Source: Prochlorococcus sp. AG-409-O23 (lineage in GTDB: Bacteria > Cyanobacteriota > Cyanobacteriia > PCC-6307 > Cyanobiaceae). From it: a DNA stretch of 64,000 nucleotides. A program made the translations under genes and the position numbers. The notes beneath the pieces are model-generated. The model made no database searches. It was given only the letters and a program-made list of their open reading frames with translations, and was not told the origin of the DNA. The DNA is taken from the NCBI GenBank assembly GCA_003215355.1, contig QCKL01000005.1:1-64000 (forward strand), in the 5' to 3' direction. Below, piece by piece: positions 1 through 64,000 of this stretch; the stretch's first letter is position 1, and the number at the start of each line of letters is the position of its first letter.

Positions 1-85
1 CTAGTTGAAGCCTCTCTCGAGCAGTGCTTGCACTTGTTTGTTGTCGCCCTAGCAATTTGTTGAGAATGTCGCGCAGTGTAGTCAT
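1..85 (-). CDS. minE: Cell division topological specificity factor MinE (N-terminal part; runs off the window start)
   Basis: Reverse complement of 1-85 reads [28 protein letters not shown], a MinE-like N-terminus immediately downstream of minD. Confidence 0.85.
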
Positions 86-89
86 TGCT

Positions 90-905
90 TCAGAAAATCT
101 TTGTTTGCATTAGTCGTCTTAATTTGCTCCCAACTCCTGAACCTTCTTTAGAAGGATCAATCAATGGAATCTCTTCCCCCTGCATTCTCCTCGCAATGTT
201 TGTGTAGCAGCGTGCGGCTGGAGAATTGCTGCCACTGAGGGTTAGAGGCTCACCTCGGTTTGTACTTATGATTACTTGTTCATCTTCCAGAACGAGACCA
301 AGCAAAGGGAGGGCAAGAATATCTGTCACGTCATCTATTGAAAGCATTTCTTGACTAGCAATCATTTGAGGACGAACTCTATTGAGAACTAACTGAACAG
401 GCTTTACTCCATGAGTGTTCAAAAGCCCTATTACTCGATCAGCATCACGAACTGCTGAAACTTCTGGGTTGGTAACAACTATTGCTTCTTTGGAAGCTGA
501 AACGGCATTTTTGAAGCCATCTTCAACACCTGCTGGACAATCAATCAAGACATAATCAAATTGCTCACTAAGCATTGAGACAATTCTCTGCATGTCATCT
601 GGCTTTAGCCATTCGAGCATCCTGGGGTTTCCAGCAGGAAGTAGAGAAAGATTTGGCTCCTGCTTATGTTTCACCAAGGCTTGGTCTAGGCGACAACTTT
701 CCTCTAGCACTTCTTGAGCGGTATAGACGATTCGATTTTCAAGACCAAGAAGTAGGTCAAGATTTCGCAAGCCAAAATCAGCATCTAGAACAGCTGTTTT
801 AACGCCTTGCCTGGCCAGGGCTATGCCCAGATTGGCGGTAAGGGTTGTCTTGCCGACTCCACCTTTTCCGGAGCAAATGAGGATGATGCGCGTATTTATC
901 GCCAC
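90..905 (-). CDS. minD: Septum site-determining ATPase MinD
   Basis: Deviant Walker [12 protein letters not shown], MinD/ParA family sequence, adjacent to minE and minC. Confidence 0.97.
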
Positions 906-1065
906 GGACCTCTGAAAAGTGATGAAAGTTTAATTGGATTTTGAGTAAGGCCCAAGTTGAAGGGGCCAAGCTTTCTATTGGACCCTTGGGGGATAAGCCC
1001 TAAGGGCCCAAATTCTGATTTTTATAAATTGGCTTTCATTGTTCAAATCGTTTTGGATTGAAGCT

Positions 1066-1749
1066 TTAGTTGGGCCTTTTAGGACTTGATAGACGAGATC
1101 TTGCTGGTTGGATGACGATTTTTCCTGAAACAAGCTCTGCCTGCTCTGTTAAGCCTGGCTCTGGAAGCTCTTCAGGCCCTCGAGCTACTTCATTCGCAAT
1201 ACGGAGCTGAAGTGGTCTTAGCTCAAGAGCTGTGATCTTTGCCGTTTGATCGCCATACTTACCTGCATGAGCAATACCTCTAAGTCTTCCCCAAATCATC
1301 ACATTTCCCCCAGCTGAAATTTTTGCTCCAGGATTTACATCACCAAGCAACAAAACATCTCCTTCAGCTTCTAAATGTTCTCCAGAACGCAAGGTGCCTT
1401 CGTGAAAGAGAATATTGGGGTCTTTGTTTACTCGCAGATCTGTTAATGCTCGATTAGGAGATTCTTTATGGCCCTTTGTAAGTATCAGAAAAGTTTCATG
1501 CCCTAAGGCAGCTGCACTGACTATTGTCTCCGGGATCTCAGAGCGAATGATACTGATCTTAAGGCCAGCTCTATCAATAATTGAAATTAATTGCTTTAAG
1601 TCCCTGCAGCTAAAGGGCCAGTCCTGGCAATTAATGTCTATTTGCCCTGATCGAATTTCATTAAGCTTTGTCGATAGGTATCCTCGCCAATCAGCTTTCT
1701 TCCTTGAAGGAAGAGTAATGAATCGTGTCTCGACTTCCATTCCTTGCAT
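1066..1749 (-). CDS. minC: Septum site-determining protein MinC
   Basis: C-terminal MinC beta-helix signature (GDVLLLGDVNPGAKISAGGNVMIWGRLRGIAHAG), next to minD. Confidence 0.95.
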   Translation of the reverse strand: MQGMEVETRFITLPSRKKADWRGYLSTKLNEIRSGQIDINCQDWPFSCRDLKQLISIIDRAGLKISIIRSEIPETIVSAAALGHETFLILTKGHKESPNRALTDLRVNKDPNILFHEGTLRSGEHLEAEGDVLLLGDVNPGAKISAGGNVMIWGRLRGIAHAGKYGDQTAKITALELRPLQLRIANEVARGPEELPEPGLTEQAELVSGKIVIQPARSRLSSPKRPN

Positions 1750-1773
1750 TTGTATATATGGTGCTTAGGCTCT

Positions 1774-3024
1774 TTATACAAAGAAACTAATTTCTTTTTT
1801 TAGTTCAAGATGAATTTCTTTGGGATGAATTAACCAAGCTGAGCCAGCAGGAATAATCAAGCTCGCAACAAGTGCAGATGATTGTTCTAGAGGCTTTAGT
1901 TTTATTCCATCCCATAAACGGAGTCCACTTCTATATGGATGATATCCATGCAATTTTTGATGTCTTAACCCGCAATAAAGGTCTGGATCTTGGCCGGACT
2001 TCTCAGTAAGGTTCCTTGCTATCACAAGAGCCTCTAGCTGCTGACCGTTGTCGAGGTGCACAATATCTACAGCCTTTAATAGACGACGATTTAGGAACTT
2101 TTCACATAGCTTTGCAAGGGGTTCTGGACCTTCAGCTTTCCATCTCAAAAGGTGATATCCAGTTCGGAGATCATCATTTTCTAGAAAGCTCTCCATGTTG
2201 ATTTCATTGGGGCTCCATAGCCATTTAGCCATGCAGCTATCCGACCAAGTTTTAGAAGGACCTAATTCCCTTGCCGTATTGACAATTTTTTCTAACAACC
2301 AGTTGCATACTTCGTTTAGACGATGGTTATAAACACTGCGATACATCAGGTTTCTAACCACTAAATAATGTTCAACTGCCATTAATCCTTTTGGATGAAT
2401 AGCAAGGCCTCCATCAGGAGCAATAGTTAATGCCGAGATGATTCTGTCGAGATCAAGTTGGCCGTAGCTTGTCCCAGTGCTATAGCTATCGCGTAATAAA
2501 TAATCCAAACGGTCACAATCTAGCTGGCTACTTATTAATGCGCTTATCAGTTGATTAGGAGATTTTCCAAATTCCAGCAGGTCAGCAATTGCATCAGATG
2601 TACCCTGCGAGAATTTCTCTAAGGGCTCCCTTATCTCCGGATGCTCGCGTATTAAACGAGCAGACCAAACTTCATGGCTGAACCCGAACACCTCTTCTCC
2701 GGTATGACTTAGTGGGCCATGACCAAGGTCATGAAGTAGCGCCGCTCCATAAAGCAATCCCCGATATTGTTGTAGATCAGCCTCTAAAAAAATCAATCTT
2801 TCAAGAGATTTTCTTGCTAAATGAAAAACCCCTAGAGAATGAGTGAATCGACTTGACTCAGCTCCATGAAAGGTAAGGAATGCAGGGCCAAGTTGTCTGA
2901 TTCGTCTTAATCTTTGGAATGGAGCAGAATCAATTAAATCCATCACCATCTGCTCGGATGGCTGGCTGCAATCAAGCTTTATGCTGTGATGAAGAGGATC
3001 ATGATAAGTCCTACTTGAATACAT
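1774..3024 (-). CDS. HD-domain phosphohydrolase (dNTPase-like)
   Basis: RIRQLGPAFLTFHGAESSRFTHSLGVFHLARK ... AALLHDLGHGPLSHTGE HD motif. Confidence 0.9.
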   Translation of the reverse strand: MYSSRTYHDPLHHSIKLDCSQPSEQMVMDLIDSAPFQRLRRIRQLGPAFLTFHGAESSRFTHSLGVFHLARKSLERLIFLEADLQQYRGLLYGAALLHDLGHGPLSHTGEEVFGFSHEVWSARLIREHPEIREPLEKFSQGTSDAIADLLEFGKSPNQLISALISSQLDCDRLDYLLRDSYSTGTSYGQLDLDRIISALTIAPDGGLAIHPKGLMAVEHYLVVRNLMYRSVYNHRLNEVCNWLLEKIVNTARELGPSKTWSDSCMAKWLWSPNEINMESFLENDDLRTGYHLLRWKAEGPEPLAKLCEKFLNRRLLKAVDIVHLDNGQQLEALVIARNLTEKSGQDPDLYCGLRHQKLHGYHPYRSGLRLWDGIKLKPLEQSSALVASLIIPAGSAWLIHPKEIHLELKKEISFFV

Positions 3025-4374
3025 TTATTTATTTTCTTTACCTATCTCAGTTAAAGAAACTTCCGTATCTAATAAACCGTCTGGTGAATCTCCAATTGAA
3101 GTTTCCTTAATATTTTGTCGGTCAAGATTTGCTTCCATAAATAGATTTGCATCTTGCAACCACCGGTCTTCTGTGCCGCCAGGATCTAGAGGCTCAGGCA
3201 TATCAAGTATTCGATCAGGCTCTATCCCAAGATTTTGTATATCTCTGCCACTGGGAGTTAGGTAACTAGCCACAGTTACTGCTAGCCCGCTTCCGTCACT
3301 AAGGCTGGTAAGTGATTGAATTAGTCCTTTACCAAATGTGCGACTGCCGAGTAGTTGTGAACGTCCATTATCTTGTAATGCTCCAGCTAAAATCTCACTG
3401 GCACTAGCAGTCCCACCATTTACCAGTGTGACCATTGGCCCTTCATAAATAGTTTCAAATCCAGCTGGAATAGCGTCGTTAATACCATCTCTATTTTTGG
3501 TCTCAACGATTGGTTGATTACTGAGGAAAACATCAGCTACTGCAAGTCCAGAACTAACTAATCCTCCTGAGTTATTTCTTAGATCTAAAACAAGTCCTTC
3601 TATGCCTTTCTCTGAAAGCTCTTGGAGAGCTTCATTTACTTGTTCAGGCACACCTTCACTGAACTGGGTGATTCTGAGATAACCAAGAGTATGGGATTCA
3701 TTCCTAAGACGGCGAGTTCTTACTGGACGCAGGTCAACGCTTCTTCGTTCAAGTGTTACTTCTTTCGCTTCACCATTTGGAGGTTGAAGCTGAACTATCA
3801 CCTGGGAACCAACCTCTCCTCTAAGTCGAGCTGCAGTGGCTTCTAATCCAAGGATTTTTGGTGACTCACCATTAACACTTAGTAATGCTGTTCCACTAAC
3901 TACTCCAGCATCTGCGGCAGGTGAACCTTCAAGTGGTGCAATAACTACTATTTGACCATCTTCGGCTCTGGCTCCAAGTTGAAGCCCTACTCCATTTATC
4001 TCACTACCTAAATTGCTGGCCTTCATTGCTTTGTAGTCTTCCGGTCTAAGCAATCTTGTATAGGGATCTCCAAGAGGTATCAACATTGCTTCTATTGCTG
4101 AATAGGCTTCTTCAGTTGTTGAGATGGTTTTTTGGAGAGCTTCCTGCCTGAGGCGGCGCCATTGCACTTTTTCGAATCTTGATTTGTCTAGATAGCCTTG
4201 ATTAACAAGTTTCCAGCTTTCTAGAACAAGTTGCTGGCCGTCATTTAAAGAATTAGCAGGTGGAGGGAAAAGAATTGCAAAACAAATTCCTACACTCCAG
4301 AGCACATAAAGCGTGCGCTGGAGAAGCTTTGACCAGTATTTGACTGACGTAGGCATTGGTTTGATCCCTGGCAC
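3025..4374 (-). CDS. ctpA: Carboxyl-terminal processing protease (S41, PDZ domain)
   Basis: PDZ region plus LRNNSGGLV and NGGTASASEILAGALQDN catalytic region; adjacent to petB as in cyanobacteria. Confidence 0.92.
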   Translation of the reverse strand: MPGIKPMPTSVKYWSKLLQRTLYVLWSVGICFAILFPPPANSLNDGQQLVLESWKLVNQGYLDKSRFEKVQWRRLRQEALQKTISTTEEAYSAIEAMLIPLGDPYTRLLRPEDYKAMKASNLGSEINGVGLQLGARAEDGQIVVIAPLEGSPAADAGVVSGTALLSVNGESPKILGLEATAARLRGEVGSQVIVQLQPPNGEAKEVTLERRSVDLRPVRTRRLRNESHTLGYLRITQFSEGVPEQVNEALQELSEKGIEGLVLDLRNNSGGLVSSGLAVADVFLSNQPIVETKNRDGINDAIPAGFETIYEGPMVTLVNGGTASASEILAGALQDNGRSQLLGSRTFGKGLIQSLTSLSDGSGLAVTVASYLTPSGRDIQNLGIEPDRILDMPEPLDPGGTEDRWLQDANLFMEANLDRQNIKETSIGDSPDGLLDTEVSLTEIGKENK

Positions 4375-4424
4375 TGATGCTGGACCACATTCAGTAGACT
4401 TTGCGTATCAAAGCGCACCCATGC

Positions 4425-5081
4425 ATGGCGAACTCCTCACCCGTCTACGACTGGTTCCAGGAACGTCTTGAAATTCAGGACATAGCTGACGACGTCACTT
4501 CAAAATACGTCCCTCCCCACGTCAATATCTTTTATTGCCTTGGTGGGATAACCCTTGTTTGCTTTCTTATTCAGTTTGCAACAGGGTTTGCGATGACTTT
4601 TTACTACAAACCAACAGTTGCTGAGGCTTACAGCTCAGTTAGCTATCTAATGACTGATGTCAGCTTTGGGTGGCTCATCCGTTCAGTTCATCGCTGGAGC
4701 GCCTCGATGATGGTGCTCATGTTGATTCTTCATGTTTTCAGGGTTTATCTCACTGGAGGATTCAAGAGACCTAGAGAGCTCACATGGGTCACAGGGGTAA
4801 CGATGGCTGTGATTACTGTTTCGTTTGGTGTCACTGGTTATTCACTCCCTTGGGACCAGGTTGGTTATTGGGCAGTAAAAATTGTTTCAGGTGTACCGGC
4901 CGCTATCCCAGTAGTAGGAGACTTTATGGTGGAGCTACTCCGAGGGGGTGAGAGCGTGGGGCAGCCAACACTTACACGCTTTTATAGTCTTCACACCTTT
5001 GTTTTGCCTTGGCTCTTGGCTGTTTTCATGCTTATGCATTTTCTTATGATCCGAAAGCAGGGCATCTCAGGACCTTTATGA
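4425..5081 (+). CDS. petB: Cytochrome b6 (PetB)
   Basis: [41 protein letters not shown]; the track start at 4401 is 8 codons upstream of the conserved start; 218 aa. Confidence 0.97.
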
Positions 5082-5161
5082 ACTTTGGCGTATTGGGTTA
5101 GAAACCTGCCAAATTAATAGTTTGGGAAAACCTTTTTTTAACTAAGAAACCTTTTCCAGTT

Positions 5162-5644
5162 ATGCACATTCTCAAGAAACCAGACCTTGCGGACCCAAAG
5201 CTAAGGGAAAAGCTTGCTAAAGGGATGGGGCACAACTATTACGGAGAGCCGGCATGGCCCAATGACCTCCTTTATATATTTCCCGTTGTAATTTTGGGAA
5301 CTATTGCCTGCGTTGTTGGTCTTGCGGTGCTTGATCCTGCAATGCTTGGCGATAAGGCAGATCCTTTTGCTACTCCTTTGGAGATTTTGCCTGAGTGGTA
5401 TCTCTATCCGGTCTTTCAAATTCTTAGAGTTGTTCCAAACAAACTTCTAGGCATTGCCTTGCAGACAATGGTCCCTTTGGGCTTGATGCTCATTCCCTTT
5501 ATTGAAAGCTTTAACAAGTTTCAGAATCCATTCCGAAGACCAATTGCAATGACTGTTTTCCTATTTGGAACAGTTTTCACTATTTATCTAGGCATTGGAG
5601 CTTGCCTTCCAATTGATAAATCTCTCACCTTGGGACTTTTCTAA
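5162..5644 (+). CDS. petD: Cytochrome b6-f complex subunit IV (PetD)
   Basis: 160 aa, [22 protein letters not shown] signature; follows petB. Confidence 0.97.
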
Positions 5645-5692
5645 ATCAAGCCAGATTTTGAATTGAATAGCAATGGCTTGACACCGTTAGCT

Positions 5693-7180
5693 CTATATAT
5701 CTGGCATGATTTCTTCAAGATCCATCATCAGAACATCCTCGGGACAAACTCTCAATAGGTGATGTAGTAGTAGAAAACCAACAATTGTCCAAGTTTGATA
5801 GGTCCTTGATTGTTGTCCGACCCATGTTCCTGTGGGCCCATCGAAATATTCCGCCCATTTCTGGCGAGGGAGTTGATTCAATTGGCTCCAGTAGCACTCT
5901 TCAAGGAGAGCACGCATCTGCCCCATTAAGAGAACATCAGCATGTGGATAGCGTTTTTCATGAAGAAGAATTGAGGCTCCAAAGAACCAAAGGAGACTTG
6001 GCCAATGCCCACCATTGTGATAACTCCATGGCCAGTTTTTAGGATCTGAACCAGTTTTGTTTTGCCACTCTGCTCCGTCCATAGGGGGATGGCAGATGCG
6101 CATTGGCATCTGAGCCATTAAATGTTGACGGTTGTGGAGGACTAGTCGAAAGAGAGCTCTTTGTTGAGGCGCTGTTAGTACTCCAAACATGCATGCGAGT
6201 GAGTTCCCTAAGCTGTAAAAACGGAAATCAGGTCTACCTGTTCGGATATTCCCTATTAGATACCCTCCACGATTCTCAAGCCAGTCTTGTAGCCAAGAAG
6301 GCACTACTTGTGGTTGAACATTGAACTCATTTTGGTGTTGGTCTTCTCCATATTGTTCTGTAGGTCTTCTTCTGAGAACTTGCATCGTTTTGCTTGTTAC
6401 CCAGTAGTGCTTTAGGAGGAATTGACGTAGGTCATGTACCCATTGCCTTGTAAGGACAAGCCTTTGGTCTAGTAGTCGACTGACTTGATGCTTTCTGCTT
6501 AATTCCATCAGTTCGATACAGCTACGCAGGCATGCATAAAGGAGGACTTCGACTTCTAGTGGTGCGCCCCAGACGTCCATTGGGCGATCAATCATGAACG
6601 CACAGTCAGGGACAAAAAGAACAGGTGTCCCTTCAAAGGTTGGGTGCAGGACTAGATCTAATAAAAGTTGCACCCCTCTTTGCACTTTTTGACTTGTCCC
6701 AAAACTCTTATCTCCACTTCTCCTTACATACAACCAACATAAAATTGGCCACCAAAGACTTGCGTCTGCTGATGTGATTCTTCCAATTGACCTCTGGCCA
6801 TAATCTGCAATGAGCTCGCCTTGCTCCTCTACAAAGCTTGTTGGGAAAACACCTCTGGTTTGATATGTAGTGCTTTGCAGATCTAGGCATACGCTAAGGA
6901 ACTGTTTTACGACTTGATATCGCTTCTGGGTAAGTAGGTAGATCATTACTGGGACGTTGTCCCGAAGAAATATTTCGCCGTAATTGAGTGCTTCATTATT
7001 CGCGGGGTGCTCCAGAGCCGCGACGCTGCCTGCGATAGAGCCACCAATCTCAATCAGGGTTCGCTCAAAATGTTCTTTGGCCCTTTTGATGACTTGGTCC
7101 TCATTCGAGTTGGGCCTTACTCTTTTGTGCTCTTGGCTGAAGCGTCCTGCCATGAAGTGATTTCCAATACTCCTGGCCAA
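5693..7180 (-). CDS. GH100 neutral/alkaline invertase
   Basis: RDNVPVMIYLLTQ, DLQSTTYQTRGVFPTSF, ADASLWWPILCW and NGGHWPSLLWF are characteristic of the plant/cyanobacterial neutral invertase family. Confidence 0.9.
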   Translation of the reverse strand: MARSIGNHFMAGRFSQEHKRVRPNSNEDQVIKRAKEHFERTLIEIGGSIAGSVAALEHPANNEALNYGEIFLRDNVPVMIYLLTQKRYQVVKQFLSVCLDLQSTTYQTRGVFPTSFVEEQGELIADYGQRSIGRITSADASLWWPILCWLYVRRSGDKSFGTSQKVQRGVQLLLDLVLHPTFEGTPVLFVPDCAFMIDRPMDVWGAPLEVEVLLYACLRSCIELMELSRKHQVSRLLDQRLVLTRQWVHDLRQFLLKHYWVTSKTMQVLRRRPTEQYGEDQHQNEFNVQPQVVPSWLQDWLENRGGYLIGNIRTGRPDFRFYSLGNSLACMFGVLTAPQQRALFRLVLHNRQHLMAQMPMRICHPPMDGAEWQNKTGSDPKNWPWSYHNGGHWPSLLWFFGASILLHEKRYPHADVLLMGQMRALLEECYWSQLNQLPRQKWAEYFDGPTGTWVGQQSRTYQTWTIVGFLLLHHLLRVCPEDVLMMDLEEIMPDI

Positions 7181-7509
7181 ACGCTAGTGATTGCTTGTGC
7201 TTTGCACAGTGGAAGCAAGTCTTGAGATATTTGATGTGGTGGCTTGTTGCATTTCGGAGGCTTAATGGTCTAAGTTGTTTGGATGTGCAAAGGGCTGAGC
7301 CCTGAAGCACATCTCAGTGGGTCGTAAAGGCGAAAGTCCTTATGGCTACATTGAGCACTTACAAGCTTGGGGGGAGAAATCCACCGGTGTTGTAAGTTTC
7401 AGAAGCGGTCTTAAGGCCGTAGTACTTGAAGCTCCTTTTTCTGGAGTCTGAGAGTAGAACCTGGACAACTGAAAAGTTTAGGAACTGACGCTTTTGTCGC
7501 GTACAGATC

Positions 7510-7538
7510 TTATAAAGGCCTTCAAAAGGTCTTTATAA
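7510..7538. repeat. Strong hairpin in the rRNA operon upstream/leader region
   Basis: TTATAAAGGCC-TTCAAAA-GGTCTTTATAA, 11-bp stem with one G-U pair. Confidence 0.6.
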
Positions 7539-7849
7539 ATACTGTGCAGATATGCGATGAGAGTGTGAGGTCCCGTCAAAAGAAATAAGTTGCAGATTCC
7601 TGTTTAATGCAAATAGCTTGGTTTTCACGATCCACTTTATTTGTGAAAGGTTGAACAGGTTTCAGTAACGACCGGATCTGAGATCCTGGAAAGTCACAAG
7701 GAAGAGATTTCGAGTGCACTCTTTGAACCCTTCTCTAATTAAGGAAGGAGGCTAAAACTACATTCAGTACGCCAGTGCTGATTAGTGGGTGAAGCAAATC
7801 AGACTGAGCTGAGAGTCTTATATTTAGATTCTTGCAATAGGGCCTGATC

Positions 7850-9336
<1,487 letters not shown>

Positions 9337-9517
9337 AGGGAGACAAACATTGATCGTGATGTCTGAGTTATTTACTCTTAGGCCATGATCCTGTCACCTT
9401 AGGTCGATCGGTACCTCAGGTTAATAGTCAAGAAAGAACTGAGAAATCAGTTCTTAAATGTCATTTAACATCAGTTCCTAAACTTGTCTAGGTCACACCC
9501 AACAAGGGTATTTTCCT

Positions 9518-9591
<74 letters not shown>

Positions 9592-9600
9592 TTCGGTGTT

Positions 9601-9673
9601 GGGGGTATAGCTCAGTTGGTAGAGCGCCTGCTTTGCAAGCAGGATGTCAGCGGTTCGAGTCCGCTTACCTCCA
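9601..9673 (+). tRNA. tRNA-Ala(TGC)
   Basis: GGGGGTATAGCTCAG...CTTTGCAAG...GGTTCGAGTCC...TACCTCCA. Confidence 0.97.
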
Positions 9674-10076
9674 CTGATTTAACTCCTGATAGCGAAGCCC
9701 AAGGAGATTATTTATTGTTAGATGTGATTTAGAGGTTGTTCTAATCTGAATGACCCTAGCTTCCTATCATTCCTAATTTTTATACAACTTTGATTAGGTT
9801 GAAAGGACGCTGGGCTCACTGCAATTTAAAAAAAATTGTAGTTAAGTTCGGTAGAACCTTGACAACTGCATAGGTGAGTCTGGAAAGAATAAAGCATCTC
9901 ATGGATGCATTATTTCCAGTAAGAAATGATTAATCTGCTTTTGCAGAATTAATTATTACTACTCGGATAAATAATGCTTAATTCTTGAGCAAGAGCCGAG
10001 AGCTCTATTGTCCTAATTGAACTTTAAAAAGTATCAATAAAGTGTTTTAAACACTACAGTTCAATAGAGATTTATT

Positions 10077-12948
<2,872 letters not shown>

Positions 12949-13052
12949 ATTTTTCGATCTTGTCTTAGGCATTAGCTTTATTCGATTCGACGACAATTTT
13001 CTTTAATTGTTTCCTATGCAGTTCTCAAGGTTCATCCTTGGGAATATAACTA

Positions 13053-13170
13053 TCCTGGTGTTCATGGCGCTGTGGAACCACTCCGATCCATCTCGAACTC
13101 GGTTGTGAAATGCAGCAGCGGCGAAGATATTTGGGGGGTAGCCCCCTGAGAAAATAGCTCAATGCCAGGT
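13053..13170 (+). rRNA. rrf: 5S ribosomal RNA
   Basis: TCCTGGTGTTCATGGCGCTGTGGAACCACTCCGATCCATCTCGAACTCGG ... AATGCCAGG; terminal stem present. Confidence 0.95.
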
Positions 13171-13224
13171 AAAAAATTCCTTCAAATAAATAACCAACTT
13201 CCTTATAAGTAGAGATTTTGGTTG

Positions 13225-13254
13225 AAGCCTCCCATCTTTTGGGAGGCTTTTTAA
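13225..13254 (+). terminator. Rho-independent terminator of the rRNA operon
   Basis: AGCCTCCC-ATCTTTT-GGGAGGCT followed by TTTTT. Confidence 0.85.
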
Positions 13255-13424
13255 TGCTTTATTTTTTATAAAAGCTTTTATGGATTAATCTTATATAACT
13301 TGAATTAGCTATTAAAAGCTTCGCGGATAAAGTTCATTGTCAGGAGAATTTAGATCTCAAGAGGAAACACTTTTTCCTTATAATTAGAGATTCATAGCGT
13401 GATTTTTTGCTAGTAATAAACCTC

Positions 13425-14297
13425 CTAACGTTGGCAATTAGGACACCAGTGAGTACTCCTGCCGGAGATTGTTTTCTTGATAATCTCTTCTCCGCATCGT
13501 CGGCAAGGTTTTTGCTTTCGTCCATAAACCCAGGCTTGTCCACCATATTTGCCATTCACGCCTTCAATATCTCTGAAGTCACTAAAGGTTGTGCCCCCCT
13601 TGCCAATACTTATTTTGAGGACTTCGATAAGGCTTTTGCAAATACGTTCTAGCTCTAATTCAGTAAGCTTGCCTGATGGTTTTTCTGGAGAAACCCCAGC
13701 ATTAAAAAGACTTTCATCAGCATAAATATTCCCTGCTCCAGCAACGATTGATTGATCAAGTAGGGCTGCTTTAATTGGCCGAGTTTTCCCATGAAGACAG
13801 CTTTTTAAATAAGTCGGATTGAAATCCTTACTAAATGGTTCTGGTCCAAGCCTTGTTAATCCCGTGATTATTTTTCCGAGTGGCATTCCAGGAGGAACCC
13901 ACCACATTTGTCCAAAGCTACGTACATCTACAAAACGAAGCTCATTGCCCTCTTTATTCCAAAAGCGCACTCTGGTATGAGGGCAAATTGAGGTTGGCTT
14001 TTCATGCCATTGAAATTGCCCTGTCATGCGCAGATGAACTCCCCACCAACCTGCTTCCCCAGCAGACTCTGAATTTAGCTTGCTTGAGAGATCTCGATGA
14101 AGAGAACTAAATAGGTACTTACCTCTTCGTTGCCAAATTCCTACAAAGATTCCCTTCATCATTGCGATGAACTCTTCTGAGCCGCCAGGGCTTGCAATTG
14201 CGCGCTCTCGACAAACTTCTATTTCGTTTATATAAAATGAGTCAAGACGATCCGCTAATCCTCTGCGGACCGTCTCGACTTCAGGTAGTTCAGGCAA
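13425..14297 (-). CDS. mutM: Formamidopyrimidine-DNA glycosylase
   Basis: MPELPEVETVRRGL N-terminus and C-terminal zinc finger CRRCGEEI...STHWCPNCQR. Confidence 0.97.
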   Translation of the reverse strand: MPELPEVETVRRGLADRLDSFYINEIEVCRERAIASPGGSEEFIAMMKGIFVGIWQRRGKYLFSSLHRDLSSKLNSESAGEAGWWGVHLRMTGQFQWHEKPTSICPHTRVRFWNKEGNELRFVDVRSFGQMWWVPPGMPLGKIITGLTRLGPEPFSKDFNPTYLKSCLHGKTRPIKAALLDQSIVAGAGNIYADESLFNAGVSPEKPSGKLTELELERICKSLIEVLKISIGKGGTTFSDFRDIEGVNGKYGGQAWVYGRKQKPCRRCGEEIIKKTISGRSTHWCPNCQR

Positions 14298-14308
14298 TAG
14301 CTAGTGCC

Positions 14309-14518
14309 TTAAGCAGGCTCTAGTTCACTTTCCGCAAAATTGTTGGTGTTGTTGCCACCATCAATGCCCTGCAAGGCCGAGTAGTTAACCTTTTCGAACC
14401 TGACAACAACAGGGTATTTGATCCCTGACTCATCAACTGAAGCAACTTTGCCAACTTCGTTGTACCAATAGGACTCAGGGCGTTTGATTCGCACCATGTC
14501 ACCGCGAGAGATCGCCAT
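14309..14518 (-). CDS. psaE: Photosystem I reaction center subunit IV (PsaE)
   Basis: [47 protein letters not shown]; the track start is upstream of the conserved start. Confidence 0.96.
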
Positions 14519-14646
14519 CGCTGTGTTTGAAGGTATATATACAAAGACATTATCGCTGAGTATGCAGAAGTTTGCGCCAGCGTCACACAATGTCGTCGCA
14601 GCATTACAAGGTTGTGGCAGCATCCAGCCCTAATTAGGTTGATTTT

Positions 14647-15687
14647 GTGAGCTCAACAGTTGTTCCTGACCCTTCATCCCTGCGACTTGATTTACCTGAT
14701 CCTGAGCAGGATGATCTGAGCTCGCTTGAGTTTCTTGATCAGCTTGAGAAGGCTTGGGCTGTATGCGATCGATTTGATTTGCAGACTGAAATTTGGAGAG
14801 GAAGGATCCTTCGGATAGTGAGGGATCGAGAAAAACGTGGAGGAGAGGGACGTGGGGCTGGATTTTTGCAGTGGTTGCGAGAAAGAGAAATCAGTAAGAC
14901 TCGTGCATATGGCCTGATACAACTTGCTGAGTCTGCAGATGAATTAGTTGAAACTGGCTTAATTGAAGAAGCCAGCTTCAATCAATTTTCGAAGAGGGCT
15001 TTTCTTGAAACTGCTCAGGCAGTTCCAGAGGTTCAGCAACTCATTTCCGAGGCAGCAAATGAAGGGAAGGAGATCACTAGAAAGCAGGTTCGAAGACTTT
15101 CTGATGAGTTCACTTCAGCTACAAGCGAGCTTTTACCAGAAGTCATTCGTCAACGGACGCAGGAGAACTTGTTACCGCCAAGACTTGTAGCACCATTAGT
15201 AAAGGAACTAGCAAAGTTGCCAGAGTTGCATCAGGAAGATTTATATCGAAACTTGAGCAATCAGCCTGAGGTTGATTGCATTAAGGATTTAACGAACACT
15301 GCACGATGGATTAGCAAGTCTATGGATGCGAGCCTTGCAGTTAGGGCGTTTCAGGGTTCCGAAATAGATCTTGAGAAGGCTATGAATGAGGCAAAACGTA
15401 TAGAGGTACTTGGCTTTCTTTCCGATGCACTAGGTCAGGCACAGGCTATAGAAGCTTCTGTTCTGAAGTTGCATTCTGCTTGGGTACGTTTAGGGCGTCT
15501 TCAAGAGCGCTTATGGGTTGAGAGTGGAAGTAGTACTCCTTTTTTGAGAGATGTACTTGATGTGTTGCAAACTCTTAGCGGTGCAACTATGAGGATTTCT
15601 CTTGGCGAGATTGCTGGAGGTAAAAGAGTTCGTTTGCAGATGGTGGAAGAAGCGGCAAATCAGCTAGATCCACCTCAAGTTAAGTGA
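14647..15687 (+). CDS. Hypothetical protein, possible DNA-binding (DUF3102/KorB-like helical motif)
   Basis: 346-aa ORF; WRGRILRIVRDREKRGGEGRGAGFLQWLREREISKTRAYGLIQLAES resembles helix-turn-helix segments; function unproven. Confidence 0.75.
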   Translation: MSSTVVPDPSSLRLDLPDPEQDDLSSLEFLDQLEKAWAVCDRFDLQTEIWRGRILRIVRDREKRGGEGRGAGFLQWLREREISKTRAYGLIQLAESADELVETGLIEEASFNQFSKRAFLETAQAVPEVQQLISEAANEGKEITRKQVRRLSDEFTSATSELLPEVIRQRTQENLLPPRLVAPLVKELAKLPELHQEDLYRNLSNQPEVDCIKDLTNTARWISKSMDASLAVRAFQGSEIDLEKAMNEAKRIEVLGFLSDALGQAQAIEASVLKLHSAWVRLGRLQERLWVESGSSTPFLRDVLDVLQTLSGATMRISLGEIAGGKRVRLQMVEEAANQLDPPQVK

Positions 15688-15747
15688 ATCTTTTTCTGGC
15701 TCTTATAAATAACAATCGTTATCTTTGATCTGCTATTAGGGCGATAA

Positions 15748-17241
15748 GTGGATCCTGTCACCTCAGCCCTTAACAAGCATTTTGGGTGGAGATTCTTAAA
15801 GGTCGGTCAGAGGCCTGTTTTGGATGCGATTCTTGCTGGTCAAGATGTTTTAGCTGTTCTTCCTACGGGAGGTGGTAAATCACTTTGCTATCAGCTTCCT
15901 GCTTTAGTTCGTAAAGGATTGGTGGTGGTTATTTCTCCTTTAGTTGCACTGATGGAGGATCAGGTAATGAAATTAAAAAGTAGGGGTATATCTGCTGTGT
16001 GTTTGCATGCGAGTCTCGATCTTCAGCGCCGAAGAGAAGCAATTTCCTCATTAGCGGATAAAAGTTTGCGACTTCTCTACTTGGCCCCCGAGAGACTACA
16101 GATCAAAGCAACTCGAGAACTTCTTGTAGGAAAAGCTCAAGAGGGTGAGATTGTTGCAATTGCGGTGGATGAGGCTCATTGCATAAGTGCTTGGGGACAT
16201 GATTTTCGTCCTGTTTATAGAAGACTTGGAGAACTGCGTAAGTTGTGCCCAGATGTTCCAGTGATAGCCCTTACGGCAACTGCTGCGCCAAAGGTTCGTG
16301 CAGACATCATTCGTTTTCTTAATCTCCGTAGGCCATTTGTCCAAGTTTGTTCGACCAGGAGAGATAACCTCGTCTATTCGATGCGACGACGTCCAGCAGA
16401 ACCATTGTCAGAAGTATTGAAGGCCTTAAAAAAGTCACGAGGCGCATCGTTGATATATGTTCGGACTAGAAAATCAGTCGAGAGATGGGCTGAATTGCTT
16501 CAAGCACAAGGGATTCCAGCAATTCCTTATCATGCTGGACTTAACTCTCAGGCAAGAAAACAAGCACAGGTTGAATTTAGTCATCAATCAAAGCCTGTAT
16601 TAGTTGCAACTGTGGCATTTGGGATGGGCGTAGATCGAGCTGATGTTGGATTAGTAATGCATTTGAATTTGCCTGCTACTCCAGAGGGTTATCTCCAAGA
16701 ATCTGGAAGGGCAGGAAGAGATGGCCTTCCAGCTGATTGTGTGATTCTGTTTTCCTCGGCAGATCGTATAAGACTGACTTGGGCCATTAAGGCTGCTAAT
16801 TCAAAGATCAATTTGGGGTTAGAAGTTCAAGAAGAAGAGTGGAGAAAAGAAATATCACTAGAACAGTTAAAAAGGATGGAAGCAATTGCTGAAGGTGAGG
16901 CCTGTAGAGAACAGGAACTTCTTCTTGCTGTTGGCGAACTTGTCGCACCTTGCGGCAGATGTGATCGCTGTAAAGACTCTTCTCCTCTTAAAGATTGGTC
17001 TAAGTCTGCTCTAAAAATTCTTGAAGAATTAGATAGTGGCGAAGAATTAGATCTTCAAAGCCTCATAGGCACGGTTTCGAATAATAGAACTCATAAAGAA
17101 GGTAAATGGGGTTGGCTCGCACGAAGGTTAGTGCAGGAAGAGTTAATCAAGGAGAGCAGTGAAGACCCTAGTAGATTTGTAATAAGAGAAAATGGAAGAC
17201 GTTTTTTAAGAAGACCTTGGCCATTAACTTACGTAGCTTGA
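15748..17241 (+). CDS. RecQ-family ATP-dependent DNA helicase
   Basis: [42 protein letters not shown], zinc-binding CREQELL...CGRCDRC; no obvious HRDC domain. Confidence 0.93.
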
Positions 17242-17268
17242 AGTGACTTTTAATTGATTAATAATTTT

Positions 17269-18333
17269 TCAATTGCAAAGATCACTGATGAGGTCTTTTT
17301 CAAACTTATCGATTGGGGATGCCCAGTTTTTCCAAACGCCATTAATTCCTGTGGCATTGAGTTTTTGTGCAGGGCAATTAACAGCAAGATATAAAGCCTT
17401 CCCATCTCTATTGATGGATGGCGCGACATGGCTGCCGGCCATTATTTGCCAATTAGACCAATCCACTTTTAAAGGGCCATAGTTTCGCCAATCAGCATTC
17501 CTTCTCTCGACTTTTCTAATAGAGCTAGGGCTTCTATTCGATTCTCGACTAGAAGAATATGCTTTATTTTGAGACCTTGACCCGTTGCTTGCAGTATTGC
17601 TAATAATTAGTTTAGTGCCTTTACTTATTCTATTAGGGTTAGTTATTCTGTTTGTTTCTATTAATGTTTCCAATGAGATATTGTAGTCCTTAGCTATTTT
17701 GCTTAAGGTCTCGCCATGGGATACTTCATGATACCTTTTAGTTGATTCTTTATTTGACATAGTAGCTTTCATTGAACTTCTTTTAATTGAATTGCGCTCG
17801 GTTAAGTTTATTATTTGACCAGGGTATAAATAGTCTGCACTGTTTAAATTATTCAGGCGAATTAGATCACTACGATTTATTCCGTAGCGCATTGCAATTG
17901 AACTTAGGGTTTCCCCAGAAGAAACCTTATGAGAGGCTTTAAGTTTGCGATCTGTTGATCTTGAAATAGAGGGTAGTTTTAGTGGCTGACCAATATATAA
18001 GTATTCAGAACTCCTCAGATTGTTTAGATTTACAATTGCTTCCTGTGTAGTCCCATAGAGAAGCGCAATGCTGCTTAAGGTCTCACCGCCTTGGACAATG
18101 TGGGTTCTACTTGAAGAAGAGGAATTAGCCTCGGGAAGTATTAGTTCTTTGCCTACTTGTAATTGATTTGAATCAGTAATCCCATTAAGACGCATAAGTG
18201 TATCTATTGAAACCTCATGTCTTGCAGCTATCCCCGAAAGGGTGTCTCCATATTTCACTATGACCGTTGATGCCAATGCTGATGTTGGCATAAGGGCCAC
18301 AAGAGCTATTGCTGCAACTAAGGTGCGGCGCAT
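17269..18333 (-). CDS. LysM-repeat secreted/cell-wall protein
   Basis: Signal peptide-like N-terminus and four LysM repeats (e.g. VKYGDTLSGIAARHEVSIDTLMRLNGI). Confidence 0.9.
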   Translation of the reverse strand: MRRTLVAAIALVALMPTSALASTVIVKYGDTLSGIAARHEVSIDTLMRLNGITDSNQLQVGKELILPEANSSSSSRTHIVQGGETLSSIALLYGTTQEAIVNLNNLRSSEYLYIGQPLKLPSISRSTDRKLKASHKVSSGETLSSIAMRYGINRSDLIRLNNLNSADYLYPGQIINLTERNSIKRSSMKATMSNKESTKRYHEVSHGETLSKIAKDYNISLETLIETNRITNPNRISKGTKLIISNTASNGSRSQNKAYSSSRESNRSPSSIRKVERRNADWRNYGPLKVDWSNWQIMAGSHVAPSINRDGKALYLAVNCPAQKLNATGINGVWKNWASPIDKFEKDLISDLCN

Positions 18334-18433
18334 GATTCTCTAAAGGCTTTGGAAACCATAAGACTCTTCTGAAAAATAGTGAGTCATGTAAGAAATCCTT
18401 AAAGGCTTCCTTTTATTCCCTGACATTACTTTT

Positions 18434-19813
18434 TTAGCTAAAAAGCTTTTTGAGAAAATCGACCTTAATTTTGTAGGGTGGATATCTAAGCCTTAAGTCT
18501 AGCCAGAAAGGACGCTTCAGAACTGACTTCTTGTGTGAGAAAGTTTCGAATCCTGCCAATCCATGATATGTGCCCATCCCACTTGGACCAACCCCTCCAA
18601 AGGGCAATTCAGGTACCCCTGCTTGCATGATCACGTCGTTAAAACAGACCCCACCAGAGCTAGTCGTTTTGAGTAGCTTTTGCTTCTCTTTTGTCGTTCC
18701 CCCAAACATATATAGGGCTAATGGACGAGGCTGGCTTCTTACTTCTGACAAAGCCGAATCAAAATCTGGAACACTGAGTACAGGGAATATTGGACCAAAG
18801 AGCTCTTCTCTCATTAGTGGGTCGTTATGGGTTTGAATATCTATGAGGGCTGGAGTAATTCGTAGCCTTTTTTCGTCTGTTTTTCCGCCAAATATCAATT
18901 GATCGTTATCTCGAGCATTAGTTAATAATTGATTTAGTCGATTGAAGTGACGCTCATTGATAATCCTCCCTAGGTGTTGTGAGTTGATGGGGTCTGGGCC
19001 ATAGAAATTAGATAAGGCCTTTTCTATTTCACTCAAAAGGGCTGATTTGAGTGCTTTGTGCACGATTAAGTGATTAGGTGCTATGCAGGTTTGGCCAGCG
19101 TTAAGTGACTTTCCCCAAATCAGCCTCCTTGCGGTCACTTCGAGGTCTGCTCCTTGCATGACTAGGGCTGGACTCTTCCCTCCAAGTTCAAGTGTGACTG
19201 GAGTCAAATGCTTTGATGCCGCTTCCATTACCTTTCGACCGATTGTTTCGCTACCGGTAAAGAAGATGTGATCGAAATTTTGATCTAGAAGAATTGAGGC
19301 ATCATTACCGTCCCCTTCGATAACTCTGATTATTCCTTCTGGGAAATATTTTGGAATCAGGTTGGCTATTAAATGGGAGGTGAAAGGAGCATGCTCTGAG
19401 GGCTTAATAACAACCGTGTTACCTGCAGCTAGTGCACTAATGAGAGGCTGCAATGTTAAGGAGAAAGGATAATTCCAAGGGCTAATGATCAAAACACAAC
19501 CAAGTGGCTCAGGAGTCACCATTGCCTCTGCAGGTGATAGTGAGAGAGGTACTTGAATTCTTCTGGGCTTCATCCAACGGCTGAGTTGTTCTTCAGCCAG
19601 CTTCAGCTCTTGATGTACAGCGATTACTTCAAAAAAAGCCTCTACTGGAGGCTTCCCTAAGTCTTTTGCTAGTGATTCGAGTATTTCATTTTGATTATTT
19701 TCAAGTATTTTTCCAATGCGCTTTAGCTGAAGCCGACGCCAGTCACCATGCCTGGTTTCCCCATCCAAGACTGGTTGACGGAGCTTGCTGATTGAAAAGT
19801 TTTCTGGAATCAA
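18434..19813 (-). CDS. Aldehyde dehydrogenase family protein
   Basis: FTGSETIGRKVMEAASKHLTPVTLELGGKSP and NAGQTCIAPNH catalytic Cys motif. Confidence 0.95.
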   Translation of the reverse strand: MIPENFSISKLRQPVLDGETRHGDWRRLQLKRIGKILENNQNEILESLAKDLGKPPVEAFFEVIAVHQELKLAEEQLSRWMKPRRIQVPLSLSPAEAMVTPEPLGCVLIISPWNYPFSLTLQPLISALAAGNTVVIKPSEHAPFTSHLIANLIPKYFPEGIIRVIEGDGNDASILLDQNFDHIFFTGSETIGRKVMEAASKHLTPVTLELGGKSPALVMQGADLEVTARRLIWGKSLNAGQTCIAPNHLIVHKALKSALLSEIEKALSNFYGPDPINSQHLGRIINERHFNRLNQLLTNARDNDQLIFGGKTDEKRLRITPALIDIQTHNDPLMREELFGPIFPVLSVPDFDSALSEVRSQPRPLALYMFGGTTKEKQKLLKTTSSGGVCFNDVIMQAGVPELPFGGVGPSGMGTYHGLAGFETFSHKKSVLKRPFWLDLRLRYPPYKIKVDFLKKLFS

Positions 19814-19845
19814 AGGGATGACGACGTTGCAATGTTTGTCTAGCA

Positions 19846-21561
19846 GTGGAGCAGGGGTTTAGTTGCTCTAGGTGGATGGTTAAAAGCGATTCTTGGTGGA
19901 AAGGGGCCGTTATTTATCAGTTGATCCCTCGTAGCTTTGCAGATGGGAATGGAGATGGGATAGGCGATCTTCAGGGCCTTACAAGCAGAATGAGCTATCT
20001 AAGGTGGTTAGGTGTAGAGGCTATTTGGCTTACACCTATTTATCCCTCCCCTTTACAAGACGGAGGGTATGACATAACTGATTTTGAAAATATTCACCCT
20101 GAATTAGGAGATCTAGCTGCATTCCATAGATTGCTGACGGTCGCACATGGAAAAGGCATAAAGGTGATTGTGGACCTGGTCCTCAATCACACTAGTGATC
20201 TTCATCCTTGGTTCCAAAGAGCACGTTGGGCTCCCAAGGGAAGCCCTGAGAGAGATGTTTATGTATGGAGTGATGATCCGAATCGATATGCAGATGCACC
20301 GGTTTTGTTCCGAAATTTTGAGTCTTCTAATTGGGAGTGGGATGAAGTCGCTGAGCAGTACTACTTGCATAGGTTTTTACGCCATCAACCTGATCTGAAT
20401 TATGAAAATCCTTGGGTACAAGAACAAATGCTTGGAGTCGTGGATTTCTGGCTTGAGAGAGGGGTAGATGGTTTTCGACTTGATGCTGTGCCATTCCTTT
20501 TTGAGGCCGAGGGAAGCCGATGTGAAGGCTTGCCGGAAACTCACGCATTCCTGAGAAAAGTTCGCGAACGAGTTGAGGCAAATCCCAGGGATGTTTTGCT
20601 TTTAGCAGAGGCTATTCAACCTGTAGAAGAGGCTGCTCCATATTTGGCAGATAACGAATTACATGGGGCCTTTAATTTTGCACTGACCGCACATCTATTT
20701 GCGGCGATCGCCAGTGGCAGTAGTAAAGGCCTGCGTAAATGCTTGAAAGATACGCAAAATGTTTCACCTCAAAATTGCTGGGCTTTACCACTGCGAAATC
20801 ATGATGAACTTTGGCTTGGAGATGGTCATTTAGTCCCAGATGCTGTCATCGAAGCTATTCGCACAGGTTTGCATCAAGGCCATGGTCATTGGCTGAACTG
20901 GGGAATTAATCGCCGATTAGCGCCATTGCTTAATGGAGACCCTAGAGCTAATCGAGTCATGCATGCACTCGTGTATAGCTTGCCAGGAATGCCATGCCTT
21001 TATTACGGCGATGAGCTTGGGATGGGTGATTGGCCTGGCTTAAGAGATCGAGATCCAAATCGAACTCCAATGGCTTGGACATCCGCTCGGAATGGAGGCT
21101 TTTCCTCAGCACCAGATCCTTTACTGGTATTGCCGCCAATCACTGCTCCTGGATATGACTATCGGGTAGTCAATGTAGAAGTGCAGAAACAACTCCCTGG
21201 CTCCTTATTGAATTGGCATCGGAGGATGCTTACCTGCCGCCGCTTGCTTTCAGCTCTCAGGATTGGAGATTTTGAGTTGTTGGACTCATCACATCCCAGT
21301 GTAATTGTCTTTTCTCGTTGCAGTGAATCAATGACAGTGCTGGTGGCGGCGAACCTCTCTGCTGCAGGGGCATCTTTGCGTTTGAATTTGAACCGATGGG
21401 CTGGTGCTCGAACTAGAGAGGTTTTGTGGGGGTGCGAGTATCCCGCAGCAGGTGAGGATTGGTTTGTTTATTTGCCTTCTTATGGGTTTAGCTGGTGGTT
21501 GATAGGTGAGGTGGAAGATTCAGTAAATAACCCAATAGATCATTTCGATGATGTTAAGTAA
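19846..21561 (+). CDS. GH13 alpha-amylase family protein (trehalose synthase/alpha-glucosidase-like)
   Basis: VIYQLIPRSFADGNGDGIGDLQGL, DLVLNHTSD, GFRLDAVP, LRNHDE conserved GH13 regions. Start may be the later Met (MVKSDSWWKG). Confidence 0.9.
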   Translation: MEQGFSCSRWMVKSDSWWKGAVIYQLIPRSFADGNGDGIGDLQGLTSRMSYLRWLGVEAIWLTPIYPSPLQDGGYDITDFENIHPELGDLAAFHRLLTVAHGKGIKVIVDLVLNHTSDLHPWFQRARWAPKGSPERDVYVWSDDPNRYADAPVLFRNFESSNWEWDEVAEQYYLHRFLRHQPDLNYENPWVQEQMLGVVDFWLERGVDGFRLDAVPFLFEAEGSRCEGLPETHAFLRKVRERVEANPRDVLLLAEAIQPVEEAAPYLADNELHGAFNFALTAHLFAAIASGSSKGLRKCLKDTQNVSPQNCWALPLRNHDELWLGDGHLVPDAVIEAIRTGLHQGHGHWLNWGINRRLAPLLNGDPRANRVMHALVYSLPGMPCLYYGDELGMGDWPGLRDRDPNRTPMAWTSARNGGFSSAPDPLLVLPPITAPGYDYRVVNVEVQKQLPGSLLNWHRRMLTCRRLLSALRIGDFELLDSSHPSVIVFSRCSESMTVLVAANLSAAGASLRLNLNRWAGARTREVLWGCEYPAAGEDWFVYLPSYGFSWWLIGEVEDSVNNPIDHFDDVK

Positions 21562-21564
21562 TTT

Positions 21565-23130
21565 CTATTGCTCTAGGTTTAGTTCACCTGGAGGCAGTGC
21601 AGCATTGATTAATTCCTCTTGGACAATTGGCAGAAGTCGTTGAGCCTCTTTGAAGTCAATCATTGCTAACCGGCATCTCCTGGCAAGCACGTCTGTTGGG
21701 GTATGAGCATGCTCATTATTGATTGAATGGATAATTTCTGCCTTGCATATAGGAACAACCTCGCTAAGTGGTAATAAATGATCATAAGAATTCTTGCTGA
21801 CTAGATCAAATGCTTCTAGGCCATAGTTGCCTTGAAGATGTATTAATTGTTTCTCAAGAAGTGGAGTATTGGGAAGAAATTTCTTTAGCTCATTCATTTG
21901 TTTGATTAGTAAATATCTTGTTTGCTTGGGATCTTTATCAGTGCCTATTAGTGGCATAGTTTGTGCTTCTGGGAGAGGCTTTTCAAGCAATTTTTCTAGT
22001 GCATGAAGTGTATCAAGGGCAATAGGTCTACACGTAGTCCATTTGCCCCCCATGGCACTAATTAATCCGCAGGGGAGTGTCTCTACTTCGTGTTCTCTGA
22101 CAACACGGCTGCTATTTGAGAATGACTCTTTGGGTTTAATAAGAGGCCTCCCTCCAGCCCAGGAACTTTTGATTAAAGGTTCTTTTAATAGAGGGAACCA
22201 TCTCTGCAAGTGACTGGTTAAATATTCACGCTCTAGAATAGTTGGCTTGTAAGAATCTTCTACTTTGCAAGGAGTGTCAGTTGTTCCAATTAGCGTATGG
22301 CCAAAAAATGGCAGCACAAAAATAACTCTTCCGTCATCAGTTGATGGTAGTAGAAGCCCTATTCCTTGAGGACAAAGGTTGTTTTCTAAAACCAGATGTA
22401 CTCCTCTGCTACTAAGAATTCTTGGCTCAATACTCTTGTCGGCCATTCGTCGAACTTTGTCAGAATTAATGCCTGTTGCATTTACAACTGCGTTTGTTTC
22501 CCAGTATTCATGTTGGCCTTCAGAATCTTGGCTAATTACCCCGTTTATTTTTCCATTACTTCCAATCTTGAATCCAATCACTGGACAATAATTTCTGATA
22601 ATTGCGCCTGCTTTTTCTGCTGTAAGAGCTAGCAAAATATTTAGCCTTGCATCATTAAATTGCCCGTCACTGTATGCAATACCTCCGCTAGAATTGTCTT
22701 TTAATAGAGGTAAAGCTGCTTTCAGTTTTTCGGCAGAAAGAATACGACTGCTTCCTATGCCTTTTTTGCCAGAAAGTGTGTCATATATACCTAATCCCAG
22801 CCTGAAGTAAGCCTTGTCAAGACAATTTTTCGATGGTATCGCCAACTCAAGCCTATTTGCTAAGAAAGGGACCTTCTCTAGCCAGTAAGCACGCTCTAAT
22901 AATGCTTCTTGAACAAGTTTGAGTTGAGCAACATCAAATGTTTTGAAGGCTAATTCGAGGTATCGCACTCCACCATGTAAAAGCTTTGTGCTGCGACAGC
23001 TAGTTCCACCTGAGATATCTCCTGCCTCTAGCAATGCAACCTTTAGGCCTCTTCTGCTGGCCTCGTATGCCACGCTTGCCCCACTCGCCCCTGCACCAAT
23101 TACTACTAAGTCGAATTTTTTATTGGTCAT
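21565..23130 (-). CDS. glpD: FAD-dependent glycerol-3-phosphate dehydrogenase
   Basis: DLVVIGAGASGASVAYEASRRGLKVALLEAGDISGGTSCRSTKLLHGGVRYLE; follows and overlaps glpK by 11 nt. Confidence 0.95.
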   Translation of the reverse strand: MTNKKFDLVVIGAGASGASVAYEASRRGLKVALLEAGDISGGTSCRSTKLLHGGVRYLELAFKTFDVAQLKLVQEALLERAYWLEKVPFLANRLELAIPSKNCLDKAYFRLGLGIYDTLSGKKGIGSSRILSAEKLKAALPLLKDNSSGGIAYSDGQFNDARLNILLALTAEKAGAIIRNYCPVIGFKIGSNGKINGVISQDSEGQHEYWETNAVVNATGINSDKVRRMADKSIEPRILSSRGVHLVLENNLCPQGIGLLLPSTDDGRVIFVLPFFGHTLIGTTDTPCKVEDSYKPTILEREYLTSHLQRWFPLLKEPLIKSSWAGGRPLIKPKESFSNSSRVVREHEVETLPCGLISAMGGKWTTCRPIALDTLHALEKLLEKPLPEAQTMPLIGTDKDPKQTRYLLIKQMNELKKFLPNTPLLEKQLIHLQGNYGLEAFDLVSKNSYDHLLPLSEVVPICKAEIIHSINNEHAHTPTDVLARRCRLAMIDFKEAQRLLPIVQEELINAALPPGELNLEQ

Positions 23131-24628
23131 GCCATTGGAGGCTCCTTTTTACTGCGGCATCCCATCTAGATAGCCAGCTTTGACGGCTTGCAGAATCAAG
23201 ATTTGGAAGAAAAAGTTCTGCCTTCTTTTGTCTTTGTGGAACTAATGCTTTGAGGTCGGTTATTACACCAGACTGGATCCCTGCCAACAATGCAACTCCT
23301 TTAGCGGTGCTCTCTAGATTTGAAGGCCTTCGGACTTTTATTCCTGTGCTATCAGCTTGAGCTTGTAGTAGTGGATTTGATGCAGCTGCACCACCATCAA
23401 CTGCTAATTCCGCTAGAGGTTGATTCAAGGCTTCCTCAGCCAGTTTTATTAGACTTGCGACAGATAGAGCTATGCCCTCAAGAGCTGCTCGAGCAATGTG
23501 TCCTTGTTTGGTGTCACGTGTAAGTCCTATCAAAATTCCTCTTGCGTTAGGGTCCCAATATGGAGTACCCCAGCCAGTGAAGGCTGGCACAAGCATTACT
23601 CCGGCTGAGTCCTTTACTTTCTCTGCCAGCGAATTAATTTGATCTGCTTGATGAATAATTTTTAGTCCATCCCGAAGCCATTGCACAACTGTCCCTGCAT
23701 TAAAAAGACTTCCCTCTAGACAGTATGTAGGGTTTCCTTCTTCGTCAGTCCAAGCAAGTGTGCTTAATAGTCCTGAATTAGACCGGCAGATTTCTTGTTT
23801 GGTGTTTACAACTAAAAATGCTCCAGTCCCATAAGTGCACTTCGCTTCTCCTTTCTCAAGACAAAGTTGCCCAAGGGTTGCTGCTTGCTGATCCCCCAGA
23901 AGTGCATTGATCGCAACATCTGAGAAAGGAAGTCCTTGATCGATCTTCCCAAAATCGCCCCTGCAAGGTACAAGTTCTGGCAAAGCTCGCAGCGGCAACT
24001 CAATTGTGTCGCAAAATTTTTCTACCCATTCCAATTTCTCTAAGTCCATGAGCAGAGTCCTGCTTGCATTGCTCATGTCTGAGCAATGTCGTTTGCCGCC
24101 TGTAAGGTTCCAAAGAAGCCAGCTTTCGACAGTACCGAAACAGAGGTCTTTGTGGACTAATGCATTCGATGCGGCATCTGCATTTTGCAAAAGCCAGTGG
24201 ATTTTGCTCGCACTAAAATATGGATCAAGCATGAGTCCTGTGCGCTGTCGCCACTCGGTTTCGAGCCCTTGAAGTTTCCACTGGGAACAAAGGTTGGCTG
24301 TGCGTCCGTCTTGCCAAACAATTGCAGGCCCACATGGCTTGCCAGTACTTCTCTCCCAAAGAACTGTGGTCTCTCTTTGGTTGGTTATTCCGCAGCTGAT
24401 TACAGAATTGCGTTGTTCTTTGCTGATTTTTTGTTCAAGCTTGAACATTGCTTGAGTTTGACTTTCCCAAATCGCATTTGGATCTTGTTGTACCCAGCCA
24501 TCTGCTGGATACTCGATTGCGAGAGGTGCACTTGCACTGGCAACTAGCTCGCCTAATGGATTAAATAATGCTGCCCTAGAGCTACTTGTCCCTTGATCTA
24601 GGGCTAGCAGAAGTGGCTGTTTAGCCAT
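23120..24628 (-). CDS. glpK: Glycerol kinase
   Basis: LLALDQGTSSSRAALF, GITNQRETTVLWERSTGKP, FTGWGTPYWDPNARG. Confidence 0.97.
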   Translation of the reverse strand: MAKQPLLLALDQGTSSSRAALFNPLGELVASASAPLAIEYPADGWVQQDPNAIWESQTQAMFKLEQKISKEQRNSVISCGITNQRETTVLWERSTGKPCGPAIVWQDGRTANLCSQWKLQGLETEWRQRTGLMLDPYFSASKIHWLLQNADAASNALVHKDLCFGTVESWLLWNLTGGKRHCSDMSNASRTLLMDLEKLEWVEKFCDTIELPLRALPELVPCRGDFGKIDQGLPFSDVAINALLGDQQAATLGQLCLEKGEAKCTYGTGAFLVVNTKQEICRSNSGLLSTLAWTDEEGNPTYCLEGSLFNAGTVVQWLRDGLKIIHQADQINSLAEKVKDSAGVMLVPAFTGWGTPYWDPNARGILIGLTRDTKQGHIARAALEGIALSVASLIKLAEEALNQPLAELAVDGGAAASNPLLQAQADSTGIKVRRPSNLESTAKGVALLAGIQSGVITDLKALVPQRQKKAELFLPNLDSASRQSWLSRWDAAVKRSLQWHDQ

Positions 24629-24680
24629 GGTTTTTCTCTTTCCCTATTGCTAGCGATAGGTTCGTCAAATGCAAAGGTAA

Positions 24681-26123
24681 ATGAATAGGAAGGATTTGTT
24701 TGGGTCTCCCCCAGAATGGGCTTCCAAAGCAATTGTGTATCAGATCTTCCCAGATCGATTTCGGCGAAGTGGTCTTGTCGAACAGCAAAATCAACTTTCC
24801 TTGAAGCCTTGGGGAAGTGACCCTGCACATCAAGGTTTTCAGGGAGGAGACCTATACGGCGTAATCGAGGCTCTTGATCATCTTCAAGATCTTGGGATTA
24901 ATTGTATATATCTCACCCCAATTTTTAGTTCAGCAGCCAATCATCGATATCACACATATGATTATCTAAATGTAGATCCAATTCTTGGTGGAAATTCAGC
25001 ACTAGAAGCTTTGATAGATGAAATACATCGTCGTAAAATGAAGATAATACTCGATGGTGTTTTTAATCATTGTAGTCGAGGTTTCTGGGCTTTTCATCAT
25101 CTTTTGGAGAATGGGAAAAACTCACCTTATAGAGAATGGTTCCATGTGAATAAGTGGCCACTTAAGCCATACAATCGTGGGAAAGATTGTGGCTATCGTT
25201 GTTGGTGGGATAATCCAGCCCTGCCAAAATTCAATCATTCCCACCAGCCTGTACGTGATTACTTAATTAAGGTTGCCTCTTATTGGCTTGAATTTGGGAT
25301 AGATGGTTGGAGGCTTGATGTGCCAGATGAAGTCCCTTTAGATTTCTGGACTCATTTTCGAAGAAGTGTTAAAGAAATTAGTTTGAATACTTGGATAATC
25401 GGAGAGATTTGGGGTGACGCAAGAACTTGGCTAGATGGAGCTCATTTTGATGGAGTAATGAATTATCGAATGGGTTGGAGTAGTTTGTGTTGGGTTGCAG
25501 GAGATAAGCTCAGAAAGAATTACAATAATCCTGATTATCCTCTTGAAAAGATTAATGCAGATCAATATATTAATTTGCTGGAAACAACACTTGGTTGGTA
25601 CAGGCCGGAGTTTAATTGTAGCCAGTTAAACTTACTTGATAGTCATGATGTGCCACGCTCATTGCATACACTTAAAGGAGATATGCTTGCACTTAAATTA
25701 GCTCTTTTCCTTTTATTTATCCAACCTGGGGCGCCATGTATTTATTACGGTACTGAGGCGGGATTATCAGGCGGTATAGAACCAAAGTGTCGAGAAGCAT
25801 TTCCTTGGAATGAAACTTGGCCTGAAGACCTCAGAAGTTTTATTCGATCATTATCATCACTAAGAAAAAAACTGTCTAATTATTTTGAGCGGGGATTGTG
25901 TTGGGAACCACTTGGTGCGGATGCTCTTAGTGGTGTGGGAAATCTAAATATAAAAAAATCTTCGAAATTGAGAAAGGTAATAAAGGTTTTTGTTAATCGA
26001 AGTCGCAGCTCATGGCTCTCTATTGATGACGCTTTGCCTGAGGAGACATTCTTAATAGGGTCACTAGAAAAGAATGGCCGAGGATTATCCCCTCAGTCTG
26101 CCGTTGTATTTCTAGCTTCATAG
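24681..26123 (+). CDS. GH13 alpha-glycosidase (neopullulanase/cyclomaltodextrinase-like)
   Basis: AIVYQIFPDRF, ILDGVFNHCSRGFWAFHH, GWRLDVPDEV, LLDSHDVPRSL GH13 motifs. Confidence 0.9.
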   Translation: MNRKDLFGSPPEWASKAIVYQIFPDRFRRSGLVEQQNQLSLKPWGSDPAHQGFQGGDLYGVIEALDHLQDLGINCIYLTPIFSSAANHRYHTYDYLNVDPILGGNSALEALIDEIHRRKMKIILDGVFNHCSRGFWAFHHLLENGKNSPYREWFHVNKWPLKPYNRGKDCGYRCWWDNPALPKFNHSHQPVRDYLIKVASYWLEFGIDGWRLDVPDEVPLDFWTHFRRSVKEISLNTWIIGEIWGDARTWLDGAHFDGVMNYRMGWSSLCWVAGDKLRKNYNNPDYPLEKINADQYINLLETTLGWYRPEFNCSQLNLLDSHDVPRSLHTLKGDMLALKLALFLLFIQPGAPCIYYGTEAGLSGGIEPKCREAFPWNETWPEDLRSFIRSLSSLRKKLSNYFERGLCWEPLGADALSGVGNLNIKKSSKLRKVIKVFVNRSRSSWLSIDDALPEETFLIGSLEKNGRGLSPQSAVVFLAS

Positions 26124-26324
26124 GGAGGGTCTTATTTCAGCATTATTTACGGAAATTGGATTACTGCATTTCTGTACTTTTACCTGTGACTTGTTAGTTG
26201 ATTTTATTGGTTAATACGGTTATCGAGGAAAGAAGCCGAAAAGTGAGGTCCAAATAGGAGAATCTTGCGCTTGCTGTCTAAAGCAGAAGGAAACAAGTGT
26301 TGGCGCCTTAAAAACTTCTTGTTA

Positions 26325-26443
26325 GGACATAAGGACTTTATGTTCTCATCAAGTCTCCGACTGTCTAAAACGACACAAGCGACATATGTCCCCAAGACAG
26401 TCGTTAGAAGAAAGAGTGATGCCGGTTGGGTCACTCTTTTTTT
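26325..26443 (+). ncRNA. Candidate structured ncRNA (or structured 3' UTR) ending in a strong terminator
   Basis: GGACATAA-GGACT-TTATGTTC hairpin, CGACTGTCT(26358-26366)/AGACAGTCG(26395-26403) 9-bp stem enclosing palindrome GACATATGTC, then a canonical terminator. Confidence 0.55.
26411..26443 (+). terminator. Rho-independent terminator
   Basis: AAAGAGTGA-TGCCGGTTGGG-TCACTCTTT followed by a T-run. Confidence 0.85.
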
Positions 26444-26524
26444 GTTCTAAGTATTGGCACTAGTCGATTTCCCTCCTATAGGACAGACGCATTAAAGCGA
26501 GGTTGATGGCATAGCTAAAGCGGC

Positions 26525-26552
26525 AAAGACTGTGGCTGTAAGCACAGTCTTT
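26525..26552. repeat. Perfect 10-bp hairpin
   Basis: AAAGACTGTG-GCTGTAAG-CACAGTCTTT. Confidence 0.7.
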
Positions 26553-26863
26553 TAGCGAACTAAAAGATTGGCGAAACTTCGAATACTGAGAATGTAAGCA
26601 TTCAAGAGAAAGTGCAGCTTGTATGACCTGTAGGAATTTACTTGTGCCGGCTCAGGTTGTGCCTTCACCTTCTTGAGAGGTTCTATTCATCAACTCCTTA
26701 TTCCAACAAGGCAGATATCTGATTAAGTACTGAAAGCAATGGTCCAAAAGCGAGTACTGGAGTTTGGTCGGATGCCTGCGGGGACTTGGACTTTTTCTCT
26801 GGTTTTGCTCGCGCTTAGCAAAAATACTCATTAGGCTCTCTGGACCTGTGAGTACAAGGTCAA

Positions 26864-26977
26864 ATGACTCCTATTTCTGCGGCGCTTAATTTGATCCCTA
26901 TTGGTAGTAGGGAATTATTGGAATTTGTTTTTTTTGTGTTGGTGGGTTTTACAGCAGGATCTTTGGGGTTGATCTGA
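26864..26977 (+). CDS. Candidate 37-aa membrane micro-protein (below the ORF-track length cut-off)
   Basis: ATG ACT CCT ... TGA encodes MTPISAALNLIPIGSRELLEFVFFVLVGFTAGSLGLI; AAGGT Shine-Dalgarno-like element just upstream; one predicted TM stretch. Confidence 0.5.
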   Translation: MTPISAALNLIPIGSRELLEFVFFVLVGFTAGSLGLI

Positions 26978-27102
26978 GCTGATTAAGGTGTTTTGGGAGT
27001 CGATATGCAATGTATTTATCAAACTCGACGCCATAGTGATTCAAAGAGAGACGTTTTAAGTCTTTTTAGAATTTATGGAAGTTTTTAAGATCCCAGTTCT
27101 TA

Positions 27103-27174
<72 letters not shown>

Positions 27175-27184
27175 GTGTGGAAGG

Positions 27185-27266
27185 TGGGCCGGGTTGGATT
27201 TGAACCAACGTAGGCAGAGCCAGCGGATTTACAGTCCGCCCCCATTAACCACTCGGGCACCGACCC
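27185..27266 (-). tRNA. tRNA-Tyr(GTA)
   Basis: Reverse complement GGGTCGGTGCCCGAGTGG...GGACTGTAAATCC...GGTTCAAATCCAACCCGGCCCA; long variable arm. Confidence 0.96.
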
Positions 27267-27376
27267 GAACCACACTGATGACGATACTAGCTAATGGTCC
27301 AGATTTGCCTCAATTTGTTTGGCGTACTTGAAGGGTGTGGATACGATCTCTTCAGATCTTTTTATATGCCGGGGCT

Positions 27377-27826
27377 ATGCGTCTATTGCTAATTAATGGT
27401 CCAAACCTAAACCTTCTTGGCAGGCGTGAGCCTGGCTTGTATGGTTCGACTTCTTTAGAATCCATTGAGACTGATCTTAAGGAGAGAGCAACGGCAGAAG
27501 GAGTTCATCTTGATTGTTTTCAGTCTAATTTTGAAGGTGCGATAGTTGAGTGTATCCATCAGGCCATTGGGCAGGTGGATGCCATCCTCATTAATGCGGG
27601 GGCATATACCCATACTTCTATTGCTTTGAGGGATGCATTACTAGGTGCAGAAATTCCATATGTTGAGGTGCATTTAAGTAATACCTATGCGCGTGAAAAA
27701 TTTCGGCAGAGCTCTTTCCTTGCCGATCGCTCCATTGGCGTAGTCAGTGGCTTTGGGGCTATTAGTTATCAGTTGGCAATGAATGGCTTGATTGCCCACT
27801 TGAGGAAAGAGGTTAAAAGCCAATGA
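27377..27826 (+). CDS. aroQ: 3-dehydroquinate dehydratase type II
   Basis: [40 protein letters not shown]. Conserved start is 14 codons inside the track ORF. Confidence 0.95.
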
Positions 27827-28437
27827 ACTCTATACTTTTATCTGGGCAGTCAAAGTTAAGAGTTAAATGGTTGATTAGTGAAACTAGTGATGCCTGGGTA
27901 AAGCAAGCAATAGCTAACCCTATTGAATTACTGATTGACCATGCTCATTGCGAAAGGAAAGCAGCTGGTGTTGCGTTGCAAATGATGTTTCGTTATTTAT
28001 GTGAGCCTGGATTGGCAGAAGTACTTAGCCCATTAGTTAGAGAAGAGCTGGATCACTTTGAAATCGTGCTAGAGCTACTGAAATCTAGAGGGCATTATTT
28101 AGAACCTTTACCAGCACCTCCTTATGGAGCAGCCTTGGCAAAAAATATTAGAAGATTGGAGCCTGAACGTATGCTTGATAACTTTCTTGTATCTGGACTT
28201 ATAGAAGCTAGAAGTTACGAAAGGATGAGTTTGTTGGCTTCGCATTGTCCTGACAGGGAACTTCAAAATTTGTATAAACAACTACTGGAGAGTGAAGCCC
28301 GCCATTCTTGCCTGTATTGGAGGCTTGCAGAAGAACGATATGAAAGAGGTTTGGTTATTTCGCGTTTAGAAGAATTGGCCGAAGCTGAGTCGGAGATCCT
28401 CTCTGATTTGCATCCAGAGCCAAGAATGCATAGCTAA
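27823..28437 (+). CDS. miaE: tRNA-(ms[2]io[6]A)-hydroxylase
   Basis: [20 protein letters not shown]...[12 protein letters not shown]...EARSYERM...[12 protein letters not shown] di-iron hydroxylase pattern. Confidence 0.9.
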
Positions 28438-28489
28438 TCAACGCTTAACCTGCTTCTTGAAAAGTGATCTCTATTAGAACTTATTAATT

Positions 28490-29317
28490 GTGAGTAACCT
28501 GGAAAAACTTACTTTCTTGTATAAGAGGCTAACAGGAAAGAGTCAATATCAAATCAATATTCCTCAAGCTTCAAATTCACTAAGGTCAGCTCCAGATATC
28601 ACAATTGTTGGAGTCGGACCTGGCGATCCTTCTTTGTTAACTTTGGCAGCAGTTCAAGCGATTCAAAATGCAACTTTAGTTGCTTATCCAATATCTCAAG
28701 AAGAGAAAGAAGGCATGGCTGCAAAGATTGCTTCTTTTTGGATCACTGATAAGAAGAAACGTATGCCGCTGCTTTTTCCTATGGTCTCAGAGGCTGCTCC
28801 ACGCAAGGATGCATGGAGAAAGGCTACTGATCATCTTTTAGCAGCTGCTTCTGAAGGAGAGAAAGTGGTATTTCTTTGTCAGGGCGATGCTTCATTGTTC
28901 GCAAGTGGTGCTTATCTTTCTTTGGATCTTAAGAGTCGTTATCCTGATTGCAAAGTGAAAATCATCCCAGGGATTACATCTATTTCGGCGGCTGCAGCGG
29001 TTGGTGATTGGCCTTTGGCATTGCAACAAGAACAGCTTCTTATTTTGCCTACTCCTGATGATCCAAGTCGCTTAGAGGCTTTGTTAGATGAAGCAGCTTA
29101 TTCTAAGCGCATTCTTGCCTTGCTCAAGCTTGGACATCGTTGGTTATGGGTTAAGCCATTGTTGGAAAGAATGGATCTTTTGGAGAGTGCTTTATTCGCA
29201 GAGAAGGTAGGCTTGGAAGATCAACAAATTAAGAATGCTATTGAAGTTAGTAAGTCTGAGAGGCCTTACTTCTCTTTATTGTTAATTCGTCAAAGCTGGC
29301 CTGAAGTAATACCTTGA
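28490..29317 (+). CDS. cobI: Precorrin-2 C20-methyltransferase
   Basis: ITIVGVGPGDPSLLTLAAVQAI and LCQGDASLFASGAYLSLDLKSRYP methyltransferase motifs. Confidence 0.88.
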   Translation: MSNLEKLTFLYKRLTGKSQYQINIPQASNSLRSAPDITIVGVGPGDPSLLTLAAVQAIQNATLVAYPISQEEKEGMAAKIASFWITDKKKRMPLLFPMVSEAAPRKDAWRKATDHLLAAASEGEKVVFLCQGDASLFASGAYLSLDLKSRYPDCKVKIIPGITSISAAAAVGDWPLALQQEQLLILPTPDDPSRLEALLDEAAYSKRILALLKLGHRWLWVKPLLERMDLLESALFAEKVGLEDQQIKNAIEVSKSERPYFSLLLIRQSWPEVIP

Positions 29318-29409
29318 ACTCTTTAAAACTTACATTTATAAAGTTTAGATTTAATATCATGGCCTTTTTCTTGGCAGATACTTTTTCCCTGGGTGATTAT
29401 TTGAGAGAG

Positions 29410-30405
29410 TTAGCTTTGTAAAGCTAATTCTCTTTTGAGGAGGGAGATTGCTTCGTCGGGGGTTTCTGCTCGTACAAGAGAATGACGCAAATTTGATGCC
29501 CCTGGGAAGCCTTTGCAAGTCCAACTTAAGTGCTTGCGTGCAATTAAAAGCCCATGTTCGCCTTTACTTTCTAGAAGCCCTTGTAAGTGATCAAGTGCAA
29601 TGCCAATACGAGCTTTCCTTTCGGGCGTTTTTATAACAGTCTTGCCTTTTAAAGCTGCATCTATCTGGCCTACTAGCCAAGGGGCACCCATGCTTCCTCT
29701 CCCAATCATTACTCCATCTGCTCCAGTTTCATTTAGGCAGCGGATTGCTTCATCAGCATTGATGATGTCTCCATTAGCGACTAGTGGAATACTGAGAGCT
29801 TTTTTGACTGCGTGAATAGCCTTCCAATCTGCAATTCCTGAAAAGCCTTGTTTTCTGGTCCTTCCATGCAGTGTAAGTAGTTGAGCGCCGGCTTCTTCTA
29901 GGCGAAGTGCAAAACCAACCGGATCCGAAGAGTCTTTGCACCAACCTAATCGGCTCTTGACTGTGACGGGAATTGTCACTGCTTTAGCAACTGAGCTAAC
30001 GATCTTGGCAGCGAGATCAGGCTCTTTAAGAAGTCCGCTCCCCCCACCTTTGCGTGCAACTTTTTTTACTGGGCAACCCATATTGATGTCGATCAAGAAT
30101 GCTCCTGAGTCCTCTGCTCTTCTTGCGGCATCAGCCATTGCTTGTGGACGGTAGTCGAAAAGTTGTACCCCAATTGGCCCTGGCTCATCACATAGCTCTT
30201 CTACTTTTTGTAGCCCATGTCCAAGTTCAAGACTTGTTGCATTGACCATCTCTGTGAATAACAATGCATCAGGTGCCCAACGCCTGACAAGGCTTCTAAA
30301 AATACGATCGCTTATCCCAGAGAGAGGCGATTGCATTACCTTTGAAAAAAGTTCTCTTGAGGTACCTCTGCCAGGCAGAGTTATTACTGGCAATGTTTTT
30401 TTCAT
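29410..30405 (-). CDS. tRNA-dihydrouridine synthase
   Basis: IDINMGCPVKKVARKGGGSGLLKEP, LTLHGRTRKQGFSGIADW, VANGDI, GADGVMIGRGSMGAPWL. Confidence 0.95.
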   Translation of the reverse strand: MKKTLPVITLPGRGTSRELFSKVMQSPLSGISDRIFRSLVRRWAPDALLFTEMVNATSLELGHGLQKVEELCDEPGPIGVQLFDYRPQAMADAARRAEDSGAFLIDINMGCPVKKVARKGGGSGLLKEPDLAAKIVSSVAKAVTIPVTVKSRLGWCKDSSDPVGFALRLEEAGAQLLTLHGRTRKQGFSGIADWKAIHAVKKALSIPLVANGDIINADEAIRCLNETGADGVMIGRGSMGAPWLVGQIDAALKGKTVIKTPERKARIGIALDHLQGLLESKGEHGLLIARKHLSWTCKGFPGASNLRHSLVRAETPDEAISLLKRELALQS

Positions 30406-30519
30406 CTCTCAACTTTAATGGGATGTATTGGCTTTCTTTTGCTGGCAAGCAATAGAGAAGAGAAACATTCAGCAAATGAAGTTGTTAATCACTAACCAAT
30501 TTCTTTTTTGATCTTCTAA

Positions 30520-30990
30520 ATGGATTCTCAAGACTCATATTGGCCTATTAGTAAGACTCTTCTAAAGGCTATTCTTGATGACCGTATAAGTGATTATTTT
30601 GTTACCAGGCTTGTCTGGGAGAGGCTTGGCTATAAACCTTCGCACTTTATAAAGAAAGTTTGGGATGCAGGTCCTTTAACCCCTTCGACTTGGGCAAATG
30701 TTTTCCCGAATGGCCCTGAAGTGATTGCCCAACGCAAAGCATCAGTTCAGCTAACACGTTCAATACCAAAGGAATATAAGCAACTTTTGAAGCAAAAGTT
30801 GGATTTTAAGGGCTATCAAATTGATGAGCTTTATCCAAGGAGAACAAGGCGAGCAACGGTTGTGAATTGGCTTTTGGCTTGGCTTGCTCAAAGAGGCGAG
30901 TCCCTTGAAGAAAAAGGGGCAATTCCAACTTTGCTGGAGCCCCCCATTAATCCTGCTAATGGACACCCTGGAGATCTGCAAATGGAATAA
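30520..30990 (+). CDS. DUF1823-like cyanobacterial protein
   Basis: Sequence type resembles the DUF1823 family (ILDDRISDYFVTRLVWERLGY...WDAGPLTPSTWANVFPNGPEVIAQRKASVQLTRSI). Confidence 0.75.
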   Translation: MDSQDSYWPISKTLLKAILDDRISDYFVTRLVWERLGYKPSHFIKKVWDAGPLTPSTWANVFPNGPEVIAQRKASVQLTRSIPKEYKQLLKQKLDFKGYQIDELYPRRTRRATVVNWLLAWLAQRGESLEEKGAIPTLLEPPINPANGHPGDLQME

Positions 30991-31109
30991 CTTTTGAAAC
31001 TCCGTGAGAGAGTTTCAAATTGGTGTCAGTTGCTTTGCTGGCATGAAGCCATATGGTTTGGTTTTCGATGCCTCTGTAGTGTCGTTAGTGATATATAGGG
31101 ATAAGCCAA

Positions 31110-32477
31110 TTGGCGTGTCCTGTCGTAGCCATAATCGGTCGCCCAAACGTTGGTAAGTCCACGTTGGTCAATCGGCTTTGCCGGAGCCGAGAGGCCATAG
31201 TCCACGATCAGCCTGGGGTTACTCGAGATCGCACCTACCAAGATGGTTTTTGGGGCGATAGAGAATTCAAGGTTGTCGATACCGGTGGCCTGGTATTTGA
31301 TGACAATAGTGAGTTTTTGCCTGAGATTAGGGAGCAGGCCAATCTTGCGTTAGCAGAAGCTGCTTTGGCCTTGGTGATTGTTGATGGTCAACAGGGCGTC
31401 ACAGCAGCAGATAAGGATATTGCTGAATGGTTGCGATCTCAGGACTGTAAGACGTTGGTGGCTGTGAACAAATGTGAGTCACCAGAGCAAGGGCTCGCGA
31501 TGGCCGCAGAGTTTTGGTGTCTTGGTCTTGGGGAGCCACATCCAATATCTGCTATTCATGGCGCAGGGACTGGTGACTTGCTCGATCGAGTGGTATCTCT
31601 TTTCCCTCCGAAGGAACTGGAGGAACAGAAAGAGGAATCTATTCAGATGGCTATCGTAGGCAGGCCAAATGTCGGTAAGTCGAGCCTACTTAACTCTGTT
31701 TGTGGTGAACCTAGGGCAATTGTTAGTCCTATTCGTGGTACCACTAGAGATACGATTGATACTTCTATAGAGCGTCAAGGACAATCTTGGAAGCTGATTG
31801 ATACCGCTGGGATCCGTCGTAGGCGTAGTGTTAATTACGGCCCAGAGTTATTTGGTATTAGTCGAAGCTTTAAGGCTATTGAACGTAGTGATGTATGTGT
31901 ACTTGTAATCGATGCTTTAGATGGTGTCACTGAACAGGATCAACGACTGGCAGGAAGGATTGAGGAAGATGGCCGCGCATGTGTACTTGTTGTAAATAAA
32001 TGGGATGCAGTCGAGAAAGATAGTCACACAATGCCAATGATGGAAAAAGAGCTGCGTTCAAAACTCTATTTTCTTGATTGGGCAACAATGTTGTTTACGT
32101 CAGCTCTGACGGGTCAGAGAGTCGAGAGCATTTTTTCTTTGGCATCATTGGCTGTTGAGCAGCATCGACGAAGAGTTAGTACTTCGGTAGTTAATGAAGT
32201 TTTGAAGGAGGCATTAAGTTGGCGAAGTCCTCCCACTACTCGTGGTGGACGGCAAGGGCGTCTTTACTATGGGACTCAAGTAGCTAGTAGGCCCCCTAGC
32301 TTTACCCTTTTTGTAAATGATCCAAAGTTGTTTGGTGAGACATATCGACGTTATGTCGAAAGACAATTGCGAGAAGGTTTAGGTTTTGATGGCACTCCTT
32401 TGAAGTTGTTTTGGCGAGGAAAGCAGCAAAGGGATGCTGAAAGAGATCTCGCTCGCCAACAGAAGCCTCCGTTGTAA
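31110..32477 (+). CDS. der: Ribosome biogenesis GTPase Der (EngA)
   Basis: Two G domains: [14 protein letters not shown] and [13 protein letters not shown], with KH-like C-terminus. Confidence 0.97.
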
Positions 32478-33395
32478 GTGATGGATTGGTTGCGTCAGGT
32501 TCCTGTTGGGCAGTATGTAGTAGGTAATTCCAGTTGGCTGCGTCGGATTGATCCCAGACTCAAGCTCGCGTGGGTATTGATGTTTTTACTTACACCTGTA
32601 CTGGCAGGCGCTTATTGGAGGTTTGGTTTAGTAATAGCCCTGATTGGCGTGACATTTATTAGTCGGCTTCCAGGTCGCATTTGGGGACGCTCTCTTGTCT
32701 TGCTATTGATTTTGGCAGGCTTTGTGGGCTTTTTTGCAATGCTTTTGCCTACCGGCGAAGTGCCTGCGATGCTTTCTGCTCGAGCTCCTAACGAGTTGCC
32801 AAATTCTCTAGCAACTGCGCCTGCTTGGGAGATTTTGCGAATAGGACCTCTTGGTTTAGGTCCTATTTCTCTAGGTCCGTTTGTTATTGATCGTCGATCA
32901 GCTGAGTTGGGCTTGAATACCTCTTCATTGATTTTTACGGTGATTCATAGTGTCAACCTCATGTTGATAACCACATCTCCAGAGGATTTGATGTGGACAC
33001 TTAGATGGTTCCTTACACCGCTTGCGTTATTTGGTCTACCTATAGATCGAATTAGCTTTCAACTTTTGTTGGCTCTTAGGTTCCTCCCATTGGTTCAGGA
33101 GGAGTTCCAAAATCTCTTAAGATCTCTCGCGAGTAGGGCTGTCAATGTTCGCCAACTTGGCTGGAAGGCTTCATTGGGCCTTGTCTTGTCAGTAGGAGAA
33201 CGTTTATTAGCAAATATCCTTTTAAGGGCTGAGCAAGGAGCAGATGCACTTTTAGCAAGGGGGGGGCAATGGCTCCCCCCAGATCAATTCAGACCAAAGA
33301 TTCTGCAAAAAAGAACTTTGTCTTGGCTCAATATTGCATCTAGCTTGCTTCTATTGCTGGTTCTTGGTCTTCGTGGGAAGTACGGTGCTTTATAG
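32478..33395 (+). CDS. Energy-coupling factor transporter transmembrane protein (EcfT/CbiQ-like)
   Basis: LRRIDPRLKLAWVLMFLLTPVLAG, multi-TM, RAEQGADALLARGG motif. Confidence 0.88.
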   Translation: MMDWLRQVPVGQYVVGNSSWLRRIDPRLKLAWVLMFLLTPVLAGAYWRFGLVIALIGVTFISRLPGRIWGRSLVLLLILAGFVGFFAMLLPTGEVPAMLSARAPNELPNSLATAPAWEILRIGPLGLGPISLGPFVIDRRSAELGLNTSSLIFTVIHSVNLMLITTSPEDLMWTLRWFLTPLALFGLPIDRISFQLLLALRFLPLVQEEFQNLLRSLASRAVNVRQLGWKASLGLVLSVGERLLANILLRAEQGADALLARGGQWLPPDQFRPKILQKRTLSWLNIASSLLLLLVLGLRGKYGAL

Positions 33396-33412
33396 ACACC
33401 CAGTATCAATAG

Positions 33413-33679
33413 GTGAGTGCAGAGCATTATTTAAATCACCCCACTTTTGGCATGCTTTACCTAGTCGCGCCAGCTGGTGAAGGTAGAGATGTATATGCGA
33501 CTTTATATGCTCAGAAGATGTTTTTCCTCGTGACTCTTCAGCCTAGGGGAGCTCAGTTTGAGGTGATTCCATATTTGGATGCTCGCCATCATGCCGAGCT
33601 CCATTTATCTCGTTGTCGTCGGGATGGCTCACCTGATAGAGAGCGATGGCAAGAGTTATTCCATCAAACCTTTGTTTGA
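33413..33679 (+). CDS. pipX: PII-interacting protein PipX
   Basis: EHYLNHPTFGMLYLVAPAGEGRDVYATLYAQKMFFLVTLQPRGAQFEVIPYLDARHHAELHLSRCRR; 88 aa, directly upstream of pipY. Confidence 0.9.
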   Translation: MSAEHYLNHPTFGMLYLVAPAGEGRDVYATLYAQKMFFLVTLQPRGAQFEVIPYLDARHHAELHLSRCRRDGSPDRERWQELFHQTFV

Positions 33680-34364
33680 AGCCTTGGTAATTTCGTCTGC
33701 GCTATGGAGGGAATTAGATAGCAGCTTGCCATTTGGGGTGAATTTACTTGCAGTTAGCAAGGGACACCCCGAGTCTTCCATTCGTTTTTTTGCAGAGCTT
33801 GGGCAAAGAGATTTTGGGGAGAGTCGCTTGCAAGAAGCTTTGCCCAAAATCCTTGCTTTATCTGACCAGGAAGGACTTAGATGGCACTTTATTGGTCGTC
33901 TTCAAGCAAATAAAGTTAGAGGGGTGGTGCGTGCTTTTGAAGTTATTCACTCTGTCGACTCGTTGCGATTAGCCGAGAGAATTTCAAGAATTGCAGGGGA
34001 GGAAAACCGGTGTCCAGATGTCATGCTTCAGGTGAAGTTCAAGGATGATCCAACAAAAGGAGGATTTGATCCTGATGAGTTACTGAAGGATTGGGCCAAG
34101 ATGATTGGATTGTCAAATCTGCACATTATTGGACTAATGACCATGCCTCCCTTGGGGATTGATTTAAATCAGCGGAGGCAAATCTATAAAGATTGTCGAG
34201 ACCTGGCAGATAAGTTGAGTTTGTCAGATTGTTCAATGGGGATGAGTCAAGACTGGCATGAGGCTTTAGATGCAGGTGCTACCTGGTTGAGATTGGGATC
34301 TGCGTTGTTCGGAGTTCCTCGTAAGAACGTCGACCTTCATAAAGATGTCACTAAAGGGGATTAA
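33624..34364 (+). CDS. pipY: YggS/PipY-family PLP homeostasis protein
   Basis: LLAVSKGHPESSIRFFAELGQRDFGESRLQEALPKI...WHFIGRLQANK; start uncertain (33579 or 33624), overlaps pipX. Confidence 0.88.
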   Translation: MAHLIESDGKSYSIKPLFEALVISSALWRELDSSLPFGVNLLAVSKGHPESSIRFFAELGQRDFGESRLQEALPKILALSDQEGLRWHFIGRLQANKVRGVVRAFEVIHSVDSLRLAERISRIAGEENRCPDVMLQVKFKDDPTKGGFDPDELLKDWAKMIGLSNLHIIGLMTMPPLGIDLNQRRQIYKDCRDLADKLSLSDCSMGMSQDWHEALDAGATWLRLGSALFGVPRKNVDLHKDVTKGD

Positions 34365-34488
34365 AAACCTTGCCCCTGCCTGTCTGGAACGTTATTTAGG
34401 TATTAGGAATAGATGTTCCCTTTCAGGAAACGCTCCTAAAGTCGGCATCAGCTGACCTACCACCACGCCAACTAGAGAGGATTTACCG

Positions 34489-35064
34489 GTGTCGCTTATT
34501 TCCCGTCTTCGTGCTGTAGTCGCTGGTGACGACTACCTCGACAATGATTATGACGAGCTCGATTACGAAACAGGCGATCATTTTGACTCTGAAAATAGGA
34601 GTGCCAGAGATATTGGAGGTGAGTTGGCGCCTCTTTCGCAGTCAAACCCTTTTAATTTTGGTGATGGTATATCTGGTTCAAATGTGATTGGCATGCCTGG
34701 GATATCCACAACTACTTCTGAGGTGAACTTGATGGAACCTAGGAGTTTTGATGAAATGCCCAGGGCAATTCAGGCCCTACGTGAAAGGAAGACAGTCATC
34801 CTGAACCTCACAATGATGGAGCCTGATCAGGCCCAGAGGGCAGTGGACTTTGTCGCCGGAGGGACTTTTGCGATTGATGGTCATCAGGAGCGAGTTGGAG
34901 AAAGCATTTTCTTGTTTGCTCCTAGTTGTGTGACTGTGACGAACTCATTCCAAGAAGAAGCTTCCCCATCCACTGTGATTGGTAAGGATTCTGAACCTCA
35001 ACCACAGGAATCTGATCCAGCACCTGCTCCTGCATGGGGAGAATCAATGGCTTCTGCTATGTGA
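34489..35064 (+). CDS. sepF: Cell division protein SepF
   Basis: [65 protein letters not shown]. Confidence 0.95.
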
Positions 35065-35070
35065 TGTTTC

Positions 35071-35898
35071 GTGCCTAGTTCTATTGGGGTGATTGGTTTA
35101 GGGCGAATGGCTCAAGCGCTACTTCTGCCCTTGCTTGAGAAGGGGGATTTCCTGCCTGAGCAGGTTTTCTCGATAGTTGGTCATGAAGGAAGTCTGCTAA
35201 ATGCTAGGGATCAACTTCCCAAAGGTCTTCGTATAGCCACTGCAGATGATCCAAGCGCAGAGGAAGTTTGGCGTGCACCAATTCAACTTTTAGCAGTCAA
35301 GCCTCAGCAATTGGAATTAGTAAAAGCCAAGGCTAAGTGTTTTGAACAAATAGGCGCTGGCTCTCGGCCATTGTTGATTTCTGTACTCGCAGGCGTAACT
35401 TTGAAGCGACTTCAGCAGTCATTCCCTTCGCACAATTGTGTGCGAGCAGTGCCAAATACTCCTTCACTTGTAGGAGCTGGCCTTACAGGGTTGGCATGGG
35501 GGGAAGGCGTTACTCATGAGCAGCGTCTTTCTGTAAAAGAAATCTTCAGTCCAATCAGTGAAGTGTTGGAGTTACCAGAGGAGCAGTTGGATGCATTTCT
35601 AGCTTTAACTTCTTCAGGCCCTGCCTATGTAGCACTTATGACTGAAGCTTTGGCGGACGGAGCAGTCGCAGCAGGATTGCCCCGTTCTCTGGCATATCAT
35701 TTGGCTCATCGGACACTTGCTGGGACTGCCGAACTTCTTAAGGAGAAAGAACTACATCCTGGACAAGTAAAGGACATGGTTGCTTCTCCAGGTGGTACAA
35801 CTATCACTGCGTTGCGTCATCTCGAGAAGGCAGGTGTGCGTTCCGCCTTGATGGAGGCAGTGGTGGTTGCAGCTGAACGAAGTCGCGAAATGGCCTAA
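35071..35898 (+). CDS. proC: Pyrroline-5-carboxylate reductase
   Basis: IGVIGLGRMAQALLLPLL; VRAVPNTPSLVGAGLTGL; DMVASPGGTTITALRHLEKAGVRSALMEAV. Confidence 0.96.
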   Translation: MPSSIGVIGLGRMAQALLLPLLEKGDFLPEQVFSIVGHEGSLLNARDQLPKGLRIATADDPSAEEVWRAPIQLLAVKPQQLELVKAKAKCFEQIGAGSRPLLISVLAGVTLKRLQQSFPSHNCVRAVPNTPSLVGAGLTGLAWGEGVTHEQRLSVKEIFSPISEVLELPEEQLDAFLALTSSGPAYVALMTEALADGAVAAGLPRSLAYHLAHRTLAGTAELLKEKELHPGQVKDMVASPGGTTITALRHLEKAGVRSALMEAVVVAAERSREMA

Positions 35899-37075
35899 AT
35901 GGAGAAATTGGCGACATTCCTAAAAGTTGGTCATATAGGTTTTCTAGCGAATCTATGTTGTGATTAAGTGTGTATCTTTCGAGGACTCGATCGCGAGCAC
36001 GTCGACCTAATTCTGAGGTGAGCACGGGTTGATCTCTTAACACTGGCAACAGAGTCCTTAATTGAGTCGTCACTCCTTGAGTGCTTAGAACTATTCCTGC
36101 ACCTCCTTCAAGAACTTCGCCATCTGCTCCAGCATCGGTGGCAACACATGCTGTACCAGTAGCCATTGCTTCTAATAAAGATAGAGAGAGTCCTTCAACC
36201 AGGCTGGGGAGGAGAAAAACTTCTGCGCATTGAAGTAAAGCTATCTTTGTATTTAGCTCAGATTCATATCCCCACCAAAGTACTTCGCAGTCATTTGTGC
36301 TGAAAGAGTTATTTTCAAGAGTTGATTTGAGAGGGCCATCCCCAACAATTACTAATCTGCAGCCTTTGAGCTCTACCGAGCGCCATGCTCGAAGAAGTGC
36401 TTCGATATTCTTCTCTGCAGCGATTCGCCCCATATAAAGAAAAATTCGATTGTGACCAAGTCTTTCTTTTATCTTTGGATGAGTCGAAGAAGTACTTTCA
36501 TTATTAGCTGGAGTCCAACATTCGGTATCCACTCCATTTGGGATTACAGCTAACCGGTTTTCTTTTACTCCTAGTCTATTAAGTAGCTCAGCCTGTATCT
36601 CAGAGAACACTATAACCCTGTCATAACGAGCTAATGATGGTGCATATAGTTGATAAGTGAGCTGTTGAGTCCCTGCCGTAAGGTTTCGGATCCCCGCATC
36701 AAATGGTGGATGAAAAGTTCCTACTAGAGGGACTTTTAGTTGTTGGCAGAGGTCTGGCAGCCGAAAATCTAGAGGTGAGAGAGTAAGACTCGCATGGACA
36801 AGATCAGGTTGCAGTCGTTCAAGTGATTCTCTTAGCTCTCTTTGTGCTCGAGGAGAGGGAATGGTGTAAACCTGTGACTTCACTAGATAGGGCAAACTAA
36901 CTTCTGGGTCATTTGCAAGAAGACAGGTCTGAGTATTTACAGGACTACTTGGGTTGTCAAAATGAATGAAACTTATTTGATGACCTCTATCCCTAAGAGC
37001 CTCAGTAGTGCTTAGGCCATAGGTGACATTCCCGCAGAATGGTGTTTTTTTGCCCAGCCAGGCGATATGCGCCAC
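35804..37075 (-). CDS. GT4-family glycosyltransferase
   Basis: YMGRIAAEKNIEALLRAW, LLPSLVEGLSLSLLEAMATGTACVATDAGADGEVLEGGAGIV. Confidence 0.92.
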   Translation of the reverse strand: MAHIAWLGKKTPFCGNVTYGLSTTEALRDRGHQISFIHFDNPSSPVNTQTCLLANDPEVSLPYLVKSQVYTIPSPRAQRELRESLERLQPDLVHASLTLSPLDFRLPDLCQQLKVPLVGTFHPPFDAGIRNLTAGTQQLTYQLYAPSLARYDRVIVFSEIQAELLNRLGVKENRLAVIPNGVDTECWTPANNESTSSTHPKIKERLGHNRIFLYMGRIAAEKNIEALLRAWRSVELKGCRLVIVGDGPLKSTLENNSFSTNDCEVLWWGYESELNTKIALLQCAEVFLLPSLVEGLSLSLLEAMATGTACVATDAGADGEVLEGGAGIVLSTQGVTTQLRTLLPVLRDQPVLTSELGRRARDRVLERYTLNHNIDSLENLYDQLLGMSPISPFRPFRDFVQLQPPLPPSRRNAHLPSRDDATQ

Positions 37076-37105
37076 CCGCTGAAATTTACAAGCTGCTTAA
37101 GAAAG

Positions 37106-38512
37106 CTAGCAGCGTTGCCATGGACGTTCTAGTAATGCTGCAATAAGTGCAAATGAAGCAAGAATCCAAAGTACTGGTACTAGCCCATATCTACTAACTA
37201 AAGCCCCTGCGAGTACAAGAGGCAGGCTAAGAGCAATATTGATTAAGTTGTTTTGAAGCCCAAACACTTTGCCGCGTTTGGATTCAGGAGTGTCCTCTTG
37301 GAGAGTCGTCTGAGCAGGAATTGCTACAAGTGCTGCTCCCATCCCAAGCATGCCGCAAAGGATCAATGTGAATCCAAGGGATCCCATGAATTGACCCAGT
37401 AGAACAAGGCACCAGGTGATAACACCCAAGCCTGTGGCTGTAAGACTTTTTCTGTTGAAGCCATGGCCAATTTGGGCTATTACTAGTGCGCCTAAGGCCA
37501 TTCCTATACCACTTATGGCTAGGAGAGTACCGAATTGAGTTGGCCCAAGCTCCTTAATTGATGAGGCAAGACTTATAGCTAGAACATAAAGGGCGGCTAG
37601 CAAGCTATATAGAAAAACAAGGTGCAACATTGCACTCCTGACTGTGGGTGTTTCCCTAATGACTTGCAGTCCATCTCTGATTTCTTGAAAGAGATTAATT
37701 TTGGCGTTTGACCTGGGCTTCTCAATTAAATGAATTGTGCTAATGCTAATAGCCGCAGTCGCATAGCAAAATGGTAGAAGTATGAATTCGCCTCCATTTA
37801 TTCCTAAATTTTGAGAAAAATGCTTTAGAAGACGCAAGATGGGGTCGCCAAGGGCAAATCCAACAATTGTTGCGCCCATGCATGTGGCTTGATAGAGGGA
37901 ATTTGCAGCCAGCAGATGTTCTTTAGGTACTAATAATGGGATTGCCGCTTGTTCTGCTGGGGCAAAGAATTGGGTAAGAACTGACTCTAAAAAAGTCATT
38001 ATCAATAGCACCCAATAGCCCCAGCCAATACCTATCCAGGTTGGGCCAGGCGAAATGCAAATTGGGACAAAAAGTACTAATAGTGCCCTCAGTCCATTTG
38101 AGGCGACCATTACACGGCGCTTAGGCCATAGATCTGCTCCTACCCCTGCGATGGTGCCTAGAACCATCGCAGGAATTGTATTGGCTACATAGATGCCTGT
38201 CGCTAAAAGGGTAATGCGCTGGGCCCGTGTTTCGAAGTCCATTCGAATGGCCGCTGCTACCTCTGCAAGAGCTTGATTGTCTTGAGGTGCATTGCTTACC
38301 CAGTACTGGGCAATTAAATACACCATTAAAACTATGTAGAACTTGTCAGCTAGTTGGGAGAAAATCTGCCCTATCCATAGTTTGCGGAATCCATCCAGGC
38401 GGATGACAGCCTGGATGCCTGTGCCCTTTTGTGCATGGGGGCCTTCGGGAATGGTGCTGGAGGGACTAGAACCGCTCAAGATGTCTTTTCTGTCGTCCTC
38501 ATAATCTCTCAT
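37106..38512 (-). CDS. MFS transporter
   Basis: Multi-TM protein of 468 aa with MFS-type features (LWIGQIFSQLADKFYIVLMVYLIAQYW...). Confidence 0.88.
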   Translation of the reverse strand: MRDYEDDRKDILSGSSPSSTIPEGPHAQKGTGIQAVIRLDGFRKLWIGQIFSQLADKFYIVLMVYLIAQYWVSNAPQDNQALAEVAAAIRMDFETRAQRITLLATGIYVANTIPAMVLGTIAGVGADLWPKRRVMVASNGLRALLVLFVPICISPGPTWIGIGWGYWVLLIMTFLESVLTQFFAPAEQAAIPLLVPKEHLLAANSLYQATCMGATIVGFALGDPILRLLKHFSQNLGINGGEFILLPFCYATAAISISTIHLIEKPRSNAKINLFQEIRDGLQVIRETPTVRSAMLHLVFLYSLLAALYVLAISLASSIKELGPTQFGTLLAISGIGMALGALVIAQIGHGFNRKSLTATGLGVITWCLVLLGQFMGSLGFTLILCGMLGMGAALVAIPAQTTLQEDTPESKRGKVFGLQNNLINIALSLPLVLAGALVSRYGLVPVLWILASFALIAALLERPWQRC

Positions 38513-39302
38513 TAATTCGTGTTGTTAGAACTTCTCTCAACATCGCGAGGGCGCGCACTTGTTTAGAAAGATGATTGTTAGCCCAGTATTCAACTACGGT
38601 TAATAGCTTTAGCCAAACCTCTTTAGGCCCCATTAGATCTCCATTCGCGCGCTTTGGGAGGTTGGGTTTTAGCAGCCTTTGAAGTAGTGCCAGTTCAGAT
38701 GGATTCAGTTCTATTGGTGAAGAGGGGACGGAACCTATTACAAAACCATCTGCAGGGATGAGGCTGCATCTCCATTCCCATTGACCTATTGGTGGGTCGA
38801 GTTTTGCTCCGCTTTTGCAACATTCCTGAATAGGAAGGCCATAGCCTCCTAGAGCAAGCAAGTGAATGCAAGATTGAACACTTGTTGCCAATGTTGTGAC
38901 AGGGCTGAAAGGATCTTGCTCAGCGATACCTTCTAGTCTCTCTAGATGCATTAGTACTGTACTGAGCATCCCATGTAGAGGATCGTTGCTGGCAACAAGG
39001 ATTAAGCAGAGTTCCGTCAATGCCTGTGCAGCTGCCAACGTTTCTAGTTTCTTGCCAACTCTGCTGAAGCTGCGTAATACATTTAATTGCCGAACTTTCT
39101 GGAGGCCTGTACGACCCACTATTTGCAACTCCAGAAAGGTAAGAGGAGCTGCTGCAGCAAGGCTGCTACGAGGGCGTCGTGCTCCTGGGATTGCAAGGCG
39201 AGTGAGGCCTTCTTCATCGCTAAGAAGAGTTAGTAATCGATCGTTCTCTCCAAGAGGCCCTACTTTTAGGGATAAGCCTTTGAGGCGCTTTGTATAGCTC
39301 AC
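38499..39302 (-). CDS. recO: DNA repair protein RecO
   Basis: GLSLKVGPLGENDRLLTLLSDEEGLTRLAIPGARRPRSSLAAAAPLTFLELQIVGRTGLQ. Confidence 0.9.
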   Translation of the reverse strand: MSYTKRLKGLSLKVGPLGENDRLLTLLSDEEGLTRLAIPGARRPRSSLAAAAPLTFLELQIVGRTGLQKVRQLNVLRSFSRVGKKLETLAAAQALTELCLILVASNDPLHGMLSTVLMHLERLEGIAEQDPFSPVTTLATSVQSCIHLLALGGYGLPIQECCKSGAKLDPPIGQWEWRCSLIPADGFVIGSVPSSPIELNPSELALLQRLLKPNLPKRANGDLMGPKEVWLKLLTVVEYWANNHLSKQVRALAMLREVLTTRINERL

Positions 39303-39982
39303 TCCTTCTGATCGCGGATTTCTTGCATAATCTCTTGACCAAAACTTGTCCCCAGTTGTGTTGCTCCAGCGTCGATTAACTTGAGAGCTTGAGTAAGTGT
39401 TTTAATTCCTCCAACGGCTTTTATTTCGCATCGACCGCGTGCTAATTGAGCCAATTCACTGATTTGATTAGGAGTGACAGCAGGCCCAAATCCGTTGCCA
39501 CTTTGGAGTCCCCTGACACCTGCGTCTAATGCTGCTTCTATAGCAATTGTTAGTTGGTCTGAAGGAATATTTGTGAGGTCAAGTATTACCCTGACTGGCA
39601 GGCCTAATGAACAAAGTGTCGCTAGCTCTTCTGCGAAGAAATTAGTTTGGCCTTGAGTAAGTGCAAAGTAGTTTGGAACAACATCTAATTGTTCTGCTCC
39701 TTTTGAGGCAGCCCATTCAGCCTCTGCTTTTTTGAAAGAGCTAGGGATTGCTCCAAAGGGGAAGGCAATAACGGCTATAAGCTTAGTTGGACCAGGAGGC
39801 CCTAGCCTTTCTCTTGTATAAGGAATCCTAGAAAGGTTTGTGCACAATCCTGAAAAAGTGAAGTGACTTGCTAGATCACAGTTTTGATTTAAAAGATCTT
39901 CATTAAGATGTGGGGCTAAAGCAGCTTGATGGATAAAAGAAGCTATTTCTGGCAAATCGCCTTTAGAGGAGTGGGCCCACAT
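39299..39982 (-). CDS. deoC: Deoxyribose-phosphate aldolase
   Basis: VIAFPFGAIPSSFKKAEAEWAASKGAEQLDVV...KAVGGIKTLTQALKLIDAGATQLGTSFG. Confidence 0.95.
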   Translation of the reverse strand: MWAHSSKGDLPEIASFIHQAALAPHLNEDLLNQNCDLASHFTFSGLCTNLSRIPYTRERLGPPGPTKLIAVIAFPFGAIPSSFKKAEAEWAASKGAEQLDVVPNYFALTQGQTNFFAEELATLCSLGLPVRVILDLTNIPSDQLTIAIEAALDAGVRGLQSGNGFGPAVTPNQISELAQLARGRCEIKAVGGIKTLTQALKLIDAGATQLGTSFGQEIMQEIRDQKE

Positions 39983-39997
39983 AGAAAAATGGTTGTC

Positions 39998-40585
39998 TTA
40001 ATTTCGAGCTTGGATAACTCCATAGCCACCATGGTTGCGTTTGTAAATAACCTGCAATTGTCCACTTTCTTCATCACGAAATAAATAGAAGTCATGGTCA
40101 ATAAGATCTAGTTGATGTCTCGCCTGATCAACACTCATTGGCGACATGGTGAAATATTTCCGCCTGACGCCAGGATTTGGTAAATGAACTTCCTTGCCTT
40201 CCAAAAGAGAACCATCAACAGAAGAGTCTTTTATGACTGCTTCTGTTGTCGGTGTTGTTGAGGCGCTATGCCCATGGCTGTGATGATGGTCACTGTGGCG
40301 CTCTTTATATTTTCGAAGTTGCCTAGATAACTTGCCGGCTACTAGGTCAATACTTGCGTAGAGATTCTCGCTACGTTCTTGTGCCCGTATTACTGTTCCG
40401 TTTGCGAAAACAGTCACTTCAGCGGTTTGCCTTGCCACCCTTGGATTTCGCTCGACTGAAAGGTGAACATCTGCTTCTTTCACCATTTCTTCAAAATGTT
40501 GAATGGCTCGTTCCATTTTTGATTGGGTGTATTCACGAAGTGCAGGAGTGAGTTCAAGATTGCGACCATGGATCAGAAGCTTCAT
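39998..40585 (-). CDS. hpf: Ribosome hibernation promoting factor (long form, LrtA-like)
   Basis: [32 protein letters not shown]-terminal [50 protein letters not shown]. Confidence 0.95.
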
Positions 40586-41290
40586 GGCATCCCTCCGGTG
40601 CCTATTGATTTCGGAAAGTTAGTAACAACATCTTCATCGGCCAAGTCACTTGCAGCTTTTCGTTTTGAGCCTCAAGTTTTAGTGCCGTTTGAAACCGCCT
40701 GGAATTGGCAGAGAGAGTGGCAGAGAGCCCTCCTCGAGAAGCCTGCGTCTGAACAAGCAGTGTGGTTACTTCAACATCCAAATTGTTACACGTTGGGGAG
40801 AGGCGCTAGTGAGAAAAATCTGCTTTTTGATGTAAAGACCCCTCCTTCGCCTTTATTTCGCATTGATCGAGGCGGAGAGGTTACTCACCACCTCCCTGGA
40901 CAGTTAGTTGTGTACCCGGTGCTTGATCTACGTCGTTACAAGACTGATTTGAATTGGTATATGCGTGAACTTGAAGAGACTTTAATAGAAGTCTTAGCTC
41001 ACTTGGGATTGCAGGGCAGGAGAATTCCTGGCATGACTGGGCTCTGGCTCGAAGATCGGAAGATCGCTTCGATTGGTGTTGGTTGTCGGCGCTGGATCAC
41101 ACAACATGGATTAGCACTTAACGTGGCGTGCGATTTGTCTGGCTTTGACGAGATAGTCCCTTGTGGATTAGTAGGCAAGCCTGTCGGAAGCTTGAACAAT
41201 TGGTTGCCTGGCTTATCAGTGTTCGATGTTCAGCCGCTTATGTGCCGCTGTCTGAGCAACCGCTTTGGCCTTGGTTGGTTTTCTTCTTAA
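40568..41290 (+). CDS. lipB: Octanoyltransferase LipB
   Basis: [68 protein letters not shown]. Start is a choice among upstream Met codons. Confidence 0.93.
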
Positions 41291-41358
41291 GCTTAAAAAA
41301 GTCGGAACTTTTTTAATAAGGTTTATCTAGGAAGATTGATTTAATTTGTAGGCCCATC

Positions 41359-43338
41359 TTGGTTTCAATCTGCACTAATAACGAAGATCAAATGGACTCC
41401 TTCTTGGCTAAGTCGGCATGGATAACTACCAAAAAGGAAGCTCAGGCTTTAGCAGCCCGTGAGTACGTTTCAAGGCTTGGACGTGTTGATCAGATTTGGG
41501 AATGGCTTTCAGAGAACCATGGACAAGTAATTGCAGTTGATGCTCCACATGCCACACATGCTGAATGCTTTAGTTATTCAGAGATCGCTGAACGTATTTC
41601 TACTGCAGCAGCAGCTTTTATTAGTTTTGGGATTGAGAAGGGTGATGTAGTTGCACTCTTTTCGGAAAATAGCCCTCGATGGCTTGTGGTGGATCAGGGC
41701 TTAATGCGAGCAGGTGCATCTGATGCGGTAAGGGGCGCTTCTGCTCCTATTGAAGAACTGCGTTACATCCTTGAAGACTCTGGATCAGTTGCGTTAATAG
41801 TTCAAAATGCTGAGTTATTCCAAAAGCTTGCTCTTACTGATTCTCAAAGGCATCGGCTAAAGCTTGTAGTTCAACTTGAAGGAGCGCCTATAGATGGTGT
41901 TTTGGGATGGGAAGAACTTTTAGCTGCTGGTGTAGGTAAGAAAGCACCTGATTTGATGGCAGACCGTGAACTTGCTTCTGCTGGTTCTACTACTGCAACC
42001 ATCCTTTACACCTCTGGAACAACTGGAAAGCCAAAGGGGGTTCCTCTTAGTCACGCGAATCTTCTTCATCAGATTCAGTCTCTTGCTTGTGTAGCTTTTC
42101 CTCGACCAGGGTCTTCTGTACTCAGTGTCCTACCTATTTGGCATGCGTATGAGCGAAGTGCAGAGTATTACTTCTTCTCATGTGCTTGCTCACAGAGTTA
42201 CACAACCATTAAACATCTGAAGCGAGATCTCCCGAGGGTCAAGCCGATAGTGATGGTTACTGTCCCTCGACTTTGGGAAGCGATAAAGGCTGGTTTTGAT
42301 GAGGCAGTTCGAGCAATGCCCATTTCTCGACAACGAGTGTTGAAGGCTGCATTGGCTAACAGTGGCGCTTTCAAACTGGCTTTAAGAACAGCCAGATCAC
42401 TCTTGTTGGAGCCCAAGACACCCTTGCGGCGTGCTTGCGCAGCAATTGAAGTGGTTTGTAGATGGCCTGGTCACTTTTTGGCATCTTCTTTGATATGGCC
42501 GAAGGTTTTGAAGCAGCTTTGCGGTGGAGAATTGCGTTACCCAATTAATGGTGGTGGCGCAATTGCCCCTCATGTAGATGTTTTTTTTGAGTCTTTGGGG
42601 GTTGAGTTGTTGGTGGGGTATGGCCTTACGGAGACAAGCCCAGTAGTTAGTTGCAGGAGACCTTGGCGAAATATTCGTGGGAGTTCTGGCCCCCCACTAC
42701 CTTCGACAGAGTTTCGGATTGTGGATCCTGATAAAGGCGCGCCAAAGATGTTCCGTCAGCGTGGGCGAGTTTTGGTGAAGGGACCACAAGTTATGGCTGG
42801 TTATCTTGATAAACCTGATGCAACTGCTAAAGCCTTTGAATCGCCAGGTTGGTTTGATACGGGTGACCTTGGGATGTTGCTTCCAGATGGCTCCCTTGTT
42901 TTGACTGGTCGAGCTAAGGACACGATTGTGTTAAGTAGTGGAGAAAATGTTGAGCCTGGACCGTTAGAAGAATTTCTTGTGGCAAGTCCACTTTTAGAAC
43001 AGGTTATGTTGGTCGGCCAGGATGAAAAGCACTTAGGGGTTTTGGTTGTTCCAAACGTTGAGAACATTCTTCCTTGGGCAAAAGCGAATGGCTTAAATGT
43101 TGATAAAGGCCTTGGAGGCTCTCCTGGAGATGATGATTTGAGGAAACAATTGCGTGCTGAAATTAATCTTTTACTTTCCCAACGCACAGGCTCAAGGCCA
43201 GATGAACGTGTTATTTCAGTGGCATTAGTTGCCCCTTTTACGATTGAGAATGAGCTGCTGACGCAGACACTGAAGCAGCGTCGCGACAGGATCGCTTCTC
43301 GAGACCAAGCAGCTATAAGAGCTATCTACAAGCGTTGA
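41359..43338 (+). CDS. Long-chain acyl-CoA/ACP synthetase (AMP-binding)
   Basis: ATILYTSGTTGKPKGVPLSHANLLHQ; VGYGLTETSPVVSCRRP; GWFDTGDLGMLLPDGSLVLTGRAKDTIVLSSGENVEP. Confidence 0.93.
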   Translation: MVSICTNNEDQMDSFLAKSAWITTKKEAQALAAREYVSRLGRVDQIWEWLSENHGQVIAVDAPHATHAECFSYSEIAERISTAAAAFISFGIEKGDVVALFSENSPRWLVVDQGLMRAGASDAVRGASAPIEELRYILEDSGSVALIVQNAELFQKLALTDSQRHRLKLVVQLEGAPIDGVLGWEELLAAGVGKKAPDLMADRELASAGSTTATILYTSGTTGKPKGVPLSHANLLHQIQSLACVAFPRPGSSVLSVLPIWHAYERSAEYYFFSCACSQSYTTIKHLKRDLPRVKPIVMVTVPRLWEAIKAGFDEAVRAMPISRQRVLKAALANSGAFKLALRTARSLLLEPKTPLRRACAAIEVVCRWPGHFLASSLIWPKVLKQLCGGELRYPINGGGAIAPHVDVFFESLGVELLVGYGLTETSPVVSCRRPWRNIRGSSGPPLPSTEFRIVDPDKGAPKMFRQRGRVLVKGPQVMAGYLDKPDATAKAFESPGWFDTGDLGMLLPDGSLVLTGRAKDTIVLSSGENVEPGPLEEFLVASPLLEQVMLVGQDEKHLGVLVVPNVENILPWAKANGLNVDKGLGGSPGDDDLRKQLRAEINLLLSQRTGSRPDERVISVALVAPFTIENELLTQTLKQRRDRIASRDQAAIRAIYKR

Positions 43339-43411
43339 TGTCTCGGGGTGACCATTTTAATTGACCTTCAGCTCTTTGGCTGAGAACCTTATTTGATAGC
43401 AAGTAGATCAA

Positions 43412-43855
43412 ATGACTGCAGAAAAAATCCTTTCTATAAAGCGTTCGATCACAGTGCGAGCTGTTGTAACTCCTGCATGGAAAGAAGAGGCGGAAAGAGA
43501 GTTGAGTAATGCAATCTCTACCACTGACAAGCAACTGGCACAGTTGGAGCAGGAGGGGCAACAGGTCGTTGAAGACGTTCGCAACCAAAGTTCAAATCCT
43601 TTAGACCCTCGTGTTCAGGAACAGGTGGCTCAGGTACAGCAGCAGGTTGCGGCTAAAAGGGCTGAGTTTGAAGAGCAAAAGAGAAATCTCTTACAGCAAC
43701 AAGCCCAGGTAAGAGAGCTTGAAATGGAACAAGTTGTTGAGCAAGGCCAAATAGAGAGCTTTTGCGAACTAAAGGTTGGAGATAATTTGGTTGAAAAGAT
43801 GCAGGTCGCTGTGGTGGTTAGAGACGGAGTTGTTAAGGCAATTGAACAGGAATGA
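43412..43855 (+). CDS. YlqD-like coiled-coil protein
   Basis: IKRSITVRAVVTPAWKEEAERELSNAI, Gln/Glu-rich coiled coil, FCELKVGDNLVEKMQVAVVVRDGVV. Confidence 0.7.
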   Translation: MTAEKILSIKRSITVRAVVTPAWKEEAERELSNAISTTDKQLAQLEQEGQQVVEDVRNQSSNPLDPRVQEQVAQVQQQVAAKRAEFEEQKRNLLQQQAQVRELEMEQVVEQGQIESFCELKVGDNLVEKMQVAVVVRDGVVKAIEQE

Positions 43856-43923
43856 CTTTTGTTTGGATTTGAATTGCTCAATAGGTCTATAAAATCCCAT
43901 GGAAAGCCTATTCGGAGAAGGTA

Positions 43924-45315
43924 TTGGCAACTCACGATATTTTCATGCCTGCCCTTAGCTCCACTATGACGGAGGGCAAAATTGTCGAGTGGTTGAAAAA
44001 GCCTGGAGACAAGGTTGGCCGAGGAGAGTCAGTACTTGTAGTTGAGTCTGACAAGGCTGATATGGATGTGGAGTCTTTCCAAGATGGTTATTTGGCGGCG
44101 GTATTAATGCCGGCGGGAAATACTGCGCCTGTCGGGGAAACAATTGGCTTGATTGTTGAGAGTGAGGATGAAATTGCTGCTGTGCAAGCAAATACGCCAG
44201 TCGTTCCATCGGCTAGTCCTGTTCCATCGGCTGGAGAATCTTCTTCTGCATTAGGAGATCAGAAGTCTTCTCCAGAGGCTGAGCAGCCGTCTCCTCCTCC
44301 TTTACCAACTAAACCTTTAAAAACAGCTTCTTCCTTGCCCTTGCATCCTCCTGCCATTGTTAATGATGGTCGAATTGTTGCTTCTCCCAGGGCGAAGAAG
44401 TTGGCATCTCAATTGGGAGTTGAGCTCGCAACTGTTCGAGGTACTGGCCCTCATGGTCGAATCCAGGCAGAAGATGTGCAGAAGGCAAATGGTCAACCCA
44501 TTAGTGTTCCTTGGGTTGCAGAAAGTGATGCTCCAGCGGCATTACCTTCGCCTTCAAATGTTGCCATTACAAAAGAAAGCTCTGCAAGATTAGAGAAATC
44601 AAAATCTGCCAAGTCACTTGCTGGGCAGAGCTTTGGATCACCTGGAGAGACTGTTCCCTTCAATACGCTTCAGCAGGCTGTAAATAGGAATATGGAGTCG
44701 AGCTTGTCAGTGCCCTGTTTCAGGGTGGGTTACAGAATTAATACAGACAGACTTAATACTTTCTATAAGCAAGTGAAACCAAATGGAGTAACTATGACGG
44801 CTTTGTTGGCTAAGGCGGTAGGACTCACGCTGGCACGTCACCCGCAGGTCAATGCAGCTTCTAGTCCAGCTGGTATGGCGTATCCCTCTCAGATAAATGT
44901 GGCGATTGCTGTGGCTATGGAAGATGGAGGACTTATTACGCCAGTTCTTGAGAACGCCGACAATACTGATTTGTTTGAATTGTCACGAAGATGGAGTGAT
45001 TTAGTAAAGCGATCTCGTAGTAAACAACTTCAACCTAATGAATACAGCAGTGGGACTTTCACTCTTTCAAACTTAGGCATGTTTGGGGTTGATCGTTTTG
45101 ATGCAATTCTTCCTCCTGGGACTGGCGCGATTCTTGCCGTCGCTGCATCTCAGTCAAATGTTGTAGCTAGTCAAGATGGGTCAATTTCGGTGAAGTCTCA
45201 GATGCAGGTGAACCTGACGGCTGATCACAGAGTTGTTTATGGTGCTGATGGAGCTGCTTTCCTTAGAGATTTAGCTGATTTGATCGAAAATAATATTGAG
45301 AGCCTTGCTGCGTAA
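43924..45315 (+). CDS. pdhC: Dihydrolipoamide acetyltransferase (pyruvate dehydrogenase E2)
   Basis: Lipoyl domain ESDKADMDVESF; E3-binding PRAKKLASQLGVELATVRGTGPHGRI; catalytic LTADHRVVYGADGAAFL. Confidence 0.94.
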   Translation: MATHDIFMPALSSTMTEGKIVEWLKKPGDKVGRGESVLVVESDKADMDVESFQDGYLAAVLMPAGNTAPVGETIGLIVESEDEIAAVQANTPVVPSASPVPSAGESSSALGDQKSSPEAEQPSPPPLPTKPLKTASSLPLHPPAIVNDGRIVASPRAKKLASQLGVELATVRGTGPHGRIQAEDVQKANGQPISVPWVAESDAPAALPSPSNVAITKESSARLEKSKSAKSLAGQSFGSPGETVPFNTLQQAVNRNMESSLSVPCFRVGYRINTDRLNTFYKQVKPNGVTMTALLAKAVGLTLARHPQVNAASSPAGMAYPSQINVAIAVAMEDGGLITPVLENADNTDLFELSRRWSDLVKRSRSKQLQPNEYSSGTFTLSNLGMFGVDRFDAILPPGTGAILAVAASQSNVVASQDGSISVKSQMQVNLTADHRVVYGADGAAFLRDLADLIENNIESLAA

Positions 45316-45385
45316 GGAATATTTGTGAGTAAGTCATGAAAGATTTTTTACTCTCTTTCTTTAATTTGACTTAATTAATTCAAGC

Positions 45386-46516
45386 GTGTTGGATCCCAGA
45401 GACTTGTTACTTAGTTCGTATGACTACCCATTGGAACCTGAACGAATAGCTCAGGTTCCAATGGACCCTCGTCATAGTGCACGACTTTTAGTTGTTGAAA
45501 AAAATAGGGGGGATTCTCTAGTGGCTGCCCGTCACAAAACAGTATGGGATTGGCAAGATGAGCTCCTTCCAGGGGACTTAATTGTCCTGAATGACACTCG
45601 TGTCATGAAGGCCAGATTGCATGTTCTTCGTCCAGGGGGAGGTCAAGCTGAACTGTTGTTGCTTGAGCCTCGTGGCAATGGCAGATGGCAATGTCTTGCC
45701 CGCCCTGCAAAACGCATGCGCGTTGGGGATGAGATTTGGTTAGAGGGTATGGAACAGCAATCAATTCCTCTGAAGGTGATTGCGAATGATCATGAAACTG
45801 GTGGGAAGGTGATTCAATTCCCCTCTTGCTATTGCGATTGGGAGACTATCGAGATCCTTTTAGAACGTTACGGAGAAGTGCCTTTGCCTCCCTATATCGA
45901 GCAACAAGACTCCAATAATGAAGAGAAATACCAAACCCGTTATGCATTACATCCGGGTGCTGTGGCAGCCCCTACAGCTGGGTTGCATTTGAGTGATGAG
46001 TTACTTAGCGCTTTGAGGCGTCGTGGAATTATTGAGGCCAGAGTCACATTGCATGTTGGGCTGGGTACTTTTAGACCTATGAATACTGAAGATTTAACAA
46101 GTTTGCAGCTGCACAGTGAGTGGGTTGAAGTCAAAGAAGAAGTTGTAGAAAAGGTAGAAGCTTGTAGAGCGAGAGGTGGACGAGTAGTAGCTGTTGGGAC
46201 AACAAGCGTCAGAGCTCTTGAAGGAGCTTGCTTGGCAGGTGGAGGAAGCCTTAAGCCCTTTCAAGGAAAAGTGAACTTGGTAATTAAACCTGGATATAGA
46301 TTTGGGGTGGTGGACGGTTTATTGACGAATTTTCACCTCCCCAAAAGTTCTTTGCTCCTTTTGGTAAGTGCGCTTATAGGTCGAAAAAGATTACTGGCTC
46401 TCTATGCAGATGCAATTGAGCGCCAGTATCGATTTTTCTCTTATGGAGATGCAATGTTGATCATGCCTCAGGCTGTCTTACCTGAGGCTCGTTCTCAGGT
46501 AGATACAGGCTCTTGA
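45386..46516 (+). CDS. queA: S-adenosylmethionine:tRNA ribosyltransferase-isomerase
   Basis: [66 protein letters not shown]. Confidence 0.96.
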
Positions 46517-47481
46517 ATGATGCCTGTTGGCACACTTTCAAACATTACTGATGAAAGATATCTTTCTGCCATGTCAGGTAAAACAACCACGATTGTTTTA
46601 CCTGCAAACTCTTCTTTCTCTGCCATTCGGACAGCAGCAGCTGCTGCTGCTCCACAGGAAATACCTACTAGTAAGCCTTCTTCTTGTGCCAATCGCAGAG
46701 CCATGGCGACTGACTCTTCATTGGTAACTTGTTCAACTCTGTCCACAACTGATAGATCAAGGTTTTTGGGGATAAAGCCAGCGCCAATGCCTTGAATTTT
46801 GTGTGGCCCAGGTTTGATCTCTTCACCTTTCATGGTTTGAGAAATAACTGGACTATGCGTTGGTTCTACGGCAACAGAGAGAATGTTTTTACCTTTTGAT
46901 TGCTTGATGTAACGAGATACACCTGTAATGGTGCCTCCAGTACCTACACCCGCAACAAGTACGTCAATTGCTCCATCGCAGTCATCCCAAATTTCTGGCC
47001 CTGTCGTTTTGAAATGAATGTCTGGATTGGCAGGGTTTTCGAATTGGCCAGGCATAAAGTATTTTTTTGGATCACTTTCAGCAATCTCTTTTGCTTTTGC
47101 TATAGCCCCAGGCATTCCTTTAGAGGCTTCAGTGAGGATTAGTTCGGCACCAAGGACAGCCATGACTCTTCGACGCTCTAAAGACATCGATTCAGGCATG
47201 GTGAGAATTAATTTGTATCCACGGGCAGCTGCAGTAAAAGCAAGAGCAATTCCAGTATTGCCTGATGTTGGCTCAACGATAGTTTGTGCTTTGCTAAGTA
47301 CGCCCTTTTTTTCGGCATCCCAAATCATGTTTGCGCCGATTCTGCACTTGACGCTGTAAGCAGGATTGCGACCTTCAATTTTGGCGAGAACAGTTGCCTT
47401 GGAGTTTTTGGTTACTGAGTTCAGTCTCACCAAGGGGGTGTTGCCTATTGCAAGGCTGTTGTCTTCGTAAATAGGTGACAT
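46495..47481 (-). CDS. cysK: Cysteine synthase A
   Basis: [65 protein letters not shown]. Confidence 0.96.
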
Positions 47482-47579
47482 TCTTAGTTTTGAACCGATC
47501 TAATCATTAGCCGGAATTTAGTTCCCTTGCACGATGCTGATTTGGATGTCACAACGTTTTAGAAAAGATTTATAGATTT

Positions 47580-49052
47580 TTATGCACTTAAAGCCCTTTC
47601 AAAACGCCCCCAAAGCATGTCTGGATCTTCTAGTCCGACCGATACTCTTAGAAGGTGATTGGGCACGCCGCATGCTTCAGCCCAATCAAGTTCATCGTAG
47701 TGAGCCAAAAGTACATATGGACAAGCCAAAGTGAAGCTTGTTCCTAGGCTTGGTCCTTTACAAACTTGTAAAGCGTCATAAACCCTTTTTGCCTTTGATA
47801 AGCCGCCTATTAGTTCAAATGAAAGCAAACATCCATGTCCTGAGTTTGGACGCATGAGGGCCTGAAAGTTCGGACATTGATCAGGGTGTAGGACTCTTGC
47901 GACGGAAGGGTGATGATCAAGGTGCGTTTTTAGTGAAAGACAGGCTTCGTTGAGCTTTTGAATTCTGTTAGCGAGATCTCGGCTGGTTTCTTCTAAAGCA
48001 ATTGCATCAGGATCTGATAATTGAGCAATCCCAGCAAGCTTCAAATTTTCTGTCAGTAAGGGCCCCCAGCTTGAATAGGGACTAGTGACCAGAGCTCCGG
48101 CAAGAATGTCTCCCCTCCCGGCAAAACTTTTAGTAAGGGAGCTAAAGACAAGATCTGCGTAAGGAAGTACATCAATGTTTGTTGCTGAGCCAATTGTGTC
48201 ATCTGCAATAACGGGGATATCACGTTCATGCGCCAACTTTGCAACTGCTGGCAGATCTACGCATTGCAGCATTGGATTACTGGGGAGTTCGACAATTACG
48301 GCAGAAGGCTTTCTCTTGTCGAGCTCTGCGGCTAGAAGAGTTGGGTTTACTTCAAGCAGAAGCTCACCTCCATCAAATATCACTTGTGGAAGTTTCAGGA
48401 CATCTACGTAGGGGAAGCCAAGTTGCAATGTGGGGCGGTTTGGACGTATCTCTGTGATTACTTGAAGTGCTGCTGTGAAGGCAGCCATCCCTGAGGGATA
48501 AAGCCGAATCAAATCTTTTTTGCAGGCATATATTTTTGCTAAACGCTGACGGAGCTTCTCTTTGGCAATTTCGCCGGCCTTCGTTGAGGGGGCATTCTCT
48601 TTGCCTAGCGCTATCGCTGCTTGGCGAGAGGATGCTCCAAGGCCTGTATGTTGCCAAAATGCTTTTGCTGCAGAAGTCGCTTTGTTGTCTGTTATTAGAC
48701 AATGCAGTCCTAAAACTTCTTCAATAGTTGTTTCACAATTACTCTCTGTGCGGTGACAGTGTTTTTCTGCTTGCCGTGCTGCTGCTGAAGTTGGATATGG
48801 CCAAGCATTTTGACTGTCGGCGCCATATGAGTCGATAGCTTTTTGCGCTATTGCAGATACGAGTGGGTTAAGTCCGAATCGAGGATAAATTGCCTGTAAA
48901 GCTTTTAGGCAGGCAGGATCTTTCTCTTCGTAAGCAACTACATCTTGCCATCGAGGCAGGGCTACTGATACTGCATGTGGACTATCAGGAAGAGCATGCC
49001 CTAAGTCTTCAGCCGTCCAGCAAGGGTTGATCTGTAGGTTCCTATGACTCAC
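47580..49052 (-). CDS. Cystathionine gamma-synthase-like PLP enzyme with long N-terminal extension
   Basis: PLP lysine context VFSSLTKSFAGRGDILAGALV; N-terminal ~190 residues atypical for bacterial MetB. Confidence 0.85.
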   Translation of the reverse strand: MSHRNLQINPCWTAEDLGHALPDSPHAVSVALPRWQDVVAYEEKDPACLKALQAIYPRFGLNPLVSAIAQKAIDSYGADSQNAWPYPTSAAARQAEKHCHRTESNCETTIEEVLGLHCLITDNKATSAAKAFWQHTGLGASSRQAAIALGKENAPSTKAGEIAKEKLRQRLAKIYACKKDLIRLYPSGMAAFTAALQVITEIRPNRPTLQLGFPYVDVLKLPQVIFDGGELLLEVNPTLLAAELDKRKPSAVIVELPSNPMLQCVDLPAVAKLAHERDIPVIADDTIGSATNIDVLPYADLVFSSLTKSFAGRGDILAGALVTSPYSSWGPLLTENLKLAGIAQLSDPDAIALEETSRDLANRIQKLNEACLSLKTHLDHHPSVARVLHPDQCPNFQALMRPNSGHGCLLSFELIGGLSKAKRVYDALQVCKGPSLGTSFTLACPYVLLAHYDELDWAEACGVPNHLLRVSVGLEDPDMLWGRFERALSA

Positions 49053-50218
49053 TGAAGTTGATTAAGAGCGGTATCTATGTCTCCAATGAGATCTGAAAGA
49101 TTTTCACATCCAATTGAAAAACGTATAAGACAGTCATCAATCCCAAGACGGGCTCTGACTGCTGGGGAAACAGAGGCGTGAGTCATTGTTGCTGGATGAC
49201 ATACCAGACTTTCGACTCCTCCAAGGCTTTCTGCCATGGTGAAATAGCGCAGACCTTTACACATTGAGTATGTCTCCTGCTGGCTACTTTTCAGGCTGGC
49301 TGTGACTATTGCTCCTCCAGCACGCATTTGTTTTTTTGCTAAATGATATTGAGGGTGGTCGCTTCTGAATGGGTAGCGCACCCATGCCACAGCTGGATGT
49401 TTAGCGAGATTGTCTGCAAAAGCAGCGGCATTGTCTACTTGTCGCTCTAGGCGAAGAGGCAAGGTTTTGATACCCCTAGTGATTAGCCAACAATCAAATG
49501 GCGATGGGTGCAAGCCTAAGGACTTTTGAGCAAATTTCATTCTTTTTTCCCACTCCGTACTGTCAGTGCATATGGCTCCTCCTAATGCATCGGAATGACC
49601 ATTGATGTACTTAGTAGTGCTTGTCAAAGAGAGTGTGGCCCCTAATTTAAGTGGTCGTTGTAACAGTGCTGTCGCAAAGGTATTGTCAACCACTACAGGT
49701 ATTCGCTTATCATTAGCAACATCACAGATTTTTTGTAGATCTATCACTTTAAGAAGAGGGTTTGTTGGGCTCTCTAGCCAGACCATTGCAGGTTGTCGAT
49801 CTGCAAGTGTTTTATGAGCTGATTGATCAGTGAAGTCCAACCATTCAGTCCGAACGCCAAACTTGGCTAAAACTTGTTCAAACAGCCTTACGGTGCAGCC
49901 ATATAGATTTTCCTCGCATAGCACTAAGTCGCCAGCTCGTAGGGTTGAAGCCACTGCTGTAATAGCACTCACCCCAGAGCCGAACACTGTGGAGTACTGG
50001 CATTCTTCTACAGAAGCCAATACTGATTCCAAAATCCGGAAGTTTGGATTCCCTGAGCGCGTGTAGTCAAAACCGTTTGGATTCCCATGACTAAAGGTTG
50101 AGCTAGGGAAAATAGGCGGCATCACGGTGCCAGTGTCAGGCGCGAAGCTTTCACCGTGATGAATTGCACGAGTATTTAATCCTGGGACTTGGTGGCGTTT
50201 TGGTTTCTCTAAGGCCAC
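49049..50218 (-). CDS. Cys/Met metabolism PLP enzyme (cystathionine gamma-synthase/beta-lyase family)
   Basis: TVMPPIFPSSTFSHGNPNGFDYTRSGNPNFRILE; STTKYINGHSDALGGAI. Confidence 0.92.
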   Translation of the reverse strand: MALEKPKRHQVPGLNTRAIHHGESFAPDTGTVMPPIFPSSTFSHGNPNGFDYTRSGNPNFRILESVLASVEECQYSTVFGSGVSAITAVASTLRAGDLVLCEENLYGCTVRLFEQVLAKFGVRTEWLDFTDQSAHKTLADRQPAMVWLESPTNPLLKVIDLQKICDVANDKRIPVVVDNTFATALLQRPLKLGATLSLTSTTKYINGHSDALGGAICTDSTEWEKRMKFAQKSLGLHPSPFDCWLITRGIKTLPLRLERQVDNAAAFADNLAKHPAVAWVRYPFRSDHPQYHLAKKQMRAGGAIVTASLKSSQQETYSMCKGLRYFTMAESLGGVESLVCHPATMTHASVSPAVRARLGIDDCLIRFSIGCENLSDLIGDIDTALNQLQ

Positions 50219-50507
50219 GTTGCTTATTGGAGTTGTAACTAGGCTAGATAATTACTTGGAAAAAGCTCACCTCGCATAAAGGGTTTCCCTGAAAATTAGT
50301 ACTATTTCTTTTATATGCTTGCAGAGTAGACATTACCTTCAGTTAATAAGCTGAGCTCCTGTATTCATTTACACAGGCTCATCTGCATTATCTTGCCTTG
50401 GTCTTGTATTCGCACTGATGTTGTTACTATTACTCAAATCATAGGCTTCTAGCTTGTAAAACTAATAGCTCAGATGAAAAGCCCTTGTTATTCGCTTCAA
50501 AGGTTCT

Positions 50508-50542
50508 GTTCAATGAAGAAGTGCTTGATTATCTCATTGAAC
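50508..50542 (-). terminator. Hairpin immediately downstream of the 235-aa membrane protein gene, possible terminator
   Basis: GTTCAATGA ... TCATTGAAC perfect 9-bp stem; no strong T-run. Confidence 0.35.
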
Positions 50543-50543
50543 C

Positions 50544-51251
50544 TCAAGAGCTACTAAGACGAAATTTGATTTTCAGTTTTTGTCTTTGATGATCAAAAAT
50601 ATATATTAATAGGGTATGAATAAAGACAATCAACCCAGCCATCTCTAATGTTTCTTCTAGTGTTGAGAAAAGACCATAGGATATACCATGCAGTTTTATA
50701 TCTCCTGTTCTAACTAGCAAGTTCCCGATCATCTCAATGCCTAATACTCCAGAGAGATAGATAAACCCTGATAATAGAGTTTTATTCCTATATTTTCTAG
50801 GTAGGCTTTGTATTAATGGCATGAAGTAGACTATTGCGAAAATAGCAAAAATTCCATAAGGGATTACCCATACAACAGATAGTATTGGAGGAAGCATTGG
50901 CTTTATGCTTGGTATAGTAAATGCCTCGTGAATTTGAAGCCCTTCGTCAAGCATTAGGAATATAAAAGTCCATCTCAGCACATTCCATTTCCTTTGAATC
51001 GCGTCATCTTTATTCTTAGATTTTCTTGTAATAAGCCATATTAGCGATGCACAAATGAGCATTAGGGAACATGAAAATATTGTAGGTATGTTGACCTCTT
51101 TGTCCATATTGAATAGTAAAAACCATTCCTTATTTAAGCCAAAGCTATAAATTGCGAATTGAATAAGGATATTTATTGCCGCCAGAGAAAAAGTTATCCA
51201 GGCAAGGAGCCTTGTCAAGCTTGCTGGGTTTGATTTAAGCCTTGACTTCAC
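50544..51251 (-). CDS. Hypothetical multi-TM membrane protein
   Basis: 235-aa ORF with several hydrophobic segments; no family recognised. Confidence 0.75.
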   Translation of the reverse strand: MKSRLKSNPASLTRLLAWITFSLAAINILIQFAIYSFGLNKEWFLLFNMDKEVNIPTIFSCSLMLICASLIWLITRKSKNKDDAIQRKWNVLRWTFIFLMLDEGLQIHEAFTIPSIKPMLPPILSVVWVIPYGIFAIFAIVYFMPLIQSLPRKYRNKTLLSGFIYLSGVLGIEMIGNLLVRTGDIKLHGISYGLFSTLEETLEMAGLIVFIHTLLIYIFDHQRQKLKIKFRLSSS

Positions 51252-51611
51252 TAAAGCTAATCTCAGTAACTAGGCATTAATATAGCCTTAATTATTAATT
51301 AACTAAGCCTTGAGCAACAAACTTATGAGACTGATGCCCTTGTTTTCAATAGTGAAAGACAATTTTACCTAAAAACGCCATCGTATTATTATTTTTTTAT
51401 AGTTCTCTTATGAATATTGATTCCCTTACCTGTCTGAGCTAACCAAGGTTCGCATCACTAAACCCCAGTGTTGGAAAGGGGCCTTGATTCAGCAGGTCTG
51501 AAATATGTTGCTTTAGCCCTTGAAATGTTGCTTGAGAGAGCAGATTGATCAGAATCACGGAAATAAGAGTAATTCGCCGCTTTTTATTTGCATCACTAAT
51601 ACTTAAGGAAT

Positions 51612-51704
51612 ATGCGCTGGTTTTTCAGGAATCAAAGCTTGATTTGGAACGTTGGAATAGGTCTCTGTATTGCACTTGGATTGGCTCGTTATCTGATGAA
51701 TTAG
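51612..51704 (+). CDS. 30-aa single-TM micro-ORF (copy A)
   Basis: MRWFFRNQSLIWNVGIGLCIALGLARYLMN; AAGGA Shine-Dalgarno just upstream of ATG; a second copy lies at 53915-53980. Confidence 0.6.
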   Translation: MRWFFRNQSLIWNVGIGLCIALGLARYLMN

Positions 51705-51723
51705 TGAAATTGTTGGCCAAATA

Positions 51724-51748
51724 AAAACCCCCTGGCTGAGCAGGGGGT
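51724..51748 (-). terminator. Terminator hairpin of repeat copy A (minus direction)
   Basis: On the minus strand CACCCCCTGCTCAGCCAGGGGGTTTTTATTT. Confidence 0.7.
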
Positions 51749-51817
51749 GAAGATGTTTGTACGTTGTTTGTATAAAAATACAAACATTCGCTGAGAACCC
51801 TTGGTGTAACTGGATTC

Positions 51818-51853
51818 TTACACTTTACGTGAGTAGTACTCAACGTCGCTCAA
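51818..51853 (-). pseudogene. Remnant of rpsD 3' end
   Basis: Minus strand TTG AGC GAC GTT GAG TAC TAC TCA CGT AAA GTG TAA = [11 protein letters not shown], versus [11 protein letters not shown] in the intact rpsD. Confidence 0.75.
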
Positions 51854-52226
51854 AGTGGTTGGTATTACTAGGTGGCAACGGTGTAATCAGGGTTTGAATA
51901 AAGTTTGAATGATTTGAAAGTGCCATTTTCAACTTTTAGTAAAACCTAGATGGGAACTAGTTGGTTTCTTGATTCCATCTAGGCATTAAATTCCTACAAG
52001 AGCGCTTATTGATTCTTGATATTGATTGGATAGAGCCCATAGGGGGTAATGATCAAAACCCTTTTCAGTATTCATTTCGCCAAGACCCTTCTAGCCCATT
52101 CTCATTAGACTACTAGTCCAGTGACTAAACCCCAGTCATGGATTGAGGTTTTAAAAAGAAAGTATTCCTTTTCTCAATTAAGAGACCGAGTTTTGTCCTT
52201 TATTTGTTTTAGTATGCCATTAGCTA

Positions 52227-53768
52227 TTACCTATCTACCAAAGAAGGAGGTTGGATAAGGTCCTTCTCAGATGAAGGTTCTCCAACAAATAAAGGTTGAT
52301 TGAGCATCAGGCATTGAGCATAGGGTGAGCCAGGCAACCAATTTGAATTACGTAAAACAGTCTGATTTGTACTTGTATTTAAATTAAATTCTCTTAACTC
52401 TGCAAAAAATTGATTCAGCTTAATTAGACGATCATTTGAGGGTTGGAGCTTATCAGCTGGGACAGAAATCGCTTGCCAGAGGAAAGAATAAATCACGATT
52501 ACTACAGAAATTTTTAGTAGAGCTGGTGCTAATGATGGGAATAGATTCAATGCTAATTGACTAAGTAACTCTGCAACTGCAGAAAGGATAATGCAGAAAA
52601 AAGGAAGCATTACCATTGCGGTATATTCATGAAAAACTAAAAGATTTTTCATAAGTAGAATCCAAATAATTGAACTGATAGAAATGCTTTGCCAAGCTAA
52701 TAAGCGGATATAATTTTTACCTATTATTTCATGAAAATACCCTACATAAGGGAGTAAGAATAATTGTTTTCTCCTAATTACTGTTAAAGAGAACAGCACG
52801 AAAGTAAGCACTAAAGATATATCTAAGACTTTGCTTGCATAAAAACCAACATGCCTCATAATAATTTCCGGAGCTCTTTCGGTCCATAAAGTCTTTGATA
52901 ATTGATTTGGGCTAAGACCTTCCTGATGAAAATCTAGACGTCGGAGCGCAGAGATAACTATTTCTGTTTTTTGTGGAGCAACACCTGTAATTAAAGCTTC
53001 CCCAACAATGTTATAACTAGTAGCTATAGCTACTAGTATAATTGCCATAATGAATCCACTCCAAGCAAGTCGAACCTTTTCATTGTTGAGGAATGATCTG
53101 GATTTAATTAATGACTTAATGCTTAAGATCAACGCTAAAGAAAATCCATAACAAAGGACTATTGCTGAACGACCTGTAAGAGAACCTATTCCTAAGACTG
53201 TTAAATATTTCCATTTACTGAATGAATTCGAACCAAAAGTTTTAAGTGAGGTTAATATTAACAATGAATATAAAAGAAGTGCGGGCTGATCGAAATGAAA
53301 CATTGATTTGTAAAACAATGTTGTCGAATCAAGGGCTGTTCCAAGTACTGCAAAAATTGCAATACCACGTGAAGTCCCTATCTCTCTCAGGATTAAATAA
53401 ATTGTCCACAACGTTGCTAGAAATATAATGTTCATCCACTGGCGTGCAGCATATAGATAGGCAGGCCAATCTCCCTCGAATGGCATCAACAGCCAGCGAG
53501 TAAATAATGCAAAAGGAATTGGATATCGATTGAAGTATTCAAGTTGAATATTTCCTTCTCCAGGAGTTAGCGCGCAGGAATAACCTACACCTCCAAACTT
53601 TGTAAGGCTATGACGAACAATTGCAAGAGAATGCAAGCTGACCCAGTTAAAATGCCCACTTCGAAAATGATCTACGATCCATGGCTCACTTAATAAGACA
53701 GAAAGTGCTATCAGTACCGATGTAAGTGTTAACCAATTTGAAAGAAAAAAGGCTCTTGATGACTTCAT
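52227..53768 (-). CDS. Large multi-TM membrane protein (possible GT-C/PMT-like glycosyltransferase)
   Basis: 513 aa, many TM helices and a soluble tail; family assignment from general architecture only. Confidence 0.75.
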   Translation of the reverse strand: MKSSRAFFLSNWLTLTSVLIALSVLLSEPWIVDHFRSGHFNWVSLHSLAIVRHSLTKFGGVGYSCALTPGEGNIQLEYFNRYPIPFALFTRWLLMPFEGDWPAYLYAARQWMNIIFLATLWTIYLILREIGTSRGIAIFAVLGTALDSTTLFYKSMFHFDQPALLLYSLLILTSLKTFGSNSFSKWKYLTVLGIGSLTGRSAIVLCYGFSLALILSIKSLIKSRSFLNNEKVRLAWSGFIMAIILVAIATSYNIVGEALITGVAPQKTEIVISALRRLDFHQEGLSPNQLSKTLWTERAPEIIMRHVGFYASKVLDISLVLTFVLFSLTVIRRKQLFLLPYVGYFHEIIGKNYIRLLAWQSISISSIIWILLMKNLLVFHEYTAMVMLPFFCIILSAVAELLSQLALNLFPSLAPALLKISVVIVIYSFLWQAISVPADKLQPSNDRLIKLNQFFAELREFNLNTSTNQTVLRNSNWLPGSPYAQCLMLNQPLFVGEPSSEKDLIQPPSLVDR

Positions 53769-53914
53769 TTATAATTAATTAGCAAGCTAGAGAGTAGTTG
53801 AACTAAAATTACAGTCATATTCATTAGAAGTTTATATCTGAAAAACCTACACACTGGTTTAAATTCTAGTGCTGTAATTCGATGAAAATTATTCGGTGAT
53901 TTTAAAAATATGCC

Positions 53915-53980
53915 TTGATTTGGAACTTAGGCATAGGCCTATGTATTGCACTTGGTTTGGCTCACTATCTAATGAATTAG
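53915..53980 (+). pseudogene. 5'-truncated micro-ORF copy B
   Basis: LIWNLGIGLCIALGLAHYLMN* in frame, but upstream in-frame codons reach a stop (TAA AAA TAT GCC TTG) with no ATG. Confidence 0.65.
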
Positions 53981-54000
53981 CGAAATTTTGAGGCTAAATA

Positions 54001-54026
54001 AAAAACCCCTGACTGAGCAGGGGTTG
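54001..54026 (-). terminator. Rho-independent terminator of rpsD
   Basis: Minus strand AACCCCTGCTCAGTCAGGGGTTTTTTATTT. Confidence 0.8.
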
Positions 54027-54094
54027 AAAAAGTTTGAATAAAGTTTGAACCAGCATTCAAACTTTTCCTGAGATCGATTGGTATGACTGGGCGT

Positions 54095-54703
54095 CTATAC
54101 CTTACGTGAGTAGTACTCCACGACCAGTAGCTCGTTTATTTCTAGGGCGACCCATTCACGATCGCACTTCCCAGTGATCTTTGCTGACATTTTGCCTTTG
54201 TCTAGCTCAAGGTGTGGAGGGACATTCGCAAGCCCTGGAAACTCAAGATTGGCTTCAGCTAGTTTTTTGCTCCCTTTGCGCTCGCGAACCGATACGACAT
54301 CTCCTGATTTGCATTGATAGCTTGCAATATCAAGAACACGTCCATTCACGGTTATATGACCATGGTTTACGAGTTGCCTTGCCCCAGGGACAGTTGGCCC
54401 AAAACCAAGTCGAAAGCAGACGTTGTCTAATCTATTTTCAAGAAGTTTTAGTAGGTTCGTTCCTGTGGAGCCTTCTTGTGCGCGTGCTTTCTTTACGTAG
54501 CGGACTAGCTGCCGCTCAGAAATTCCATAATTGAATCGAAGCTTTTGCTTTTCTTCTAGACGGATCGCGTATTCAGAGCGCTTGCGACGGGCTTGGCCGT
54601 GCTGACCTGGCGGATGGGAGCGTTTTGCTGCCTTCCTGGTGAGACCTGGTAGGTCTCCCAAGCGACGCGTGATCCTCAATCGAGGCCCGCGGTATCGAGA
54701 CAT
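54095..54703 (-). CDS. rpsD: 30S ribosomal protein S4
   Basis: [36 protein letters not shown]; start 7 codons inside the track ORF. Confidence 0.97.
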
Positions 54704-54775
54704 AAGAAATAAATGAAAGGACAAACGTGCCGTTGGCGCGCGAAGCTGGTAAGCGAGTCCAGTAGGCGGCTAACT

Positions 54776-55042
54776 ATGCACGGGCCCAATACTCTATCGC
54801 TAAGCATCCGAGCAAGGCTGAATCAAGCCCTTGCTCGTTTTCTTATAAGTCTGATCAATTTCTATCGCAAATGGTTCTCTCCTTTAATGGGACCGCGTTG
54901 TCGATTTATTCCAAGCTGTAGTGCCTATGGCCTGGAGGCGATAGGACGCCATGGTCCTTGGCGTGGAGGATGGCTAACTTTGCGAAGGCTTTCACGTTGC
55001 CATCCCTTTACCCCATGTGGTTGTGACCCTGTGCCCGATTAG
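54776..55042 (+). CDS. yidD: Membrane protein insertion efficiency factor YidD
   Basis: [53 protein letters not shown]; start uncertain. Confidence 0.93.
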
Positions 55043-55353
55043 TGAAGAAAACTACTCTAATTCTCTTTAGTAGGAAGGGCTGCTGCCTTTGTGAGGGCCT
55101 TCAACAAAGGCTTCAAAGAATTCCTTTGGATGACTTAAGTCCTTCAATAGAACTTCAGGTTATTGATATTGATTATCAGGGAATAACTGAAATTCAAAGA
55201 GCTCATTATGAATTAAGGGTGCCTGTATTGGCTGTTCGCTCACAGAATTCCAATTTATTACTTGAGTTGCCTAGGGTTTCTCCAAGGTTGAATGAGGAAG
55301 GCTTGCTTATTTGGTTGCAAAATGCAATTACTAAGGCTTTCCAATCTGAATAA
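55042..55353 (+). CDS. Glutaredoxin-like (DUF836) protein
   Basis: LILFSRKGCCLCEGLQQRLQRI...VPVLAV thioredoxin-fold pattern. Confidence 0.85.
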   Translation: MKKTTLILFSRKGCCLCEGLQQRLQRIPLDDLSPSIELQVIDIDYQGITEIQRAHYELRVPVLAVRSQNSNLLLELPRVSPRLNEEGLLIWLQNAITKAFQSE

Positions 55354-55368
55354 AAAAGCTCCTTACAT

Positions 55369-56907
55369 TTGGAGCCTTTCATGAACCAGTCACTTCATTC
55401 CCTTCTTAAATCTGCAGGTTTGTCAGTCCCCTTAGGCTTGTCAAATCCTTCTATAGAGATGGTTTCCTGCGATTCTCGTCGTGTAGTTAACGGAAGCCTT
55501 TTTGTTGGTTTGCCTGGAGAAAAAGTGGATGGCGGGTGTTTTTGGCCTGAAGCTCTCTCTGCTGGAGCTGTTGCCGCTGTCATTGGGGAGGTGGCTGCAA
55601 AGGTTCATCCTCCTTGTTCTGGCGACCCTGTAATAGTGGTCTCTGGACCAGTGGGATTGTGGGCTGGAGAGTTGGCAGCGGCTTTTTGGCAGCAGCCTTC
55701 TTCAAAATTGGCTCTTCTTGGTGTAACTGGAACAAATGGCAAAACAACAACTGCATATTTGATCGAATATCTCAGTTCGGCGTTGGGTAGCTCAACAGCT
55801 CTTTTTGGGACGCTTGTAAATCGTTGGCCAACTTATGAGGCGACTGCGACTCATACCACAGACTTTGCTGATGGCTTGCAAGCAAAGCTTGCTAGTGCAG
55901 TGCAGTCAGGTGCAGAGCTTTGTGCTATGGAGGTAAGCTCCCATGCGCTTCATCAGCAAAGAGTCTCTGGTTGTCGCTTTGCTGGTTGTGTCTTTACCAA
56001 TCTCACTCAAGATCATCTTGATTATCACAAGTCGATGGAGGCTTATTTCGAAGCAAAGACTCTTTTGTTTAGAGCTCCGTTATTAATTCCAGGCTCTGAC
56101 AGGGCGGTAGTAAACGTTGATGATTCTTGGGGCGCCATGCTTGCAGAGCGATTGGGGGGGATCTGTTGGCGTAGTTCCTTGAAAGCAGATGCCCTTGCGT
56201 CTGGCAGGGCTGAATTAACTATCACTGATTTGGAGTTGTCTCCTGGCGGAGTCCATGGATGTTTACGAAGTCCTGCTGGACAAGGAAGGTTCATTTCCCC
56301 GTTAATTGGACGCTTCAATCTAATGAATCTTTTACAGGCAGTTGGAGTATTGCTTCAGCAAGGATTTCCATTGCCGAAATTGTTAGCAGCAATATCTGGG
56401 TTCACTGGTGTTCCTGGAAGAATGGAGCGAGTGTTAGTTGGCGAGGTAGAGAAGTCTTCTCAATTGCCTACAGTTTTAGTCGATTATGCTCATACTCCTG
56501 ATGGACTGGAAAATGCCTTAATTGCATCGAGATCATTGACACAAGGTCGATTAGTTTGTGTTTTTGGTTGTGGTGGAGATAGAGATCGTGGAAAGCGATC
56601 AAAGATGGGAGCTATTGCCGCTGAATTGTCTGATCGAATAGTGTTGACCTCAGACAACCCTAGAACTGAGAATCCACAGCAAATTTTGAACGATGTTTTG
56701 ATTGGGGTTCCTCGCTTCACTGATATAACTGTCGAGACTGATCGAGCATTAGCTATTGCAGTTGCTATTGCTGATACTGATCCTACGGATGTCGTGCTTA
56801 TTGCCGGGAAGGGACATGAGGATTATCAGATACTTGGATCTTCTAAGGTTCACTTTGACGATAGAGAGGAGGCTTTGCGGGCCCTTAGAAAGCGGTTGAC
56901 AAGATAA
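55369..56907 (+). CDS. murE: UDP-N-acetylmuramoyl-L-alanyl-D-glutamate--2,6-diaminopimelate ligase
   Basis: [59 protein letters not shown]-specific motif. Confidence 0.96.
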
Positions 56908-56927
56908 GGGGCTTAATAAGCCTTGCT

Positions 56928-58121
56928 CTAGGTAATCTCTTTTATCGCTTTAGCTAGTGAATTGATTTCCTCGCTCTCACTGATGATATGTAGGCATGCA
57001 CGTAGCGATACAGGACTTTCGATATCTCGAATCCAAAGACCTTTCCCCCCAAGCTTTTTAACGATTTCTCTTGTTGGCATCCCGTTTGAAAGTGAAAAAG
57101 TCACAAGACCTGCCGGTGGATGACCCTTAAGAAGAGGCTCCACACCTTCTATCCCTCGTAGGAGATCCCAAAGTTGAGCACTCCAGCTTTGAATTTTCTC
57201 CAATCGCTGTGCAGATGTACCTGTTGCTTCAAAGAGCTTTAGAGAGCAACGTAAACCTGCTAAAAGAGGTACGCATGAGGTCGCTACTTCAAAACGACGA
57301 CTGTCAAGATGAAATGAATTCATAGCATTGAAATTTGTTGTGTTCTCGTTCTTTAAACTTCGCCATCCAACTAGTGTTGGTGAAGACTCGGATAGCACTC
57401 GTTCGGAGACAGCTACTCCGCCAAGTCCTTCAGGTCCACAAGCCCACTTGTGGCCTGTAAAGGCATAAATATCTGCCGCTTTTGCTTCGTCTTGAATGGG
57501 AATCTGTCCAAAGCTCTGGGCACCGTCTACAAGTAGGTAAGGCTGCTTGGGATGCTCCTTTAGATGTTGGGCTACTTTACAAATAGGCATTCTTTGCCCA
57601 GTGTTCCAAAACAGATGAGAGAGAACTACTAGGCGTGTCTTTTGCTTGAGACACTGGTTAAGTTCATTGATAACTGCAGAATCAGTTTCAATTTGATTGC
57701 AAGAACCTTCTTTTAGTTGCTCCAGTCTCAGAATATCGATTTCAAGTTGCTCACGTCGAGCTAGTTCTTTGCATGCAGCAACAACGCCAGGATGTTCACA
57801 ATCGCTTATTAGTATTCTCTCCCCTGGGGAGAAGAGAAGTCCCCATAAAGGTAAAACACACCCACTTGTGACGTTCTCTGTGAGGGCCAATCTTGTAGGA
57901 GGGACTCCACATAAGCCTGCGAGCAACTTTCTAGTGGTATCTACTTCGCTTGCGATATAGGGCCAAACTTTATTAGTAAAAGGACCGAGTGTTTGAATTT
58001 TTCTCCAGCTTGCCGTGATCGCATTCAGCGATTCTTGTGGCAGGGGGCCTTGCCCTCCATAGTTGAAGTAGCTTTTGTTCTGAAGCGCAGGCATTGATGC
58101 CCTAAGGGAGTTAGTGGTCAC
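56928..58121 (-). CDS. Class V aminotransferase (cysteine desulfurase-like)
   Basis: YFNYGGQGPLPQES; VDGAQSFGQIPI; YAFTGHKWACGPEGLGGVAVS PLP-Lys context. Confidence 0.9.
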   Translation of the reverse strand: MTTNSLRASMPALQNKSYFNYGGQGPLPQESLNAITASWRKIQTLGPFTNKVWPYIASEVDTTRKLLAGLCGVPPTRLALTENVTSGCVLPLWGLLFSPGERILISDCEHPGVVAACKELARREQLEIDILRLEQLKEGSCNQIETDSAVINELNQCLKQKTRLVVLSHLFWNTGQRMPICKVAQHLKEHPKQPYLLVDGAQSFGQIPIQDEAKAADIYAFTGHKWACGPEGLGGVAVSERVLSESSPTLVGWRSLKNENTTNFNAMNSFHLDSRRFEVATSCVPLLAGLRCSLKLFEATGTSAQRLEKIQSWSAQLWDLLRGIEGVEPLLKGHPPAGLVTFSLSNGMPTREIVKKLGGKGLWIRDIESPVSLRACLHIISESEEINSLAKAIKEIT

Positions 58122-58500
58122 CTTTTTAGGCCTGCATAGGAAGTAGAAAACTCTATGAATTTAGATTGCGGCAAGAAGATTCACCGAAGCTTTTTAAAAT
58201 TGATTTGGAGCAGGCTTCAATCAGTTCATAGATTCCTTAATTGACTTCCTGCGATTTAGACTTTTATAACCTTCAAAAATCAGCTTTTAAGCATTGATTT
58301 AGGTAAGGCTTTTGTTGAAAAATTAATTTCTAGCAATGATTAGACAGCTCTTCTAAACAGATGTTGTGTAGAGGATGGACTCTTGCCACTGTTTTGTGTT
58401 TTTAGGTTTTAGACGGGGAGCTTCAAGGCCCATGGCCATGCTTAGATATAGGTTGATCTGACCAACCATTTATTCCGAACCGCCAAGGTTTGAATCGAAA

Positions 58501-58773
58501 ATGAAAGGATTATTATTTTTCGCTGGCTCGCTAGTTCATTGGGCCGTCAAGAAGCCGCAACAGTTTATATACTTGCATTTATATATTCTGGCCTTATATC
58601 GCTTTGATCATAATGTAGGCTCTTATTCTTCTCATGGGCTAGGCCTTCTATTTACCTTGGCGGTTTTAGCGCCTCTTTTCTTGGTCATATACATGGGAAT
58701 GCCATTGGACTGCCTTGATTATAAAGCTGCAATTCTAAGGGAGAATAATGAGAACTCTGCGAAGACTAGTTAA
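58501..58773 (+). CDS. Small hypothetical membrane protein
   Basis: 90-aa ORF with two hydrophobic stretches; no family recognised. Confidence 0.45.
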   Translation: MKGLLFFAGSLVHWAVKKPQQFIYLHLYILALYRFDHNVGSYSSHGLGLLFTLAVLAPLFLVIYMGMPLDCLDYKAAILRENNENSAKTS

Positions 58774-58825
58774 GCATAAGGTAGACTAAAGTGACATGAA
58801 ATGAGTACTTTTTAGTTGGTTATTT

Positions 58826-58846
58826 AATTCGACTTATAGTCGAATT
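58826..58846. repeat. Perfect hairpin
   Basis: AATTCGACT-TAT-AGTCGAATT. Confidence 0.6.
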
Positions 58847-59170
58847 ATTCATTGTTATTCAATCGGCTTTTGCATTGTTCGATTATTGCGTGGGGAGGCC
58901 TCTCCCTGGGTGTTATTAATACCATTGCGCTTTGATAGTGAAAATAATTCAGCTATTCTGTCGTCAATTATTATGCATTCTCCTATTAGAGATGATGTTG
59001 GGAATATTAATTGGCTGAATAGGAGCATTGCAGAGCTCTATATGGAAGTTTTAGATGTAATTATCGGTAATATGCATGTTTTTCTGGTAGAAGAATGGCC
59101 TATTTGTTGGTTGGGCAACAACAAATAAAAATATTCTTTTGGCTACTGATATTTTTTCGTCTTGGACTTT

Positions 59171-59401
59171 TTAAATAACTTGAATCACCTCGCTTACTTC
59201 TGGAATCATTTCTCGAAGCTTTCTTTCTATACCCATTTTTAGCGTCATTGTGCTGCTAGGGCAGCTTCCACAAGCACCCTGGAGTCGAACCTTGACTACA
59301 GGACCATCAATTTCGACAATCTCGACATTCCCTCCATCTGCCATCAGAAAAGGTCTGAGTTGGTCGAGAACTAGTTCTACGTTCTCTGTTGTGAGGGCCA
59401 T
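59171..59401 (-). CDS. NifU C-terminal-like Fe-S scaffold protein
   Basis: [66 protein letters not shown] motif. Confidence 0.95.
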
Positions 59402-59504
59402 GCTTTCCTGGGTCATTGATGCTCTTAGGTTTGTTTTTTCTAGCCTAGGTAATTAGCCAATATCCTGGTTGATGGGCCTGATGCAAATTCTGTAAGTTTG
59501 AGAT

Positions 59505-60977
59505 GTGGTTGGATCTGAAAATCGTTATGACGCAGTACTAGTAGGCGCTGGAATCATGAGCGCAACATTGGCTGTGTTGCTTCATGAGCTAGAGCCAGAT
59601 ATGCGTCTGCTAATCGTTGAACGTCTAGAGCGTCCTGGGCTGGAGAGCAGTGCCGCTGCGAATAATGCGGGGACTGGCCATGCTGCCAACTGTGAACTTA
59701 ATTACACCCCTCTTCAAGGTGACGGGAGAGTTAGCACAAGTAGAGCATTGGCTATAAATCAGTCTTTTGAAAGAAGCCTTGAATTTTGGGCTTCTTTAAC
59801 TGCCATGGGAAGGATTGAACCAAGTTCATTCCTTCATGTATTGCCCCACATTAGTTTTGTTTCTGGGAATGCTGATACCTCTTTTTTGTTTAAGCGCTTT
59901 AAGCAAATGATTGAATTACCAGCCTTTGCACAAATGCAATGGAGCATCGATCAAGACCAGCTTTTGGAATGGATGCCTTTGGTAATGGAGGGCCGTTTAA
60001 GTAATCAGCCAGTTGCGGCAACTCGAGTTGAACGTGGAACGGACGTTGACTTCGGGGCTCTAACATCTGCATATTTAGAGAAACTTCAGTTTGATGGGTC
60101 TCTTGAAATCAAATTCTGTACTGAAGTAATCAATTTGCATAAAAGTAATGAGATATGGCATTTAGATCTTCAAGGAGAAAATAGTTCGATTGAAGTTCAA
60201 TCGCCTTTTGTTTTCCTTGGTGCTGGAGGAGGTGCATTGTCTTTGCTTCAAAAGTCTGGTATTCCTGAAGCTTTGGATTTCGGTGGTTTCCCTGTAAGTG
60301 GTAAATGGTTGGTATGTTCAGAGCCTTCAGTCACCAATAGACATCATGCAAAGGTCTACGGAAAGGCGAATGTAGGAGCTCCGCCTATGTCTGTACCGCA
60401 TTTAGATAGTCGATGGATCTCTGGGAAACGCTCTTTGCTTTTTGGCCCTTTTGCTGGGTTTAGCACTAAGTTTTTAAAACAAGGTTCTTATTTAGACCTG
60501 ATACGTTCTATAAATCGAACTAATCTGGGGCCAATGTTTCAGGTAGGACTTGAAAATTTTGACTTGGTTAAATACTTATTAGATCAACTTCTTCAGACCA
60601 ACCAAGATCGCATGCTTGCCTTAAAGGGGTTCTTCCCAAAAGCAATTGATAGAAACTGGAGATTATCAGTAGCAGGGCAGAGAGTTCAGATAATCAAAAG
60701 CACCCCCAAAGGCGGAATCTTGCAGATGGGTACTGAGGTTGTTACTTCTGGGGATGGCTCATTGGCAGCCCTTTTGGGAGCTTCCCCAGGAGCGAGCACT
60801 GCTGTAACGATCATGTTGGAAGTGTTACAGCGTTGCTGGGGTGAGCGAATGACTAGTCAAGAATGGCAAGAGCGTTTGAGAAATCTTTTGCCAACTATTG
60901 GCAAGGATCCAAATGCTGATTTAAATGTGCTCCTGGCTATGCGGCAACGCAGTGATTCCTTATTGGGTGTTGTTTGA
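59505..60977 (+). CDS. mqo: Malate:quinone oxidoreductase
   Basis: [69 protein letters not shown]. Confidence 0.94.
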
Positions 60978-61069
60978 TGAATGGATGAATCCCTATGTCT
61001 GCCGATATCTGGGCTAATAAGAGGCTCAGGGATTGTTCAAATCTGTCCAATTAGGAAATCTTCAACCTA

Positions 61070-62875
61070 ATGACTGACGTTCCAGTTTCTCGATTAAGGA
61101 ACTTCTGCATCATTGCTCATATCGACCATGGCAAGTCGACTTTGGCTGACAGGCTCTTGCAAGATACCGGAACAGTTGCGGGTAGAGATATGCAGGATCA
61201 ATTCCTTGACAATATGGATCTTGAAAGGGAAAGAGGGATAACTATCAAGCTTCAGGCCGCAAGAATGAATTACAAGGCAGCTGATGCTCAAAATTATGTA
61301 CTCAATCTGATTGATACCCCAGGTCATGTTGATTTCTCGTATGAGGTTAGTCGTTCTCTTCAAGCTTGTGAGGGTGCTTTGTTGGTCGTCGATGCAAGTC
61401 AAGGAGTAGAAGCTCAGACATTGGCGAATGTTTATTTGGCTCTGGAGAATGATCTTGAGATAATTCCTGTTCTGAACAAGATTGACTTGCCTGGTTCAGA
61501 TCCTGAAAAGATCAAAGCTGAAATAGAGGCAATAATTGGACTAGATACTTCAACGGCAATAGTTTGCTCCGCTAAAACAGGACTAGGTGTTCCTGAGATC
61601 CTTCAGGCTGTGGTCGACCGAATACCACCGCCTAAAGATGCATTAAATGAGAAGACAAGGGCTTTGATTTTTGATTCTTATTATGACCCTTATCGCGGAG
61701 TGATTGTTTACTTCCGTGTAATTAGTGGACGCATAAGTATTAAAGATAAAGTCTTACTCATGGCCAGCAATAAGAGCTATGAACTAGATGAGATTGGTGT
61801 AATGGCTCCAAATCAATGCATGGTTGATGAGCTCCATGCGGGAGAGGTTGGGTATTTGGCAGCATCTATAAAGGCTGTTTCTGATGCAAGGGTTGGGGAC
61901 ACGATTACTTTGCTTAATGCCCCCGCTGAAGCGCCTCTTCCTGGTTACAAAGAGGCTAAGCCTATGGTTTTTTGTGGCTTATTCCCTACAGATGCTGATC
62001 AATATCCGGATTTAAGAGAAGCGCTGCAGAAACTTCAACTTTCAGATGCAGCATTAAAGTTTGAGCCTGAAACTAGTAGCGCAATGGGCTTTGGTTTTAG
62101 ATGTGGCTTCTTAGGACTTCTTCATATGGAAATTGTCCAAGAGCGTCTAGAAAGAGAATATGACCTTGACCTAATAGTTACGGCTCCTTCAGTTATATAT
62201 CAAGTGAATATGCTAAATGGCGAAATATTGATGGTTGATAATCCTGCGATACTACCCGATCCACAAAAACGTGAATCAATAGAAGAACCATATGTCAGGA
62301 TGGAGATTTATGCTCCTAATGATTACAACGGAACTCTTATGGGCCTTTGTCAAGAAAGACGCGGAGACTTCTTAGATATGAAGTATATAACTACAGATAG
62401 AGTTACTCTTATTTATGAACTGCCTCTTGCAGAGGTGGTTACTGATTTTTTTGATCAGATGAAAAGTCGAACAAAAGGTTATGCCTCAATGGAATATCAT
62501 TTGATCGGATATCGGCGTAATGATTTAGTAAGGCTTGATGTATTGATTAATTCGGAAAGAGCAGACCCTTTAACCACGATCGTTCATCGCGACAAGGCTT
62601 ATTCAGTCGGGAAAGGATTGGTTGAGAAACTTAAAGAGCTTATTCCAAGGCAACAATTTAAAATTCCACTTCAGGCATCAATAGGCAGCCGAATTATTGC
62701 TAGCGAAAGTATTAGCGCAATGCGTAAAGATGTCTTGGCTAAATGTTACGGGGGAGATATATCACGTAAGAAAAAGTTGCTTCAAAAGCAGGCAAAAGGT
62801 AAGAAAAGAATGAAAGCGATGGGGAAAGTAGATGTACCTCAAGAAGCATTTATGGCTGTGCTCAAGTTGAATTGA
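61070..62875 (+). CDS. lepA: Elongation factor 4 (LepA)
   Basis: [75 protein letters not shown]. Confidence 0.98.
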
Positions 62876-62950
62876 GAAAGCCTTATTGCTATTTATTATT
62901 AATTGCTTGAGGATTAGCTGATCTTTGGTTGAACTTTGATAGCCATCTAG

Positions 62951-63133
62951 TTAAATACTTCTAATCGCAACCGACAAAGTTGCAGGTGTAAAATTCGTGG
63001 GACCTAATGCTTTTTCCTCGCTCTTTTCTTGCTTGCTGCATGATGACCAAATTAAGCTAGCAATTAATAATACCCCTATCGTCATTGTCAGTTCTCCAAC
63101 AGTTAGGCCTTTTTCTCTTGACTTCATAATCAT
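62951..63133 (-). CDS. Small prepilin-like protein
   Basis: MIMKSREKGLTVGELTMTIGVLLIASLIW: type IV prepilin-like N-terminus (KG|LTVGE + TM). Confidence 0.55.
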   Translation of the reverse strand: MIMKSREKGLTVGELTMTIGVLLIASLIWSSCSKQEKSEEKALGPTNFTPATLSVAIRSI

Positions 63134-63205
63134 TTGTTTAAGTATTGATATTTAAGCGTCATCCTCCAATTATTTCTACCCTTAGGCTTGAGTATTAGGA
63201 ATTGC

Positions 63206-64000
63206 TTGCTTTTGGCCTTCTCTGCATTCCGCAAGTTTTTTAAGCAAACGAGCCTTTCTGGTCACATGACTACTTGTGGAGCAGTGATTTTGGCTGTTTA
63301 TCTACTGGCGGCTTTATTTACTCCTGTACTGTCTGGTCTAGACATTATCCCTGAACCAAGTACAGGATTAGAAAATCCTATTTTTGCGCCCCCCTCATTG
63401 GCCCATTGGTGTGGCACTGATCGACTTGGTAGGGATGTTTGTGTAAGGACTTTGGCAGGGAGTGGAGTGGCGTTACAGGTTGTTTTGCTTGCGGTATCAC
63501 TTGCTGTTGTTATTGGCGTCCCTCTAGGGATGATTAGTGGTTATTTAGGTGGGGCATTAGATAGAACTTTGATTTTGCTAATGGACACTTTGTATACAAT
63601 CCCTGTCCTTTTGCTCTCAGTAGTGATGGCTTTCCTTCTTGGTCGGGGTGTACCAAATGCAGCAGCAGCACTTTGTGTAGTCTATATTCCTCAATATTTT
63701 CGTGTTGTACGCAATCAAACAGCACAAGTTAAAGCAGAGTTGTTTATAGAGGCGGCTAGGGCAATTGGCGCTAGTCCAATGTGGGTTTTACGCAAATATC
63801 TTTTTAGGAATGTAATTACTTCTGTCCCAGTCTTGTTAACCCTTAATGCAGCTGATGCAGTTTTAGTTCTTGGAGGATTAGGTTTCCTAGGCCTAGGTTT
63901 ACCAGAGTCAGTCCCTGAATGGGGCGCTGACTTAAATATGGCTTTGGCGGCTGTGCCAACAGGAATTTGGTGGACAGCACTTTTCCCTGGCTTGTCAATG
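63206..64000 (+). CDS. ABC transporter permease, dipeptide/oligopeptide type (DppC-like); runs off the window end
   Basis: Open frame through the window end: GTDRLGRDVCVRTLAGSGVALQV...EAARAIGASPMWVLRKYLFRNVITSVPVLLTLNAADAVLVLGGLGFLGLGLPESVPEWGADL; EAA loop. Start uncertain. Confidence 0.88.
   Translation, partial: MLLAFSAFRKFFKQTSLSGHMTTCGAVILAVYLLAALFTPVLSGLDIIPEPSTGLENPIFAPPSLAHWCGTDRLGRDVCVRTLAGSGVALQVVLLAVSLAVVIGVPLGMISGYLGGALDRTLILLMDTLYTIPVLLLSVVMAFLLGRGVPNAAAALCVVYIPQYFRVVRNQTAQVKAELFIEAARAIGASPMWVLRKYLFRNVITSVPVLLTLNAADAVLVLGGLGFLGLGLPESVPEWGADLNMALAAVPTGIWWTALFPGLSM

Follow-up and report, generated by a model that had tools for sequence, protein, structure and literature searches.

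The window, a 64,000-nt stretch of DNA from a low-light-type Prochlorococcus, carries a conserved structured element between a GH13 gene (end 26123) and tRNA-Thr, away from yfr10-yfr2. The conserved unit spans 26317-26446 on the forward strand, with a core of ~125-130 nt; positions 26240-26316, part of the 26240-26445 extent originally predicted, are unconserved. The element, its parts and related features are:

26317-26446 (+): core of the R1-family candidate sRNA; R1 score 132 bits, blastn homologues at 77-87% identity
26321-26329 (+): 5' strand of long-range stem S1 (GTT, then GGACA), from the covariation count
26334-26338 (+): 5' strand of hairpin P2 (GACTT), partner AAGTC at 26351-26355
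26351-26355 (+): 3' strand of P2 (AAGTC), from the covariation count
26378-26382 (+): 5' strand of stem S2 (AGCGA), partner TCGTT at 26401-26405
26387-26398 (+): 3' strand of S1 (TGTCC 26387-26391, GAC 26396-26398), from RNAalifold and the covariation count
26401-26405 (+): 3' strand of S2 (TCGTT), from the covariation count
26407-26443 (+): intrinsic terminator hairpin and T-run; 16 pairs, 98% paired, 6 two-sided pairs
26500-26775 (+): Cys-rich small-protein pseudogene; tblastn E = 7e-11, in-frame stops
Contig C21 of the same genome (G000:C21, L129), 6377-6497: decayed second R1 copy, 38 bits

Searches with blastn and with a covariance model built from the 12 copies (R1, the name used here for the family) give 12 strong copies in 10 Prochlorococcus genomes, the window included, sharing 77-87% identity with the window copy and scoring 114-149 bits. 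By blastn, the core occurs in nine genomes besides the window's own, two of which hold two copies, and three further matches span 22-30 bases, at chance level. Carriers include single-cell assemblies and, with G030, G051 and G057, three complete genomes in one contig each. R1 additionally detects weak, apparently decaying copies in G108, G072, G019 and, on C21, in the window's own genome, a 1.38-Mb assembly of 55 contigs that is 69% complete and may therefore hold more copies. Neither 400 family genomes nor narrower sets around G051 and G030 yielded a further strong R1 copy, although these searches score a restricted number of first-look candidates, under stricter filters once more than 40 genomes are searched, and very divergent copies may escape. 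Across the 44 genomes of the high-light genus, R1 gives noise only. Matches in G006 (33 bits) and G333 (29 bits) look unrelated, and those inspected at 14-25 bits are a protein-coding stretch common to high-light genomes (presumably dnaJ-like), ordinary terminators or unrelated sequence. A phage origin of the RNA is rejected, 50,697 phage records giving no match, and pattern matches in viral contigs have only the pattern in common and look like chance. A coding role for the 61-aa ORF is rejected, as most homologues contain in-frame stops or frameshifts.

Fold and covariation

The 130-nt core alone folds significantly (z = -4.44, 0 of 200 shuffles); for 26240-26450, z is -2.95. RNAalifold of the 12 copies recovers the terminator along with the inner part of the long-range stem. 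The five-helix structure named by us is paired in 92.6% of cells across 12 copies and 90.0% across 15. With 15 copies, 13 pairs show two-sided changes against a shuffled mean of 5.7, and the covariation score is 0.251 against 0.171 in shuffles, neither value being reached in 500 shuffles, a test that the relatedness of the sequences inflates. Slid partners score at most 0.105, a comparison that favours the named structure, which was picked after the sequences were seen.

Covariation sits mostly in the terminator, which is intact in every strong copy. The terminator in the original prediction is confirmed as a perfect hairpin, AAAGAGTGATGCCGGTTGGGTCACTCTTT, followed by a T-run at about 26411-26443. 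Its near-invariant tip, GATGCCNGTTGGGTC (26418-26432), is found without mismatch at one place in the window's genome; single-mismatch versions lie in the decayed C21 copy and once on C44. Across the 15 copies, the inner part of S1 is paired in 92% of cells with one two-sided pair and the outer part in 76%, with a C-G to A-U change in G072 and G019. P2 is paired in 72% of cells, with three pairs showing two-sided changes; S2 reaches 92%, its two-sided changes being confined to weak, divergent copies. S1 and S2 are likely to form an H-type pseudoknot in this model, with thin covariation. Covariation supports a conserved fold in which an intrinsic terminator follows a long-range stem and a hairpin.

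The initial reading, a structured ncRNA ending in a strong intrinsic terminator, is well supported by conservation across genera and by the covarying pairs; its boundaries, two of its stems, its palindrome and its hint of Yfr2 are unsupported. Among 12 homologues, no more than 60% of cells retain the stem CGACTGTCT/AGACAGTCG, which is not a family feature, and the local hairpin GGACATAA/TTATGTTC keeps 85% of cells with zero two-sided changes. Taken jointly, their covariation is not above shuffles, and slid versions score equal or higher. The palindrome GACATATGTC arises from a 2-nt insertion unique to the window, the 11 other strong copies reading GCGATTTG. The terminator, S1, P2 and S2 of the window copy are all intact, and judged by sequence this copy looks functional.

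Comparison with known small RNAs

No family in Rfam 15 matches 26317-26446, at gathering thresholds or at E <= 5. Yfr2/Cyano-1 (RF01701), hinted at earlier from a GGAAACA near 26289, is rejected as its identity, the model giving no match to the core though it detects true Cyano-1 genes elsewhere in the genome. Yfr2 is, like the R1 candidate, a Prochlorococcus sRNA with a terminator and several copies per genome, and the two genes share a cluster in relatives, but the R1 core is without the GGAAACA repeat hairpin and differs in length and fold. The repeat that characterizes the 5' hairpin loop of Yfr2/Cyano-1 is missing, the single GGAAACA at 26289 lying outside the core, and the window contains 12 GGAAACA against 10.7 expected. 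Like sRNAs with the Yfr1/Yfr10 motif, R1 is small and island-associated, with Yfr10 as its opposite-strand neighbour in five genomes; its core, however, lacks ACUCCUCACAC, and its ~125 nt compare with 78 nt for Yfr10 in MED4 (PMC2518516). In the window this motif has zero exact matches and one single-mismatch match, at 4432. Yfr11 and Yfr16 of MED4, at 149 and 138 nt close to R1 in length, are likewise paralogous sRNAs from islands (PMC2518516); they are rejected, with no R1 match at their published places (L135, L136) and unlike sequences.

It is distinctly unlikely that R1 is a low-light Prochlorococcus sRNA known under another name (Yfr101-108), diverged or uncatalogued in Rfam. Here G109 is taken to be NATL2A and a further genome to be RCC307; only the MED4 and SS120 assignments are confirmed by published gene positions. 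Yfr103 resembles R1 as a multi-copy picocyanobacterial ncRNA of conserved structure reported from low-light strains, but R1 gives only noise (<=20 bits) in the genomes taken as SS120, NATL2A and RCC307, strains with reports of Yfr103 or Yfr106-108. Yfr103 and Yfr106-108 are rejected on this pattern of presence and absence, the best R1 match in G109 being 19.7 bits. Several such sRNAs are reported from MIT9313 and NATL2A (PMC7368042, PMC5069720), which favours a known RNA; against it, Yfr103 measures 290-328 nt in CC9605 (PMC5069720). Absent from Rfam 15, and set apart from Yfr103 and Yfr106-108 by reported presence and from Yfr11/Yfr16 by the lack of an R1 match, R1 appears to be a new RNA.

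The yfr10-yfr2 cluster and a probable regulatory role

Although not its identity, Yfr2 surfaces in the neighbourhood of R1, whose gene lies beside yfr10 and yfr2 genes in several relatives. In five genomes (G030, G011, G020, G128 and G057), it stands head to head with a Yfr10-type sRNA gene, with yfr2/Cyano-1 beyond. Upstream of the R1 core, at a distance of 61-68 nt and on the opposite strand, is the Yfr1/Yfr10 motif (in G057 with one base changed), placed in a hairpin that a clear terminator follows in four of the five. Cyano-1/Yfr2 scores 54 bits in G030 and 49.6 in G057 (cut-off 41) and falls just under the cut-off in G011 (40.2), G020 (38.0) and G128 (35.3); the distance to yfr2 is 1.7 kb in G057 and 0.7 kb in G011. 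A sixth genome, G040, has one R1 copy downstream of yfr10-yfr2 on the same strand, all three in tandem, and the window's genome carries yfr10 and yfr2 (47.3 bits), their motifs intact, on C21, ~1.5 kb from the decayed R1 copy. These loci probably represent one inherited arrangement rather than independent events. The yfr10-yfr2 tandem of MED4 was located at its published coordinates (PMC2518516), and Yfr10 and Yfr2 are reported as interacting (PMC6778093).

Other copies occupy different contexts. The core begins at, or a few bases past, the upstream stop codon in G051, G084 and G108, a position that, together with the strongest covariation lying in the terminator, would suit a 3'UTR module co-transcribed with the upstream gene, acting as a structured stabiliser and terminator or as the source of a processed sRNA. 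We consider this unlikely: the genes upstream of R1 copies are mutually unrelated, the conserved fold reaches well beyond the terminator, and in five genomes the next upstream feature is the divergent yfr10, so that no same-strand gene directly upstream could transcribe these copies.

R1 is instead probably a gene for a small regulatory RNA that is transcribed independently and acts in trans in low-light-type Prochlorococcus, a reading favoured by homologues in 10 genomes, covariation, the unconserved ORF, changing neighbourhoods and the head-to-head yfr10-yfr2 layout. Transcription would start near a GTTAGG box (GTYAGG) at about 26321, from a promoter just upstream of 26320, and would end at the intrinsic terminator; the P2 loop or other unpaired segments may pair with mRNAs or partner sRNAs. 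The divergent yfr10 layout argues for such a promoter of its own, although neither the window spacer nor the G030 cluster shows a consensus promoter. Where R1 and yfr10 stand back to back, the likely start sites would be only about 50 nt apart, giving overlapping promoters that could come under joint regulation.

A more specific reading makes R1 a third member of the Yfr1/Yfr10-Yfr2 circuit in low-light Prochlorococcus, sharing its regulation with yfr10 via divergent promoters that overlap, and with a P2 loop that would titrate Yfr2 (GUGUUUYC against GGAAACAC); we judge it quite unlikely. The P2 loop forms a mean of 7.2 of 8 pairs with the Yfr2 motif, equalled by 10.6% of permuted motifs, and pairing of R1 with Yfr2 or Yfr10 sequences is no better than controls. 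Among eight motifs tried, CUCCUCAC scored 0.014 with only 6 of 8 pairs and is not counted as support.

With its small set of protein regulators, Prochlorococcus is believed to depend on small RNAs. A structured RNA gene beside yfr10-yfr2 in little-studied low-light lineages suggests that the cluster may exceed its two known partners. R1 offers a well-delimited gene for experiments and is probably a further small regulatory RNA of this marine phytoplankter.

Turnover and the GH13-tRNA spacer

R1 copies outside the yfr10-yfr2 cluster lie behind a gene for a Cys-rich protein or a DUF1651 gene, and two of them have a resolvase close by; the C21 copy has a damaged terminator. Shifting neighbourhoods and duplicated, decayed copies indicate that the R1 gene is mobile and subject to duplication and decay, in line with reports on island-associated Prochlorococcus sRNAs (PMC2518516). 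Gain and loss with genomic islands is the best explanation, and the patchy distribution and decaying copies imply that the RNA is dispensable. The losses and duplications show sRNA gene turnover in variable regions. The same mobility, with the resolvase gene near two copies, could mark a DNA element, namely a cassette end or recombination site spreading with small island genes and lacking any RNA role. Covariation including G-U pairs, a T-run in one fixed orientation typical of RNA and the absence of matches in phage records make this highly improbable.

The Cys-rich small protein belongs to no Pfam family, and its intact relatives lie directly upstream of R1 RNA in G051. Its gene lies upstream of R1 in relatives and downstream in the window; an alignment placing a decayed Cys-rich gene directly upstream of the window copy is within shuffle range.

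The GH13-side spacer next to the tRNA is suggested to be a variable site. In G037 (L003, 641-1556), the order GH13, 37-aa ORF, tRNA-Thr is kept, R1 RNA is absent, and the GH13-to-leader spacer has no significant similarity to that of the window. The 37-aa ORF (26864-26977) encodes one predicted-looking hydrophobic stretch and is preceded, just before its ATG, by a conserved leader, CCTGTGAGTACAAGG (region 26845-26977), which shows no similarity to yfr6 of MED4 or SS120. Its product has a match to PHROG family 17067 (E = 2.6e-11), a family of unknown function, although tblastn finds no phage record. Among 300 family genomes, 63 contain related ORFs or the leader. The leader motif has a second match in the window at 37206-37220 with two mismatches, a total of 2 against 0.11 expected.
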